Shown here piece after piece: positions 1-57,269 of a stretch of DNA of 57,269 bases; the stretch's first letter is position 1; each line of letters begins with the position of its first letter. The translations under genes were made by a program, and so were the position numbers. This DNA is from Gemmatimonadota bacterium (GTDB taxonomy: Bacteria; Gemmatimonadota; Gemmatimonadetes; Gemmatimonadales; GWC2-71-9): contig QHUY01000063.1 of the NCBI GenBank assembly GCA_003223415.1, positions 1 through 57,269 on the forward strand. Reading direction: 5' to 3'. Under the pieces are notes generated by a model. That model was not told where the DNA came from, did no database searches, and saw nothing but the letters and a program-made list of their open reading frames with translations.

Positions 1-935
1 CGGGCGAGGAAGCCCTGCTGCATCAGGAACGGCTCGTACACCTCTTCCAGGGTGCCGGGGTCCTCACCGACGGCGGCGGCGATGGTGCTGAGCCCGACTG
101 GCCCGCCCTCGAACTGCTCGATGATCGTCTTGAGGATGCGGCCGTCCATGTCGTCCAGCCCGAACTCGTCCACGTCAAGCCGTTTCAGCGCTTCGAGCGC
201 GACCGGGGCGGTGATGGTGCCGGCGGCGCGCACCTGGGCGTAATCGCGCACCCGCTTCAGCAGCCGGTTCGCGACGCGCGGCGTGCCGCGGCTGCGCCGG
301 GCGATCTCCACCACCCCCCCCGGGTCCGCCACGACGCCGAGGATCCTGGCCGAGCGGGTGATGATCTGCACGAGGTCGTCCGGCGGATAGTAGGACAGCC
401 GTTCCACCAGCCCGAAGCGGGCGCGCATCGGCGGGGTGAGCAGGCCGAACCGGGTGGTGGCGCCGATCAGCGTGAAGCGCTCGAGCTGCATCGGGATCGT
501 CTGCGCGTGCGCCCCGTCGGCGATGCGCACGTCCACGCGGAACTCCTCCATCGCGGGGTACAGGAACTCTTCCAGCGCGGGCCGCAGGCGGTGCACTTCG
601 TCGATGAACAGGATGTCACCCGGGGCGAGCGTCGTGAGCATCCCGACGAGGTCACCGGGACGCTCCAGCACAGGTCCCGAGGTGGTGCGGATGCTCACGC
701 CCAGCTCATGGGCCATCAGCAGCGCCAGCGTCGTCTTGCCGAGGCCCGGCGGTCCGAAGAAGAGCGCGTGGTCGAGCGACTCCCGGCGCTGTTTGGCCGC
801 ATCGATCGCGATCTGCAGGGAGTCCTTGACCTTGGCCTGACCCACGAACTCGGCGAGCCGGGAGGGACGAAGCGCCGCGTCCGTGACGCGCTCGTCCGGC
901 AGCACCTCGGGCGTCGTGATCTCGGCGCGGGCCAC
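1..935 (-). CDS. ruvB: RuvB Holliday junction branch-migration helicase (C-terminal end cut by window edge)
   Basis: The AAA+ motor of the RuvAB complex drives branch migration of Holliday junctions in the cytoplasm. About 311 of the usual ~340 residues are present; the last ones lie beyond base 1. Visible motifs are Walker A GPPGLGKT (residues ~61-68), Walker B IDEVHRL (~111-117), sensor-1 GATTR, and the C-terminal winged helix with [20 protein letters not shown]. The GTG start at 935 was chosen because [10 protein letters not shown] begins just 3 nt after the stop of the upstream zinc-ribbon gene, and the next upstream codons are that stop. It is the last visible gene of the yebC-ruvC-ruvA-ZnR-ruvB unit. 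Identity is secure. Confidence 0.97.
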
Positions 936-938
936 GGC

Positions 939-1115
939 CTACCGGGCCTTTGGCCGGGCCCGCCACCGCACCGGCCGGCTGTCGGGCTCCAGCTCGTGCC
1001 GGGCGTGGCAGCTCACGCACACGTCCTCGGCGCGGGTGGCGGTCTCGGGCACGAGCCGGCGGTTGGTCGAGCCGCAGCGGGTGCAGATCCATTCGGCGGT
1101 CGTTGGCATTGTCAT
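939..1115 (-). CDS. 58-residue zinc-ribbon protein between ruvA and ruvB
   Basis: A short gene of 59 codons reading MTMPTTAEWICTRCG and ending WRARPKAR. Two CxxC knuckles (C11-x2-C14 and C33-x2-C36) about 18 residues apart form a classic rubredoxin-like or zinc-ribbon fold, followed by a basic arginine-rich tail. Its ATG overlaps the ruvA stop as ATGA (1112-1115) and its TAG sits 3 nt before the ruvB GTG, so the spacing is exactly that of a translated operon member. Function is unknown. The basic tail and position suggest a nucleic-acid or RuvAB-associated role, which is inference only. A second in-frame ATG lies two codons downstream. Confidence 0.8.
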   Translation of the reverse strand: MTMPTTAEWICTRCGSTNRRLVPETATRAEDVCVSCHARHELEPDSRPVRWRARPKAR

Positions 1116-1717
1116 CCGTGGGTGAGCAGCTGCAGAGCCCGGCGCACCAGCTGCTCGATATCGCCGGCTGCATCACCGTCGTCCGCCAGCGTCTGCCGGA
1201 GCGCGCGGTCGGCCTCTCCAGGGCTGTAGCCCAGCCGCTCCAGCGCCTGCAGCGCCGCCTCCGCCGCTCCTTCCGGACGCACGACCGCGGCCGACTCGCC
1301 GCCAGTCACAAACTCGCCGACCTTGTCCGCCAGCTCAAGCGCCAGCCGCTCGGCGGTCTTCTTGCCGATGCCGCTCACCGAGGAGAGCAGGCCGATGTTC
1401 CGCTCCCGAATCGCTTTCGCGCCCCGATCGGCGCCCAGGGCCGAGAGGAGGGCAATGGCGAGCTTGGGGCCGACACCCGTCACCGACGTCAGCCGTTGGA
1501 AGAAGCGCCGCTCCGACTCGGCGAGGAAGCCGTACAGCGCCCAGCCATCCTCGCGTACCACGAGCTCGGTGGCGAGCGTCACAGGCTCTCCGACCGCCGA
1601 CAGCTGCTCCATCACGCCGAGGGGCACGACGACCTCGTAGCCGACGCCGCCGCTCGTCTGCACGACGACGCGGTCGGCGGACTTGGCCGCCAGGCGGCCG
1701 GCCACACTAGCGATCAT
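1112..1717 (-). CDS. ruvA: RuvA Holliday junction binding subunit
   Basis: RuvA forms the tetramer that holds the four-way junction and loads RuvB rings. The 201-residue product has the normal length: an N-terminal OB fold (MIASVAGRLAAKSADRVVVQ), tandem helix-hairpin-helix motifs (TSVTGVGPKLAIALLS around 77-92 and LSSVSGIGKKTAERLALEL around 110-130), a low-complexity linker and the C-terminal RuvB-binding domain with EALQALERLGYSPGEADRAL-like sequence. It overlaps ruvC upstream by 4 bp and the zinc-ribbon gene downstream by 4 bp, so translational coupling through the unit is expected. Confidence 0.97.
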   Translation of the reverse strand: MIASVAGRLAAKSADRVVVQTSGGVGYEVVVPLGVMEQLSAVGEPVTLATELVVREDGWALYGFLAESERRFFQRLTSVTGVGPKLAIALLSALGADRGAKAIRERNIGLLSSVSGIGKKTAERLALELADKVGEFVTGGESAAVVRPEGAAEAALQALERLGYSPGEADRALRQTLADDGDAAGDIEQLVRRALQLLTHG

Positions 1718-2190
1718 GAGCGGATGATGTGGGTCAGGGCCACGGCCACGCCATCGGCCGCGTCGGCGGGGTGGGGCGCCTGCTTGAGCCGTAGCAGCCG
1801 GGCCACCATCGCGGCCACCTGTCCTTTGCCCGCGCCCCCGGCGCCGACCACGGTCTTCTTCACGGTCGCGGGTGCGTACTCGGCGATGTCGAGGCGCGCC
1901 TGGGCGGCGGCGAGCAGGACCACTCCCCGCGCATGACCGAGCACGAGCGTGGTCCTGACGTTCTTATGATAGAAGGCGTTTTCCAGGGCGAGGGCGGCGG
2001 GTTGGTGGCGCTTGATGAGGTCCGTAATGCCGTCGTGCAGCTCGGCGAGCCGGTCAGGCAAGGAGCTCCGCCGGGCGAATCGGATCACGCCACACTCGAC
2101 GAGACGACCCAGGCCCGGCGCGCCGTTTCCCGTTTCCACCACGCCGTAGCCGGTGACGGAGGTGCCCGGGTCGATGCCGAGGACTCTCAA
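1714..2190 (-). CDS. ruvC: RuvC crossover junction endodeoxyribonuclease
   Basis: RuvC is the resolvase that nicks Holliday junctions symmetrically. The 158-residue protein shows the RNase H-like fold with acidic catalytic positions: D7 in GIDPGT, E70 in LALENAFYHKN, and the C-terminal acidic pair in DAADGVAVALTH. The glycine-rich loop GAGGAGKGQVA is also typical. The ATG at 2190 overlaps the yebC stop by 4 bp and the ruvA start is overlapped by 4 bp at the other end. Length and motifs are normal and nothing looks damaged. Confidence 0.97.
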   Translation of the reverse strand: MRVLGIDPGTSVTGYGVVETGNGAPGLGRLVECGVIRFARRSSLPDRLAELHDGITDLIKRHQPAALALENAFYHKNVRTTLVLGHARGVVLLAAAQARLDIAEYAPATVKKTVVGAGGAGKGQVAAMVARLLRLKQAPHPADAADGVAVALTHIIRS

Positions 2191-2930
2191 ACGGCCGCCA
2201 TTGCCTCGGCGTCAATGTCAAAGTTGGAAAACACCTTTGCGACGTCATCCATTTCTTCCAGCGCCTCGACCAGGGCCAGCAGTCGCTTGGCGTCGCCGCC
2301 TTCGACCTTCACCGTGCTTTTGGGGAGCATCGCGATCTCGGCGCTCTGCACCGGCAGCCGCCGACCCGTGAGCGCCGCGTGCACGGCGTGGAGCTGACTG
2401 GGCGGCGTCGTGAGGAGAAAGACGTCGCCCTCACGCACCATGTCCTCGGCGCCGGCGTCGAGCGCGGCCTCCATCGTGGCGTCTTCATCCGCCTGGGTCG
2501 CGTCCACCGCGATCTGGCCCTTGCGGTCGAACATCCAGGAGACCGAGTTCGTCGCGCCCAGGTTGCCGCCGTGGCGGGAGAACACGTGACGGATCTCTGC
2601 CACGGTGCGGTTCGCGTTGTCGGTCGTTGCGTGGATCAGGATCGCGGCGCCGCCGGGCCCGTAGCCCTCGTAGGTGACCTCTTCATAGGTCACTCCCTCG
2701 AGCTCGCCCGTGCCCTTCTTGACAGCCCGCTCGATGTTGTCGAGCGGCATGTTCTCAGCCTTGGCCGCGTCGATCGCCGTACGCAGCCGCGGGTTGCCGG
2801 CGGGGTCGCCGCCCCCCTGCTTGGCGGCGATGGTGATTTCCCGAATCAGCTTGGTGAACGCCGCGCCGCGCTTGGCGTCGGCCACCGCCTTCTTCCGCTT
2901 GATCTGCTTCCACTTGCTGTGGCCGGCCAT
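2187..2930 (-). CDS. yebC: YebC/PmpR family protein
   Basis: A 247-residue member of the YebC family, whose members are described as transcriptional regulators and, more recently, as factors that help ribosomes through difficult sequences. The diagnostic start MAGHSKWKQIKRKKAVADAK is present, along with KAENMPLDNIERAVKKGTG, YEGYGPGGAA and the acidic GEGDVF-type middle. It heads the ruv unit, the usual neighbourhood in many bacteria. A GAGAGG stretch 6-11 nt before the ATG can act as ribosome binding site. Its upstream region shares the 93-bp divergent space with the lipoprotein gene and contains an octamer array. Confidence 0.95.
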   Translation of the reverse strand: MAGHSKWKQIKRKKAVADAKRGAAFTKLIREITIAAKQGGGDPAGNPRLRTAIDAAKAENMPLDNIERAVKKGTGELEGVTYEEVTYEGYGPGGAAILIHATTDNANRTVAEIRHVFSRHGGNLGATNSVSWMFDRKGQIAVDATQADEDATMEAALDAGAEDMVREGDVFLLTTPPSQLHAVHAALTGRRLPVQSAEIAMLPKSTVKVEGGDAKRLLALVEALEEMDDVAKVFSNFDIDAEAMAAV

Positions 2931-2947
2931 GCGGACCTCTCACACAG

Positions 2948-2971
2948 ACGCCAAGACGCCAAGACGCCAAG
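2948..2971. repeat. Three tandem ACGCCAAG octamers
   Basis: Three perfect head-to-tail copies of ACGCCAAG lie in the yebC/lipoprotein divergent spacer, followed by ATGCAACTTACAACTTG. The complementary octamers CTTGGCGT and CTTGGCGC, preceded by TGCAA, recur at 24940-24955 inside the amidohydrolase gene. This is a short-period tandem repeat with no coding role at this site. Confidence 0.75.
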
Positions 2972-2985
2972 ATGCAACTTACAAC

Positions 2986-3015
2986 TTGACCGTCCCGCTC
3001 CGCCACCGCTAGCAT
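2986..3015 (+). promoter_or_regulatory. Promoter of lipoprotein gene, predicted leaderless
   Basis: TTGACC (2986-2991), an 18-nt spacer and TAGCAT (3010-3015) give a good primary-sigma promoter. Only 8 nt (TCGCTCCC) separate the -10 box from the ATG at 3024, so transcription should begin at or within a base or two of the start codon. There is no room for a Shine-Dalgarno sequence in the mRNA. Confidence 0.7.
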
Positions 3016-3023
3016 TCGCTCCC

Positions 3024-3434
3024 ATGTCGCGCTCCCTCGTCGTGCTGATCGTCCTGACGAGTGCGGTCGGCGCCTGCGAGCGGCATGACCAGGCCGCATC
3101 CCGTGCGGTGCTCCGCGAGGCTATGCATGGGGTCCTCGCCTACCCCCGCTCGACCCTGGTGAGCATGACCGCCGGTAGCGACGCCGGCCAGCTGGAGCTC
3201 ACCTCCCCCGACGCGGTGAACACCGTCGCCGCCTGGTTCCGGCTGGCCCTGCCGATGAACGGCTGGACACTGCAGAGCGATGCGAGGGCCGCCGACGGGA
3301 CCGTGAGCATCTACGCGCAAAAGGGGACCAAGCCGTTGTGGATCAGCCTGAAGCCGAGCGTCGGTGCGCCCGGCACCACCTATACGATGATCGGCGCCAC
3401 GGTCGACTCCACGAAAGCCGACAGCGGGCGATGA
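3024..3434 (+). CDS. Small secreted lipoprotein of unknown function
   Basis: A 136-residue protein starting MSRSLVVLIVLTSAVGACER: a positively charged start, a hydrophobic core and a lipobox-like VGAC with the modifiable cysteine near residue 18. The rest is a compact mixed domain (QLELTSPDAVNTVAAWFRLA, GTVSIYAQKGTKPLWISLKP) resembling small domains that bind or inhibit in the periplasm, but I do not recognise a named family. The ATG at 3024 was preferred to longer upstream readings because it gives a perfect signal peptide and lies 8 nt after a promoter -10 box. It is monocistronic; the next gene is convergent. Confidence 0.8.
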   Translation: MSRSLVVLIVLTSAVGACERHDQAASRAVLREAMHGVLAYPRSTLVSMTAGSDAGQLELTSPDAVNTVAAWFRLALPMNGWTLQSDARAADGTVSIYAQKGTKPLWISLKPSVGAPGTTYTMIGATVDSTKADSGR

Positions 3435-3444
3435 GAGGAACGGC

Positions 3445-4323
3445 TCAGCGGTCGGGGTCGAGCATGTCTTCGAACCGCATCCAGCGTCGGTAGAAGTAGA
3501 GGTCCACGAACCCAGTCGGGCCGTTGCGGTTCTTGGCCACGAGCAGCTCGGTCGCTCCTTCCACCCCGCCGCCCGGGTTGTACATCTCCTCCCGGAAGAT
3601 CGCGAGCACCACGTCGGCGTGCTGCTTGATGGCGCCGAGGTGGCCGAAGTCGTCGAGGGTGGGGCGCGGGTTTGCCCGCTCGGCGGCGAGCCGGGGCAGT
3701 TGCGTCACTACGAGCAGCGCCACCTGACGCTCCAGCGCCAGAGCCTTGCAGCGCCGCAGCACCAGCGCGAGGTCCTCGTCCTGGCTCGCACGCACCACGC
3801 CGGCCGGTGCGGGAATGAGCTGCAGGTAATCGAGGACGACGAGGCCGAGCTGGCGCAGCGGGTCGAGACGCTCCGCCATGGTTTCGAGGTCCGGGGCGGC
3901 GAGCGGCAGCATCGCGAGCGGCAGCCCGCGCAGCCGCACCGCCGCGGCGCCGATGCCGGCGCGGGTCTGGTCGCCCAGCACCCGTGCCCCGCCGCGCAGC
4001 TCGTCCACGGCGACGCGGCCCTCGATGGCGAGCGCGCGCTCCATGAGCCGCTCCTCGTCCATCTCCCCCGACAGATACGCGACGCCGATCCCCTGCTGCG
4101 CCACACGCAGCGCGAAGCCGAGGGCAAGGGCGGACTTCCCCGCGCCCACGTCCCCGCCGAGCGCGACCAGGTCGCGCCGCCGGAACCCCCCTCCCAGGAA
4201 CTTGTCGAGCGAGGCGAAGCCCGAGGGAATGGTGTCTCCCGTGACCTCCCCCGGTCGCTGGTCGTCCACGCGCTGGACGATCGCCTCCAGCGAGGGCCGC
4301 TTCTCGAGCCGCCGCGTGCTCAT
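3445..4323 (-). CDS. DnaB C-terminal-domain-like RecA-fold ATPase
   Basis: A 292-residue protein made only of the helicase half of DnaB. The N-terminal primase-binding domain is missing. Motifs: PSGFASLDKFLGGGF, Walker A GGDVGAGKSALA (~55-66), LSGEM (~84-88), Walker B GLVVLDYLQLI (~150-160), VVTQLPR, HADVVLAIFREE and VAKNRNGPTG near the end, in normal DnaB order. It could be a helicase loader, a specialised DNA helicase or a KaiC-like switch ATPase. A true replicative dnaB would be ~450 residues and is expected elsewhere. ATG 4323 was chosen because MSTRRLEKRPSLE starts 2 nt after the previous gene ends. Confidence 0.85.
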   Translation of the reverse strand: MSTRRLEKRPSLEAIVQRVDDQRPGEVTGDTIPSGFASLDKFLGGGFRRRDLVALGGDVGAGKSALALGFALRVAQQGIGVAYLSGEMDEERLMERALAIEGRVAVDELRGGARVLGDQTRAGIGAAAVRLRGLPLAMLPLAAPDLETMAERLDPLRQLGLVVLDYLQLIPAPAGVVRASQDEDLALVLRRCKALALERQVALLVVTQLPRLAAERANPRPTLDDFGHLGAIKQHADVVLAIFREEMYNPGGGVEGATELLVAKNRNGPTGFVDLYFYRRWMRFEDMLDPDR

Positions 4324-4325
4324 GC

Positions 4326-4703
4326 CTATAAATGTATGCGCGCCGAACGGGCGGCAATCGCGACCGCCTCGGCGGCCTCCGCCCCCAGCACGTCCCGGGC
4401 CGGCGCCACGAGCTGAGAGAGGACCAGCGCGGCGGCCGCCGGGGTCGCGGGCGCGAGGTGGTGCTGGGCCGCGACCAGGGCCCGCTTGAGCGGCGCCGGC
4501 AGGGCGAGGCTCCCCAGCCGGGTCTCGAGTGCCTGGAGGCGGCGCCGGTGATTCTTGCCGCTGAGCGGGTGCGGGGGGAGCAGCCCCTCCGCGGCCCGCA
4601 ATACCAGCCACAACGCATAGAGGCCGTCGCGCTTGGACCCGCGGCTCGCGGCCGAGAGCAGGGCGATCAACCGCTCCTCGCAGGGAGTGGGGGCGGGGGT
4701 CAC
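4326..4703 (-). CDS. Unrecognised helical protein between GT9 and DnaB-like genes
   Basis: A 125-residue alanine- and leucine-rich protein (VTPAPTPCEERLIALLSAAS ... EAAEAVAIAARSARIHL). It is predicted to be almost entirely helical, with a basic patch SGKNHRRRLQALETR. Its GTG start overlaps the stop of the glycosyltransferase as GTGA (4700-4703), and the DnaB-like gene starts 2 nt after its stop, so it is clearly an operon member. I do not recognise a family. The longer readings in this frame run through the glycosyltransferase and are artefacts. A partner or accessory role for the adjacent ATPase is possible but unsupported. Confidence 0.75.
   Translation of the reverse strand: MTPAPTPCEERLIALLSAASRGSKRDGLYALWLVLRAAEGLLPPHPLSGKNHRRRLQALETRLGSLALPAPLKRALVAAQHHLAPATPAAAALVLSQLVAPARDVLGAEAAEAVAIAARSARIHL
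4331..4336 (-). promoter_or_regulatory. TACATT box 7 nt before the DnaB-like start
   Basis: On the minus strand TACATT is followed by TATAGGC and the ATG at 4323. It fits the TAnnnT-N6-9-start pattern seen at other unit heads in this window, although here it lies inside the end of the preceding gene and no convincing -35 was found. It may be an internal promoter. Confidence 0.4.
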
Positions 4704-5689
4704 GCCGCCACGCCCTCCACCGCCTGGATCACGTCGGCTGGGGTGATGTCTCCGAGGCACCGGTGGTGGCCCAGGGGGCACGTCGCCGTGCCCATGGCGG
4801 AGCAGGGGCGGCAGTCGAGGTCGCGCTGCAGCACGCGAGCGCGGGCGCGGTAGGGGAAGAATCCGAACTGCTCCACCGTCGGGCCGAAGAGCGCGACGAC
4901 CGGCGTCGCGACGCCGGTCGCCATGTGCATCACGCCCGTGTCGTTGGAGACGAGCACCCTCGCCCGTGCGAGCAGTGCTCCCGTCTCCTGCAGCGAGCAC
5001 TCCCCGGCCGCGCTCTCGGCATGGCTGGCGAGCTGCTGAGCGATGCCGCGGTCGTCGGGGCCGCCGACCACGATCGGCGCATAGCCCGCGCCGCGAAGCC
5101 GGTCGGCCAGCGCGATCCAGTGCGCCACGGGCCAACGCTTGGTGGCGTGCGCCGCCCCGGGGGCGAGCGCGGCGAGGCGCACTTGCGAAAGGCCGCGCTC
5201 GCCGAGCCACGCATCGGCGCGCTCGCGCGCTCCGGTGCCGATGTGGAACTCGGGGGGCCCGCCGTCGGGGCGGACGTCCAGCCCGCGCGCCGCCTCGAAG
5301 TAGCGCTCGGCGACGGGGACGTGCGCGTGGTAGAGGTCGATCTTGGTGCCGATGAGCAGGGTGCGCGCGAGCCGGCGCTTGGAGTAGCCGCGCCAGCGAG
5401 TCCGCACCAGCAGGCGCAGCGCCGCGCTGCGCAGACTGCCGTGCAGGTCGAGACCGTGCGTGGCGCCGAGCGGGCGGAGCCGCCCGGCGAGGTGACGCAG
5501 CGGCTCGCCGGGCTCGAGGGTCACGATGCGCGAGAGATAGGGGTTGTCGGCGACGAGCGGGGCCATGGCCCGCTTGGTGACGTAGACCAGCTGGGCCTCG
5601 GGGTGGCGGCGGCGGAGGGCGCGCACGAGCGGCGTCGTCAGCAGGATGTCCCCGATGGAGCTGAAGCGCACCAGCAGAATGGTCAGCAC
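4700..5689 (-). CDS. Glycosyltransferase family 9 (heptosyltransferase-like)
   Basis: A 329-residue GT9 protein, the family that transfers ADP-heptose or related sugars onto lipopolysaccharide core on the cytoplasmic face. Visible: N-terminal VRFSSIGDILLTTPLVRALR, the central LAPGAAHATKRWPVAHW sugar-nucleotide region, PIVVGGPDDRGIA, and the hallmark VSNDTGVMHMATGVATPVVALFGPT. A CRPCSAMGTATCPLGHHRCL cysteine cluster lies near the C-terminus, as in many GT9 proteins. GTG 5689 (VLTILLVRFSS) was chosen because it starts at the first beta strand and lies 6 nt after a TACATT box (5696-5701, minus). It heads a three-gene minus-strand unit. Confidence 0.9.
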   Translation of the reverse strand: MLTILLVRFSSIGDILLTTPLVRALRRRHPEAQLVYVTKRAMAPLVADNPYLSRIVTLEPGEPLRHLAGRLRPLGATHGLDLHGSLRSAALRLLVRTRWRGYSKRRLARTLLIGTKIDLYHAHVPVAERYFEAARGLDVRPDGGPPEFHIGTGARERADAWLGERGLSQVRLAALAPGAAHATKRWPVAHWIALADRLRGAGYAPIVVGGPDDRGIAQQLASHAESAAGECSLQETGALLARARVLVSNDTGVMHMATGVATPVVALFGPTVEQFGFFPYRARARVLQRDLDCRPCSAMGTATCPLGHHRCLGDITPADVIQAVEGVAA

Positions 5690-5695
5690 GCGGCC

Positions 5696-5701
5696 AATGT
5701 A
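5696..5701 (-). promoter_or_regulatory. TACATT -10 box 6 nt before the GT9 GTG
   Basis: Minus-strand TACATT, then GGCCGC, then GTG at 5689. This matches the leaderless pattern of other unit-head genes. A possible -35 (CTGGCG, 5721-5726) is 19 nt upstream and weak. Confidence 0.5.
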
Positions 5702-5742
5702 TCGGCGTGTTGCCGGGCCTCGCCAGTCGGACGAGAGCGGGC

Positions 5743-5809
5743 CCAACTCTTCGGAATCGGAACAGCGATTCGCCACCACTGGCACAACGAGTTGGCACGG
5801 CACTAGCTT
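5743..5809 (+). promoter_or_regulatory. GTTGGCACGGCACTAGC element and -10 box before the PorX-like gene
   Basis: GTTGGCACGGCACTAGC (5791-5807) is one of four copies of this element in the window. TAGCTT (5804-5809) lies 8 nt before the ATG at 5818 and can act as a -10 box. The same bases also match a sigma-54 promoter closely (TGGCACG-N4-TAGCT, GG to GC spacing correct), but that would start transcription inside the start codon. CCAACTC (5743-5749) upstream is the inverse of GAGTTGG (5789-5795), giving a weak inverted repeat. Confidence 0.55.
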
Positions 5810-5817
5810 TCGCCCCG

Positions 5818-7428
5818 ATGCCCTCTCCCCGGCCGAAAAGCATTCTCTGGGTCGACGACGAGGTCGAGGGGCTCGCCGCGCACCGCCGGTTCCTCGAGCA
5901 ACAGGGGTTCTCCGTGCAGCAGGCGGCGCATGGGGACGATGCCCTGGCCCTACTGCGCCGACAGCCCTACAGCGTGGTGCTCCTCGACGAGCAGATGCCC
6001 GGTCGCCGCGGCCTCGAGCTGCTGGGGGAGATCCGCGCCATCGATCCGGCGATGCCGGTGGTGATGGTGACGCAGAGCGAGGACGAGGGCACGCTGCGCG
6101 AGGCGATCGGGATCGAGGTGGACGACTACCTCGTGAAGCCCGTGCACCCGCGACAGGTCCTGTCCGTCGTGACGCGCCTGCTCGAAGGCGACCGGATCCG
6201 CCAGCAGCGGCGCGCGCGCGACTTCGTGACGCGGTTTCGCGAGCTCGAGGCCCGGCGCGGCGCGACCCTCGCCTGGCGCGAGTGGGTCGAGCTGGTCGCC
6301 GAGCTCACGCGCTGGGAAGTGCGGCTCGCCGGCGCCCACGAGCCTGGGCTATCCGAGGCGCTGCGCACCCTGCAGGAGAGCCTGCGCCGCGATTTCTCCG
6401 GGTTCTTCCGCCGGCACTACCCGAAGTGGCTCGCGAACCCGGAAGGGGACCGCCCCCCGCTCTCGGTGGACGTGGGAGCGGAATTCCTCGTGCCGGTGCT
6501 CCAGTCACCGGGGCGGGGGGGGGCGGGGGGGGCGACGGGCGGCCGGGTGCTGTTCATCGTGATCGACTGCCTGCGGCTCGACCAGTGGGAAGTGCTGCGG
6601 GATCTGGTGACGCCGCTGTTCGACGTCGAGGAGTCCCACTATTTCAGCATCGTCCCGACCGCCACGCCGTTTTCCCGCAACGCCATTTTCAGCGGCATGT
6701 TCCCGATGGAAATCGCTGCGCGGCACCCGAACTGGTGGGGCGCGCCCTCCGACGAGGAGAGCCTCAACGCTCACGAGGCCGAGCTCCTCACCGAGCAGCT
6801 CCAGGACCTCGTGGGCACGCCCGTGCCCGTGCGCTACGAGAAGCTGTTCAGCGCCTCGGACGGCGAGGATCTGCTGCGTCGGCTGCCCGCGCACCTGGCG
6901 CAGGACGGCGTCACGGCGCTCGTCTTCAACTTCATCGACCAGCTCACGCACGGGCGCTCGGAGAACGCGATCCTGTACGAGGTGGCGCGCGACGCCGACG
7001 CCCTGCGCGGGCTCACGCGCACCTGGTTCGAGCGCTCGCCGGTGCTGGCGGCGCTGCAGGAGGCCGAGCGGCGCGGCGTGCCGGTGCTGCTCACCACCGA
7101 TCACGGTGCGATCCACTGCGAGACGCCGGCCACGGTATATGCCAAGCGGGACGCCACTGCCAACCTGCGCTACAAGTTCGGCGAGGACCTGCGCGCCGAG
7201 GACCCCGAGGCGGCCATCCTCGTCGAGGACCTCAAGGCGTACGGCCTGCCGGGGATGGGACTAGGCGTGCGCATGTTGCTGGCGACCGGCGATTGCTTCT
7301 TCGTCTATCCCACCAAGCTGCGCGAGTACCAGGCCCGCTACCGCGGCTCCTTCCTACACGGCGGGGTGACCCCCGAAGAGGTGATCCTGCCGGTGGCCCT
7401 GCTGACGCCCCGCCGCGGAGTGCGGTGA
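5818..7428 (+). CDS. PorX-like response regulator with PglZ (alkaline-phosphatase-fold) domain
   Basis: A 536-residue two-part protein. The N-terminal receiver domain has the acidic pair in ILWVDDE, phosphoacceptor D57 in LLDEQMPG and K107 in YLVKPVHP. After a helical linker the PglZ domain carries metal-site and nucleophile motifs: IVIDCLRLDQW (~247-257), VPTATPFSRN (~279-288), FNFIDQLTH, LTTDHGAIH and SFLHGGVTPEE. This is the domain order of PorX, which in Bacteroidota controls type IX secretion and has phosphodiesterase activity on oligonucleotides. No matching kinase lies next to it. It precedes a surface-glycan cluster, so envelope regulation is a reasonable inference. Confidence 0.9.
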   Translation: MPSPRPKSILWVDDEVEGLAAHRRFLEQQGFSVQQAAHGDDALALLRRQPYSVVLLDEQMPGRRGLELLGEIRAIDPAMPVVMVTQSEDEGTLREAIGIEVDDYLVKPVHPRQVLSVVTRLLEGDRIRQQRRARDFVTRFRELEARRGATLAWREWVELVAELTRWEVRLAGAHEPGLSEALRTLQESLRRDFSGFFRRHYPKWLANPEGDRPPLSVDVGAEFLVPVLQSPGRGGAGGATGGRVLFIVIDCLRLDQWEVLRDLVTPLFDVEESHYFSIVPTATPFSRNAIFSGMFPMEIAARHPNWWGAPSDEESLNAHEAELLTEQLQDLVGTPVPVRYEKLFSASDGEDLLRRLPAHLAQDGVTALVFNFIDQLTHGRSENAILYEVARDADALRGLTRTWFERSPVLAALQEAERRGVPVLLTTDHGAIHCETPATVYAKRDATANLRYKFGEDLRAEDPEAAILVEDLKAYGLPGMGLGVRMLLATGDCFFVYPTKLREYQARYRGSFLHGGVTPEEVILPVALLTPRRGVR

Positions 7429-9196
<1,768 letters not shown>

Positions 9197-9201
9197 CCGC
9201 C

Positions 9202-10065
9202 ATGCTGTCCGGCTTTACGATCGTGCGCAACGCGATCACGCTCGACTTCCCCATCGTCCCGGCGATCCGCTCCGTGCTCGAGGTGTGTGACGAAGTGGTA
9301 GTGAACGTCGGGAAGTCCGAGGACGGAACCCGCGAGCTCGTGGCGTCCCTGGACGACCCGCGCGTCCGCATCCTGGACAGCCAGTGGGACTTCACGAAGC
9401 AAAACGAGATGCTCTCGATCGAGACCCGAAAGGCGATGGCCGCCTGTCGCGGACGCTGGGGCATCTACATCCAGGCCGACGAGGTGCTGCACGAGACGGG
9501 GGCGCGACTCCTGAAGGACCGAACCGCCGAGTGGGACGGGGACGAGCGGGTGGAAGGCCTGCTCGTCCAGTATCTCCATTTCTACGGCGGCTTCGACACC
9601 CTCGCGACGAGCCGACGCTGGTACCGCCGCGAGGTGCGCTGCATCCGGCTGGGCCCGGACATCCGTCCGTACCAGGGCGCGCAGGGCTTCCGGGTCGGCG
9701 CGGGGTACCGGAAGATCCGCGCGCGCCTCACCGACGCCGTCATGTTCCACTACGGCTGGGCCCGGCCGGCGCGCGCGATCCGGGAGAAGTACGAGATCTC
9801 CAAGACCATTTACCCCTGGAGCAAAGAGCGGTCGGCGCGCGAGCAGGCCAAGGGCTACCTCGACTGGCAGCCACTGCTCAAGCCCTTCAGCGGCGAGCAT
9901 CCGCGTGCCGCGCTCGCGTGGATCGCCGCGCGCGCCCAGGACCCCGAGCGCGTCATCGGGCCGAGGCGCCTCAAGCCGGAGCACGTACGCTTCTACGTCT
10001 CGGACTGGATCGAGCATCTCACCGGAACGCGCCTGTTCGAGTTTCGCAACTACCGCCTCGTGTGA
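9202..10065 (+). CDS. Glycosyltransferase family 2
   Basis: A 287-residue GT2-type protein (MLSGFTIVRNAITLDFPIVP). The nucleotide-sugar fold shows VCDEVVVNVGKSEDGTRELV and an acidic metal-site motif, IYIQADEVLHE (~91-101), in place of the usual DADE. The C-terminal half (YRREVRCIRL, MFHYGWARPARAIREKYEI) resembles enzymes that modify surface saccharides. It begins 5 nt after the exporter stop, so it belongs to the PorX-exporter unit. The acceptor is unknown. An ATG start is used, with no in-frame alternatives nearby. Confidence 0.85.
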   Translation: MLSGFTIVRNAITLDFPIVPAIRSVLEVCDEVVVNVGKSEDGTRELVASLDDPRVRILDSQWDFTKQNEMLSIETRKAMAACRGRWGIYIQADEVLHETGARLLKDRTAEWDGDERVEGLLVQYLHFYGGFDTLATSRRWYRREVRCIRLGPDIRPYQGAQGFRVGAGYRKIRARLTDAVMFHYGWARPARAIREKYEISKTIYPWSKERSAREQAKGYLDWQPLLKPFSGEHPRAALAWIAARAQDPERVIGPRRLKPEHVRFYVSDWIEHLTGTRLFEFRNYRLV

Positions 10066-10066
10066 G

Positions 10067-11602
10067 ATGATCCCCGCCCCTCACGCTCCCTCAGCCCCCT
10101 GGCGCGCGCCCTGGATTGTCCTCGGGCTCCTGACGGCGGTGCAGTTGGGCATCGGCGCGTGGCGGGCCGGCGTGATGCTCCGTGAGGGGCTGGCCGCAGG
10201 CGTGCGTCCCCTGGGCCCCTCGCCGGGGCTGGGCGCCGACCTCCTGATGTGCGGGCTGCTTGCGCTGGCAGCGTGGTGGTGGCTTCCGCTGCACGCCTCT
10301 GGGGCGGATGGCCCGCGGCGGGCGGCGGCGTGGGCACTGCGTTTCCTGCTGGTTGCCTGGGGGCTGGCGATCGCTCATTACGCCTGGGGTCTCGCTCTGG
10401 GCCGGCTCACCCCCTCGCTCACGTGGCCGGTGCTGGTGTTCTACTTCGTGGGCGGCGCGTGGGTCCGGCGTGCCCCTGTCTCCGCCGCGCCTACGCCGCC
10501 ACCGGACCCGGCGCTCACCCCCCCCCCCTCCCCCGCCCCGCGGCGGCACCCCGCCCTGTGGCTTGCCCTCGCCTGCTACGGTGCGCAGGTACCGCACATT
10601 TTCCAGCAAATCTGGGCCTGTCGGGCGTTCAAGTTTGCCGAGCGCGGCGCGCTCACCGGCGTGTTCGACTGCCTCGATCCAGTGCGCCCGCCCCTGCACT
10701 CGTTGATCCTGTGGCTTGGCGTCGGCGATCCCACGTTCCAGGGCCGCCTGCTTCCGCTGCTGCTGTTCGGCGCGTTCGCCCTGCTGTTTTATCAGCTGCT
10801 GCGGCGTGTGGCGCCGAGGCTCGCCCCCTGGGGGTTGGTGTGGCTGCTCGCCACCGATCACGTTTTCAAGGGCCAGGTGTCGGCGTACGCGGGCGTGCCG
10901 GTGATGATCGCCATCGCCGCGGCGATCGCCGTAGCGAGCGACGACGGCGCGCTCGTCTCCTCGCGCGGGCTCGGACTCGCGATGGGAGCGGTGGCGGGCG
11001 CCACCATCGCGCTCATCCGTCGCGACGGCCTTCCGGAGTTCCTTGTGGCCATGGCGGTCCTGATCTGGACGGCGCGCGAGCGGCGCGATCTGCGGCTGTG
11101 GCTCCCGCTCGCGGGCGCCGCCGCCGGCTACCTCAGCTGGACCTTGCGGCCCGCCGCGCTGGAGGCGCCGGTTGGGTTCGCGCCAACCCTCGGCGTCCTG
11201 CCCCCGCTTCCCCAGTGGGCGCCCGCGCCTGTGCCGGCGCCGCTGGCGATGACCCGACTCGCGTACGGGGTGCAGGGGCAGGTGTTCTCACACTACGGCT
11301 ACGGCGCATTCGCGTGGGCCTGGGTGATCGTCGTCATCTGGGCGGCGCGCTCGGTGCCGCGGACCGGGACGGACCTGGCTCGGCGGCTGGGTCTGGCGGG
11401 TCTGGCTGGGTGGGTTGGGACTTATGCGGTGTACGCGGCCCTCACCTTCTTGGGCCAGCCCCAGATGAGCACGCTATTCGTCATCCGGACGGGCTTCGGT
11501 CGCCACCTGGTGCACTTCTTCCCGCTCTGCCTCCTGCATGCGACTGCCACGGCGGAGCGGCTCCTTTGGGGAAGGGCGCCCCCCGCTCAGCGCGGCGCGT
11601 AA
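10067..11602 (+). CDS. Polytopic membrane protein, GT-C glycosyltransferase-like
   Basis: A 511-residue integral membrane protein with roughly ten hydrophobic segments (WIVLGLLTAVQLGIGAW, LLMCGLLALAAWWWL, WPVLVFYFVGGAWV and more), a proline-rich cytoplasmic stretch around 150-165 and an extracytoplasmic loop with FDCLDPVRPPLHSLILWL. An acidic residue after the first helices followed by PPLHS is reminiscent of GT-C enzymes that use lipid-linked sugars, but the resemblance is loose. The ATG at 10067 follows the GT2 stop by 1 nt. It ends tail to tail with the next gene, overlapping 16 bp. Confidence 0.7.
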   Translation: MIPAPHAPSAPWRAPWIVLGLLTAVQLGIGAWRAGVMLREGLAAGVRPLGPSPGLGADLLMCGLLALAAWWWLPLHASGADGPRRAAAWALRFLLVAWGLAIAHYAWGLALGRLTPSLTWPVLVFYFVGGAWVRRAPVSAAPTPPPDPALTPPPSPAPRRHPALWLALACYGAQVPHIFQQIWACRAFKFAERGALTGVFDCLDPVRPPLHSLILWLGVGDPTFQGRLLPLLLFGAFALLFYQLLRRVAPRLAPWGLVWLLATDHVFKGQVSAYAGVPVMIAIAAAIAVASDDGALVSSRGLGLAMGAVAGATIALIRRDGLPEFLVAMAVLIWTARERRDLRLWLPLAGAAAGYLSWTLRPAALEAPVGFAPTLGVLPPLPQWAPAPVPAPLAMTRLAYGVQGQVFSHYGYGAFAWAWVIVVIWAARSVPRTGTDLARRLGLAGLAGWVGTYAVYAALTFLGQPQMSTLFVIRTGFGRHLVHFFPLCLLHATATAERLLWGRAPPAQRGA

Positions 11603-12534
11603 GGCGTGGGCTGCCCCGGCGGCAGCGCCCCTGTATCGCACAGGGAGCGATACACGCGCACGTACGCTGCGGCCATCACCAGGTGCGTGAAGTAGCGCTC
11701 CGCGTGCGCGCGGCACGCAGCCGGGCTCCGGGTGTGGATGGTGTGGGACGCTTCGATCATATCGTCCAGCGTGTCGCACAGGGCGCCGACCTCGGGGGTC
11801 AACACTTCCGGGAGCGCGCCGCGCCGGGTCCCCAACACCGGGGTGCCGGAGAACAGCGCCTCGATGCTCGTGAGCCCGAACGGCTCGTCGCACAGCGCCG
11901 GCATCCACAGGCAGCGCGCACTGGCGAGCAGTTCCGCCTTCTCCTTGCCGTCCACCTCGCCCACGTACTTGATCTTCCCCGTGAAGCTCGGTCGCCAGCC
12001 GCCGGCCAGGATGAGTCGTCGCCCTGTGCGCTTGGCGCCCTCGACTGCCCAGTGGTAGCCCTTGGCGCTGTGCAGCCGGCCGATGAAGAAATCGTAGTCG
12101 TCCTTGCGCTCGCGGAACACGAACTCCGCGGGGTCGAGCCCCGCGTAGACGAATGCGTCGCGGCCGTTGCGCGCCGCGTGATTGCCCGAGAGGAAGACGG
12201 TATTCGGGGGCACCGCCTCGCCCCGCTTGAGATTGCCGTACAGGGTCTGCAGGAACGGTATCCCACCCGCGGGGAGTTTGCGGACGGGGAAGTGGGTGTG
12301 CAGCACGGCGGCGTCGCGCGGGAACAGGGCCGAGAAATCGAGCGCGGGATCGCGCAGCCGTTTGGGCGGAACTTCGACGACACTCGCTTCGGGAAGCTTC
12401 GTGCCGGTGGCGGCGATCAGGGTCACGCGGTGGCCGAGCGCCGCGAGACCGCGCACCAGCGCGACGACGATCCGCTCGGTGCCGCCGTAACCCTTGACGG
12501 GCAGGCGGTGATGGGACGCGACCGCGATGTGCAT
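11587..12534 (-). CDS. Glycosyltransferase family 4
   Basis: A 315-residue GT4-like protein: MHIAVASHHRLPVKGYGGTE (the GGxE-type N-terminal loop), FIGRLHSAKGYHWAVEGAKR, LILAGGW, and the C-terminal donor-site motif MPALCDEPFGLTSIEALFSG with the two glutamates of the EX7E pattern. It ends GTPVLGTRRGALPEV. The protein is shorter than typical GT4 (~370) because the N-terminal domain is compact. ATG 12534 lies 9 nt after a TATACT box on its strand. Upstream in-frame readings run through the divergent gene and were rejected. Confidence 0.87.
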   Translation of the reverse strand: MHIAVASHHRLPVKGYGGTERIVVALVRGLAALGHRVTLIAATGTKLPEASVVEVPPKRLRDPALDFSALFPRDAAVLHTHFPVRKLPAGGIPFLQTLYGNLKRGEAVPPNTVFLSGNHAARNGRDAFVYAGLDPAEFVFRERKDDYDFFIGRLHSAKGYHWAVEGAKRTGRRLILAGGWRPSFTGKIKYVGEVDGKEKAELLASARCLWMPALCDEPFGLTSIEALFSGTPVLGTRRGALPEVLTPEVGALCDTLDDMIEASHTIHTRSPAACRAHAERYFTHLVMAAAYVRVYRSLCDTGALPPGQPTPYAPR

Positions 12535-12543
12535 CGCGCGTAG

Positions 12544-12549
12544 AGTATA
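12544..12549 (-). promoter_or_regulatory. TATACT -10 box, minus strand
   Basis: TATACT lies 9 nt before the ATG at 12534. It matches the primary-sigma -10 consensus at five of six positions. No clear -35 was found. Only ~10 nt separate it from the promoter element for the divergent gene at 12601. Confidence 0.55.
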
Positions 12550-12570
12550 ACCAGGGCGCTTCCTTTGCGA

Positions 12571-12594
12571 GAAGAGTTGGAACGGCACTAGCTT
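12571..12594 (+). promoter_or_regulatory. GTTGGAACGGCACTAGC element and TAGCTT box
   Basis: GAAGA followed by GTTGGAACGGCACTAGC (12571-12592) is identical over 22 bp to the minus strand at 29624-29603. TAGCTT (12589-12594) is 6 nt before the ATG at 12601. A -35 candidate TTGCGA is 18 nt upstream of the box. As at 5791, a sigma-54 reading is possible but puts the start site inside the ATG. Confidence 0.55.
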
Positions 12595-12600
12595 CGTGAC

Positions 12601-13710
12601 ATGTCCCACGCCCCGCTCACCGTCCTGCAGCTGACCCATCAGGGCGACGGCGCCGGCTCGACGCAGTCGATCCTCAACCTCAGCCAGCACCTGCAGCGAC
12701 GCGGTCATCGCGTGCTGCTGGGCTGCCGCGCGGAGTCGCTGCTGGCGCGGCTGGGGCAGGAAGCGGGGCTCGCCCATGTGCCGCTCGACTTTTCGCGCCT
12801 CGGTCCCCTCGCACGGCGACTCGCCGAGGTCATCGCGCGGGAGCGGGTGGACGTGGTCAACAGCCACGCGTCCGTCGATCGGCGCGCGCTCACCTGGCTG
12901 CGCTGGCGTGGCCGCCTGCCGCAAGCGTTCGTCGTCACACGGCGCACGATGCCCCTCACCTCGCCGCTCGAGCTCTTCGCCATCGGCGCCGCCGCCGACC
13001 GCACCGTCGCGGTGAGCGAGGCGGTGGGCCGCGCGCTGCGGCGCCGGTGGCATCCCGGCGGCCGGCTGCGCGTCGTGCCGAATGGCATCGACGTAGCGCG
13101 TCTGGATGCTCCCCTCCCGGCGCCCGAGCTGGCGGCCGCGCGCGCCGCGCTCGATGCGGGCGGCCGCCCGGTGATCCTCGTCGTCGCCCGCCGCAAGGAC
13201 CAGGACGTCTTGCTGCGGGCGCTGGCGTGGCTCACGCCGCCGGTGGTCCTGGCGTGCGTCGGCGTCGAGCCCGACGCAGAGCTGGCCGCCCTCGCGGCGG
13301 CGCTCCCGCCGCGCCATCGGGTCGTGTTCGTGCGGTTCACCGAGCGGCCGCTCGCGTTCTACCGCCTAGCGGCCCTCGCCGCGCTGCCGTCCCGCATCGA
13401 GGGCCTGTCCCAAGCGCTGCTCGAGGCGATGGCCGTGGGGCTGCCGGTCCTGGCGTCCGACGCGGGCGGCAATCCTGACCTCATCGCTCCCGATACGGGC
13501 GTGCTGGTGCCGCCGCTCGATCCCGCGGCGTGGGCGGCGGCGCTGGCGCGGCTGCTCGAGGACCCCGTCGCCCGCGCACGGCTGGGCGGGGCGGCGCGCG
13601 CCCTCGTCCGTCGCGACTTCACGCTTGAGCGAACCGCCCAGCGAACCGAGGTGGTCTACCAGGAGGCCCACGAGCGTCGGCGATTGCTCCGCGGGGAACG
13701 CCCCCGTTAG
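12601..13710 (+). CDS. Glycosyltransferase family 4
   Basis: A 369-residue GT4 protein: VLQLTHQGDGAGSTQSILNL with the glycine-rich acceptor loop, DVVNSHASVDRRA, VAVSEAVGRALRRRW, RVVPNGIDVARLD at the domain junction, and the donor site LPSRIEGLSQALLEAMAVGLPVLASD (residues ~259-284; EX7E glutamates in EGLSQALLE). The C-terminus LIAPDTGVLVPPLDPAAWAAAL is typical. It probably transfers a hexose in surface glycan assembly. It opens a four-gene plus-strand run of transferases, although the following gene also has its own promoter box. Confidence 0.93.
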   Translation: MSHAPLTVLQLTHQGDGAGSTQSILNLSQHLQRRGHRVLLGCRAESLLARLGQEAGLAHVPLDFSRLGPLARRLAEVIARERVDVVNSHASVDRRALTWLRWRGRLPQAFVVTRRTMPLTSPLELFAIGAAADRTVAVSEAVGRALRRRWHPGGRLRVVPNGIDVARLDAPLPAPELAAARAALDAGGRPVILVVARRKDQDVLLRALAWLTPPVVLACVGVEPDAELAALAAALPPRHRVVFVRFTERPLAFYRLAALAALPSRIEGLSQALLEAMAVGLPVLASDAGGNPDLIAPDTGVLVPPLDPAAWAAALARLLEDPVARARLGGAARALVRRDFTLERTAQRTEVVYQEAHERRRLLRGERPR

Positions 13711-13713
13711 CAT
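13708..13713 (+). promoter_or_regulatory. TAGCAT box 9 nt before the GT2 start
   Basis: TAGCAT overlaps the TAG stop of the preceding gene. A -35 candidate TTGCTC sits 18 nt upstream. The AGGAAGG before the ATG at 13723 is only 1 nt away, too close for a Shine-Dalgarno, so a leaderless transcript fits better. Confidence 0.5.
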
Positions 13714-13722
13714 TAGGAAGGC

Positions 13723-14475
13723 ATGCCGACGCCGCTCACGGTCATCATCCCGACCCTCAACGAGTCGGCGCAGATTGCGGAGTGTGTTCGCCATCTCACC
13801 TGGAGCGGCGAGGTGATCGTGTCCGACGGCGGCTCCAGCGACGGGACCGTCGCGGCGGCTCGGGGGGCGGGCGCGCGGGTGATCGAGAGCGCGGCGACGA
13901 CGATCGCCGGCCAGCGCAACGAGGCCATCGCCGTAGCGAAGCACGAATGGGTGTACGCCCTCGACGCGGATGAGCGGATCGGAATTGAGCTCGCGCGCGA
14001 GCTCGCGGCGGTGGTCTCGTCCCCACGTCACGAGGCCTACGCGGTGCGTCGCCGCAACGTGTACCTCGGGCGGACGATGCGGTACGCCGGGTGGGGGACC
14101 GACTGGTCGGTGCGACTGTTTCGGCGCGAACGGCGGTTCGTAGAGCGGCGGGTGCACGAGGGGCTCGAGCCGGTGACGGACGTCGGGCGGCTGCAGGTGC
14201 CCGTAGAGCACGTGCCGTACCGGGACCTGACCGAGCACCTGGACAAGCTGAGCCGCTACGCGGCCTGGGGCGCGCAGGACCTGTGGGACGGGGGGCGCCG
14301 GGCATGGGTGGGCGACCTGCTGGTGCGGCCGCCGTTCACATTTTTCCGGACCTACGTCCTGCAGCTGGGGATCCTTGAAGGGTGGCACGGCGTCGTTCTC
14401 TGCGGGCTCGCCGCCGTGAGCGTGTTTCTCAAGTACGCCCGCCTGTGGGAGCTGCAGCGCCGCGTCGATGACTAA
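13723..14475 (+). CDS. Glycosyltransferase family 2 (WaaE/LpcC-type)
   Basis: A 250-residue GT2: LTVIIPTLNESAQIAECVRH, SGEVIVSDGGSSDGT, AGQRNEAIAVAKHEWVYALDADER (metal site DADE ~85-88), then the acceptor half YLGRTMRYAGWGTDWSVRLF and RRFVERRVHEGL. A hydrophobic segment near the C-terminus (TYVLQLGILEGWHGVVLCGL) suggests membrane association. This pattern matches lipopolysaccharide-core beta-glucosyltransferases of the WaaE group. Its last 8 bp overlap the next transferase gene. Confidence 0.93.
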   Translation: MPTPLTVIIPTLNESAQIAECVRHLTWSGEVIVSDGGSSDGTVAAARGAGARVIESAATTIAGQRNEAIAVAKHEWVYALDADERIGIELARELAAVVSSPRHEAYAVRRRNVYLGRTMRYAGWGTDWSVRLFRRERRFVERRVHEGLEPVTDVGRLQVPVEHVPYRDLTEHLDKLSRYAAWGAQDLWDGGRRAWVGDLLVRPPFTFFRTYVLQLGILEGWHGVVLCGLAAVSVFLKYARLWELQRRVDD

Positions 14476-15643
14476 GACCTTCCTGCTGACCGACGAGTTC
14501 CCGCCAATGCAGACCGGGATCGCGCGCATGATGGGAGAGATCACTCGCCGTTATCCCCGGGGCGAGCTGCTCGTCTCCACCGGCCAGCACCGCGACTCGG
14601 CCGAGATGGACAGCCACTACGCCCCCGCCGTGATCGACCGCCTGCCGATCTCCTCCCGATCCCTGAAGAATCTCGCCGGCCTGCTCTTCTGGGCGCGCCG
14701 CGTCGCCACGTTGGCGCGACAGCACAAGCCGCGGTTCGCCTGGTGCGACTCCGTACGCCCCGCGGCCTACACCGCCAAATGGGCGCACGAGCGCGTCGGT
14801 ACCAAGTACGGCGTGCTGGTCCACGGTGGCGACGTCCTCAAGGAGCTCCACGCGATCCATCACTCCGCCTGGGCGCGGCGCACCCTCAAGGCGCTGTTGG
14901 GTTCCGCGGTGGCGGTGGTCGCCAACAGCCAATGGACCCGCGAGCAGGCGCAGAAGGTGCTCCGGGAGCTGGGGCTCGACCCCCTGGCGGAACACGTCCG
15001 CGTCGTGCCGCTCGGCACAGACCCCGAGCAGTTCCGGCCGGGGCTCGACACGCGCGAGGTGCGCGCCCGCTACCGCCTCAACGGCGACCTCTGGGCGCTC
15101 ACCGTCGCGCGGCTCGAGCCCTACAAAGGGGTAGATACCGTGCTCAAAGCGGTGGCGGAGCTGCGCAAGCAAAACGTCGATCTCCACTACCTCGTCATCG
15201 GGACGGGCAAGCAGAAGGAGGCCTACAAGAAGCTCGCCCTTGACCTCAAGATCGCCGACGCCATCCGCTTCGCCGGCACGGTACCCGAAGCGGACCTGCC
15301 GGCGCTCTACAACGTCGCATCGGTCTACCTCGGCGTGTCGCGCCGCGCCGACGGGACGCGCGTCGAGGGCTTCGGGATCGCCTTGGCCGAGGCGAGCGCC
15401 TGCGGGCTCCCCGTCGTGGCGGGGAACAGCGGCGGGCTCGCGGAGGCGGTGCGGGACGGGGAGACCGGCTTCGTGGTGGAGCCCGACGCGCCCGGCGCGG
15501 TCGCCGCAGCGCTGGGACGCCTGCTCCGCGACCAGCTGCTGGCGCGACGGCTAGGGCAGGGGGGCCGGAAGGCCGTCGAGACCTATTTCAACTGGGACCG
15601 CGTGATCCGGGATCTCCGCGAGATCGAGTCCCAGGTCGCCTGA
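14468..15643 (+). CDS. Glycosyltransferase family 4, PimB-like
   Basis: A 391-residue GT4 (MTKTFLLTDEFPPMQTGIAR). Motifs: VLVHGGDVLKE, VVANSQWTREQAQ, RVVPLGTDPEQFRPG, LTVARLEPYKGVD at the start of the C-terminal domain, and donor site RVEGFGIALAEASACGLPVVAGNSGGLAEAV. The closest relatives by motif are mannosyltransferases of the PimB type, but the sugar is not determined by sequence. It is strongly similar to the next gene along its whole length, so the two arose by tandem duplication. It overlaps the previous gene by 8 bp. Confidence 0.93.
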   Translation: MTKTFLLTDEFPPMQTGIARMMGEITRRYPRGELLVSTGQHRDSAEMDSHYAPAVIDRLPISSRSLKNLAGLLFWARRVATLARQHKPRFAWCDSVRPAAYTAKWAHERVGTKYGVLVHGGDVLKELHAIHHSAWARRTLKALLGSAVAVVANSQWTREQAQKVLRELGLDPLAEHVRVVPLGTDPEQFRPGLDTREVRARYRLNGDLWALTVARLEPYKGVDTVLKAVAELRKQNVDLHYLVIGTGKQKEAYKKLALDLKIADAIRFAGTVPEADLPALYNVASVYLGVSRRADGTRVEGFGIALAEASACGLPVVAGNSGGLAEAVRDGETGFVVEPDAPGAVAAALGRLLRDQLLARRLGQGGRKAVETYFNWDRVIRDLREIESQVA

Positions 15644-16839
15644 ACACCACCCTTCTCCTCGCCTTCAATTTTCCGCCGCACGGCGGCGGCATCGCCCGGA
15701 TGATGGGCGAGCTGGCGCGCCGCTACCCGCCGCAGTCGCTCGTGGTCTCCACCGGCGCCGAGGCCACCAGCGTCGAGAGCGACGCCGGCTTCTCGCAACG
15801 GATCGACCGCACCGGCATCCGCGCGACCCGGCTCCGCACGATCAACGGGCTCGCCCTCTGGACGTGGCGTGCCAGCGCGCTGGCCCGGCGCTGGCATCCG
15901 GGATTCGCCTGGTGCGGAGAGCTGAAGCCGGCCGGCTATCCCGCCTGGTGGCTGACGCGCCGCTATGGCATCCCCTACGGCGTCGTGGTGCACGGGACGG
16001 AGCTGCTGCTGCTCGAGGCCAAGATCCGCCGCAGCCGCTTCAAGCGCTGGACCGCCGGCGCGCTCGTGAGCAACGCCGCCGTGCTCGTGGCCAACAGCTC
16101 CTGGACCGCGGGCCTCGCGCGCTCGGTGTACGGGCTGTTGGGCCGTCCCGATCTCGCTGCCCGCGTGGAGGTCGTGCCCCTCGGCACCGAGCCGACGCGC
16201 TTCCGGCCCGGCATCGACGCGACGGCGGTCCGGCAGAAGTACGGGCTGGGGGTGGGGACGGGTCCCTGGCTCCTCACTGTGGCGCGGCTCGAGTGGCACA
16301 AGGGGATCGACATGACCATTCTCGCGCTCCCGGCCGTCCGCGCCGCCGTGCCGGCGGCGCGATACGCGGTCGCGGGCCTGGGGCCGCGGCGCCCGCAGCT
16401 GGAGGCGCTCATCGCCGAGCTCGGCCTCGGGGACGCGGTGCGGTTGCTCGGCCCGGTGTCGGACCGGGACTTGCCGGCGCTGTACAACGCGGCCGACCTG
16501 TACGTCGGCGCCTCGCGTCGCCACGACCTGTTGGTCGAGGGATTCGGGATTTCGCTCGTCGAGGCGTCGGCATCGGGGCTCGCGGTGGTGGCCGGCCGCT
16601 CGGGCGGAGTACCCGACGCGGTGCGCGACGGTGAGACGGGGATTCTCGTAGACTCGACGGCGCCCGAGCCGGTCGCGGCGGGGATCATCGATCTGCTGCG
16701 GAGCGTCGAGCGGCGGCAGGCGATGGGGGCGGCGGGGCGCCGCGCGGTCGAGACGTACTACAACTGGGATCGCGTCGCGCGGGACTTCATCCGGATCGAC
16801 GCAGCGTTTCGGCGACCGCCGCCGCGGGCCGCGCACTGA
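15640..16839 (+). CDS. Glycosyltransferase family 4, tandem paralogue with probable CTG start
   Basis: A GT4 of 399 residues if translation starts at CTG 15640. The first ATG in frame is at 15700 and would remove the first beta strand. Residues NTTLLLAFNFPPHGGGIAR upstream of that ATG align with TKTFLLTDEFPPMQTGIAR of the preceding paralogue, so the frame is under selection back to 15640, where CTG overlaps the previous stop as CTGA. Other motifs: VVVHGTELLL, VEVVPLGTEPTRFRPG, LTVARLEWHKGIDM and VEGFGISLVEASASGLAVVAG. Its 3' end overlaps the convergent patatin gene by 53 bp. Confidence 0.9.
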   Translation: MNTTLLLAFNFPPHGGGIARMMGELARRYPPQSLVVSTGAEATSVESDAGFSQRIDRTGIRATRLRTINGLALWTWRASALARRWHPGFAWCGELKPAGYPAWWLTRRYGIPYGVVVHGTELLLLEAKIRRSRFKRWTAGALVSNAAVLVANSSWTAGLARSVYGLLGRPDLAARVEVVPLGTEPTRFRPGIDATAVRQKYGLGVGTGPWLLTVARLEWHKGIDMTILALPAVRAAVPAARYAVAGLGPRRPQLEALIAELGLGDAVRLLGPVSDRDLPALYNAADLYVGASRRHDLLVEGFGISLVEASASGLAVVAGRSGGVPDAVRDGETGILVDSTAPEPVAAGIIDLLRSVERRQAMGAAGRRAVETYYNWDRVARDFIRIDAAFRRPPPRAAH

Positions 16840-17872
16840 TCGCATAGGTCGGGCAGTGGCGGATGAAGCCCCCGCCCGTCGGGGACCACTCCTGCTCCGG
16901 CGTCGTCACCACCGCTTTCCCCTCCGCGTCCAGCACGAACATGCCGGGGGGCGCCTGCACCAGGCATGCCCCGCACCCGATGCAGCGCTCCCGTTCCACG
17001 CGCACGATCACGCGGCGCTTCGGATAGACGCCCTCGTCGCCCGCCACAGGCCATTCGCCCGGCCGCTCGAGCGCCGCGCTGGTCGCCCGGTACCCCTCCT
17101 CCACCACTTCGCGCAGGTGATCGAACGAGAACATCGAGATGTGCTCCACGCGGGGGTGGATATAGTAGACGGGCGGCGTGGTCCAGGAACGCATCCGCAG
17201 CTCGAGCAACGACTGCATCGCGACCTCGGTGGCGCGCGCGAACACCGCCGCGAAGCCCTCCTCCTGGGTGTCGGCGCGCAGCGCGCTCGAGGCCGAGACG
17301 TCCACGGCGAGGATGCATTCGCCGCCCAGGGCGCGGGCGGCGCCCACCGGCAGGTTGTCCACCGTGGCGCCGTCCACGTAGAAGTGGCCGCGGATCTCCC
17401 GCGGCGGCAGGTAGCCCGGCAGGGCGCAGGAGGCGAACACCGCGTCCCCCACGCGCACTTCGTCGAGCCCGGTCAGGCCCCAGAACACCTGCATCCCCGA
17501 GTTGATGTCCACGGTGTTCACGACCACGGGCAGGTTGAGCTCCGTGAACGTGCGGTCGCCGATCAACCGCGCGATCAGGTGCTCGAGCGGCTCGCGACGG
17601 AACAGGGCGGGGGAGCGCATCCGCTTGAAGGCCATGTCGGCATGTGCCACGACGAACACGTCCTTGCGCCGCAGGCCGATCGCCATCTCCCGCAGCTCGG
17701 GAATGCTGTGGCCCGCGGCCCAAGCGGCCCCGATCAAGGAGCCGACACTCGAGCCGATAATGTGCGATGGGGCCAGGCCGCGCTCGATGAGCGCCTGCAG
17801 GACGCCCACGTGCGCCACCCCCTTCATCCCCCCGCCGCCCAGAATCAGTGTGAACGGTGTGCCGGGTCTCAC
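16787..17872 (-). CDS. Patatin-like phospholipase fused to a single-cluster ferredoxin domain
   Basis: A 361-residue fusion. The N-terminal two-thirds is a bacterial patatin: oxyanion loop GGGGMKGVAHVG, nucleophile serine in GSSVGSLIG (~40-48), and the catalytic aspartate motif YVDGATVDNLPV, which lacks the usual DGG but keeps DG. The C-terminal ~70 residues form a monocluster ferredoxin: ERCIGCGACLVQAPPGMFVL with CxxCxxC, and a distant HCPTYAIS cysteine. Patatins hydrolyse acyl esters; the ferredoxin module would carry or sense electrons. GTG 17872 (VRPGTPFTLILGGGG) starts right at the fold. This domain combination is unusual. Confidence 0.88.
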   Translation of the reverse strand: MRPGTPFTLILGGGGMKGVAHVGVLQALIERGLAPSHIIGSSVGSLIGAAWAAGHSIPELREMAIGLRRKDVFVVAHADMAFKRMRSPALFRREPLEHLIARLIGDRTFTELNLPVVVNTVDINSGMQVFWGLTGLDEVRVGDAVFASCALPGYLPPREIRGHFYVDGATVDNLPVGAARALGGECILAVDVSASSALRADTQEEGFAAVFARATEVAMQSLLELRMRSWTTPPVYYIHPRVEHISMFSFDHLREVVEEGYRATSAALERPGEWPVAGDEGVYPKRRVIVRVERERCIGCGACLVQAPPGMFVLDAEGKAVVTTPEQEWSPTGGGFIRHCPTYAISARPAAAVAETLRRSG

Positions 17873-17885
17873 GCGATGCGTCCGC

Positions 17886-17915
17886 TTGCCCTGATGATGA
17901 TGTCCCGGGTAACGT
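17886..17915 (+). promoter_or_regulatory. Promoter of the orphan permease
   Basis: TTGCCC (17886-17891), 18-nt spacer, TAACGT (17910-17915). The ATG at 17929 is 13 nt after the -10 box, leaving a leader of only ~6-7 nt. Confidence 0.5.
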
Positions 17916-17928
17916 AGTCGAAGCCCCC

Positions 17929-18789
17929 ATGCACGCGCCACTCGTCTGGTACCGCCTCGCCCGCGACCGCTGGGCCCTGGCCGGTCTTGCGATCGTCGTC
18001 CTGATGGTGCTCGCCGCGCTGCTCGCGCCCTGGCTCGCGCCCGCCGACCCCGTGCGCGGCGCGCTCGCCCGGAGCCTCGAGCCGCCCTCCCCAGCGTTCC
18101 TGCTCGGCACGGACGCCCAGGGCCGCGACGTGCTGTCGCGAGTGCTGTATGGGGCACGGCTCTCGCTCGCGGTCGGCCTGATCAGCCAGAGCATCGCCTG
18201 CGTGCTCGGGCTCGCACTCGGCCTCGTGGCCGGATATTACGGCCGCTGGATCGACGCCGCCGTGATGCGTGTCGCGGACGTCACCCTCGCCTTCCCGTCG
18301 CTCCTCCTCCTGATCGCCATCGCCGCCGCCGTGAAGCCCTCCCTACCGCTCGTCTTCGTGGTGATCGGCGTCGTCGGGTGGGCCGGCATGGCCCGCATCG
18401 TGCGCGGCCAGGTCCTGGTCGTGCGAGCCCTGGAGTACGTGCAGGCGGCGCGCGCCCTCGGTGCGTCGGACACCCGCATCGTGACGCGCCATCTGCTGCC
18501 CAACGTGATCGCGCCCGTGGTGGTCGCGACGACGCTCGGCATCGGTGGCGCCATCATGGCGGAGGCGGCCTTGTCGTTCGTGGGGTTGGGGGCCCAGCCG
18601 CCCACCCCCTCGTGGGGCGCGATGGTGTCCGAGGGACGTGATCTGCTGCGCGTGGCGCCGTGGGTATCGCTTTACCCCGGGCTCGCGATCGGCTGCGCGG
18701 TCCTGGGCCTCAACCTGCTGGGCGATGGGCTGCGCGACGCCCTCGATGTGCGCCTCCGGGGAGCGGGGGGTGGGGGGGCGGCGCTGTGA
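17929..18789 (+). CDS. ABC transporter permease, DppC/OppC type
   Basis: A 286-residue inner-membrane permease of the dipeptide/oligopeptide importer family. It shows the family N-terminus (RDRWALAGLAIVVLMVLAAL), LLGTDAQGRDVLSRVLYGARLSL, and the ATPase-docking EAA loop VQAARALGASDTRIVTRHLLPNVIAP, followed by AEAALSFVGLGAQPPTPSWG. About six membrane helices are visible. The partner DppB permease, ATPases and binding protein are absent from this window, so it is an orphan here. Its TGA overlaps the next gene as GTGA. Confidence 0.92.
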   Translation: MHAPLVWYRLARDRWALAGLAIVVLMVLAALLAPWLAPADPVRGALARSLEPPSPAFLLGTDAQGRDVLSRVLYGARLSLAVGLISQSIACVLGLALGLVAGYYGRWIDAAVMRVADVTLAFPSLLLLIAIAAAVKPSLPLVFVVIGVVGWAGMARIVRGQVLVVRALEYVQAARALGASDTRIVTRHLLPNVIAPVVVATTLGIGGAIMAEAALSFVGLGAQPPTPSWGAMVSEGRDLLRVAPWVSLYPGLAIGCAVLGLNLLGDGLRDALDVRLRGAGGGGAAL

Positions 18790-19973
18790 CCGAGATCGTT
18801 TCCCACCCCACGCGCGTGCGCGCGCTGCGCGAGAGCACCAAGGCGCTCCGGGACGCCGAGTTTCCCTGGACCGCCGATACCGTCTACTTGAACAACGCCT
18901 CGATCGGCCCGATCCCGGAGCGCACGCGCCGCGTCGTCGACGCGTTCACGGCCAAGCGCACCGCGCCGCACCTCCTCCCCGACCGCGACTTGCAGGCCGG
19001 GCTCGCGGCGGCGCGCGACGCCGCCGCCCGGCTGATCAACGCCGATACGGGCGAGATCGCGCTCGCCACCAACACCAGCTGGGGGCTGAACCTCGCGGCC
19101 CGCGCCCTCCCGGTGCTGCCGGGGGAGAAGATCGTCGTCTCCGACCGCGAGTTCCCAGCGAACGTGTATCCCTGGCTGCTCCTCAAGAAGGATGGCATCG
19201 AGGTCGAGCTCGCCCCGTGCCGCGCCGAAGGCTGGCCCGACGAGGACGCGCTGCTGGAGCGGTTGCGCGACCCCCGCGTCCGCGTGCTCGCCGTCTCGTT
19301 CGTCCAGTTCTCCAACGGCTACCGCGCCGACCTGAAGCGCCTCGGGGCGGCCTGTCGCGCCAACGGCACCTATCTGGTGGTGGACGGCATCCAGGGCGTG
19401 GGGAACATGGAGCTGGATGTGCGCGAAACCCCCGTCGACGTCCTCGCCTGCGGCGGCCAGAAGTGGCTGCTCTCGCCCTGGGGATCGGGGTTTGTGTACG
19501 TGCGCAAGGAGCTCGTGCCACGACTCGAGCCGACGGTGACCGGATGGATGGCCTTCGAAGGCACGGACGACTTTTCGCGGCTCACCGAATACAACCCCAA
19601 CTTCCGTGCCGACGCGCGCCGCTTCGAGCTGATCACCCTGCCGTTCCAGGACTTCTACGGGTTCACGTCTTCGGTGGACATGTTGCTCGAGATCGGGATC
19701 CGCGACATCGCCGAGTGCACGCGCGCGCTGCACGAGCCGGTGCTCAAGTGGGCCGACGCCCACGATGTGCGGGTCGTCTCGCCGCGGGACGACAAGCATC
19801 ATTCGGCGATCCTCTGCCTCGCGCCGGCCAAGGCCGTCGAGGCGTTCTACGCCGTGAAGCGGGCCCGCATCGTGTGTTCGCTGCGCGAGGGCGCCATTCG
19901 CCTCTCACCGCACTGCTACAACACGATGGAAGAGATGGAAAAGGTGATCGACGTACTGGAGGGGGTGGTCTAA
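18786..19973 (+). CDS. Class V aminotransferase (cysteine desulfurase / isopenicillin N epimerase-like)
   Basis: A 395-residue PLP enzyme. Landmarks: VYLNNASIGPIPERTRR near the N-terminus, LATNTSWGLNLAARAL (cofactor phosphate contact), VSFVQFSNGYRADLKRLG, VVDGIQGVGNMELDV with the PLP-nitrogen aspartate, and the Schiff-base lysine in ACGGQKWLLSPWGSGFVY (~222-239). It lacks the C-terminal cysteine loop of a standard NifS/IscS, so sulfur mobilisation is not assured. The substrate is unknown. The GTG start is coupled to the permease stop. It ends tail to tail with the next gene with a 4-bp overlap. Confidence 0.88.
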   Translation: MTEIVSHPTRVRALRESTKALRDAEFPWTADTVYLNNASIGPIPERTRRVVDAFTAKRTAPHLLPDRDLQAGLAAARDAAARLINADTGEIALATNTSWGLNLAARALPVLPGEKIVVSDREFPANVYPWLLLKKDGIEVELAPCRAEGWPDEDALLERLRDPRVRVLAVSFVQFSNGYRADLKRLGAACRANGTYLVVDGIQGVGNMELDVRETPVDVLACGGQKWLLSPWGSGFVYVRKELVPRLEPTVTGWMAFEGTDDFSRLTEYNPNFRADARRFELITLPFQDFYGFTSSVDMLLEIGIRDIAECTRALHEPVLKWADAHDVRVVSPRDDKHHSAILCLAPAKAVEAFYAVKRARIVCSLREGAIRLSPHCYNTMEEMEKVIDVLEGVV

Positions 19974-20665
19974 CCCGGGGGCCGTGCCCCTCCCCCGGTG
20001 CCGGGCGCCGCCGCCGCCTCCCGGTGCCGATCTCCCCACCACGCCCACAGGGGGAACAGCGCGCCGAACACGAGACCGCCGATGCCCAGCGCCCGAACGT
20101 TCGGCGGCGGTGCGGCGTTCGCCGTGAAGACGTACAACAGGAAGAGCACGGCGATCATCACCCCCACCGCGTAGCGTCCCACCGCGTCCCGCCCTCTGGT
20201 CGCGGTCAGGTAGAGGTAGCTGCCGATCGCGAACATCGCGATTTCCACGGCCATCGTTCCCGGGACCGAGTGCCACAGTCCCAGCCCGACCTTTGTCGCA
20301 CCTTCCCCCGGCGTGAGCGGCATGTCGGGGACGTGGGTGATCACGTCCAGCACCCAGTGACTCACGACGCCGCAGGCGATCATCAGCGCGCCCGCCCGGT
20401 AGCGTGTGACCGCGTAGTATCCGCCGGCGAACAGCGCCGCCCACACGCCATCCATCAGCAGGCTGTGCGAGTACGGATAGTCGAGGAAATCGAGCCTCAG
20501 GAACGGCGGGCCGTCGGGATTGATGCCCACGTGCTCCCAGCCGAGCAGCAGAAACACCGGCCAGAGGAGGTCGGCGAGCAGGGGAGCCGCGATCAGGAGT
20601 CCGAGCGACGTCTTCGGCGCCACGCGCTTGGCGGCGAGCCCCACGGCGAAATGACCGATGAACAT
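19970..20665 (-). CDS. DUF457/YdjM-like integral membrane protein
   Basis: A 231-residue membrane protein starting MFIGHFAVGLAAKRVAPKTS. Conserved histidines and acidic residues sit at membrane edges: H5 in MFIGHFAVG, ADLLWP, YPYSHSLLMD and SHWVLDVITH. This is the pattern of predicted membrane-bound metal-dependent hydrolases related to YdjM (DUF457). Six or so hydrophobic helices follow, and the C-terminus is a proline/glycine-rich tail. The biochemical role is unproven for the family. A purine-rich GACGAGGG stretch lies about 7-14 nt before the ATG. It is separated from tyrS by 16 nt and reads away from it. Confidence 0.8.
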   Translation of the reverse strand: MFIGHFAVGLAAKRVAPKTSLGLLIAAPLLADLLWPVFLLLGWEHVGINPDGPPFLRLDFLDYPYSHSLLMDGVWAALFAGGYYAVTRYRAGALMIACGVVSHWVLDVITHVPDMPLTPGEGATKVGLGLWHSVPGTMAVEIAMFAIGSYLYLTATRGRDAVGRYAVGVMIAVLFLLYVFTANAAPPPNVRALGIGGLVFGALFPLWAWWGDRHREAAAAPGTGGGARPPG

Positions 20666-20681
20666 GCGAATCCCTCGTCGC

Positions 20682-21947
20682 TTACCGCCGGGCCACTCTG
20701 AGGAGCGCGAACTCCTTCTTGCCTTTCCGCAAGAGCAGGTTGCGCCCGGCCACCCAATCCCGCGACTCGAGCGTCTTGCCGACGTCTTTGACCCGCTCCT
20801 GGTTTACGTAGATTCCGCCCTGCTCGATGGCCCGGCGGGCCTCGCTCTTGGACTTCGCGAGGCCGGCCCGGATCACCGCGTCCACCAGGCCGAGCGAGTC
20901 CGCCGCGGGAAGCGTGGCGGTCGGCACTTCCTGGGCGAGCACGTCGAAGGTGGCGTCGTCCGCGCCGTGCGGGTCGAAGTCGCCGAACAGCACCGCTGAG
21001 GCGCGGGCCACGCCGGCCGCGGCGGTCTCGCCGTGAGCGCGCGCCGTCACCTCGTGGGCCAAGGCGCGCTGTGCCGCGCGCTCCGCGGCATCCTGCTTCC
21101 GCTGCGCCGCGAGCCCAGCGATCTCCTCGCGCGGCTTGAGGGTGAACAGTTTCAGGTACGACTCCACATCACGGTCGTCGACGTTCATCCAGAACTGGTA
21201 GAACTTGTACGGCGAGGTGAGCGCGGGGTCGAGGTGAAGCGCTCCGCTTTCCGACTTCCCGAACTTCTCGCCGGACGCCGTCGTGACTAATGGGGCGACA
21301 AGGCCGTGCGCCACGCCGTTCTCGACCCGGCGGATCAGCTCCACGCCCGCCGTGATGTTCCCCCACTGATCGCTGCCCCCCACCTGCAGCGTGCAGCCGC
21401 GCTCGCGGTACAAGTGCAGAAAGTCGTACGCCTGCAGCAACATGTAGCTGAACTCGGTGTACGACAGACCGCTGTCGAGGCGCGCCTGCACCGATTCCTT
21501 CTGCAGCATGACATTGACCGTGAAATGCTTGCCGACGTCGCGCAGAAAGTCGATCAAGCCCAGCGACCCGAGCCACTTGGCGTTATCGAGCACCAGGGCG
21601 CCGCTCGGCCCCTCGCCGATGTCGAGGAACCGGGCCATCTGGTCGCGCATGCGCTGGAGGTTCTCCCGGAGCTGTTCCTTGGTGAGGAGGGGGCGTTCGG
21701 TGCGCTTGCCGGAGGGATCGCCGATCAGGCCCGTGCCGCCGCCCATCAGCACGATGGGCCGGTGGCCGTGGAGTTGCAGGTTTCGCAGCAGCATCAGCGG
21801 CATCAGGTTGCCGAGCTGCAGGCTGGGCGTCGTCGGATCGAAGCCGCAGTAGGCGGTGACCGGCCCCTTGGCGAGATGCGCGACGAGGCCCGGCGTCGCC
21901 TGCTGCACGAAGCCGCGCCACTCGAGTTCCCGGAGGAGATCGGTCAT
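20682..21947 (-). CDS. tyrS: Tyrosyl-tRNA synthetase
   Basis: A 421-residue class I synthetase charging tRNA-Tyr. Landmarks: CGFDPTTPSLQLGNLMPL holds the HIGH-equivalent as QLGN, GGGTGLIGDPSGK, SYTEFSYMLLQAYDFLHL, VGGSDQWGNITAG, the KMSKS-equivalent KFGKSESG, and a C-terminal S4 RNA-binding domain (SEARRAIEQGGIYVNQERV). The first histidine of the HIGH motif is replaced by glutamine, which is unusual. Everything else is normal. The start lies 8 nt after a TACGAT box with a good -35, so the transcript is probably leaderless. Confidence 0.97.
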   Translation of the reverse strand: MTDLLRELEWRGFVQQATPGLVAHLAKGPVTAYCGFDPTTPSLQLGNLMPLMLLRNLQLHGHRPIVLMGGGTGLIGDPSGKRTERPLLTKEQLRENLQRMRDQMARFLDIGEGPSGALVLDNAKWLGSLGLIDFLRDVGKHFTVNVMLQKESVQARLDSGLSYTEFSYMLLQAYDFLHLYRERGCTLQVGGSDQWGNITAGVELIRRVENGVAHGLVAPLVTTASGEKFGKSESGALHLDPALTSPYKFYQFWMNVDDRDVESYLKLFTLKPREEIAGLAAQRKQDAAERAAQRALAHEVTARAHGETAAAGVARASAVLFGDFDPHGADDATFDVLAQEVPTATLPAADSLGLVDAVIRAGLAKSKSEARRAIEQGGIYVNQERVKDVGKTLESRDWVAGRNLLLRKGKKEFALLRVARR

Positions 21948-21955
21948 GGTGGCGA

Positions 21956-21984
21956 ATCGTACGAGATGGCTTTCACGCTGGCAA
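21956..21984 (-). promoter_or_regulatory. tyrS promoter, leaderless and overlapping the PBP promoter
   Basis: Minus-strand TTGCCA (21984-21979), 17-nt spacer, TACGAT (21961-21956), then 8 nt to the tyrS ATG. Its -35 hexamer is the complement of the TGGCAA that also forms part of the divergent PBP promoter. Confidence 0.7.
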
Positions 21985-22007
21985 GCACGCGGCGGCCTGA
22001 CTAGGTT
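21978..22007 (+). promoter_or_regulatory. PBP promoter sharing its -35 bases with tyrS
   Basis: CTGGCA (21978-21983), 18-nt spacer, TAGGTT (22002-22007), then GTAGCCCG and the ATG at 22016. The two divergent -35 elements occupy the same double-stranded bases, so polymerase can occupy only one promoter at a time. Confidence 0.6.
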
Positions 22008-22015
22008 GTAGCCCG

Positions 22016-24175
22016 ATGGCCACGCTCACCACGCCCCTCCCGCTGCCGAGTCCCGCGCGCTGGTGGCAGGACCCCACGACCCGGCGGCGAATCCTGGCCT
22101 TCGCCCTGCTGGCCACGACGTATGGCGCCGGGTTGGCGTACGGCTCGTGGACGCGCGTTTGTGCGGCGGAGCGCTGCCCCAGCATTTCCCGGCTCTTGCC
22201 GCTGCAGGGCGGCGGGCAGACCCAGACGTCAAAGGTGTACGCCGCGGACGGCCGGCTCATCGCCGAGTACGGGTTGGAGCGCCGCACCGTCGTGCCGCTC
22301 AGCCAGATCCCGCTGCCGGTGCGCCAGGCGTTCATCGCCACCGAGGACAAGCGCTTCTACGCCCATCACGGGATCGACTACCGGCGCATCCTCGGCGCCC
22401 TCAAGGCGGACCTCGTCTCCCTCGGCTACAGCCAGGGATTCTCCACGATCACGATGCAGCTCGCGCGGAATATCTTCCCCGACGAGATCAGTCGCGAGAA
22501 GAAGCTCACGCGCAAGCTCAAAGAGGCCCGCGTCGCGCTGGAGATCGAGCGCAACTTCCCCAAGGACACGATCCTCCAGCTGTACTTGAACCAGATCGAC
22601 CTGGGCGCCGGCGCCCACGGTGTCGAGGCGGCGGCCCAGATCTATTTCGGTAAATCGGCCCGCGACCTGAACGTCGCCGAGGCCACGACGCTCGCGGCCA
22701 TCCCGAAGGCGCCCGGGACCTACAACCCGCGCACCCACCCGGACCGCGCCGTGCGACGGCGCAACGTCGTGCTGAACCTGATGCGAGACCAGGGCTTCCT
22801 CACGCCCGAGGATGTCGAGTACTGGAAGGCGTACCCCCTGGTGCTGACCACCACCCGCACGAACTACGGGGACGTGGCGCCGTACTTCGTCGAATGGCTG
22901 CGCGGCCAGCTCGACGCGCGTTTTGGGCGGGAGCTGTACGAGGGCGGGCTGCGCATCTACACTACTCTGGATCTCGACATGCAGCAGGCCGCCGAGCGCG
23001 CCCTGCAAGCACAACTCGACGCCATCGAGGCCGGCGTGTACGGCAAGCTGCCGTCCGGTGCCGTCACCTACCGTGACTACATCGAATCCTCCCGCGCCAA
23101 TGGCGAGGACAAAGGGGCCTACACGCCGTACCTGCAGGGCGCCTTCCTCGCCATGGAGGCGAACACGGGGTTCATCCGCGCGATGATCGGCGGCCGCGAC
23201 TTCGAGGATTCCAAGTACAACCGCATCGTCCAGGCCGTCCGCCAACCGGGCTCGACCTTCAAGCCATTCGTGTACTCGGCGGCCGTCCGCGCCGGCCACC
23301 CGGTGACCGAGATGCTGGACGACTCGCCCCTCAACCCGCCGGTCCTGCAGCTCGACAGCACCTTGTGGCAACCGAAGGACGATGACGACTCGACCTGGGG
23401 CGCCATTCCGATGCGCAAGGCGCTCTATGGCTCGCGGAATCTGGCGACGATCAAGCTCGGCATGGCCCTCGGCGAGCAGACCGTCATCGGTGAGGCGAAG
23501 AGCTACGGCATTACCACGCCGTTACCACCTTATCCGTCGATCCACATCGGCGCGAAGGGCGTTCGGCCGATCGAGATCATCGCCGCCTATTCCGCATTCG
23601 CGACGCTGGGCACCCGCGCCGTGCCGCAGGGCATCCTCCGGGTCGAAGACCGGGAGGGCAACATCGTCTGGCAGCCCCAGCAGGTGCACCAGCCGGTGAT
23701 GGACGCCGAGCACACTTGGCTGCTCGTAGACATGATGAAGGACGTGATCCGGCGCGGCACCGCCTACTCCGCCGTCTGGAAAGCGGGCTTCACCCTGCCC
23801 GCCGCCGGCAAAACCGGCACCACCGACCAGTACACCGACGCCTGGTTCATCGGCTACACGCCTGAGCTCGTCGCCGGGATGTGGGTCGGATATGACTACC
23901 AGCGCGCGATTCTGGAGCACAATGCGGGCGGCGGTAAGATCGTGGCCCCTGCCTGGACCTCGTTCATGCGCGATGTGTACGACCGGCGCCCCGCTCCCGC
24001 CGACTGGGTCCGGCCCGACTCGCTCGTCACCCGCGAGGTGGACGACTCCACCGGTTACCTGGCGACGCCCTTCTGCCCGCAAAAGCTCCACCGCTGGGAA
24101 TGGTTCTACCCGGGCACCGAGCCGACCCAGGAATGCCCGGTGCACCGCGTCCTCGGCCCCGCCCTAACGCCCTGA
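22016..24175 (+). CDS. Class A penicillin-binding protein (PBP1-type)
   Basis: A 719-residue bifunctional peptidoglycan synthase. One N-terminal membrane helix (ILAFALLATTYGAGLAYGSW) is followed by a GT51 glycosyltransferase domain: ATEDKRFYAHHGIDYRRI with the catalytic glutamate, GFSTITMQLARNIFPDE (a methionine replaces the usual second Q), and LYLNQIDLGAGAHGVEAAA. The transpeptidase domain has SxxK in PGSTFKPFVYS, SxN in GSRN and KTG in AGKTGTTDQYTDAWFIGYTP. It inserts and cross-links glycan strands outside the inner membrane. It has its own promoter divergent from tyrS. Its end overlaps the amidohydrolase start region. Confidence 0.96.
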   Translation: MATLTTPLPLPSPARWWQDPTTRRRILAFALLATTYGAGLAYGSWTRVCAAERCPSISRLLPLQGGGQTQTSKVYAADGRLIAEYGLERRTVVPLSQIPLPVRQAFIATEDKRFYAHHGIDYRRILGALKADLVSLGYSQGFSTITMQLARNIFPDEISREKKLTRKLKEARVALEIERNFPKDTILQLYLNQIDLGAGAHGVEAAAQIYFGKSARDLNVAEATTLAAIPKAPGTYNPRTHPDRAVRRRNVVLNLMRDQGFLTPEDVEYWKAYPLVLTTTRTNYGDVAPYFVEWLRGQLDARFGRELYEGGLRIYTTLDLDMQQAAERALQAQLDAIEAGVYGKLPSGAVTYRDYIESSRANGEDKGAYTPYLQGAFLAMEANTGFIRAMIGGRDFEDSKYNRIVQAVRQPGSTFKPFVYSAAVRAGHPVTEMLDDSPLNPPVLQLDSTLWQPKDDDDSTWGAIPMRKALYGSRNLATIKLGMALGEQTVIGEAKSYGITTPLPPYPSIHIGAKGVRPIEIIAAYSAFATLGTRAVPQGILRVEDREGNIVWQPQQVHQPVMDAEHTWLLVDMMKDVIRRGTAYSAVWKAGFTLPAAGKTGTTDQYTDAWFIGYTPELVAGMWVGYDYQRAILEHNAGGGKIVAPAWTSFMRDVYDRRPAPADWVRPDSLVTREVDDSTGYLATPFCPQKLHRWEWFYPGTEPTQECPVHRVLGPALTP

Positions 24176-25386
24176 ACGCGCCGCCACCGCTGCTGCGCCT
24201 CCGCGCCGGCTGGGTGCATCCCGTCACGGCGCCATCGATTCCGGATGGCGCCGTTCTCGTTGGCGCCGACGGGCGCATCGCTGCCGTCGGCCCGCACACC
24301 CGCGTCCCCAGACCCCGCGGCACCGAAGCACTTGAGTTTCCCAACGCGGTCCTTGTGCCAGGACTCGTGAACTGTCACACGCATCTGGAGCTGACCCACC
24401 TCGTGGGGCAGAACACAGAAGCCCAGTTCGCGCCCTGGATCCGCCGCGTGCGCGAGCTGAAGGACGCGACGCCGCCGGCGGAGTTCGTCCGGGCAGCGGA
24501 GCAGGGGATCCGCGACTGCTGGGCTTCCGGCGTCACCTGCGTCGCCGAGACCGGGAGTACCGGCGCGGTGCTGGAGGCGCTCGCGCGGTTGGGCGGGCGG
24601 GGCATTGTGTACCAGGAGGTCTTCGGCCCCGACCCCGCGAACTGCGAGCAGAGCTTGGCGGAGCTGGCGGCGGCACTGGCGCGGCTGCGGCGCTTGACAT
24701 CACCGCGGGTGCGCTTGGGCGTTTCTCCGCACGCACCGTACACCGTCAGCGCGCCACTCTACCGGGCTGTGGCTGGATACTCCCGCCGTGAAGGACTGCC
24801 GATCGCCGTCCACGTCGCCGAATCGAAGGACGAGACCATGCTGGTGCGGGACGGTACGGGGCCCTTCGCGGAGGCACTCCGCACGCGCGGGATCGCGGTT
24901 CAAGGACACGGCTGCTCCCCGGTGGCGTATCTCCTGCAACTTGGCGTCTTGGCGCTTGGTACTCCGTGTTTGTGCGTGCACTGCGTGCAGGTGAGCGACG
25001 GGGATGTCGCTCTGATCAGGAGCGTGGCAGCGGCGGTGGCGCACTGTCCGCTCTCCAACCGCGCTCACGGCCACGGGACGGCGCCGCTCCCCGCGCTCCG
25101 GGCGGCGGGGATTCCCGTCGGGCTGGGCACCGATTCCGTCGTGAGCGTCGGCGCGCTCGACCTCTGGGCCGAGGCCGAGGCGGCGGGAATCCGGGGGGAG
25201 GAGGCCCTCCGGATGCTGACCATTGAGGGGGCGCGGGCCCTCGGCTGGGAGCGGGAGATCGGTTCGCTCGAGGTGGGCAAGGCGGCTGATATGGCGGTGT
25301 TGTCCGACGGTCCGAGGGTCCGACCGTCCGGCGCCCTCTTGACGGTCGTCGCCGGACGGATCGTCCATCCTATGCATAAACCGTAG
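24133..25386 (+). CDS. Amidohydrolase, deaminase-like (SsnA/MtaD/TrzN group)
   Basis: A metal-dependent hydrolase of ~410 residues with the composite domain at both ends (LLRLRAGWVHPVTAPSIPDG; DMAVLSDG ... VAGRIVHP) and a TIM barrel. Metal and catalytic residues: VNCHTHLELTH (HxH), AVHVAESKDE, HCVQVSDGD, CPLSNRAHGHG and GLGTDSVVS. This group includes S-adenosylhomocysteine, guanine and aminofutalosine deaminases; the substrate cannot be told. The ATG at 24133 overlaps the PBP gene by 43 bp. A CTG at 24172 overlapping the PBP stop as CTGA fits the fold start better and is a possible true start. Confidence 0.85.
   Translation: MPGAPRPRPRPNALNAPPPLLRLRAGWVHPVTAPSIPDGAVLVGADGRIAAVGPHTRVPRPRGTEALEFPNAVLVPGLVNCHTHLELTHLVGQNTEAQFAPWIRRVRELKDATPPAEFVRAAEQGIRDCWASGVTCVAETGSTGAVLEALARLGGRGIVYQEVFGPDPANCEQSLAELAAALARLRRLTSPRVRLGVSPHAPYTVSAPLYRAVAGYSRREGLPIAVHVAESKDETMLVRDGTGPFAEALRTRGIAVQGHGCSPVAYLLQLGVLALGTPCLCVHCVQVSDGDVALIRSVAAAVAHCPLSNRAHGHGTAPLPALRAAGIPVGLGTDSVVSVGALDLWAEAEAAGIRGEEALRMLTIEGARALGWEREIGSLEVGKAADMAVLSDGPRVRPSGALLTVVAGRIVHPMHKP
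25303..25334. repeat. Four TCCGACNN octamers inside the amidohydrolase gene
   Basis: Units TCCGACGG, TCCGAGGG, TCCGACCG and TCCGGCGC run head to tail, encoding part of SDGPRVRPSG in a variable C-terminal loop. Arrays of the same period and consensus lie at 34071-34102 and 55031-55062. Confidence 0.7.
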
Positions 25387-25389
25387 ATT
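25371..25389 (+). promoter_or_regulatory. argR promoter box with overlapping ARG half-boxes
   Basis: TAGATT (25384-25389) lies 6 nt before the argR ATG and fits the leaderless pattern. TATGCATAAA (25371-25380) matches the left half of an ARG box, and GATGCATGAA (25391-25400), 20 bp on, repeats it across the start codon. Autoregulation by ArgR is inferred. Confidence 0.55.
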
Positions 25390-25395
25390 GGATGC

Positions 25396-25857
25396 ATGAA
25401 AACCCAGCGCCACGCCGCCATCCTCAAGATCGTGCGCTCGGCGACGGTCGCCAGCCAGGAACAGCTGCGCGAGCTGCTCAAGGACGAAGGCTTCGACGTG
25501 ACGCAGGCCACGCTCTCCCGCGACATTCGCGAGCTCGGCCTCGCCAAGGTTGCCGCCCCTCCTCCGGGCGGCGGCTCTCACTACGCCCCGCCCGAGACCG
25601 GCGGCCAGATTCGGCCGCATCTGGAGCAGCTCCTCCCCACGATGCTGGTGTCGGCCGAGGGCGTCGGGCCCTTGCTGGTGCTGAAAACCGCGACCGGCGC
25701 CGCCCAGGCCCTGGCCCTCGCGCTGGACGGGGCGGGCTGGAGCGAGATCATCGGCACCATCGCCGGGGACGATGCCATCCTCGTGATCACGCGGAGCGAG
25801 CGGGCCCGACGGTCGGTGCAGACCAGACTGCAAGAGCTCGCCGGGTTGCCCGCCTGA
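25396..25857 (+). CDS. argR: Arginine repressor ArgR
   Basis: A 153-residue ArgR/AhrC. The N-terminal winged helix reads RHAAILKIVRSATVASQEQL and the recognition region is VTQATLSRDIRELGLAKV (~36-53). The C-terminal hexamerisation and arginine-binding domain carries LVLKTATGAAQALALALD and the acidic ligand-binding motif GTIAGDDAILVI. With arginine bound it represses biosynthesis genes. argG follows 72 bp downstream with a strong ARG box between them, and argH overlaps argG, so regulator and targets are together. Length and motifs are normal. Confidence 0.95.
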   Translation: MKTQRHAAILKIVRSATVASQEQLRELLKDEGFDVTQATLSRDIRELGLAKVAAPPPGGGSHYAPPETGGQIRPHLEQLLPTMLVSAEGVGPLLVLKTATGAAQALALALDGAGWSEIIGTIAGDDAILVITRSERARRSVQTRLQELAGLPA

Positions 25858-25861
25858 ACCC

Positions 25862-25867
25862 TTGACA
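25862..25867 (+). promoter_or_regulatory. argG promoter -35 element
   Basis: A perfect TTGACA lies 5 nt after the argR stop codon. The matching -10 must fall in the AT-rich TATGCATTTTTATACAT region, which is also the ArgR operator, so repressor and polymerase would compete. The exact -10 is unclear. Confidence 0.6.
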
Positions 25868-25881
25868 GCCGGCCGCCGGGA

Positions 25882-25919
25882 TATGCATTTTTATACATCA
25901 TCCTGCATAAACCTCCAGG
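25882..25919 (+). promoter_or_regulatory. Tandem ARG boxes upstream of argG
   Basis: TATGCATTTTTATACATC (25882-25899) matches the Escherichia coli ARG-box consensus TNTGAATWWWWATTCANW at all but three defined positions. A weaker second box starts at 25902 (CCTGCATAAACC), 20 bp after the first, which is the spacing ArgR hexamers use. The argG ATG is 11 nt after the second box. Confidence 0.75.
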
Positions 25920-25929
25920 GAGCGCTGCC

Positions 25930-27164
<1,235 letters not shown>

Positions 27165-27165
<1 letters not shown>

Positions 27166-28589
27166 TGCCCGCGCATCAGCCGACGGAGACCCCTCCCCCC
27201 CCCCCTCCCCCTGCCCACCAGATGTGGGGGGGGCGGTTCGCCTTCGGGCCGAGCGAGGCGCTCGATGCCCTGAACCGCAGTCTCCCCGTGGACCACCGCC
27301 TCTGGCCGCAGGACGTCGCGGCCAGCAAGGCCTGGGTCCAGGCCCTGGGCCGCGTCGGCGTGCTCTCGCCGGCCGAAGAAACGCACATGCTCGAGGGGCT
27401 GGACCGCGTCGCCGAGCGGCTGGCCGACGGCGCCGCCGCGGGCGCTCCCGATGAGGACGTGCACACGCTCGTCGAGCGGCTGCTGTACGAGGAAATCGGC
27501 GCCGTGGCCGGCAAGCTGCACACCGGCCGTTCCCGGAACGACCAGGTCGCCACCGATCTCCGGCTCTGGACGCTTGAGGCGCTCGACCAGCTCGACGCCG
27601 ACCTCGCGGCGCTGGGCCGGGCGCTGGTCGAGCGGGCCCGCGAGGGCGTCGACGTGCTGCTGCCCGGCTACACGCACGGCCAGCACGCCCAACCGGTGCG
27701 CTGGGCCTTCGTGCTGCTCGCGCACGCCTGGCCGCTCGGGCGCGACCGCCAGCGTCTCGCCGACGCCCGGCGCCGCGTCGCGGAGCTGCCGCTCGGCTCG
27801 GGCGCGCTCGCCGGCTCGGGCTTCCCGGTAGACCGGGTGCTCCTCAAGGAAGCGCTCGGCTTCCGCAGCGTGTCGGCCAACGCCCTCGACGCCACGGGTG
27901 ACCGCGACTTCGTCGCCGAGGTGCTGTTCACGATGGCGCTCGTCGGCACGCACCTCTCGCGCCTCGGCGCCGAGCTGGTCCTGTACGCCAGCGCCGAGTT
28001 CGGCTTCGTACAGCTCTCGGACGCGTTCAGCACCGGCTCGAGCCTCATGCCGCAGAAGCGCAACCCCGACGTCTTCGAGCTGGCGCGCGCCAAGGCCGGT
28101 CGCTTGCTCGGTGACCTCGTCGCCCTGCTGACCACGCTCAAAGGTATTCCCGCCGGCTACCAGAAGGACTTGCAGGAAGACAAAGCGCTGCTGTTCGACG
28201 CCTTCGACACTCTGGCCGTCGTGCTGCCAGCGGCCACCGGCGCGGTGCAGACGCTGACGCTGAACGCCGCGCGCATGGCCGCGGCGCTCGACGCCTCGCT
28301 CCGCGCCACCGACCTCGCTGATCTGCTCGTCGAGGCGGGCGTGCCGTTCCACGAGAGCCACGGGCTCGTGGGCAAGCTGGTCCGGGAGGCCGAGCGGGCC
28401 GGCGTGCCACTCGACAAGGTCCCCGCCGCCGTGGCTGCGGGCATCCACCCCCAGCTCGGCGCCGCCGTGGCCCAGCTCGGCACCTGGGAGGACAGCGTGG
28501 AGAGCCGGGCCACCGCGGGTGGCGCGTCGCGCAAGTCGGTGGAGGACCAGCTGGAGGAGCTGCGCAAAGCGTTTGCGCCCGGGGCTTAA
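27165..28589 (+). CDS. argH: Argininosuccinate lyase
   Basis: A 474-residue lyase that splits argininosuccinate into arginine and fumarate. Motifs: MWGGRFAFGPSEALDALNRS, HTGRSRNDQVATDLRLW, LPGYTHGQHAQPVRWA, and the superfamily signature FSTGSSLMPQKRNPDVFEL with the catalytic serine loop. The N-terminus MPAHQPTETPPPPPPPAHQ is a proline-rich extension before the conserved part, encoded by long C runs. It shares an A with the argG stop (TGATG). Confidence 0.97.
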
Positions 28590-28598
28590 CCCCCCGTC

Positions 28599-28627
28599 TT
28601 GCCTCGCCTTATCGCCGTGAGTAGCAT
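28599..28627 (+). promoter_or_regulatory. Promoter upstream of the HNH gene
   Basis: TTGCCT (28599-28604), 17-nt spacer, TAGCAT (28622-28627). No ATG or GTG stands 6-9 nt downstream as it does at other promoters of this type. A TTG immediately follows the box, and a ten-C run follows it, consistent with a disturbed 5' end. The 111-bp space 28590-28700 holds only this and the out-of-frame remnant of the HNH N-terminus. Confidence 0.5.
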
Positions 28628-28700
28628 TTGACGACGCCGCCCCCCCCCCGCGTCCTGGTCGGGGTGAGCGGGGCTCAACGCGTCGTTCGAGCCGCTGACT

Positions 28701-29210
28701 ATGGTACCGGTGCGCCGCGCCCTGCGTCTCGTGATCGACGGCAAAGCCGAGATCGTCGAGGCCGACAAGGGCGCGCTGGTCCGGAGCGAGCGCCTGGCCA
28801 TCCCCCGGCCCGCGGTCATCCGGCTGGTCAAGTTCGTGCACGTCCCCCGGCGGTTCCGGCGTCAGGTCACCAACACGTTCTTGTTCGCCCGCGACGAATA
28901 CCGCTGCCAGTTCTGCGGCCGGCACCAGACCGAGCTGCGCCACCGCGAATGCCTGACGCGCGACCACCTGGTTCCGCTCTCTCGCGGCGGCACGAACGCC
29001 TGGACCAACGTCCTCACGGCGTGCAGCAGCTGCAACACGCGCAAGGGCAACCTCTTCCCCGAGGAGGTGGGAATGCACCCGTTGCGGCCGCCGGTCGAGC
29101 CGCACTTCGTGCACCTCGCTTGGGCGGTGCGTCGCCTCACGCCGATCCAGAGCCGCTACATCCGACTCTTCTACGGTGCGGACGTGCTGGCGACTCTCAA
29201 GGCGCTGTGA
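28701..29210 (+). CDS. HNH endonuclease with frameshifted N-terminus
   Basis: From ATG 28701 the product is 169 residues with a zinc-linked HNH nuclease core: RCQFCGRHQTELRHRECLTR, DHLVPLSRGGTNAWTNVL, and CSSCNTRKGN. Homologues usually start about 12 residues earlier with VLVLNASFEPL. Here LNASFEPLT is encoded just upstream in frame (28674-28700), and RVLV is encoded at 28649-28660 in another frame. The 13 bp between them, GGGGTGAGCGGGG, add a stop and shift the frame. The gene is therefore N-terminally truncated or the sequence has an error. The intact family is a stand-alone HNH protein of unknown biological role. Confidence 0.8.
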   Translation: MVPVRRALRLVIDGKAEIVEADKGALVRSERLAIPRPAVIRLVKFVHVPRRFRRQVTNTFLFARDEYRCQFCGRHQTELRHRECLTRDHLVPLSRGGTNAWTNVLTACSSCNTRKGNLFPEEVGMHPLRPPVEPHFVHLAWAVRRLTPIQSRYIRLFYGADVLATLKAL

Positions 29211-29602
29211 AACTTCCGTGGATGATCGCGAGCGCCGCGGTGACGGCGCTCGCTGCGGTGCTCGTGGTGGGCCGCGCCAGGCACGCCACCCGGCACCCCG
29301 ACCCGCGACTCCGGATTACGGCCGAGCAGGTCCTGCCGCCTGGGATGGCGCCGCACACCCCCGGGTCGGTCGAGGCCTACGCCGCGGCGCTGGCGGTCCC
29401 GGCTGTGTTGGATGGCCTCTACTGTCACTGTAACTGCTCGCGCACTTTCGGGCACCGCTCGCTGCTCACCTGTTTCGAATCGGATCACGGAGCGTACTGC
29501 GACATCTGCATGGGCGAAGCGACGACCGCGGCCCGCCTGGCGCGGGCGGGCGGCTCTCTCCAGCAGATCCGCGCAGCGATCGACCGACAGTTCGGCAGCT
29601 GA
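29207..29602 (+). CDS. Membrane-anchored PCYCGC-motif protein
   Basis: A 131-residue protein starting VKLPWMIASAAVTALAAVLV, a single N-terminal membrane anchor or signal peptide. The core GLYCHCNCSRTFGHRSLLTC followed by FESDHGAYCDICMGEA is the cysteine- and histidine-rich signature of the PCYCGC family (YxCxC ... GHRSLLxCF ... YCxxCxxEA). It probably binds metal or haem-like ligand outside the inner membrane; no activity is established for the family. The GTG overlaps the HNH stop as GTGA. The stop codon directly abuts an inverted repeat. Confidence 0.8.
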   Translation: MKLPWMIASAAVTALAAVLVVGRARHATRHPDPRLRITAEQVLPPGMAPHTPGSVEAYAAALAVPAVLDGLYCHCNCSRTFGHRSLLTCFESDHGAYCDICMGEATTAARLARAGGSLQQIRAAIDRQFGS

Positions 29603-29685
29603 GCTAGTGCCGTTCCAACTCTTCGAGCTCTGCCGCCCGGCGTTGCGCGCGGAGCTCGGGGTCAACAAGTTGGAACGGCACTAGC
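29603..29685. repeat. 83-bp inverted repeat filling the gap between convergent genes
   Basis: Perfect 18-bp arms, GCTAGTGCCGTTCCAACT (29603-29620) and its inverse (29668-29685), enclose a 47-bp centre with two GAGCTC sites. The left arm starts right after the upstream stop. The right arm supplies the TAG stop of the convergent gene. The arm sequence is the same element found before the genes at 5818 and 12601. It may terminate transcription from both sides, or be a small palindromic mobile repeat. Confidence 0.75.
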
Positions 29686-30322
29686 GCGGCGGGCCTTCCC
29701 AGCGGAACTCTGTCGAGCGCGCCTCCAGGGTGAGGCGGGGCAGTCCCGCGATCCGGACGAGGACTCGCTGGAGCCCGCGCGCGAGCGCATCCCCCACGTT
29801 GCCCTGGCCGGACACGGCCGGGCTCACGTCACCCTTCAGCCACCGTGTCAGCTCCTCCAGATCGCTGTCGTTCAGCGTCGTCAGGTCGAGGCGACAGAGG
29901 AAGTAGAATCGGCCCGGCCCTTTCGGCGCCAGCGTGACGCGGTAGGGGAGTTGGAGCGCGCCCGCCAGGTCCTCGGGATTGGCGTAACGCTTGACGCTGC
30001 CGCCGGTGCGGATCAGCACGAAGTCCTCGGCGAGGGGATCGTGGCGAGCGAGCGCGTCCCAAGTGGCGTCCCTCACGAACTGATCGAACCAGCCCGAGCG
30101 TATCCGCCACAGCTCCAGCCGGTAGTGCAGCCGTAGCGGGAAGCCCGACCGCATCAGGGCGACGTACTTGCCGTCGGCCAGCAAGGCGGTCGTCTGGATG
30201 CGCGGGATTTGTCGGTCGATCGTGATCGCGAGGGAAGGGGATTGGGCGGCGACCCGGGCGGGGGCCGCTGCGGCGGCGACGAGCGCGAGGATTGCGTGCC
30301 CCGCTCCCCTCCCGAGTCGCAC
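29681..30322 (-). CDS. Secreted DUF4390-like protein
   Basis: A 213-residue protein with signal peptide (VRLGRGAGHAILALVAAAAA ... ARVAAQ, cleavage near 27). The body has RIQTTALLADGKYVALMRSG, FPLRLHYRLELWRIRSGWFD and a mixed alpha/beta remainder, resembling DUF4390. In beta- and gamma-proteobacteria that family is encoded beside ntrYX-like two-component genes, and the same neighbourhood appears here. Function is unknown. The GTG start is 1 nt after the stop of the barrel gene. Its stop lies in the inverted repeat. Confidence 0.65.
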   Translation of the reverse strand: MRLGRGAGHAILALVAAAAAPARVAAQSPSLAITIDRQIPRIQTTALLADGKYVALMRSGFPLRLHYRLELWRIRSGWFDQFVRDATWDALARHDPLAEDFVLIRTGGSVKRYANPEDLAGALQLPYRVTLAPKGPGRFYFLCRLDLTTLNDSDLEELTRWLKGDVSPAVSGQGNVGDALARGLQRVLVRIAGLPRLTLEARSTEFRWEGPPR

Positions 30323-30323
30323 C

Positions 30324-32066
30324 CTAAAAGCGGTGATTCAGTCGGAGGACGAAGCGCATCGGCTCGCCCACGGTGACCGCCTTCGCCGCGTACACGCCGA
30401 AGCCTCCCCAATCCACCCCCATCCCCAGATCCGCCAGCCAGCTGGCCAGCGTGGGCAGCTTGCCGGCGGGTAGGCGCCCCGGTCCGCTCCCCACGAGCCA
30501 ACCTTGGCCGGCGTCCCCGAACACCACGAGGTCCGGTCCCTCGAGCCGGATCAGGGACTCGAGTGGACGTCCTTCCCCCTCGTCTCGAGACGGGTTGTAG
30601 GTCCAGTGCAGCGAGATATGGCCCCGGTATTCGGCCTGGACCATCAGTACCCGGTCGCAGGCGGCCACCCGCGAGCCGGCGAACGCCGGATCGGTGATGT
30701 CGGCGTCGCACCTGCCCTGCCGGAACGCGTACCCGGGCAGCGGGTCGGGTCCGCCCACGCTGAGTCGCCGCTGCAATGGCAGCCCGTCGCCCCCCGCCCA
30801 GCCGCCTGCCAGCAAGCGCAGGTTGAGCCGACCTCCCGGACTGACACGCGTGTACCGCCGGAAGTCGAGCCAGGCGCGCAGGAAGCGATAGGAGCCGTCG
30901 GTGGGGATCGGGTCCCGCACGCTCGCGGGGACTCCCGCCTGCGGGGCCACGTCGCGGCTCGCGCTGCGCTCGAGCGTGCCGCGCAGATACCAGCCCGAGG
31001 TGGGATTATCCGCGTCGTTGCGCGTGTCCAGGGCCAGGCCCACTGCCACGGTCGTGTAGTGGCCGTCGTCCACCGGTGGGTTGGAGCGCCAGGCTTGGTC
31101 GTTGCGGAACACCGTCCACGGATCCTGCGCGAGCACGCTCGTCTCGCGCTCGCGCCGCAGCTCGACGCTCAGCGTCAGCGGCGCCTCGATGTGCGCCGTC
31201 ACCCCGCCGGCGATCCCCTTACTCACGTAGTAGTCGCGAAAGTCGCGCTGGATTAGGAACGCCGCCCAGCCGACCTCCGCGCTGCGCAGCCCCCAATCCT
31301 CCACCGGCGCAACGATGTCGAAGGCGCGGAACCCCACGCTGATCGGGCGCGATTCGCCGGTCCGCAGCTCCGTGCGGATCAGGTACCCGAGATCGCCGCG
31401 CGTATGCGTGAGGTCCCCGGCCGTCCGGAAGACGCCGAGCGCGTCGAGCCGCAGCCGCGTTGCGCCCTGCAGCCGCCAGTCGAACACGGGGCCGAACACG
31501 ATCGGCAGCCCTTCCACGCGGTTGAACGTGCCGCCCGTCGAGAGGGTGAGGGCCGAGCGCGTGTCGGCGGTGCCGAAGGCGTATTGGGGGCTGAAGTAGC
31601 GCAAGCGGCGCCGCAGGTCCGGCGCGTAGGCGAGCGAATCGCCCATCACCCGGTAGCTGAGCGGCTCGCGGTACTCGCGCACCTCGCCGCCGGCCGCGCC
31701 GGTGGCGCCGCTGATCGTCCCGCCCACGACCAGCACGGTGCCGGTGACTTCCGCGCCGGGGTCGAGGATCGCGTCGCCGTTGATCACCAACAGCGAGCCC
31801 TGGATTCGTCCGCCGATTAGCGCCGGCCCGTTGCGGATCGCCACGTTGCCGCGCCACTCGTTGCCGTGCGGCAGCCGCGTGCGCCCGACCAGGTGCGTCG
31901 TGGCCACGGCGTTGTAGAAGCGGATCGCCTCCTCCGCAACGAGCTTCGGCAGGTCGGGCGGCACGAGGTGCACCCCCGCGCTCTCGGGGTGGATCACGAT
32001 CGCCGTGTCCTGCGCCACGGCCGCGGCCGGGGCGAGAAGGCCGAACAGCAAGAGCCCTGCGCGCAT
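30324..32066 (-). CDS. Omp85/BamA-family outer-membrane beta-barrel protein
   Basis: A 580-residue outer-membrane protein from ATG 32066, with signal peptide MRAGLLLFGLLAPAAAVAQ. The N-terminal part (NGPALIGGRIQGSLLVINGD ... ILDPGAEVTGTVLVVGG) is a beta-helix or bactofilin-like stretch in place of clear POTRA domains. The barrel has repeated amphipathic strands, a VGGPDPLPGYAFRQG motif equivalent to the VRGF/Y loop-6 motif of Omp85, and ends LRLNHRF with the C-terminal aromatic signal. An alternative ATG at 32174 overlaps the upstream stop as ATGA but adds 36 residues before the signal peptide. Confidence 0.75.
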   Translation of the reverse strand: MRAGLLLFGLLAPAAAVAQDTAIVIHPESAGVHLVPPDLPKLVAEEAIRFYNAVATTHLVGRTRLPHGNEWRGNVAIRNGPALIGGRIQGSLLVINGDAILDPGAEVTGTVLVVGGTISGATGAAGGEVREYREPLSYRVMGDSLAYAPDLRRRLRYFSPQYAFGTADTRSALTLSTGGTFNRVEGLPIVFGPVFDWRLQGATRLRLDALGVFRTAGDLTHTRGDLGYLIRTELRTGESRPISVGFRAFDIVAPVEDWGLRSAEVGWAAFLIQRDFRDYYVSKGIAGGVTAHIEAPLTLSVELRRERETSVLAQDPWTVFRNDQAWRSNPPVDDGHYTTVAVGLALDTRNDADNPTSGWYLRGTLERSASRDVAPQAGVPASVRDPIPTDGSYRFLRAWLDFRRYTRVSPGGRLNLRLLAGGWAGGDGLPLQRRLSVGGPDPLPGYAFRQGRCDADITDPAFAGSRVAACDRVLMVQAEYRGHISLHWTYNPSRDEGEGRPLESLIRLEGPDLVVFGDAGQGWLVGSGPGRLPAGKLPTLASWLADLGMGVDWGGFGVYAAKAVTVGEPMRFVLRLNHRF

Positions 32067-32170
32067 ACCGGATACCTGGGTTGGAGCCGTGCCGCTCTCG
32101 TGCATGGGTCGTGCCGGGTGCGACGCGCGGCCCGCGCGGCGGGGGTGGGCCGCGGGACGGGTGGGGCGTG

Positions 32171-33553
32171 TCATCCCGCCACGTTGCGGGGCGGCTCGAG
32201 CCCGAGCCGCCGCATCCGCCGATAGAGGTTGGCGCGATCGGTGGACAGTCGGCGCGCGGCTTCGGCGACGTTGCCCTGCGTGGCGGAGAGCGCCCGCGCG
32301 ATCAGCGTGCGCTCGAACTGGTCGAGGGCATCGGCCAGCGCGACGTCGGTCCACGCGACACCGGGCGGCCCGCCCCCGCCTCCCGCCCCGTCCCGGGGGA
32401 GGACGCGCGCCACGTCATCGGCGCTGATCCCCGGGCCGGCGGCGAGGATCGCGAGCCGCTCCACGATGTTCGCCAGCTCTCGCACGTTGCCGGGCCAGGG
32501 ATAGGCGGCGAGGAGCTGGAGGGCGCCGGCGTCGAGGGACACCGGGCGGCCCAGCCGGGCGCCCTGCCGCGTCGCGAAGTGACGCAGCAGCGGCGGAATG
32601 TCCTCGGGACGTTCGCGCAGCGGCACGATGTGGATCGGCAACACGTTGAGCCGGAACAGCAGGTCCTCCCGGAAGTGTCCCTGCGGTGACGCTTTCGTCA
32701 GGTCCTTGTTAGTGGCCGCAATCACGCGGACGTTCACCTGAATCGGCTTCTCGCCTCCCAGCCGCTCGATCACGCCCGTCTCGAGCACGCGCAGGAGCTT
32801 GGCCTGCGCTTCCGGCCCGAGGTCGCCGACCTCGTCGAGGAAGAGCGTGCCCTCGTCGGCCAGCTCGAAGCGGCCGAGGCGCCGCTCGCTGGCGCCGGTG
32901 AAGGCGCCCCGCTCGTGACCGAACATCTCCGACTCGACCAGGTCTCTGGGGATCGCCGCGCTGTTCACCGTCACGAACGGCTTCGCGACCCGGGAGCTCT
33001 GGCGGTGGATGGCCGAGGCCACGAGCTCCTTGCCAGTGCCGGACTCGCCCGTGATGAGCACCCGCGACTCCGTCGGCGCGACCCGCGCGATGAGCGCGCG
33101 CAGCTCGTCCATGGCTCGGCTCGTGCCGACGAGCGGGTCGCTGTGGCCCAACGCTTCGTGCAGCCGGCGGTTCTGTTGCAGCGTGCGGGCGAGCTCGAGC
33201 GCACCGCGGATCGCCACCAGGACCCCTTCGGGAGTGAGCGGCTTCTCGAGGAACTGGAACGCGCCCAGCTTGGTGGCGCGCACCGCGTCGGCGAGGTTCG
33301 CCTTGCCGCTCATCATGATGACCGGCACGTCCGGCGCGCGGCGCTTGAGCTGCTCCAGCGTCGTGAGCCCGTCGGGGCCGGGAGGCATCATCAGGTCGAG
33401 TAGCACGGCGTCGGGCGCCGCCTCCAGGACGGCGGCGAGGGCGGCGGTGCCGTTCGACGCCTCCGCGGTCTCGAACCCCTCAGCTTGCAGCAGGGCCCCC
33501 ACCATCTTGCGGATATTGGTCTCGTCGTCGACCAGCAGGATGAGGGGACTCAT
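32171..33553 (-). CDS. NtrX/NtrC-type sigma-54-dependent response regulator
   Basis: A 460-residue activator. Receiver: LLVDDETNIRKMV, phosphoacceptor D in LLDLMMPPGPDG (~52), K in FLEKPLTP. AAA+ domain: Walker A GESGTGKELVASAIH, sigma-54 contact GAFTGA in GHERGAFTGASERR, Walker B GTLFLDEVGDLG, and R finger FREDLLFRLNVLPI. A FIS-type helix-turn-helix closes the protein (QGNVAEAARRLSTDRANLYR). Intact GAFTGA means true sigma-54 dependence. It overlaps the kinase gene by 4 bp. A glycine/proline linker precedes the DNA-binding domain. Confidence 0.95.
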   Translation of the reverse strand: MSPLILLVDDETNIRKMVGALLQAEGFETAEASNGTAALAAVLEAAPDAVLLDLMMPPGPDGLTTLEQLKRRAPDVPVIMMSGKANLADAVRATKLGAFQFLEKPLTPEGVLVAIRGALELARTLQQNRRLHEALGHSDPLVGTSRAMDELRALIARVAPTESRVLITGESGTGKELVASAIHRQSSRVAKPFVTVNSAAIPRDLVESEMFGHERGAFTGASERRLGRFELADEGTLFLDEVGDLGPEAQAKLLRVLETGVIERLGGEKPIQVNVRVIAATNKDLTKASPQGHFREDLLFRLNVLPIHIVPLRERPEDIPPLLRHFATRQGARLGRPVSLDAGALQLLAAYPWPGNVRELANIVERLAILAAGPGISADDVARVLPRDGAGGGGGPPGVAWTDVALADALDQFERTLIARALSATQGNVAEAARRLSTDRANLYRRMRRLGLEPPRNVAG

Positions 33554-34740
33554 GTCGCGAACGTGATCGCGAACGTGGCACCGCCGCCCGGCGTCTCCGA
33601 CACCGTCACCGTGCCGCGGTGCGCCTCCAGCGTCTGCCGCACCAGCGCGAGGCCGAGGCCGGTGCCATCCGGCTTGGTGGTGAAGTAGGGCTCGAATACC
33701 TTGTGGCGCAGCTCGGGCGGGATGCCCGGTCCGTGGTCGGCAATCGTGACGGCGACGCCGCGGGCGTCCCCCGTGAGCCCGACATCGATGGCGCCCCGGC
33801 CCTGCATCGCCTCCGCCGCGTTCCGCAGCAGGTTGGCGAACGCCCGGCGCAGCGGCTCGTAGTGACCCATCACAGTGCGCCGTCCACCGTTGGCCGTGAG
33901 CCGGACGCTCACGCCGGGGGGAACGGCCGTGCGAGCAAGCTCGTCCAGGAGCTCGACCATGTCGATTTCACTCGGCGGGCCCTCCGGCAGTCGCCCGAAG
34001 TCGGCGAATTCCCGAGCCAGCCGCTCGAGGCGATCGGTTTCGGAGGATAGTACATCGATGGCGGTGACGGTCCGACTCTCCGACCGTCCGACTGTCCGGC
34101 CGAGTTGATCGACGGCGATCCGCATGGACGTCAGCGGGTTCTTGATCTCGTGAGCCACGCGCCGCGCCACTTCCCGGAAGGCCCGGAGCCGCTCGGCCTC
34201 GAGCTCGCGCCCCCGCGCGGCGTCGAGCGCACCCGCGAGATCGCGCAGTGCCTGCCGCAGCGCTTCGAACTCAGGAGCGCCGCGCACCGCCGCGCCGGCC
34301 GGCAGTGGCTCGCGGAGCTTGATGTGCTGCGTCCAGCCCACCAGCTCGTCGATCGGTCGCGACAGCTGGCGGGAGAGGTGGCCGGCCACACGCACGCCGG
34401 AGAACAGGACGAGGCCGCCGAGCAGCACGATGACGATCGCGAGGCCGGCCGACAGGTATTGCAGGTAGGCGTCTCCCCGGCGGGCGAGGCTGACCGAGCT
34501 GGAGATCTCCGCGAGGTGGCGACGCACCGCCAGCCGCGCGCCGGGGGAGAGCCGGGTTGTGTCCACCCGCTGCAACATGGCGCGGGCGGACTCGTTCACC
34601 TGCTCGAGCGAGGCGCGGGCGCCGGCGATAGGGGCGACCGCCCGGACCGAGAGCACCCAACCGACCACCGCCAGGGTCGTGGGGACCGCGGCCATCGCCA
34701 CCAGGATGACGAAGATTCGCCGGTGGAAGGGAAGGGGCAT
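33550..34740 (-). CDS. NtrY-like sensor histidine kinase
   Basis: A 396-residue membrane kinase. An N-terminal helix (FVILVAMAAVPTTLAVVGWV), a short periplasmic helical region and a second helix (GLAIVIVLLGGLVLFSGV) lead to a HAMP domain, then the H-box FREVARRVAHEIKNPLTSMR with the phosphorylated histidine (~209), N-box RRAFANLLRNAAEAMQGRG, and G boxes IADHGPGIPPELRHKVFEPY and GTGLGLALVR. The GRTVGRSESRTVTA segment after the H-box is encoded by an octamer array. With the regulator it forms the NtrYX-like pair. Confidence 0.95.
   Translation of the reverse strand: MPLPFHRRIFVILVAMAAVPTTLAVVGWVLSVRAVAPIAGARASLEQVNESARAMLQRVDTTRLSPGARLAVRRHLAEISSSVSLARRGDAYLQYLSAGLAIVIVLLGGLVLFSGVRVAGHLSRQLSRPIDELVGWTQHIKLREPLPAGAAVRGAPEFEALRQALRDLAGALDAARGRELEAERLRAFREVARRVAHEIKNPLTSMRIAVDQLGRTVGRSESRTVTAIDVLSSETDRLERLAREFADFGRLPEGPPSEIDMVELLDELARTAVPPGVSVRLTANGGRRTVMGHYEPLRRAFANLLRNAAEAMQGRGAIDVGLTGDARGVAVTIADHGPGIPPELRHKVFEPYFTTKPDGTGLGLALVRQTLEAHRGTVTVSETPGGGATFAITFAT
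34071..34102. repeat. Four TCCGACNN octamers inside the sensor kinase gene
   Basis: TCCGACTC, TCCGACCG, TCCGACTG and TCCGGCCG in tandem, falling in the dimerisation-helix coding region just after the H-box. Same unit and copy number as the arrays at 25303 and 55031. Confidence 0.7.
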
Positions 34741-34752
34741 ATTGTTGGCCGC

Positions 34753-34781
34753 AATTTAGGGGCAAAGCCCGGGTGAGACAA
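34753..34781 (-). promoter_or_regulatory. Promoter of the kinase-regulator-barrel operon
   Basis: Minus-strand TTGTCT (34781-34776), 17-nt spacer, TAAATT (34758-34753), then 12 nt to the kinase ATG. The leader would be only about 5 nt. Confidence 0.55.
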
Positions 34782-34802
34782 TTCGACACGGCGAGGATCC
34801 GG

Positions 34803-35222
34803 ATGAAAAGTCATACCCATTATCTCTGGTTCAACACGAAGCGGCGGCAGGAGATACTCGACATCACCGACGCGGTGGCCGAACAGGTGAGGATGAGCGC
34901 CGTGCAGGAAGGGCTCGTGCTCGTGAGCGCCATGCACATTTCCGCCTCGGTCTTCGTCAACGACCACGAGTCGGGGTTGTGGCAGGACATCTTGGACTGG
35001 CTCGAGGGGACCATCGCCCCCTGGGACCCCGCTCGCTACCGCCACAACGAAACGGGTGAGGACAACGCCGCGGCCCACCTGCGGAGCCTGACGATCGGGC
35101 ACGAGGTCATCGTGCCCATCACCGGCGGCAAGCTCGACGTCGGCCCCTGGCAGCGGGTGTTCTACGGCGAATGGGACGGCCAGCGCAAGAAGCGGGTGAT
35201 CATCAAGGTGTTGGGGGCTTGA
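34803..35222 (+). CDS. YjbQ/UPF0047 family protein
   Basis: A 139-residue protein, MKSHTHYLWFNTKRRQEILD. Family landmarks: GLVLVSAMHISASVFVNDHE, LLWDILDWLE-like QDILDWLEGTIAP, YRHNETGEDNAAAHLRSLTI with conserved H, and GPWQRVFYGEWDGQRKKRVI at the end. Members are trimeric and some have weak thiamine-phosphate synthase activity; the true role is unsettled. ATG 34803 is preceded by a GAGGA ribosome site 5-9 nt upstream. A GTG at 34773 would add ten residues and is less likely. Confidence 0.92.
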   Translation: MKSHTHYLWFNTKRRQEILDITDAVAEQVRMSAVQEGLVLVSAMHISASVFVNDHESGLWQDILDWLEGTIAPWDPARYRHNETGEDNAAAHLRSLTIGHEVIVPITGGKLDVGPWQRVFYGEWDGQRKKRVIIKVLGA

Positions 35223-35264
35223 CACGCCGCCTGCGGACAACCACTGTATTAGGACAGTAATACA
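35219..35264 (+). promoter_or_regulatory. GntR operon promoter with palindromic operator
   Basis: A perfect TTGACA (35219-35224) overlaps the yjbQ stop. About 20 nt downstream lies a perfect inverted repeat, TGTATTA-N6-TAATACA (35245-35264), which must cover the -10 or +1 region. The position and symmetry fit an operator for the GntR repressor encoded just downstream; GntR YtrA-type repressors bind such inverted repeats. Autoregulation is inferred. Confidence 0.7.
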
Positions 35265-35288
35265 CAACACGGCACCCCCACTGGCCCG

Positions 35289-35669
35289 GTGTTCGAGCGC
35301 ATCGATCCCCGCAGCCCCACGCCGTTGTACGCCCAGATCGCCGGCCGCATCAAGGTCGCGATCGCTGCGGGCGAGCTGCGCCCCGCTGAGGCACTCCCAT
35401 CCGTTCGCCAGCTCGCCGCCGAGCTGCGCGTGAATCCGGCGACCGTGGTTCAGGCCTATCGCGATCTCGAAGCCGAGGGCTTCGTGGAGATCCGTCACGG
35501 CGCGGGCACGTTCGTGCGCGAGCTCGCCCCGGCTCGCCGCGCCCGCGAACGCGCTCGCCAGGCGACCGCCCTCGTCCACAAGCTGCTCGCGGACGCACGG
35601 CGCATCGGCGTGTCGCTGGCCGAGCTGCAGGCGGCGATCGAGGAGGAGATCGGAGTGAAGACTCCATGA
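35289..35669 (+). CDS. GntR-family repressor, YtrA subfamily
   Basis: A 126-residue regulator. The winged helix reads PRSPTPLYAQIAGRIKVAIA, LPSVRQLAAELRVNPATVVQ and YRDLEAEGFVEIRHGAGTFV, the standard GntR motif order. The C-terminal region is a short two-helix dimerisation tail, as in YtrA-type regulators that control adjacent ABC genes. It starts with GTG 25 nt after the operator palindrome. It overlaps the ATPase gene by 4 bp (ATGA), so it is translated with the transporter it presumably controls. Confidence 0.92.
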   Translation: MFERIDPRSPTPLYAQIAGRIKVAIAAGELRPAEALPSVRQLAAELRVNPATVVQAYRDLEAEGFVEIRHGAGTFVRELAPARRARERARQATALVHKLLADARRIGVSLAELQAAIEEEIGVKTP

Positions 35670-36577
35670 CGAACGCGATCGAGCTCGAGCACCTGCGCTA
35701 TCACCCAGGGAAAGGGTTCGAGATCAGGGACCTCGACCTGCATGTCCCGGCCGGGTCGATCTACGGGTTCCTCGGTCCCAACGGCTCCGGCAAGACGACG
35801 ACGATCCGACTGGTGTTGGGGTTGCTGCGTCCGCAGGCTGGCCAGATCACGGTTCTCGGCGAGCGCATGCCCGACGACGCCCCTCGCGTGCTCGCCCGGG
35901 TGGGCTATGTGCCCGAGCAGCCGCATCTCGATCCGACCCTCACCGTCCGCGAGACCATGAACTTCCAGGCCGCTTTCTATCCCACCTGGGATGGACCGCG
36001 GGCAGAGCAGCTGCTCGGCCAGTTCCAGCTCGACGAGCAGCGCCTGTTCGGGCGGCTGTCGAAAGGCCAAAAGGCGAAGCTCATGATCCTGCTCGCCCTG
36101 GCGCAGCGGGGAGAGCTGCTGGTCCTCGACGAGCCCACGGACGGACTCGATCCCGTCGTGCGCCGTGACATTCTGGCCGCGCTGCTCGAGTATGTCGCCC
36201 AGCGACGGGCGACGATCTTCATCTCGAGCCACTTGGTCCACGAGCTCGAGCGCATCTGCGACTGGGTGGCCGTGATGGACGACGGCCGGCTCGTCACGGA
36301 AGAGCCGATGGACAAGCTCAAGAACGGGACCAAGCGGCTGCGGGTCGCCGGCGCGCGCCCCCCCGCGGCGCTGCCGCAGACGCCGTTCGTGCTCCTCGCC
36401 CGCGAGCCGGCGGCGAACGGCGGGGGCGAGACGTGGATCGTGCGCGACTGGAGGCCGGAAATGACGGCCTACTTCGAGACCATCGGCGCCACCCTCCAGG
36501 ATGTGATCGACCTGGACCTGGAGGACAGCTTCGTGGAGCTGCTCCGCACTTTCCGTGCTCCCGCTCAGGGCGGCTAG
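35666..36577 (+). CDS. ABC transporter ATP-binding protein
   Basis: A 303-residue ATPase. Walker A FLGPNGSGKTTTIRLVLGLL, Q-loop in GYVPEQPHLDPTLTV, a modified signature LSKGQKAKLMILLALA (K replacing G in LSGGQ, as in YtrB/CcmA-like exporters), Walker B LLVLDEPTDGLDPVVR and H-switch FISSHLVHELERI. The ~70-residue C-terminal extension follows a pattern of exporters coupled to ABC-2 permeases. It pairs with the next gene and is downstream of its own repressor. Confidence 0.94.
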   Translation: MTNAIELEHLRYHPGKGFEIRDLDLHVPAGSIYGFLGPNGSGKTTTIRLVLGLLRPQAGQITVLGERMPDDAPRVLARVGYVPEQPHLDPTLTVRETMNFQAAFYPTWDGPRAEQLLGQFQLDEQRLFGRLSKGQKAKLMILLALAQRGELLVLDEPTDGLDPVVRRDILAALLEYVAQRRATIFISSHLVHELERICDWVAVMDDGRLVTEEPMDKLKNGTKRLRVAGARPPAALPQTPFVLLAREPAANGGGETWIVRDWRPEMTAYFETIGATLQDVIDLDLEDSFVELLRTFRAPAQGG

Positions 36578-36581
36578 GAGG
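36576..36581 (+). promoter_or_regulatory. Perfect Shine-Dalgarno AGGAGG for the permease gene
   Basis: AGGAGG lies 6 nt before the ATG at 36588, between the ATPase stop and the permease start. It is one of the few strong ribosome sites seen in the window and decides this start over the upstream in-frame one at 36555. Confidence 0.8.
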
Positions 36582-36587
36582 CTTTCC

Positions 36588-37244
36588 ATGTTCCGCGCGA
36601 TACTCTACAGCCAGTGGAAGTGGTCCCGCCTGATCGTCGTGCTCGGCACGGTGGCGGGATTCGCGCTGCCGATCATGTCCCTGCAAGGCGCGGCGCGGGC
36701 CGACCGGGGCCCGTTGCAGGCGCAGGAGCTGCTGCGCGCGGTGCAGTCCTGGGGGGGTCTCTATCCCGTCCTCGCCGCCGCGCTCGGCTTGCTCGTCGCG
36801 ATCGCCACGTGGGCGCCCGATCACCGCGGCCGGCACGTCCACGCGCTCTCCCTGCCACTGCCGCGCTGGCGCTACGTGCTGCTGCGGTTCGGGAGCGGCG
36901 TGACACTCCTGGTGGGGCCAATCCTGGCGGTGTTGGTTGGCGCCCTACTCGCCACGACGCTGGCGAGCATCCCGGTGGGGCTGCAAGGCTACCCCCTGGG
37001 TCTGGCGCTGCGGTTCGCGATGGCCGTCCTGGTGGCGTACGCGGTGTTCTTCGCCGTCTCGGCGGGTACGGCCCGGACCGCCGGCATCATTCTGGGTGTG
37101 ATCGGCGCCGTCATCGTCGTGCAGATCGTGGCCAGCGTGGCGAACGTCGAGCTGGACCTGCTAGGGAAGCTCCAGGTCGTCATCCTGAACTGGCCGGGTC
37201 CGCTCGCGGTATTCACGGGTCGCTGGATGCTGGTGGATGTCTGA
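36588..37244 (+). CDS. ABC-2-type transporter permease
   Basis: A 218-residue membrane protein (MFRAILYSQWKWSRLIVVLG) with six predicted helices: LIVVLGTVAGFALPIM, GLYPVLAAALGLLVAIATW, TLLVGPILAVLVGALLATTL, LRFAMAVLVAYAVFFAVSA and IILGVIGAVIVVQIVASV. DHRGRHVHALSLPLPRWRYV is the coupling region typical of ABC-2 exporters. The substrate is unknown; related GntR-ABC systems respond to cell-wall or membrane stress. Its last 8 bp overlap the next gene. Confidence 0.88.
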   Translation: MFRAILYSQWKWSRLIVVLGTVAGFALPIMSLQGAARADRGPLQAQELLRAVQSWGGLYPVLAAALGLLVAIATWAPDHRGRHVHALSLPLPRWRYVLLRFGSGVTLLVGPILAVLVGALLATTLASIPVGLQGYPLGLALRFAMAVLVAYAVFFAVSAGTARTAGIILGVIGAVIVVQIVASVANVELDLLGKLQVVILNWPGPLAVFTGRWMLVDV

Positions 37245-38430
37245 CTGCGTGGAGCGCCGCCCGGCGCCGGACGCGCGGCTAAGAGCCGCGGCTCGGCCCC
37301 TGCCCCTGAAGCGGCAACCGGGTCGCCAGTTCACTGGCAGATGCCGAGCCGCGAGTTTACTCGCGCTGACAGTGGCGGCGGTGGCGAAGCTCTCGGCCCA
37401 AGACTCCACCCTCGTGCGTTGGCGCCACAGTGCCGACAGCCTGGCGCGTGAGTGGCGCCAAGCCAACGCGATCGCCGACCTGGTGGACAGCCTGGAGCGC
37501 GAGCGGGCCACTTCGGGCAAGGACACCATCGCGGTAGGGGCGCTGCGCATCGTCGCCAATCCGACTCCCCTTCCGTTAGGCGAAGCCGCAGCCCGCGCAT
37601 GGCCGGTGATCGACAGTCTCTACGGGTCGGAAGCCCAGCGTCTGACCCGACGACCCTACATCGTCCACGCCTATGATCCCGACACTGCAGTGCCGCGGCC
37701 CGTGCTGCACGTCGGCATGGAAGTGCCCTGGAACACGAGCGTCTCGTCGCTCACGCTGCTCCTCTTGTCGAATGCCCCGATGCCCGATCCGGACCCGGCG
37801 CTGCGGGAGTGGCTCAACGGGCCGCTACGCCCGTCGCTGCGTGCTACGCAGGACCGTGGGGCCACGTACGTGCAGCTCGTTACCGCGCCTTCGCAAGCCG
37901 CGAGAGACTGCTTCCTGGGTGCCCTGAGCCGCTGTCGCGACGCGCTGGAAGTCAACGCGTCGACCGACGTGATCACCGCGTGGTACCCGAGCGCCGCCGA
38001 GCGGCGCGCGTTAGTCGTGGGAGACTTCGCCGACTACTTCAACCATGGGGCGAACGCGGCCGCGTTCCGATCGTGCGCCGAGGGGAGCGACTCGACCTGC
38101 GCCACGCTCCTGCGCACGCTGCACAGCAGTGTCCTGCCCCGGCCCTTGGGCTATGATGCCCGCGCGACTTTGGCGCACCTCGCCCTGCGGCTTGGCGGGC
38201 GGGAGGCCTATCACCGGTTGCTGGCCGACACCGCGGCCGCGGTCGGCGCGCGCCTCGCGTTTGCAGCAGGGCTGAGCGAAGACACGCTGGTGGCGCGTTG
38301 GCGCGCGGAGATCATCGCGGCGCGCCCAGCGTCGGTGGCCATACCCTCCTGGGGGTTCGTCATCGCGCTCGGTTGGATCGTGGTGTTTGCGGGCTGCGGC
38401 CTGCGGAGCTCACGATGGCGCGTGGCGTGA
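37237..38430 (+). CDS. Membrane-anchored protein of unknown function (copy A)
   Basis: A 397-residue protein. The N-terminus has an unusual ~36-residue basic extension (MSDCVERRPAPDARLRAAAR ...) before the hydrophobic segment ASLLALTVAAVAKLSAQ. The large outer domain is followed by a C-terminal helix (WGFVIALGWIVVFAGC) and a basic tail. Two CxxxC-type pairs occur (DCFLGALSRC, SCAEGSDSTC). Its middle and end resemble the next gene: VANPTPLPLGEAAARAWPVI versus MEGPDSIPLAAHRRVAEAMD, and the ARWR/ERWERR tail. No catalytic motif such as HExxH is present. It lies in the GntR-ABC operon. Confidence 0.75.
   Translation: MSDCVERRPAPDARLRAAARPLPLKRQPGRQFTGRCRAASLLALTVAAVAKLSAQDSTLVRWRHSADSLAREWRQANAIADLVDSLERERATSGKDTIAVGALRIVANPTPLPLGEAAARAWPVIDSLYGSEAQRLTRRPYIVHAYDPDTAVPRPVLHVGMEVPWNTSVSSLTLLLLSNAPMPDPDPALREWLNGPLRPSLRATQDRGATYVQLVTAPSQAARDCFLGALSRCRDALEVNASTDVITAWYPSAAERRALVVGDFADYFNHGANAAAFRSCAEGSDSTCATLLRTLHSSVLPRPLGYDARATLAHLALRLGGREAYHRLLADTAAAVGARLAFAAGLSEDTLVARWRAEIIAARPASVAIPSWGFVIALGWIVVFAGCGLRSSRWRVA
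37274..37365 (+). other. Compact element with competing palindromes in the 5' end of the gene at 37237
   Basis: Three tight hairpins: CGCGGCT-AAG-AGCCGCG (37274-37290), GCCAGT-TC-ACTGGC (37325-37338) and CGCGAGT-TT-ACTCGCG (37350-37365). In addition CGCGGCTCGGC (37287-37297) is the exact inverse of 37343-37353. That 11-bp pairing uses bases of the first and third hairpins, so the two folds exclude each other. It could be an RNA switch or an inserted palindromic repeat. Confidence 0.6.
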
Positions 38431-39611
38431 GGGTCTGGGTCGCTCTGGCAATCGCCGCGTGCGGCATCGTCGCGGTGGCGTACCTGCCGCCGCGCGGCGG
38501 AGTGAGCGAACCTGTGTCGCGGTTCGGTCCCCGTGTGCCACAGTCGACGCCCGCGCGGTTGCGGGCGCAAGCCCTGGCTGGACAATGGCGCGACGCTCAG
38601 GCGGCCTTAAGCCTGGCCCAGCATCGGCAACGCATGGAGCCCTCGTTCGCTCGCATCCAGGCAGCGCATGAGGGACCCACTGTTGTGATGGAAGGCCCCG
38701 ACTCGATTCCCCTCGCTGCCCACCGACGAGTCGCGGAGGCGATGGACTCGGCGTGGCGGCACCTCGGGCTCGGCGCTGCGAAGATCGCGGTCGGGGTAGT
38801 CATCGAGTTGATGGGACGGGTCCGGGTCGCTACGGCGACCACGCCGGTCGTACAGCAAGGCCCACCCGCGTACCTGCTTCCCGACTCCAGCGACCGGACG
38901 ACGTGCATTGCCCTGATCCCAGCCGGCCCCTACTGGACGCGCGTCCTCCTCAGGAAGCAGCCGGAAGACCCACGCTTCTCCTTGGAGCAGTGGATGACGA
39001 ACCGCCTCGGCCCTTGCGCGTTCTATGCCGCCCATGGGACGCCCGGCAAGCCGGTGAGATGGTGGATGGCGCGGAGGGGGTATGATCTCTCTCTCTCCCC
39101 TGCGTGGGCTGACCCCAACTTCACACAGCTCTGGGCGACGTGGTTCACGGATTCGCGCGGGCGGGTGTACTGGGATCTGGTCTACCGCTACCCGTTCTCG
39201 ACTGTGGCCTGCTTCGGGGGACGGCCGGACGGCTGTCGAGCGTCGGTGCTTGAGGACGCCTCCGGGGGGTTCCAGGATACCCTGCCCAAGATCGTGGTCA
39301 CCGAGTTCCGAGGATTCTGGCGGGGCCAGCGTCTCGTCCCTGGGGAGCGCTTCCTGGCCGACGTCGCCCGCGAAGTCGGCCGCGACCGCTTCCAGCGCTT
39401 CTGGAACTCGACGGAGCCTGTGGACACGACCCTCACCGAGGCCTTGAAGATGCCCGTAGGCGAGTGGACCGAACGCTGGGAACGCCGGTTCGTGCCGAGA
39501 CTTCCCCTAGGGCCGGCCGCGCCGCTCAGTGCATCCGTCCTCGCGCTGCTGCTCGCCGCGGCCGCAGTCGGCAGCGTCGCGCTCACCGCCCGGCGACGGC
39601 AGGTCCGATGA
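38415..39611 (+). CDS. Membrane-anchored protein of unknown function (copy B)
   Basis: A 398-residue protein with the same layout as the preceding gene: N-terminal helix VWVALAIAACGIVAVAYL, an outer domain, and a C-terminal helix SASVLALLLAAAAVGSVALT plus basic tail. The region REVGRDRFQRFWNSTEPVDT with EWTERWERRF parallels LRLGGREAYHRLLADTAAAV with LVARWRAEI in copy A, so the two are divergent duplicates. No known catalytic signature was recognised. It overlaps copy A by 16 bp and the next gene by 4 bp (ATGA), which places it firmly in the operon. Confidence 0.75.
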   Translation: MARGVRVWVALAIAACGIVAVAYLPPRGGVSEPVSRFGPRVPQSTPARLRAQALAGQWRDAQAALSLAQHRQRMEPSFARIQAAHEGPTVVMEGPDSIPLAAHRRVAEAMDSAWRHLGLGAAKIAVGVVIELMGRVRVATATTPVVQQGPPAYLLPDSSDRTTCIALIPAGPYWTRVLLRKQPEDPRFSLEQWMTNRLGPCAFYAAHGTPGKPVRWWMARRGYDLSLSPAWADPNFTQLWATWFTDSRGRVYWDLVYRYPFSTVACFGGRPDGCRASVLEDASGGFQDTLPKIVVTEFRGFWRGQRLVPGERFLADVAREVGRDRFQRFWNSTEPVDTTLTEALKMPVGEWTERWERRFVPRLPLGPAAPLSASVLALLLAAAAVGSVALTARRRQVR

Positions 39612-40051
39612 GACGATCCAGCACCCTCGTTGTGATCCCGGTGCTCGTCCTCGCGGTGTGGGCGCCGCTCCGTGCTCAGGGCAACCGTTCGGAGCGGCAG
39701 GTGTCAGACCAGTTGCAGCGGGCGGTCACGGCGCTTCACGGCAAGGGTGTCGGGCGGCCGGACTTGACCCGCATCGCGCCCCTCAATAGCGAGGAGTCGG
39801 AGTCGTTCCCGGTCACGCTGCAAGCCGGCGTCGGGTACCTCATAAGCGGTGTCTGCGATGACGACTGCACCAGCCTCCATCTAGTGTTGGCGAACGCCGC
39901 GAACAACGAGGTCGCCGTCGATCGCGCGAGCGAGAACTTTCCCGTTCTGCGGTTCACGCCGCCGGAAACCATGCGGTATCGGGTCAAAGTGACGATGGCC
40001 GCCTGCCAGATGAATCCGTGTTGGTATGGCGTGGCTGTCTACCGGAAGTAA
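39608..40051 (+). CDS. Secreted PPC-like domain protein
   Basis: A 147-residue secreted protein with signal peptide MRRSSTLVVIPVLVLAVWAP ending LRAQ. The mature part resembles a pre-peptidase C-terminal (PPC) beta-sandwich: SFPVTLQAGVGYLISGVCDD, LHLVLANAANNEVAVD, VLRFTPPETMRYRVKVTMAA. Two cysteine pairs, CDDDC and CQMNPC, probably form disulfides in the periplasm. It is the last gene of the six-gene GntR-ABC operon. Confidence 0.75.
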   Translation: MRRSSTLVVIPVLVLAVWAPLRAQGNRSERQVSDQLQRAVTALHGKGVGRPDLTRIAPLNSEESESFPVTLQAGVGYLISGVCDDDCTSLHLVLANAANNEVAVDRASENFPVLRFTPPETMRYRVKVTMAACQMNPCWYGVAVYRK

Positions 40052-40313
40052 AGCCGGCCCTGGTATTCTTCGTGCAAGTTGTTTATTTTCAATGGGTCCC
40101 AACGCAGGGTAGAGTGGTAAGGGAGTGGTCACAGGTCGTCTGGCGGCGCTCTTTGCCCCGCGGGCTAAGAGCATCCCGATCGGGATTGCCCCCCCCCAGC
40201 GGAGCCCGCCGGATCACCCCGCAACGCGGCAGGAGGCGCCTCGCGCCCGCCGCTGCGCCCTCCCACCGCCTCTCTTCCGCGGGATCATCACCGGCGACGA
40301 ACCTGACGAGCTC
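40052..40313 (+). other. 262-bp stretch without a convincing gene
   Basis: The first ~50 bp are AT-richer (GTGCAAGTTGTTTATTTTCA) and could hold a promoter or terminator, but no clean hairpin with T run or paired promoter boxes was found. A long open frame from GTG 40125 runs through it into the small ORF at 40314, and its composition is unremarkable. A run of nine C lies at ~40190. Confidence 0.4.
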
Positions 40314-40460
40314 ATGGAATTCCGCCATGAGACCGTCGCCGACTACAACGCGCTCGACCTGGTGTGCTCCGTCGACCCCTTCCCGCTGAGCCAGAGCGGC
40401 ACAGGGCAGCGACGGGGACGCGCGCGGGTCGTGAGCCTGGAATTGAGCCCAACCACATGA
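40314..40460 (+). CDS. Possible 48-residue ORF coupled to the NYN gene
   Basis: ATG 40314 opens a frame reading MEFRHETVADYNALDLVCSV and ending RARVVSLELSPTT, with its TGA overlapping the next ATG as ATGA. The overlap is the same type that links real operon genes here, which is the main support. A longer version from GTG 40125 (111 residues) is possible. No family is recognised. It may be only a leader frame. Confidence 0.35.
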   Translation: MEFRHETVADYNALDLVCSVDPFPLSQSGTGQRRGRARVVSLELSPTT

Positions 40461-42323
40461 ATCAACAGCCGCAAGCGCATCTGCCACGGCCGGTCCACAA
40501 AGAACCTCCTGCCCACGCGCCCAACGCGGCGCTCCTGATCGACTTCGACAACGTCACTATGGGGATCCGCTCGGATCTCCAGACGGAGCTGAAGCGACTC
40601 CTGCAGTCCGAGATCATCCGGGGCAAGGTGGCCGTCCAGCGCGCCTACGCCGACTGGCGCCGCTACCCGCAGTACATCGTCCCCCTGTCGGAGTCCTCGA
40701 TCGATTTGATCTTCGCGCCGGCCTACGGCTCCAACAAGAAGAACGCGACCGACATCCGACTGGCTATCGACGCGCTCGAGCTGGTCTTCACCCGGCCCGA
40801 GATCGGCACCTTCATCCTCCTCTCGGGCGACAGCGACTTTTCCTCGCTCGTGCTGAAGCTGAAGGAGTATGGCAAGTACGTCATCGGCGTGGGGATCCGG
40901 GAGTCGTCGAGCGACCTCCTGATCCAGAATTGCGACGAGTACTACTCCTATAACGAGCTCGCCGGCTTCACCAAGACGAGCGACGTGACCCACGAACGGC
41001 GCGACCCCTGGGAGTTGGTCGTCGAGGCGGTCAAGCAGATGACGGCGCACAACGACGTCATGCGCTCCGACCGGCTGAAGCAGGTGATGCAGGAGATCGA
41101 CCCCAACTTCGACGAGAAGGACGTGGGCTTCTCGCGCTTCAGCAAGTTCGTCGTCGACGCGTCGCACCGTGGGCTCATCGCCCTCACCCGACTCGACAAC
41201 GGTCAATACGAAATCGCCCTCGGTCCTGAAGTCTCCGACGCCGCGGCCCAGCCGGCCGGCGCCCCTGCTTCCGCCACCCCCCCCGCGGCCGAGCGGGAGC
41301 CGCGTGGCGAGAGCCGCGGCCGCGGCCGCGGGGGCCGGGGGGGGGCGGGGGGCAGGGGGGGCCGGGGTGGGGGGGGAGGCGGTGCCTTCGACGGCGCCTT
41401 CAGCCTGATCAAACAGGCGCTCGGCCGCCTCGGCGGGGAGGAGCGCCCGGTCAGCGCCGAGGAGCTGCGCGTGACGGTCAACGAGCTGCAGCAGGGCGAG
41501 CGCGAGCCGATCGAGCCCGCCCAGCTCCAGCAGCTGCTGCGCAAGGCCCACGACCGCGAGATCGTCGACCTGTCGAAGGAGGAGGACGGCGGGTACAGGG
41601 TGAAGCTGCGCGCCGAGGGGGTGGGTGCACCCGCCTCTTCCCCGCCTCCCACACCCCCGATGTCCGCTCCCGTGCCAGTCGGCGAGGAGGAGGACGAGCC
41701 GCCACAACCGGAATCGTCCGCGCCGCCGCCACCCTATTCCCCCGCTGCTACGGGCGCGATCCCGGCGATCCCCTCGCGCAGCGCACGGTTCCGGCGGGGC
41801 TCCAAAGGCCCGCGGGTCGCGAGCCCCGCGCCGGGCGTGCCGAAGATCGGCGTGGTCGAGGTGGACCCGAACTTCCGGCCGCGGATCGAAATGATTCCGG
41901 CGAAGCCGCCTGTCACCGAAGTGTTGGGCGCCGGCGATGCGTCTGGGCGTACTCAAGGAGGCGAGCGTGAGCCCCGGGAAGGTCGCGGCGGCGGCCGGGG
42001 AAGCCGCGGTGGGCGAGGCCGAGGTCGCGAAGGGGCGGGGGGCGGGGCGCGTCGAAGGTGGTGAGCGCGGTGGCCGCAGTGGGCGGGGCGGGCGCGGGCG
42101 CGGCGGGCGCGGTCAAGGCAGTGGGGGTGCAGGCAATCGCACGGAGCGCTCGGACGGCGAGCGCTTTGAGCCGCCGGTGAGGGAGCGTTCACGGAGCCCG
42201 GCGCCGCAAGCGACGGTCGAGCCGCCCGCGCCGCCGCCGGCCGCCGCCAAGCCGAAGGTTGAAGAGCCGGACGGTGAATCGTTCTGGTCCAAAGTCAAGC
42301 GCGGGCTCACCGGCGGGACGTGA
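40457..42323 (+). CDS. NYN-LOTUS RNase-like protein with probable 3' frameshift
   Basis: The frame from 40457 encodes 535 residues. The NYN (PIN-like) nuclease domain has acidic sites in LLIDFDNVTMG, ATDIRLAIDALEL and FILLSGDSDFSSLVLKLKE. Next comes a LOTUS/OST-HTH domain (PWELVVEAVKQMTAHNDVMR ... GLIALTRLDNGQYEIAL), an RGG-rich linker, a second LOTUS-like module (IKQALGRLGGEERPVSAEEL), and a proline-rich then RGG tail stopping at 42064. In the +1 frame the RGG tail continues and ends DGESFWSKVKRGLTGGT at 42323, whose stop overlaps the next GTG as GTGA. A one-base error or slip near 42030-42060 is likely. Role: RNA binding or cleavage, inferred. Confidence 0.85.
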
Positions 42324-42928
42324 CGGGCAGGCTGCTCGCCGCGACGTTCTACGCGCGACCGACAGCCGAGGTCGCGCGTCGGCTGTTAGGGCAGGTGTTG
42401 GTGAGCGACGTGCGCAGCCGGCGCACCGCCGGTCGGATCGTCGAGACCGAGGCGTACGTCGGTCCGCATGACCCCGCGTGCCACGCGTGGGGCGGTCGGC
42501 GTACCCCGCGGTGCGAATGGCTCTACGGGCCGCCCGGCACCGCGTACATCTACTTCACCTACGGGATGCACTGGTGCCTCAACGCTGTAACAGAGGCACC
42601 GGGCTACCCGGCCGCAGTCCTGATCCGTGCACTGGAGCCGCTGGCGGGGCTGGAGACGATGCGGAGGCGGCGCGGCGGCGTCCCCGACGGCCAGCTCTGC
42701 TCAGGCCCGGCAAGGTTGTGCGAGGCGCTGGGGATCACCGGTGCCCTGAACGGGGTGTCCCTGGCGCGCCGGGCGGCGGCGGGGGGGAGCCCGTTGCGCA
42801 TCGTGTCCGACGGCCGCCGGCCTTCCACCCGGTCGAGGGTGGCCGTGACGCCGCGCATCGGGGTCACCCGCGCCGCCGACTGGCCCCTGCGATTCCTGCT
42901 CAAGGACTCTCCATGGGCTTCCCGCTAG
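42320..42928 (+). CDS. 3-methyladenine DNA glycosylase (AAG/MPG family)
   Basis: A 202-residue glycosylase of the mammalian-type AAG fold, which excises alkylated and deaminated purines in base excision repair. Motifs: RRLLGQVLVS, GRIVETEAYVGPHDPACHAW (catalytic E in ETEAY), PPGTAYIYFTYGMHWCLNAV (the intercalating Y region), AVLIRALEPLAG and LCSGPARLCEALGIT, then TPRIGVTRAADWPLRFLL. Length is normal. Its GTG overlaps the corrected end of the NYN gene; its end overlaps the dipeptidase start by 16 bp. Confidence 0.95.
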   Translation: MTGRLLAATFYARPTAEVARRLLGQVLVSDVRSRRTAGRIVETEAYVGPHDPACHAWGGRRTPRCEWLYGPPGTAYIYFTYGMHWCLNAVTEAPGYPAAVLIRALEPLAGLETMRRRRGGVPDGQLCSGPARLCEALGITGALNGVSLARRAAAGGSPLRIVSDGRRPSTRSRVAVTPRIGVTRAADWPLRFLLKDSPWASR

Positions 42929-44043
42929 GCCTGCTCCTCATGCTCCAGCAGCCGCCTCCTGTCCCCACCCCCATCATCGTCGATGGCCATATCGACACGC
43001 CCCAGCGAATGCTCGATCGCCACGACGACATCTCGGCGCGGCTGGCCGACGGCCAAGTGGACATTCCTCGAATGAAGGAGGGTGGCCTGACGGCGGCGTT
43101 CTTCTCCATTTGGGTGGATGCGCGCTACGGGCCGGGCTCGGCGTACCGGCGGGCGCTGGACCTGATCGGGGCGGTGAAGGCTCTAGCCGACAGCAACCCA
43201 GACGTGGAGCTCGCGACCAGCGCGGACGAGGTGCGCGGCGCCGCCGCCCGCGGGCACATCGCGGCGCTCCTGGGGGTGGAGGGAGGGCACGCCATCGAGA
43301 ATTCGCTCGAGAAGCTCGACTCGCTCTACACCCTGGGCGTGCGTTACATGACGCTCACGTGGAACAATGGGAACGACTGGGCTGGCTCGGCCACCGACCC
43401 ACGCCGCGGGGGCGGGCTCACCGGGTTCGGTAAACGGGTCGTGCGGCGGATGAACGAGCTGGGCATGCTGGTGGACGTCTCCCACGTCTCGGACTCGACG
43501 TTCTGGGACGTGGTCGCGACGTCGACCCGGCCCGTCATCGCCTCACATTCGGCCTGCCGCGCGCTGGCGCACCATCCGCGCAACCTCACGGACGAGCAAC
43601 TCCAGGCGATCGCCCGGACGGGCGGCGTCGTCGGGATCAACTTCTACCCGGTGTTCCTGGACGACCGCTTCCGGCGCGAATACGAGGCGCTGCGACAGCG
43701 GCTGCGGCCGCAGACCGACTCCATCCGGGCGCGCTATCGGGGGCGCCCGGGAGCGTCGGCGTTCGAGGTGGACAGGTTCGTCGGAGAGCATGTGGCCGGC
43801 CTCGATGTGCCGGGGATCGGCCGGCTCGTGGACCACATCGAGCATGCCGTGCGCGTGGCGGGCATCGACCATGTGGGGCTGGGAAGCGACTTCGACGGCA
43901 TCAGCGCACTGCCGGTGCCCATGAAAGACGCGGCGTCGTTGCCGCTCCTCGTAGCCGCGCTCACGGCGCGCGGCTACGGCGACAGCGCCGTCCGGAAGAT
44001 CCTGGGGGAGAACTTTCTCCGCGTCCTCAGCGCGGCCCGGTGA
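42913..44043 (+). CDS. Membrane dipeptidase (renal dipeptidase, M19 family)
   Basis: A 376-residue zinc dipeptidase. Metal ligands: VDGHIDTPQ (HxD), the bridging glutamate in ALLGVEGGHAIE, VDVSHVSDSTFWDV and ASHSACRALAHHPRNLTDEQ; GLGSDFDGISALP completes the site. The N-terminus MGFPLGLLLMLQQPPPVPTP gives a short hydrophobic stretch that could be a signal peptide, so a periplasmic location is plausible. It hydrolyses dipeptides, often with D-residues at the C-terminal side. It ends tail to tail with the barrel gene, overlapping 17 bp. Confidence 0.93.
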   Translation: MGFPLGLLLMLQQPPPVPTPIIVDGHIDTPQRMLDRHDDISARLADGQVDIPRMKEGGLTAAFFSIWVDARYGPGSAYRRALDLIGAVKALADSNPDVELATSADEVRGAAARGHIAALLGVEGGHAIENSLEKLDSLYTLGVRYMTLTWNNGNDWAGSATDPRRGGGLTGFGKRVVRRMNELGMLVDVSHVSDSTFWDVVATSTRPVIASHSACRALAHHPRNLTDEQLQAIARTGGVVGINFYPVFLDDRFRREYEALRQRLRPQTDSIRARYRGRPGASAFEVDRFVGEHVAGLDVPGIGRLVDHIEHAVRVAGIDHVGLGSDFDGISALPVPMKDAASLPLLVAALTARGYGDSAVRKILGENFLRVLSAAR

Positions 44044-45193
44044 CGTCTTCCCGCGCCGACCCGAGCGAGTAGCGCACGCCGCCTTGCAGGGTGTGAGTGT
44101 TGCCATTGAGCAGGAAGCCCTGGCTCGAGGACGTGATGATGTACTGGCCGAACACGTTCAGCCTCCGCGAGTAATTGATCTGGAGGCCGCCGAGCACCCA
44201 GGCGAACGCTTTGCTCGCGGCGTTCTGTGCCAGGCCCTGGGCCGCGAAGGCTTCGGAATTCGTCGTGCACGATGAGCAATCCACCGCGGGGTTGATGATC
44301 TGCATGATGGCGAAGCCGCCGCCGACGAACGGCTCGATGCGCCGTTGCGCCGGGTGGGCGACGAGGCCGAACGACAGCCGCCGCAGGCGGCTGAACGTGA
44401 CGTCCCGGAAGCCGGGGCCGGCCGACGAGGCTGTCGACGCGGGGTCCTCGATGATCGCGCGCACACTGTCGATGAAGAACGACCCCTCGTAGCTCACCAG
44501 GAGCGACGTCCGGTGCTTCGTGATCAGCCAGTGTCCGCCGACAATGGGCTCGACCGTCGAGGTCTGCGCGTTCGTCTTCACCAGGATGACGCCGCCCTCG
44601 GCGCCCCAGTACCACTGGTAGTCGCGCTCCCCGCCCCTGGCGACGTAAGTACCGGTCCGCGGCAGGCCGCCCATGTACGAGAGCCCCGCCGAGGCAATGA
44701 GGTGAGTGGACGTGGACCCCGTCAGCAGGCTTTTCTTCGGGTCGAAGAACGCCCGTCCGTCGAGCCGCAGACCCCACCGGTCGCTGAACATGAGCCGCAG
44801 GCCGCCGCCGCCGCCGAGGCCGTTCTCGGCGAAGTTGTAGGGATACGTCGTTCCGTAGTCGACCCGCGCGACCCCCCCGAGCGCGTAAAACATTGCCCGG
44901 TTCCCCAGGGGCAAGTTGAGCACGAGGCTCAGGCTGCCGGTGTGGAACAGGTAGCTGGCGCGGCCCGTCGTCGTGCTGGGGCCAAGCCAGTTGGACTCCG
45001 CCTCCACACCGATATGGTCCGAGATGAAGTACCCAAAGCGTATGCCGCCACCTGTCCGGTCGGGCAACCCGTAGAGCTTGTCAAAGCGGGTGAACGTGCC
45101 GTAGGCCCCCCACTCGATCTGGTCGGAGTGCTGCCCACTCAAGGTTGCGGCCGCACACACCAGGCCGACTCCGACAATCGTCAGTGCCCGCAT
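44027..45193 (-). CDS. Outer-membrane beta-barrel protein
   Basis: A 388-residue protein with signal peptide MRALTIVGVGLVCAAATLSG. The mature part is built of alternating amphipathic strands (GGGIRFGYFISDHIGVEAES, SLSLVLNLPLGNRAMFYALG, GLRLMFSDRWGLRLDGRAFF, FVGGGFAIMQIINPAV), the pattern of OmpA/porin-like domains of the outer-membrane beta-barrel group. One cysteine pair (CSSC) is visible. ATG 45193 has a strong GGGAGGAG ribosome site 8-15 nt upstream. Function is unknown. Confidence 0.8.
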   Translation of the reverse strand: MRALTIVGVGLVCAAATLSGQHSDQIEWGAYGTFTRFDKLYGLPDRTGGGIRFGYFISDHIGVEAESNWLGPSTTTGRASYLFHTGSLSLVLNLPLGNRAMFYALGGVARVDYGTTYPYNFAENGLGGGGGLRLMFSDRWGLRLDGRAFFDPKKSLLTGSTSTHLIASAGLSYMGGLPRTGTYVARGGERDYQWYWGAEGGVILVKTNAQTSTVEPIVGGHWLITKHRTSLLVSYEGSFFIDSVRAIIEDPASTASSAGPGFRDVTFSRLRRLSFGLVAHPAQRRIEPFVGGGFAIMQIINPAVDCSSCTTNSEAFAAQGLAQNAASKAFAWVLGGLQINYSRRLNVFGQYIITSSSQGFLLNGNTHTLQGGVRYSLGSAREDVTGPR

Positions 45194-45411
45194 GGGACGA
45201 CTCCTCCCAGGTAACCGGCGCCCTCCGAGCGCAGAGGGCTGCCAACAGGATTGGCTCATCGAATGAGGGTCCGAAGATAAGATGCTAGGCCGTTGTACAC
45301 AAGCAGGTTAAGCCGCCTAGTCGTGAAACTACTTGAAGTCCGGCCGATGATCTCTCTAGTGTCGCCTCAGTGTCGCCATTTTGCCAAACAGGTCAACCAC
45401 GTTTTGACGCC
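45194..45411 (-). other. Upstream region of the barrel gene / downstream of kbl
   Basis: 218 bp, lower in GC than its surroundings. It contains a GCCCTC-N8-GAGGGC hairpin (~45216-45235), a TAGCAT box on the minus strand (~45280) that could be the barrel promoter with an ~80-nt leader, a CTAGGC/GCCTAG inverted pair around it, and a direct repeat AGTGTCGCC twice at ~45358-45377 next to the kbl end. The open frame 45293-45484 on the plus strand looks spurious. Confidence 0.4.
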
Positions 45412-46605
45412 TCAAATCAAGCCGATTTTACGGCCAACCTTCCGGAACGCTCGTAACGCAAAGTCCAGGTCATCACGGGTGTGAGCCGCCGAAAGCTGGC
45501 AGCGTACGCGTGCATGCCCTTGGGGGACAATGGGATAGCCGAAGCCGGTGACGAACACTCCCTCGGCAAGCAGCAACTCGCTCAGCTGGATCGCCTTGGC
45601 CGTCTCGCCCAGGATGACAGGCACGATGGGGGTGTCGCCGGGCAGCGGCTTGAACCCGAGGGCGCTCAGCTGACCGCGGAAGTACTTGGCGTTTTCGCGT
45701 AGCCATGTGATCAGCTCGGGGTGTCGCTCCAGGTGTTTCACGGCCGCGAGCGCGCTGCCCGCAACGGTCGGCGGGAGGGCGTTGCTGAAGAGCTGGGGGC
45801 GCGAGCGCTGTGTGAGGTAGTCGGTCAGCGTAGCCGGGCCGGCCGTGAAGCCGCCGGCCGCCCCGCCCAGCGCCTTGCCGAGCGTCGATGTGATGATGTC
45901 CACCTGGCCGAGCAGGCCGAAGTGCTCGGCCGTACCGCGGCCCGTGTTGCCGAGCACGCCGGTCGCGTGGGAGTCGTCCACCGCGACTACCGCGTCCCAC
46001 TGGCGGGCCAGCGCCACGATGTCGGGCAGCCGGGCGATGTCCCCCTCCATCGAAAAGATGCCATCGGTGAAGATCAGCCGGCGGCGGGCGCCGGTGGCCG
46101 CCTTGAGTTTGGCTGCCAAGTCCGCCATGTCGGAGTGCTTGTAGACGGCCGTCTGGCACTTGGTGATGGTCTTGGCGAGGCGGATGGAGTCGATGATCGA
46201 GGCATGGTTCAGCTGGTCCGAGATGACGATATCCTGCTCGCCGAGGATCGCGGGGCAGAGTCCCTCATTGGCGTTCCAGCAGCTCACGTATGTGAGCGAG
46301 GACTCACACCCCACGAAGCGGGCAAGCTCGGCCTCAAGATCGCGATGGATGGTGAAAGTGCCGCAGATGAAGCGCACCGATCCCGTGCCGGCGCCGAACT
46401 TGTCCAGGGCGTCCTTCCCGGCTTGCACGACCTCCGGGGTATGGCACAGGCCAAGGTAGTTGTTCGACGACAAGATCACTACCTCGCCCCGTCCCTCCAT
46501 GCGGACCCGGGCGGCCTGGGGGGAGTCGAGGTAGTTGAGGCGCTTGTAGACGCCGTCCTTCCTGAACTGGTCGAGCTCGGACTGCAACGCGTCCGCGAAG
46601 CTCAT
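45412..46605 (-). CDS. kbl: 2-amino-3-ketobutyrate CoA ligase (glycine C-acetyltransferase)
   Basis: A 397-residue alpha-oxoamine synthase that splits 2-amino-3-ketobutyrate with CoA into glycine and acetyl-CoA. Motifs: VVILSSNNYLGLCHTPEV, GTGSVRFICGTFTIHRDLEA, ISDQLNHASIIDSIRLAK, IFTDGIFSMEGDIARLPDIV, VAVDDSHATGVLGNTGRG and the PLP lysine in TSTLGKALGGAAGGF. All positions are intact. It overlaps the tdh stop as ATGA, so product and substrate enzymes are made together. Confidence 0.96.
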   Translation of the reverse strand: MSFADALQSELDQFRKDGVYKRLNYLDSPQAARVRMEGRGEVVILSSNNYLGLCHTPEVVQAGKDALDKFGAGTGSVRFICGTFTIHRDLEAELARFVGCESSLTYVSCWNANEGLCPAILGEQDIVISDQLNHASIIDSIRLAKTITKCQTAVYKHSDMADLAAKLKAATGARRRLIFTDGIFSMEGDIARLPDIVALARQWDAVVAVDDSHATGVLGNTGRGTAEHFGLLGQVDIITSTLGKALGGAAGGFTAGPATLTDYLTQRSRPQLFSNALPPTVAGSALAAVKHLERHPELITWLRENAKYFRGQLSALGFKPLPGDTPIVPVILGETAKAIQLSELLLAEGVFVTGFGYPIVPQGHARVRCQLSAAHTRDDLDFALRAFRKVGRKIGLI

Positions 46606-47630
46606 GCGATCTCCAGAATGACTTTGCCCGCGTCCCCCGACCGGATGGCCACCAGGGCCTCATCGATCTTGGCGAGGGGGAACTGGTGGGTCATGACGGG
46701 GCGGGGGTCGAACATCCCGCTCGAAAGGAAGCGCCGCATCTGGTGCCAGGTCTCGTACATTTTACGGCCGATGACGCCGTAAATGGTGATCCCCTTGAAG
46801 ATGATCTCGTTCGCGATGTCCACCGGGACCTCGCCTTTGGGGAGGCCCAGCAGCTGCACCCGGCCGCCCATGCGGACCGACGCGAACGCCTGGTGGAGCG
46901 CGGACGGGACGCCCGACATTTCGCACACCACGTCCGCTCCCTCGTTCCCGGTCGCCTCAAGGACCTGCCGCACCACGTCTTGCTTGGTCGCATCGATCGT
47001 CACCTGGGCGCCCATCGTCCGCGCGAGCGCGAGCCGCTTGGGATTGATGTCGGAGGCGATGACCTTGGCCGCCCCCGCCGCGCGCGCGATGCCCACCGCG
47101 AAGCAGCCGATCGGACCGCACCCTACGACGAACACGTTGCTGCCGGGAATGTCCCCGCTCAGGACCGTATGGAACGCGTTGCCCATGGGGTCCATGATGG
47201 CCCCGACTTCCGTCGGGATGCCGTCGAGGCACAGCACGTTGGTGGCGGGCATCACGATGTACTCGGCGAAGGCGCCGTCGCGGTCCACTCCGATGATGCG
47301 CGTATTGCGGCAGATGTGGCTGTTGCCGGTGCGGCACTGCAGACAGTGGCCGCACACGATGTGGCCCTCGGCGGTCACCAGTCGACCGGTCTTGAGTTCG
47401 GCGACACCGTCGCCGACGGCGACGATCTCCCCGGCGAACTCGTGGCCTATGACCACCGGGGGGTGCATGCGGCTCTGCGCCCAGGGGTCCCAATCGGCGA
47501 TGTGGAGGTCGGTGCCGCACACGCCTGCATGGCGCACCGCGATGAGCACTTCCCCGGCGCCGGGCGACGGCTTGGGGACCGACTTCACGACGAGCCCTGG
47601 GGCGCGCTCCGCTTTCACGATCGCTTGCAT
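46602..47630 (-). CDS. tdh: L-threonine 3-dehydrogenase
   Basis: A 342-residue zinc-dependent medium-chain dehydrogenase oxidising threonine to 2-amino-3-ketobutyrate. Motifs: catalytic zinc site HAGVCGTDLHI and GHEFAGEIVAVGDGV, structural zinc CGHCLQCRTGNSHIC, the Tdh-specific GVDRDGAFAEYIVMPATNVL, and Rossmann VFVVGCGPIGCFAVGIARAA. The C-terminus YGVIGRKMYETWHQM is characteristic of Tdh over other alcohol dehydrogenases. ATG 47630 begins MQAIVKAERAPG. It sits between an SDR gene (32 bp upstream) and kbl. Confidence 0.95.
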   Translation of the reverse strand: MQAIVKAERAPGLVVKSVPKPSPGAGEVLIAVRHAGVCGTDLHIADWDPWAQSRMHPPVVIGHEFAGEIVAVGDGVAELKTGRLVTAEGHIVCGHCLQCRTGNSHICRNTRIIGVDRDGAFAEYIVMPATNVLCLDGIPTEVGAIMDPMGNAFHTVLSGDIPGSNVFVVGCGPIGCFAVGIARAAGAAKVIASDINPKRLALARTMGAQVTIDATKQDVVRQVLEATGNEGADVVCEMSGVPSALHQAFASVRMGGRVQLLGLPKGEVPVDIANEIIFKGITIYGVIGRKMYETWHQMRRFLSSGMFDPRPVMTHQFPLAKIDEALVAIRSGDAGKVILEIA

Positions 47631-47662
47631 CAAGACTCGGGAACCGGGAGACGGGAGATGGG

Positions 47663-48454
47663 TCAGAAGATGGACCGCGTGAACCCGCCATCCACCTGGA
47701 GCACGGCGCCGGTAATATAACTGGCCCGTTCCGAGGCCAAGAACGCCACCGCCGCGGCGAGCTCCTCGGTTCGGCCCATGCGGCCCATCGGGATGTCCGC
47801 TACCATCTCCCGCATCACCTCCTGCGACGCGCGGTGCTCGCGCTTGGCCCGCGTCTCGGTGAGCTCTTCGATCCGCTCGGTGGCGATGAACCCCGGACAG
47901 ACCACGTTCACCGTGATGCCGTCGGCGGCGACTTCGTCGGCGAGCGACTTGGCGAAGCCGAGCACGCCTGCCCGCGCGGTGCTCGACAGGATCAGCCCCG
48001 GCAGGGGCTGCTTGGCCGCGACCGAGGCTAGGCACACGATGCGCCCCCATTGATGCTTGCGCATCAGCGGCACGGCCGCTCGCACGAGGTGAACGGTGGA
48101 GAGGAGGTTGAGCTCGATGGCGCGTTGCCAGGCGTCGCGCGGCTGGTCGCGGAACGGGCCGGCGGGCGGCCCGCTGGCGTTGCAGAACAGAATGTCGAGG
48201 CGGCCCATCTCGCGCTGCACTTGGGCCACCAGCTGCTCGGTCTGGGTCGGGTCGCCGACATCGGCCTTGAAGGGCAGGACGGTGTGACCGGTGTGGGCCT
48301 CGATCTCCAGGGCGACCCGTTCTACGGCGTCCTGGTGGCGGCCGTTGACTGCCACCCGCGCCCCCTCCTGTGACAGGGCCGTCGCGACCGCGCGCCCGAG
48401 TCCGCGGGTGCTGCCGCAGACCAGCGCGACGCGGGTCCTCAGCCCGAGTTCCAT
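47663..48454 (-). CDS. Short-chain dehydrogenase/reductase with altered catalytic site
   Basis: A 263-residue SDR: cofactor loop VCGSTRGLGRAVATAL, NGRHQDAVERV, ADVGDPTQTEQLV, LFCNASGPPAG and C-terminal AVAFLASERASYITGAVLQVDGG. The catalytic serine region is CLASVAAKQPLPGLILSSTARAG, where the usual YxxxK is replaced by SxxxR. A subfamily with LILSNSxR exists, so this may be natural, but ordinary ketoreductase chemistry is doubtful. It lies at the head of the tdh-kbl group and may act on a threonine-related or acyl intermediate (inference). Confidence 0.88.
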   Translation of the reverse strand: MELGLRTRVALVCGSTRGLGRAVATALSQEGARVAVNGRHQDAVERVALEIEAHTGHTVLPFKADVGDPTQTEQLVAQVQREMGRLDILFCNASGPPAGPFRDQPRDAWQRAIELNLLSTVHLVRAAVPLMRKHQWGRIVCLASVAAKQPLPGLILSSTARAGVLGFAKSLADEVAADGITVNVVCPGFIATERIEELTETRAKREHRASQEVMREMVADIPMGRMGRTEELAAAVAFLASERASYITGAVLQVDGGFTRSIF

Positions 48455-48482
48455 GCGTCCCTCCGGGTGCGGCGGACGGAGG

Positions 48483-48512
48483 AATCTATCGGCGGGTGGC
48501 GGAGTCGGTCAG
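48483..48512 (-). promoter_or_regulatory. Promoter before the SDR-tdh-kbl group
   Basis: Minus-strand CTGACC (48512-48507), 18-nt spacer, TAGATT (48488-48483). The leader to the ATG at 48454 is ~22 nt and contains GGAGGGA, only 3 nt from the start. The 100-bp gap 48455-48554 holds nothing else notable. Confidence 0.45.
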
Positions 48513-48554
48513 AGGGCGGAGCCGCGCCAGAGCCGCCGCCGCGCGGATCGCTCG

Positions 48555-51506
48555 TCAGACCGCGGCGGGGGTGCGCAGCGGCTCGATCCGCACCGCGCAG
48601 ATCTTGAGCTCGGCCATCTTCGCGTAGGGATCCAGCACCGGGTTGGTGAGCAGGTTGGCCGCCGCCTCCCGGAAGTGGAACGGGACGAACACCTGGCCAC
48701 GGGCTACACGGTCGGAAACCCGGCAGGCCGTGACCATCGAATTGCGCCGCGAGGTGAGCCGCACGAGGTCCCCCTCGGAGACGCCAAGCGCGGCGGCATC
48801 GAGTGGATGGATCTCGACGATGGCCGTCGGCTCGCGCGCGTCGAGCCCGGTGGCGCGGCGCGTCATCGTGCCGGTGTGCCAGTGGTAGAGCTGGCGGCCG
48901 GTGTTCATGACGAAGGGATAGGCGTCGTCTGGCAGCTCCACGGGATCAGTGTACTCGACCGGGATGAACTTCGCCTTCCCATCGGCCGTGGGGAACCGGT
49001 CGGCGAACAGGAACGCCGTCCCCGGATGATCCGCCGTCGGCACGGGGTACTGCAGGCCTCCGCCTTCGAGCCGCGCGTACGTGACGCCCCGCCAGCTCGG
49101 GGTGACCGCGCTGATCTCCCGCATCACGTCTTCGGCGGTGCGGAACGCGGTCCGCAGGCCGAGCCGGGCGGAGAGCTCGATCAGGACCTCCAGGTCGCCG
49201 CGAGCTCCCCCGGGCGGATCCACGGCTTTGCGGCCGAGCTGGATGCGCCGCTCGGTGTTGACGAACGTGCCCGTCTTCTCGGCGAAGCTCGCGCCGGGGA
49301 TCACGACGTCGGCGTAGCGCGCGGTCTCGGTGAGGAACAGGTCCTGCACCGCCAGGAACTGGAGCGCCTGGAACCAGTGCTCGGCGTGGGCGATGTCGGG
49401 ATCGGAGATGATGGGGTTCTCGCCCATGATGTACATCCCCCGCACGCCGCTCTCTTCCTTGACGACCTCGGTCACCATCAGGCCTTCGTTCAGGGACAGC
49501 GCCACCTCCGGCACGCCCCAGGCGCGGGCGTACTCGGCGCGGTTGTTGGGGTCCTTGACCGAGCGGTAGTCAGTGTAGACGAACGGAATCGCGCCGACGT
49601 CGGACGCGCCCTGGACATTGTTCTGGCCGCGCACCGGCATCATCGCCGCACCCCAGCGGCCGATCATGCCGCAGCTCAGCATCAGGTTCAGCAACGAGGC
49701 GACCAGGTCGGTGCCGTTGGCGTGCTGGGTCAGCCCCATGGCCCACAACGTGCTGGTCTTGGGCCCGCGGGCATACATCTCGGCCGCGCGCCGGATCAGG
49801 TCCGCGGGCACGCCGGTGATCTTGGCGGCTCGCTCCGGGGTGTAGGGCTGTACCGCGGCCCGCACCTTGTCGAAGTCGTGCGTGCGATCGGCGATGAACC
49901 GCTTGTCCTCGAGCCCCTGTACCAGGATGTGGTTCAGCATCGCCGAGAAGAGCGCCACGTCGGTGCCGGGCAGCATCTGGAGGTGGATGTGGGCGCGCGT
50001 GGCAAGCTCGATCCGGCGCGGGTCGGCGACGATGAGCGTGGCTCCGCGCTCCACGGCGCGCTTGAGGGCGGCGCCGAAGACGGGGTGCGTCTCGGTCGTG
50101 TTCGCCCCCGCGATGAAGATCACGTCCGTCTCGTGCTCGACTTCGCGCATCGAGCCCGAAGCCGCGGAGGTGTTCAACGCGCGCTGCATCGCGGCGACCG
50201 ATGTCGAGTGGCAGAGGCGCGTACAATGGTCGACGTTGTTCGTGCCGAGCGCGCCGCGGAACATCCGCATGAGGAGATAATTCTCCTCGTTGGAGCACTT
50301 GGCGGAGGAGAAGCACGCCAGCGCGTCGCCGCCGTGCTGCTGCTTGATGCGCAGCAGCTCTTGGGCGGTGAGCTCCATGGCCTCCTCCCAGGTGGCCTTC
50401 CGGAACGGCTCGTACCACGACGGCGGCGTCGCCACCCGGTCGCGGATGTCCTGGTCGGTGCGCTCGAGCAGGCCCAGCTCCCGCACCGATTTCCCGGTGG
50501 CGCGGGGCGGCGTGCCGGGCTTCGTCTGCTGGCCCTCGCCTTCGATGGACCGCCACGGCCCGCTGCGGCGCTCTGCTCCGGTGGCGCCCTTCCAGAGCCA
50601 GCGCCCATGCTCTTTGACCCAGCCGGTGCGGATGAGCGGACTCGTGAGCCGATCGTGGTGCTGGGGGAAATCGTAGCCGAAGCGCCCCTTCACGCAGGTC
50701 GACCCCTGGTTGGGCGTGTCGAGCTCAATGTCGGGAGACGTGACCCGCGCGACCATGTTGTCCGCGACGTGGAGGTCCACCTGGCAGCCGACGCCACAGT
50801 ACGGGCAGACTGACCGCACCACGCGCTGCGGCCGGAGGATCTGCTCCGGCGTGAAGCGCTGCTTCGGCATCACCTCGAAGATCGCCCCGGTGGGACAGAC
50901 CCGGACGCACTCGCCGCACCAGGTGCACCCGGCCTTGTCTGGGTCGCCGTCCGCTCCGACGATGATCTCGGCGTGCTCACCACGGAAGCCGACGTCCAGC
51001 ACGCCGACGACCTGGATGTCCTCGCACGCCCGGACGCAGCGGGTGCAGAGGATGCAGGTGGACATGTCGTGGCGGATCATCGGATCGCCCGGGCGCTCGT
51101 CGCCCGCCCGCAGGGGCAGGTCCCGGCCCACGACCGCGGTCGGCATGACGTCGTACTGCACCACGTAGCGCTCGAACTCGTTGCGCGGGCTCGCGCGACC
51201 GCCGTTCCGCAGGTGGTCGGCCGGGTAGCGCTCGAGCAACAGCCGCAGCACGCCCTTGCGATTCTCGTTCGCCGCGTGCGACTCAGTGGTCACCGTCATC
51301 CCGTCCGCGACTTTCGTCGCACAGGCGGGCAAGAGCTTCGGCTGGCCCTCCACCGAGACGAGGCAGATGCGGCAGTTGCCGACGATGGGCAGCTTGGGAT
51401 ACCAGCAGAGGGTCGGGATCTCGATGCCGGCGGCGCGGGCGGCCTCGAGAATAGTCTGGTCCACCGTCGCCGTCAGGGTCCGGCCGTTCATGATGACCGT
51501 CGGCAT
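48555..51506 (-). CDS. Formate dehydrogenase alpha subunit (NAD-dependent, FdsA-like)
   Basis: A 983-residue molybdo/tungsto-enzyme. N-terminal [2Fe-2S] domain (PTLCWYPKLPIVGNCRICLV), His-Cys3 region, two [4Fe-4S] motifs (CILCTRCVRACEDI, CTWCGECVRVCPTGAI), then the bis-MGD domain opening with VCPYCGVGCQVDLH. The active-site ligand is cysteine in DHCTRLCHSTSVAA, so selenocysteine is not needed. RNSMVTACRVSDRVARGQVF is the cofactor cap. A ~65-residue extra loop (residues ~300-365, GEGQQTKPGTPPRATGKSVR) separates the cluster domain from the catalytic core. No FdsB, FdsG or FdhD gene lies nearby. Confidence 0.92.
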   Translation of the reverse strand: MPTVIMNGRTLTATVDQTILEAARAAGIEIPTLCWYPKLPIVGNCRICLVSVEGQPKLLPACATKVADGMTVTTESHAANENRKGVLRLLLERYPADHLRNGGRASPRNEFERYVVQYDVMPTAVVGRDLPLRAGDERPGDPMIRHDMSTCILCTRCVRACEDIQVVGVLDVGFRGEHAEIIVGADGDPDKAGCTWCGECVRVCPTGAIFEVMPKQRFTPEQILRPQRVVRSVCPYCGVGCQVDLHVADNMVARVTSPDIELDTPNQGSTCVKGRFGYDFPQHHDRLTSPLIRTGWVKEHGRWLWKGATGAERRSGPWRSIEGEGQQTKPGTPPRATGKSVRELGLLERTDQDIRDRVATPPSWYEPFRKATWEEAMELTAQELLRIKQQHGGDALACFSSAKCSNEENYLLMRMFRGALGTNNVDHCTRLCHSTSVAAMQRALNTSAASGSMREVEHETDVIFIAGANTTETHPVFGAALKRAVERGATLIVADPRRIELATRAHIHLQMLPGTDVALFSAMLNHILVQGLEDKRFIADRTHDFDKVRAAVQPYTPERAAKITGVPADLIRRAAEMYARGPKTSTLWAMGLTQHANGTDLVASLLNLMLSCGMIGRWGAAMMPVRGQNNVQGASDVGAIPFVYTDYRSVKDPNNRAEYARAWGVPEVALSLNEGLMVTEVVKEESGVRGMYIMGENPIISDPDIAHAEHWFQALQFLAVQDLFLTETARYADVVIPGASFAEKTGTFVNTERRIQLGRKAVDPPGGARGDLEVLIELSARLGLRTAFRTAEDVMREISAVTPSWRGVTYARLEGGGLQYPVPTADHPGTAFLFADRFPTADGKAKFIPVEYTDPVELPDDAYPFVMNTGRQLYHWHTGTMTRRATGLDAREPTAIVEIHPLDAAALGVSEGDLVRLTSRRNSMVTACRVSDRVARGQVFVPFHFREAAANLLTNPVLDPYAKMAELKICAVRIEPLRTPAAV

Positions 51507-51511
51507 GCCCT

Positions 51512-51540
51512 ATTACTAGCTGGTGAGGAGGGACTTGCAA
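51512..51540 (-). promoter_or_regulatory. Promoter of the formate dehydrogenase gene
   Basis: Minus-strand TTGCAA (51540-51535), 17-nt spacer, AGTAAT (51517-51512), then 5 nt to the ATG. TAGTAA one base upstream is an alternative -10. No leader of useful length exists. Confidence 0.5.
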
Positions 51541-51731
51541 GGGCGCAGGCTGCCGTCGAGCTTGCCTGTCATGCCCGCCGCGCTGCTGGGACTGGTCCTG
51601 ACGCTGTGCGGCAATCCGGACTACAGTCTCGCGGCCGGTTTCGAAGTGGTGGCGTGGCGTTGATGCCGCGGTGGAGGTGTCTGTCGAGGTCGCCGACGGC
51701 CAGGCCCACGCGTCGCGATGAGCAAACGAAC
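51541..51731. other. 191-bp stretch without a supported gene
   Basis: Between the formate dehydrogenase promoter and the terminator hairpin I see only short open frames on both strands with no family resemblance, ribosome site or coupling. Confidence 0.4.
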
Positions 51732-51754
51732 GGGGCCGACATCGTGTCGGCCCC
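51732..51754 (-). terminator. Strong terminator-like hairpin
   Basis: GGGGCCGACA-TCG-TGTCGGCCCC: a perfect 10-bp stem with a 3-nt loop. Reading on the minus strand it is followed by GTTCGTTTGCTC, a modest T-rich tail, and lies 31 bp after the end of the small ORF at 51786. Confidence 0.75.
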
Positions 51755-51785
51755 GCGTGTGTTCACGGACTCTGGGCGTGACGAC

Positions 51786-51953
51786 TCAGCCTAGGTTCCG
51801 GTCGATCGGCAGGTGACGGTGCGGATGATCGTCCCCGTCATCGTCGGCGCACCAGACGTAGGCCCAGATCTTGGCGGGCCGCAACGCCTGCTGGCCGGCG
51901 CGCAGGATGATCCCCAGAGGTTCGTGATCGAGTACGAGCGGCAGGCTGGTCAT
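51786..51953 (-). CDS. Small acidic protein of unknown function (55 residues)
   Basis: ATG 51953 opens MTSLPLVLDHEPLGIILRAG; the rest is QQALRPAKIWAYVWCADDDG followed by an acidic, histidine-rich tail, DDHPHRHLPIDRNLG. The clustered D/H residues at the end could bind metal. A longer reading from 52025 would be encoded by the inverted heptamer repeat and was rejected. A strong terminator follows, which supports a real transcript. No family is recognised. Confidence 0.5.
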   Translation of the reverse strand: MTSLPLVLDHEPLGIILRAGQQALRPAKIWAYVWCADDDGDDHPHRHLPIDRNLG

Positions 51954-51957
51954 GGCC

Positions 51958-52052
51958 GTTTTCCGGTTTCCGTTATCCGTCATCCGTAAGCAAGGCTCCT
52001 GCCACACCCCCTTACCGGCCAACACCTTGACGGATAACGGATTACGGAAAAC
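51958..52052. repeat. Inverted heptamer array (NNNTCCG period 7)
   Basis: Left arm: TTTTCCG, GTTTCCG, TTATCCG, TCATCCG, TAAG (51959-51990). Right arm 52027-52052 is its inverse with about four mismatches over 26 bp, using CGGATAA, CGGATTA, CGGAAAA. The loop is ~40 bp. It sits just upstream of the small ORF and has the same architecture as the array at 56997. Confidence 0.7.
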
Positions 52053-52079
52053 GCGGGGTGGTGGGAAGGGCTGGAGTGC

Positions 52080-52967
52080 TCAGTCCGACACGTTCGCCCG
52101 CGTGTCGGCCTGACGCGTCGGCTTGGTGGCCATAAACCCGCCACCGCCCGCCCCTCGCTTGGCGCGCTTCTGCGGCTCCACTTGCCACCCGCGGTACGCG
52201 GCCCGGAGCGACTCGGCGGCAAGTGGGATGACCTCGCGCGATCCCCCCCCCCCTACGCCAGTGGGGAGGATGATGTGCAGTCCGCCGGGGCGCGTGCGCG
52301 CCTGCAGGTCGCCGATCAGGGCGCGCCGGTCCCGGATGCGGGCCGGGGCGAGCGCAACGGGGTCGAGTACGACGAGCGTGGAGGGGAGGTCGGGCACCCA
52401 GGTGCCGAACTGGATCACGAGCGCCTGAAACCGGCCGGCGAGTTGCTCGCTGACTGCGCGGCTCTCGGCGGTCTCCACGGCGCCGAGGTCCTGGTCCAAG
52501 AGCATGACCTCGACGTCGTGGGCGGCGAGGAAGAGCGCGACCGGCACGGCCGCGGCCCCGACCACGACTGCCAGATCCCCGGGCTCGAGCCGCGGGGCGA
52601 GGCGGGCCATCGGGCTGTCGGAGTCGAGTCCCCAGTGGGTCGGCTGGCGCTGCGCCTCGCGCAGCCGGTGGTGCTTCTGGCGCCAGCGGCCGAACGCGGG
52701 CAGGCGCAGCCTTCGCGCGATGATGCGATCCACGTGCTCGAGCAGGAGCACCTCGGTGAGCAGGTACTGATCCTGGGCGCTCGCTTCGAGCTCGCGCACC
52801 GCCTCGTCCCCGATCTCGAGCAGCTCCTCGCGGGGCAGCGTGTCCTTGTACTCCTCGATCCGCTGCAGGATGAACGCCTGGTACTCCTGCCGGAGGGAAC
52901 GGGGCGGGTGGCGCGGGAGGCTGGGGCCGGAGCGGGGGCGATCCTCCTGCGGCAGCGTCGTCAGCAC
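52080..52967 (-). CDS. Rossmann-fold protein, SAM-methyltransferase-like
   Basis: A 295-residue protein. The first ~100 residues are helical and charged (RQEYQAFILQRIEEYKDTLP ... LLLEHVDRIIARRLRL). Then comes a Rossmann-like unit: LEPGDLAVVVGAAAVPVALF (glycine-poor motif I), DVEVMLLDQDLGAVETAESR (acidic motif II), IQFGTWVPDLPSTLVVLDPV, and RTRPGGLHIILPTGVGG. The order fits a class I methyltransferase, but the GxGxG loop is degenerate (GAAAV), so activity is uncertain. The C-terminus is basic. GTG start overlaps the CDF stop by 7 bp. Confidence 0.65.
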   Translation of the reverse strand: MLTTLPQEDRPRSGPSLPRHPPRSLRQEYQAFILQRIEEYKDTLPREELLEIGDEAVRELEASAQDQYLLTEVLLLEHVDRIIARRLRLPAFGRWRQKHHRLREAQRQPTHWGLDSDSPMARLAPRLEPGDLAVVVGAAAVPVALFLAAHDVEVMLLDQDLGAVETAESRAVSEQLAGRFQALVIQFGTWVPDLPSTLVVLDPVALAPARIRDRRALIGDLQARTRPGGLHIILPTGVGGGGSREVIPLAAESLRAAYRGWQVEPQKRAKRGAGGGGFMATKPTRQADTRANVSD

Positions 52968-53839
52968 GGCTCGATGTGCACCGTGACTTCGTGCAGCTGC
53001 AGGTCTCGTTTGAGTCGTTCCTCCACTTGGTCGGCGATCACGTGCGCCGTCTCCACGTTGGCGTTCCGGTCCACAGCGATGGTCACTTCAGCGTAGCGCA
53101 TGTCCGTCGGGCCGCGCGAGCGGATTCCGTAGGCACCCTTGACGCCCGCTACTGCCCGGGCGGTCTCCTGGATGCTGCTCGTGGGGACGGCCTGCTGGTC
53201 GACCAGCACCGGCACCGTGCGGACGACGATGCGATACGCGATGCGGACGATCGCTACGGCCACCGCGATCGCGACCGCGGGATCCACCCACCAGACGCCC
53301 TGCCGCGCGAACAGCACGCCGCCGAGCACGCCTACGGTGATGAAGACGTCGGCACGGGTGTGCGCGGCGTCCACGAGCAGCAGCTCGCTGCCCAGCGCGG
53401 CGCCGGCGCGACGCTCGGTCCAGGCGACGAGGCCGTTAGCGCCGAGCGTGCCGGCCAACACCGCCAGCTGCAGGTCGGTCACGGCGACCGGGCGGGGACC
53501 CGCGAGCAGCTGGTTCACGCTGCCGCGCACCAGCTCGAAGCACGTGATGGAGAGGAACCCCACGATCGCGAGCGCCCCCAACGTCTCGAACTTGCCGTGC
53601 CCGTAGGGGTGGTCCTCGTCCGGCTCCTTGGACGCCAGGCGGACGACGGCCAGGGCCAGGATGTTGTTCAGGGCGTCGACGGCGGCGTCGAGCGCGCCGC
53701 CCAGAATGGCCATCGAGCCGGCAACGATCCCGATGAGCAGCCGGGCCCCGAGGACCGCCAGGTTGGCGACCAGAATGGCGACCAGCACACGGCGGACGCG
53801 GGCGGTCCGATCCGGCGCCGGGGGCTCTAGGGGCGGCAT
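52961..53839 (-). CDS. Cation diffusion facilitator (CDF) metal exporter
   Basis: A 292-residue inner-membrane antiporter exporting divalent metals such as Zn, Fe, Mn or Cd. Six helices; site A residues are DAAVD in ALDAAVDALNNILALAVV (helix 2) and HTRAD in VDAAHTRADVFITVGVLGGV (helix 5). The family loop DEDHPYGHGKFETLGALA follows helix 2. The first site-A position is D rather than H, a pattern associated with Fe/Mn-type CDFs (inference). The cytoplasmic C-terminal domain (MRYAEVTIAVDRNANVETAH ... LQLHEVTVHIEPC) is complete. Confidence 0.94.
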   Translation of the reverse strand: MPPLEPPAPDRTARVRRVLVAILVANLAVLGARLLIGIVAGSMAILGGALDAAVDALNNILALAVVRLASKEPDEDHPYGHGKFETLGALAIVGFLSITCFELVRGSVNQLLAGPRPVAVTDLQLAVLAGTLGANGLVAWTERRAGAALGSELLLVDAAHTRADVFITVGVLGGVLFARQGVWWVDPAVAIAVAVAIVRIAYRIVVRTVPVLVDQQAVPTSSIQETARAVAGVKGAYGIRSRGPTDMRYAEVTIAVDRNANVETAHVIADQVEERLKRDLQLHEVTVHIEPC

Positions 53840-53866
53840 GGAAGCAACCTTGTAAAGGCGCCCCGC

Positions 53867-55063
53867 TCAGTCAATGGCTTGCAGTAAGGCCCCCTTCAGG
53901 TATCCCGTCTCCGGCACGTTCAACAGCTCGGGGTGGTCTCGAGCGGCGCCGACCCAGGCGAGCGCCTGCAGGCCGCGGCCGCTGTCGCGAGCGGCGCCGG
54001 CCAGCATCGCGGCGAAAAGGTGTCGGTGGACGTGGTAGGAGCAGGAGGAGGCGAACAGGACCCCGCCTGGGGCGAGGAGCCGCATCGCCCGCAGGTTGAT
54101 CTCCTTGTAGGCGGCGAGGGCGCGCGGCACGTTGTCCTTGGTCTTCGCGAAGGCCGGCGGGTCGAGGACGACCGTGTCGTAAGCTTCACCCTGGCGCTCC
54201 AGCTCGCGCAGCAGGTCGAAGACGTTAGCCTCTCGCCAGGCGATGTTGGCCAGGCCGTTGAGAGCCGCGTTCTCCTGGCCCCGCGCGAGGGCCTCGGCGC
54301 TCGTGTCCACCGCCGTGACCTCTCGAGCCCGGCGCGCCAGGTGCAGGGCGAAGGAGCCGTGGTAGGTGAACAGGTCGAGGGCACGGCCGCCGGGCCGAGT
54401 GTGCGCGCCGACCAGGGCTCGGTTCTCTCGCTGGTCGAGGAACGCCCCGGTCTTCTGGCCCGTGTGTGGCGCGGCGAGGTAGCGCACGCCATGCTCGCTC
54501 ACCTCTACCGTTTCGGGCACCGTGCCGAGCGCGGTGACTACCTCGAGGGCCAGCCCTTCGTGGCGGCGGATCGGCGCGTCATGGCGCAGCAGGATGCCCG
54601 CGGGCCGCAGCGTCTCGGCGAGGGCGGCCACGATATCGTCGCGCACGCGCTCCAGCCCGGCCGACAGAAGCTGTGCGACCACGTAGGGGCCGTAGCGATC
54701 TACGATCAACGACGGGAGACCGTCGCCCTCCGCATGCACCACGCGCCAGGCGGTGGCCGGAATCCCCTCGCGGCGGGCGGCGGCCGCGGCGATGCGGGAC
54801 CGCCACCAGGCGGCATCGATCGGTTCGTCACCGGTCGAGAGCAAGCGGAGCCGGATCTCGGACTTGGGGGAGTAGAGCGCCTGGCCGAGCAACTTGCCCC
54901 GGCGGTCGGTCACCGCAGCGATGCCAGGCTCACCTTTGGGGTCCTGCACGACATCGGTCCGGTAGATCCAGGGATGCCCTGCGCGCCAGCGTGCAGCGCC
55001 CTTGGCGGAAACGACGACGGGCGTTCTGTCCGACAATCCGGCAATCCGACTATCCGACGTCAC
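53867..55063 (-). CDS. Class I rRNA (cytosine-C5) methyltransferase, RlmI-like
   Basis: A 398-residue protein: N-terminal PUA domain (VVVSAKGAARWRAGHPWIYR), central HAEGDGLPSLIVDRYGPYVV, then a methyltransferase core TGQKTGAFLDQRENRALVGA, ALDLFTYHGSFALHLARRA (motif I), VTAVDTSAEALARGQENA, and catalytic VVLDPPAFAKTKDNV and LFASSCSYHVHRHLF with the cysteine nucleophile. This is the RlmI/YccW arrangement, methylating 23S rRNA. The first ~11 residues (VTSDSRIAGLSDR) are encoded by an octamer array, and the GTG start overlaps the aroH stop as GTGA. Confidence 0.92.
   Translation of the reverse strand: MTSDSRIAGLSDRTPVVVSAKGAARWRAGHPWIYRTDVVQDPKGEPGIAAVTDRRGKLLGQALYSPKSEIRLRLLSTGDEPIDAAWWRSRIAAAAARREGIPATAWRVVHAEGDGLPSLIVDRYGPYVVAQLLSAGLERVRDDIVAALAETLRPAGILLRHDAPIRRHEGLALEVVTALGTVPETVEVSEHGVRYLAAPHTGQKTGAFLDQRENRALVGAHTRPGGRALDLFTYHGSFALHLARRAREVTAVDTSAEALARGQENAALNGLANIAWREANVFDLLRELERQGEAYDTVVLDPPAFAKTKDNVPRALAAYKEINLRAMRLLAPGGVLFASSCSYHVHRHLFAAMLAGAARDSGRGLQALAWVGAARDHPELLNVPETGYLKGALLQAID
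55031..55062. repeat. Four TCCGACNN octamers at the 5' end of the RlmI-like gene
   Basis: TCCGACAA, TCCGGCAA, TCCGACTA and TCCGACGT in tandem. The array runs into the GTG start codon (55061-55063) and encodes the non-conserved N-terminus ahead of the PUA domain. Confidence 0.7.
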
Positions 55064-55437
55064 TTCGTGCGGTCCGGCCGCAGCTTGGCCGCCTCGCGCA
55101 GGTACATATGTTTGAGCTGGCCCGGCGGTTTGGCCGTGTAGAAGTGCAGCAGCACCCGGATGCAGCGCGGCAGGCCGCCGGGAGGAGGCACGGCGACTTC
55201 GCTCGCGCCCAGCAGCGGGACACCACTCCAGCCGAGCAGGCGCGCCGCCCGCGCCGGGTACTCAGCGGTGAGGTCGGGGGAGGACGTGAAGATTGCGCTC
55301 TCGACCTGGTTGGGTCGAAAGCCGTTCGCCTCCTGGAGGGCGCGGAGCAGCTCCACGGTCGCCTCGAGGATGGCCTCGCTGGTGTTGGCGGTCGCCGTGG
55401 TCGCGCCGCGGAGCCCGCGCAGAATCTTGGATCGCAT
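55060..55437 (-). CDS. aroH: Chorismate mutase, AroH class
   Basis: A 125-residue trimeric chorismate mutase converting chorismate to prephenate for Phe and Tyr synthesis. Motifs match the Bacillus subtilis enzyme: RGLRGATTATANTSEAILEA (the substrate-binding Arg), IFTSSPDLTAEYPARAARLL, and GGLPRCIRVLLHFYTAKPPG with CIRV (catalytic Arg). QLKHMYLREAAKLRPD ends the fold. The ATG at 55437 overlaps the divergent thiE ATG within one CATG. The stop overlaps the RlmI-like GTG. Confidence 0.94.
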   Translation of the reverse strand: MRSKILRGLRGATTATANTSEAILEATVELLRALQEANGFRPNQVESAIFTSSPDLTAEYPARAARLLGWSGVPLLGASEVAVPPPGGLPRCIRVLLHFYTAKPPGQLKHMYLREAAKLRPDRTK

Positions 55438-56095
55438 GTCGCTCGCCGAGCAGTTGCGTTTGATGGTGCTTACGGACGCCGCGCTCCTCAAGGGGCGGGA
55501 CGTGGTGGACGTGTGCCGCCGCGCGGTCGCGGGTGGGGCGACCGCGCTGCAGCTGCGCCACAAGGGCGCGATGCCGCACGAGCTGGCCGCCCTGGCACGG
55601 GCGCTCGTCGCGGCGCTGCCCGTCCCGGTGCTGGTCAACGACCGCGTGGACGTGGCGCTCGCGGCGGGCGCCGCCGGCGCCCACCTGGGCCAGGAGGATC
55701 CACCGCTCACTGCGCTCCGCCCTCAGGTGCCGGCGGGATTCGTCCTGGGGCTCTCGGTCGGCTCCCGTGCCGAGGCGGACCGGGTCCGCGATTGGCCGGC
55801 CGACTACTGGAGCGTCGGGCCGTGCTACGCGACGACCCACAAGGCGGACGCGGGCACACCCCTCGGGACCCTTGGCTTCGCCGCGTTGGCGCGCCTCGCT
55901 CCGGCGGGCGTCCCCGTCATCGCCATCGGGGGCATCACCGCCGCCACCGCCGGGGCGCTGGCGAAGGTCGGCGCGGCGGGGATCGCGGTGATTGGGGCGG
56001 TGCTCGGCGCTAGCGACCCGGAGTCTGCCGCGCGCGCGCTGCGATCCGCATTCGGTGCACCGCGCGGATCGCCGCCAGGTGCTCGGCGAACGTGA
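55436..56095 (+). CDS. thiE: Thiamine-phosphate synthase
   Basis: A 219-residue TIM-barrel enzyme that joins hydroxymethylpyrimidine diphosphate and thiazole phosphate. Motifs: RLMVLTDAALLKGRDVVDVC, GATALQLRHKGAMPHELAAL, VLVNDRVDVALAAGAAGAHL, LGLSVGSRAEADRVRDWPAD, YWSVGPCYATTHKADAGTPL and VIAIGGITAATAGALAKVGA. The usual LGxxDLP element is LGQEDPPLTALR. ATG 55436 gives a nine-residue lead before LMVLTD; ATG 55463 is an alternative. The 3' end overlaps the convergent mltG by 86 bp. TenI-like paralogues share this fold, so the assignment is likely rather than certain. Confidence 0.85.
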   Translation: MSLAEQLRLMVLTDAALLKGRDVVDVCRRAVAGGATALQLRHKGAMPHELAALARALVAALPVPVLVNDRVDVALAAGAAGAHLGQEDPPLTALRPQVPAGFVLGLSVGSRAEADRVRDWPADYWSVGPCYATTHKADAGTPLGTLGFAALARLAPAGVPVIAIGGITAATAGALAKVGAAGIAVIGAVLGASDPESAARALRSAFGAPRGSPPGARRT

Positions 56096-57080
56096 CCGAG
56101 AAGATGTGCTTGCCGTCCGGCTGCGCGACGAAGTACAGAAACGGCACCGGCGCGGGGTAGAGCGCCGCCCGCAGGCTCGCGGTGTCGGGCTGGCCAATCG
56201 GGCCGGGCGGCAGCCCCGGGTGCAGATAGGTGTTGTACGGAGAGCGGATCAGCAGGTTCTTCTCGTACACCCGCTTCAGGCGGCGGCCGTAGGCGTAGAT
56301 CACGGTCGGATCCGCTTCGAGCTTCATGCGGCGCTTCAGGCGGTTGTGGTAGACCGCCGAGACGTACTCGCGGTCCGGGGCGTAGCGCACCTCGGCCTGA
56401 ATGATCGACGCCAGCGTGACCAGCTGCGCGCGGGACCAGTGCAGCGAGTCGAGTCGGGCCTGCCACTCGGGGCTCCAGTAAGCGAGGAAGCGGTCAGTCA
56501 TCACCCGTACCACCTCCCGCGCGACGGGATGGATCCGCACGAGGTAGGTGGTGGGATAGAGGAATCCCTCGGCGGTCGCGGCGTCGGGCCCGAGGCCCAG
56601 CTTGGCCAGGAGCGCCGGGTCGCGGGCCGCGGCCAGGAGGGAGTCGCGCGGCACGCCAAGCTGGATCCGTGCGTAGTCGGCGACTTCCGTCAGCATCAGA
56701 CCCTCGGGGATGGTGAAGCGCGCCAGCGTGCCACGTCCCTTGCCCAGGGCGTCCACGACCTCGGCCCAGCGCTCGCCCGTGCGGAAGCCGTACACGCCGC
56801 TCTTCAGCCCCGAACCCAAGCCACGCAGCCGGGCGTACACCCCGAACAGCCAAGGCGAGCGAATGACGTCCCGTGCGGCGAGGGAGTCGATGGCGGCGTC
56901 GAGGGTCGCGCCGCGGGGAATCGTGACGATGACCTTGTCGGCATCGCCACCCGAGCCTCCCCCGCCGCACGAGATCAGGACGCCTGCCATGACAATGCGG
57001 ATTGCGGATTGCGGATTGCGGATTAGACGCCCGACCTGCGAATCCGCAATCGCCAATCTGCAATTCGCAATCGTTCTCAT
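56010..57080 (-). CDS. mltG: Endolytic murein transglycosylase MltG with repeat-encoded N-terminal extension
   Basis: MltG cleaves nascent glycan strands at the inner membrane and sets their length. From ATG 57080 (ATGA overlap with ruvX) the product has 356 residues. The YceG domain shows TIPRGATLDAAIDSLAARDV, TIPEGLMLTEVADYA, GFLYPTTYLV, the catalytic glutamate in LASIIQAEVRYAPDREYVSA, YHNRLKRRMKLEADPTVIYA and SPYNTYLHPGLPPGPIGQP. Residues ~3-28 come from a heptamer repeat. Removing that 78-bp block leaves MRIVMAGVLISCGG, a good lipoprotein signal. Alternatively translation starts at ATG 56990, after the repeat. Confidence 0.9.
   Translation of the reverse strand: MRTIANCRLAIADSQVGRLIRNPQSAIRIVMAGVLISCGGGGSGGDADKVIVTIPRGATLDAAIDSLAARDVIRSPWLFGVYARLRGLGSGLKSGVYGFRTGERWAEVVDALGKGRGTLARFTIPEGLMLTEVADYARIQLGVPRDSLLAAARDPALLAKLGLGPDAATAEGFLYPTTYLVRIHPVAREVVRVMTDRFLAYWSPEWQARLDSLHWSRAQLVTLASIIQAEVRYAPDREYVSAVYHNRLKRRMKLEADPTVIYAYGRRLKRVYEKNLLIRSPYNTYLHPGLPPGPIGQPDTASLRAALYPAPVPFLYFVAQPDGKHIFSVTFAEHLAAIRAVHRMRIAARARQTPGR
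56997..57073. repeat. Inverted heptamer array inside the mltG 5' region
   Basis: Four perfect GCGGATT units (56997-57024), a 16-bp spacer, then AATCCGC, AATCGCC, AATCTGC, AATTCGC, AATCG (57041-57073), which are the inverse of the same unit with mutations. The two halves can form a long hairpin. It has the same period and layout as the element at 51958-52052. Confidence 0.75.
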
Positions 57081-57269
57081 ACCGCGGAGCCCCGCCTGGC
57101 ATCCAGGTAGTGCTGCAGCAGCAGCGCCGCGGCGAGGGCGTCGACGTCGGCCGCGCGGCCGCGGGTCGTCCCGCCCATTTCGTGGATTGCCTGCCGCACG
57201 CGCGCCGTGGTCATCCGCTCGTCCCACAGCTCGGTGGGCCGTCCCGAGCGGCGCGCGATGTCGTCTGCG
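57077..57269 (-). CDS. ruvX: RuvX/YqgF Holliday junction resolvase-like protein (C-terminal part)
   Basis: The last 63 residues of a YqgF-family RNase H-fold protein are present; the N-terminus lies beyond the window. Visible are WDERMTTARVRQAIHEMGGT and the terminal VDALAAALLLQHYLDARRG, the conserved C-terminal motif with the acidic residue of the active site. The family is linked to pre-16S rRNA 5' processing. Its TGA overlaps the mltG ATG as ATGA, the usual ruvX-mltG order in several phyla. Confidence 0.9.
   Translation of the reverse strand, partial: ADDIARRSGRPTELWDERMTTARVRQAIHEMGGTTRGRAADVDALAAALLLQHYLDARRGSAV

Follow-up and report, generated by a model that had tools for sequence, protein, structure and literature searches.

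The DNA examined here, referred to as the window, is a 57,269-nucleotide stretch from the genome of a soil bacterium of the Gemmatimonadota, and on its minus strand one uninterrupted frame at 16787-17872, opening with a GTG start at 17872 and closing with a stop at 16787-16789, encodes a protein of 361 aa. The initial annotation had placed the gene at exactly these positions and had described its product as a patatin phospholipase joined to a monocluster ferredoxin; both domains are indeed significant in this one protein (Patatin, E 7.4e-34; Fer4_15, E 8.1e-7). The features of the gene and of its two divergent neighbours are listed below, with conservation counts that refer to a main alignment of 75 distinct full-length proteins, pre-filtered at tblastn scores of at least 220 bits and a length of at least 320 aa, with no N and not cut.

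16787..17872, minus strand: whole gene of the patatin-ferredoxin fusion, 361 aa, GTG start
17336..17848, minus strand: Pfam Patatin match, residues 9-179; the patatin fold reaches about residue 276
17747..17749, minus strand: Ser42, nucleophile of GSSVG (GxSxG), invariant 75/75
17372..17374, minus strand: Asp167 of the DGA motif, invariant 75/75
17015..17047, minus strand: linker, residues 276-286, with conserved G281 (73/75), P284 (75/75) and R286 (66/75)
16823..17014, minus strand: single-cluster ferredoxin domain, residues 287-350
16982..16984, minus strand: Cys297, predicted cluster ligand 1, 75/75
16973..16975, minus strand: Cys300, predicted cluster ligand 2, 75/75; absent from 18/19 standalone ferredoxins
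16964..16966, minus strand: Cys303, predicted cluster ligand 3, 75/75
16853..16855, minus strand: Cys340 of CPT, predicted cluster ligand 4, 75/75
17929..18789, plus strand: divergent neighbour, OppC-type ABC permease (Pfam BPD_transp_1, OppC_N)
18786..19973, plus strand: divergent neighbour, a kynureninase-like class V PLP enzyme that probably starts at a GTG overlapping the stop of oppC

The two halves of the protein

The first half carries the hallmarks of patatin-like phospholipases. In a profile search, Pfam Patatin (PF01734) matches residues 9-179 with an E value of 7.4e-34, the glycine-rich oxyanion motif GGGGMKG occupies residues 12-18 ahead of the nucleophile, and the GxSxG and DG[GA] motifs of the group are present with S42 and D167. 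An oxyanion motif of the GGG-x-[KR]-G type is found in nearly all alignment rows that reach it (15 rows start later because they are cut, and one is partly cut). Patatins commonly carry their aspartate in one of two motif forms, DGG or, as the second common form, DGA. Among the 75 aligned proteins, DGA occurs in 46, comprising all rows outside the sister family f2, and DGG in 29, comprising 29/29 rows of f2; DGG is also found in 23/23 unfused patatins. It had been remarked at the outset that the sequence here is DGATVDN rather than DGG and that the catalytic dyad consequently needed checking. The motif was read correctly, with Asp167 as its aspartate, but the concern is dispelled, as DGA is an ordinary form and the Ser/Asp pair is invariant; this invariance and the motif tally also rule out a degenerate aspartate motif. 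As far as sequence can indicate, an intact dyad speaks for a functional hydrolase.

The second half corresponds to a single-cluster ferredoxin. Of the profiles concerned (PF13459 and PF13370), Fer4_15 matches residues 290-326 with an E value of 8.1e-7 and 30.1 bits, above its cut-off of 22.4, and Fer4_13 scores 20.6 bits, under its cut-off of 24.5. The CxxCxxC...C module proposed in the initial annotation is found as C297-x2-C300-x2-C303 followed by C340-P, the ligand set of single-cluster ferredoxins. Variation of the C-terminal cysteines among homologues, which would have counted against the initial annotation, was not seen: all four are invariant (75/75), with one relative lacking the tail altogether. 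Also invariant are Ser42, Asp167, P284 in the linker, P341 and A344, and the same residues are among the invariant columns of a second alignment of 33 members reaching down to 38% identity, in which Patatin is matched by 33/33 and Fer4_15 by 29/33 proteins at E<=0.001. The complete set of ligands argues for a [4Fe-4S] cluster, which the tail would be predicted to bind.

The fused tail is, by its sequence, distinct from the common local ferredoxin. Of 19 standalone ferredoxins, drawn from as many genomes of the class and including one from the window's own genome, 18 carry Phe or Asn where the fused tail always has its second cysteine. Three cysteines in this arrangement are usual for [3Fe-4S] ferredoxins, and the standalone proteins of the class are probably of the P450-associated type. 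The retention of the second cysteine in the fused tail, against its absence from nearly all of these standalone proteins, points to selection for the full four-cysteine site. The 19 standalone proteins also lack two features that are conserved in the fusion, a G-x-x-P-x-R linker and a WSPxDG tail motif. The standalone ferredoxin in the window's own genome (L172, G000:C238:50-600) has CVGFGDC replacing CxxCxxC and is probably of the [3Fe-4S] type. A further four-cysteine module, CTACGKC...CPTGA, was seen within a 133-aa open-frame stretch of a fusion-bearing genome (L169, G016:C33:114700-115200).

An AlphaFold2 model of the fusion, built on 28 aligned sequences, has a mean pLDDT of 88.5 and a pTM of 0.87, and its two halves were compared with solved structures by VIA-align. 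Residues 5-274 superimpose on PlpD with a Z score of 31.6 (2.5 A over 249 residues) and thus adopt the patatin fold in the model, which also matches the patatin 4pka (Z 25.1); residues 288-347 superimpose on the Thermotoga maritima ferredoxin 1vjw with a Z score of 9.2 (1.3 A over 56 residues, 43% identity). When solved structures were searched by sequence, PlpD likewise matched the first half, and residues 290-347 matched ferredoxin of the T. maritima type (1rof/1vjw). Among the 10 sequence matches and the fold matches listed, no solved protein convincingly contains both domains, each covering one half, and among viral predicted structures it is the patatin half that is matched, judging from names and aligned lengths. 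Residues of about 71-90 are, apart from 191-210, the least certain long part of the patatin domain (block means 72, 65 and 64, 78), a feature of the model that would fit a lid. The pTM for the whole chain suggests a definite two-domain arrangement.

These predicted features bear on two alternatives to a regulatory role for the tail. In the first, the ferredoxin domain would pass electrons to a partner, such as an oxidase or reductase that modifies lipids, while the patatin half would supply or position the acyl substrate or anchor the carrier at the membrane. The modelled tail has a true electron-transfer ferredoxin fold: the ferredoxins of Pyrococcus furiosus and T. maritima give Z scores of 9.2-9.3, and Mycobacterium tuberculosis Fdx and the ferredoxins of Rhodopseudomonas palustris, of which one carries a CYP-associated title, give 8.9-9.1. 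However, it differs at the second ligand from the class's standalone ferredoxins, which are probably of P450 type, and we consider the carrier role unlikely. In the second, the [4Fe-4S] site would do no more than stabilize a C-terminal substrate-binding or dimerization domain, without changing its redox state in the cell. The invariance of the ligands and the conservation of the linker fit this equally well, and so does the high pTM, but the tail has kept the whole ferredoxin fold, including the residues around the cluster, and one relative, described below, does without it; a purely structural cluster is thus given about the same low standing as the carrier.

Distribution and origin of the fusion

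Whole-genome searches covered the phyla Gemmatimonadota and Bacteroidota. A match was obtained in 245 of the 298 Gemmatimonadota genomes searched, and the fusion, taken as a match extending to residue 346 or beyond, is present in 127/172 genomes of the window's order (127/298 overall), being distributed over the window's family (46/65) and the order's other two families (81/107). One genome (G194) is counted among the 127 although its match, lying against a contig edge, begins only at residue 147. No fusion was found among the matches listed for the 126 Gemmatimonadota genomes outside the order, which end by residue 288, or among those for 247 Bacteroidota genomes, none of which extends beyond model position 302 of 354. 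An independent search of 119 genomes of the class, in which only the tail served as query, gave strong matches (E <= 1.3e-9) in 34/46 same-order genomes and weak matches only (E >= 1.7e-6) in 23 other genomes. When named genome contigs were searched with patterns of close relatives and the tails of 38 loci were read, fusions were seen in Gemmatimonadota records only, and no plasmid (96 records) or phage (5 records) match covered 80% of the query. The fusion could occur elsewhere, outside Gemmatimonadota and Bacteroidota. No report of a patatin-ferredoxin fusion was found among the titles and abstract beginnings listed by open-access full-text searches, and a term search of one article (PMC12871566) gave 0 occurrences of redox, iron and ferredoxin.

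The relatives on named contigs come almost entirely from metagenome-assembled genomes, according to their record titles, and such material could harbour a chance joining or an assembly or frame artefact. Against this, the frame is single and open, the ligands are invariant in 75/75 proteins, and the fusion recurs in 127/298 genomes, including the single-contig genomes G019, G038 and G073; an artefact is ruled out for practical purposes. The patatin-ferredoxin fusion is real, and it is a new architecture built from known domains.

A match to residue 346 is lacking in 45/172 same-order genomes, some of which are incomplete, with three cases due to contig ends or a broken frame. Four early stops were followed: G210 and G245 stop at contig ends, G132 has a broken frame with a recognizable tail, and G213 is tailless. 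The protein of the last (L138, G213:C80) is 55% identical over the patatin half, and its frame ends after the patatin with no ferredoxin in any frame, so that the tail is not strictly required there. This locus offers a natural control for the role of the tail.

A patatin-domain tree built with FastTree from 75 fused proteins and 23 unfused ones of the phylum, with an unfused protein as root, groups the fused patatins in a single clade (support 0.999), which suggests that, among the proteins sampled, the tail was acquired a single time. Unfused relatives end soon after the last patatin helix and have no cysteines in their tails. Fused and unfused patatins differ consistently at F73, M80, R84, P95, G135, V141, G153, N173 and F207, positions that include the lid-like stretch and residues close to the catalytic motifs, and the hydrolase half therefore appears to have changed in the same lineage as the one that acquired the tail. 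As a possible precursor, a ferredoxin beside an unfused patatin was sought in other orders by scanning 23 loci for CxxCxxC...CP; only L113 and L117 came up, with frames that were unconvincing by eye, and this candidate was rejected.

Gene neighbourhood and proposed role

The neighbours in the window, namely glycosyltransferases, the OppC permease and the kynureninase-like enzyme, give no pointer to redox sensing. The class V PLP enzyme lies divergently near the fusion in 56/79 non-redundant loci and is linked to it across the order. Its Pfam matches are to Aminotran_5 and, weakly, KYNU_C, and its C-terminal motif is of the SPHCYN type where the pattern was found (35/61 copies gave no match, many of them cut); together these suggest a kynureninase-like enzyme rather than a cysteine desulfurase. 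The version in f2 is only about 25-30% identical. In the f2 loci (L070-L098), the aconitase gene acnA lies after the fusion in the same orientation in 21/29, some loci being cut at a contig end; in 10 of those 21 it begins 15-222 bases after the fusion, by match start, and in two further f2 loci it has the opposite orientation. Some loci have a lipid-kinase-like gene, so named from its sequence, after the fusion. As a guide to function, the gene context in the window, the 79 non-redundant loci and the f2 loci reveals no clear pathway. Among the neighbour clusters profiled (part of the 34 listed), no ferredoxin reductase or P450 was recognized, which also speaks against the tail being an electron carrier.

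We favour a regulatory role, in which the protein would be a cytoplasmic acyl-hydrolase whose [4Fe-4S] domain acts as a switch responding to redox, oxygen or iron status, and assign it a probability of roughly 0.4, ahead of electron-carrier and purely structural roles. The permanent joining of a cluster domain to the hydrolase through a conserved linker would be best explained by regulation of hydrolysis by redox, oxygen or iron. The proposed mechanism begins with a patatin-family serine acyl-hydrolase, probably cytoplasmic and acting on lipid through the Ser42/Asp167 dyad, that would have gained its C-terminal ferredoxin domain once, in the ancestor of a Gemmatimonadota order. This domain would bind one [4Fe-4S] cluster and would be fixed against the hydrolase rather than dangling, such that oxidation or loss of the cluster may alter its packing on the hydrolase and, in turn, access to membrane lipids. 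Either redox control of hydrolysis or electron transfer coupled to it, as first suggested for this gene, is plausible, and the retention of the fusion across the order hints that it may be a lipid enzyme tuned by the redox or oxygen state of the cell. The more specific proposal of an iron-sulfur-gated lipase, whose built-in [4Fe-4S] cluster would respond to oxygen, redox or iron state and act directly as the switch for membrane-lipid hydrolysis, is more tentative still, though less doubtful than either alternative role.

Comparison with known patatins and ferredoxins

Known regulators of patatin lipases include partner proteins, ubiquitin, calcium-binding domains and cyclic nucleotides, and we know of no patatin with iron-sulfur-gated control. 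A built-in redox cofactor, if true, would be a new regulatory input that ties lipid turnover to oxygen or iron in a soil phylum of wide occurrence; should the cluster prove structural, an order-wide hydrolase architecture would still provide a defined, testable target.

The closest structural counterpart of the hydrolase half, the Pseudomonas patatin-like protein PlpD (PDB 5fya/5fqu), shares the patatin fold and the Ser-Asp dyad at 26% identity. PlpD is exported via its own beta-barrel (type Vd), whereas in the fusion protein there is no space for a barrel, and a ferredoxin domain is present instead. RssA-like patatins (NF007623) give the best NCBIfam match (residues 8-199, E 5.5e-26), but at 91.4 bits this lies well under the equivalog cut-off of 272 and stops before the ferredoxin half. 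The CBASS phospholipases CapV and CapE have the patatin fold in common with the model (Z 22.7-26.0), yet the profile of the cGAMP-activated phospholipase (CBASS_lipase, NF041079) scores 54 bits against a cut-off of 200, and matches to the PADLOC effector profile are limited to the patatin part. On the ferredoxin side, the proteins of T. maritima (1vjw), P. furiosus (D14C, 2z8q) and Desulfovibrio africanus (FdI, 1fxr) have the same fold and CxxCxxC...CP ligands; these are free proteins, whereas the fused domain comes with a conserved linker and a WSPxDG motif of its own.
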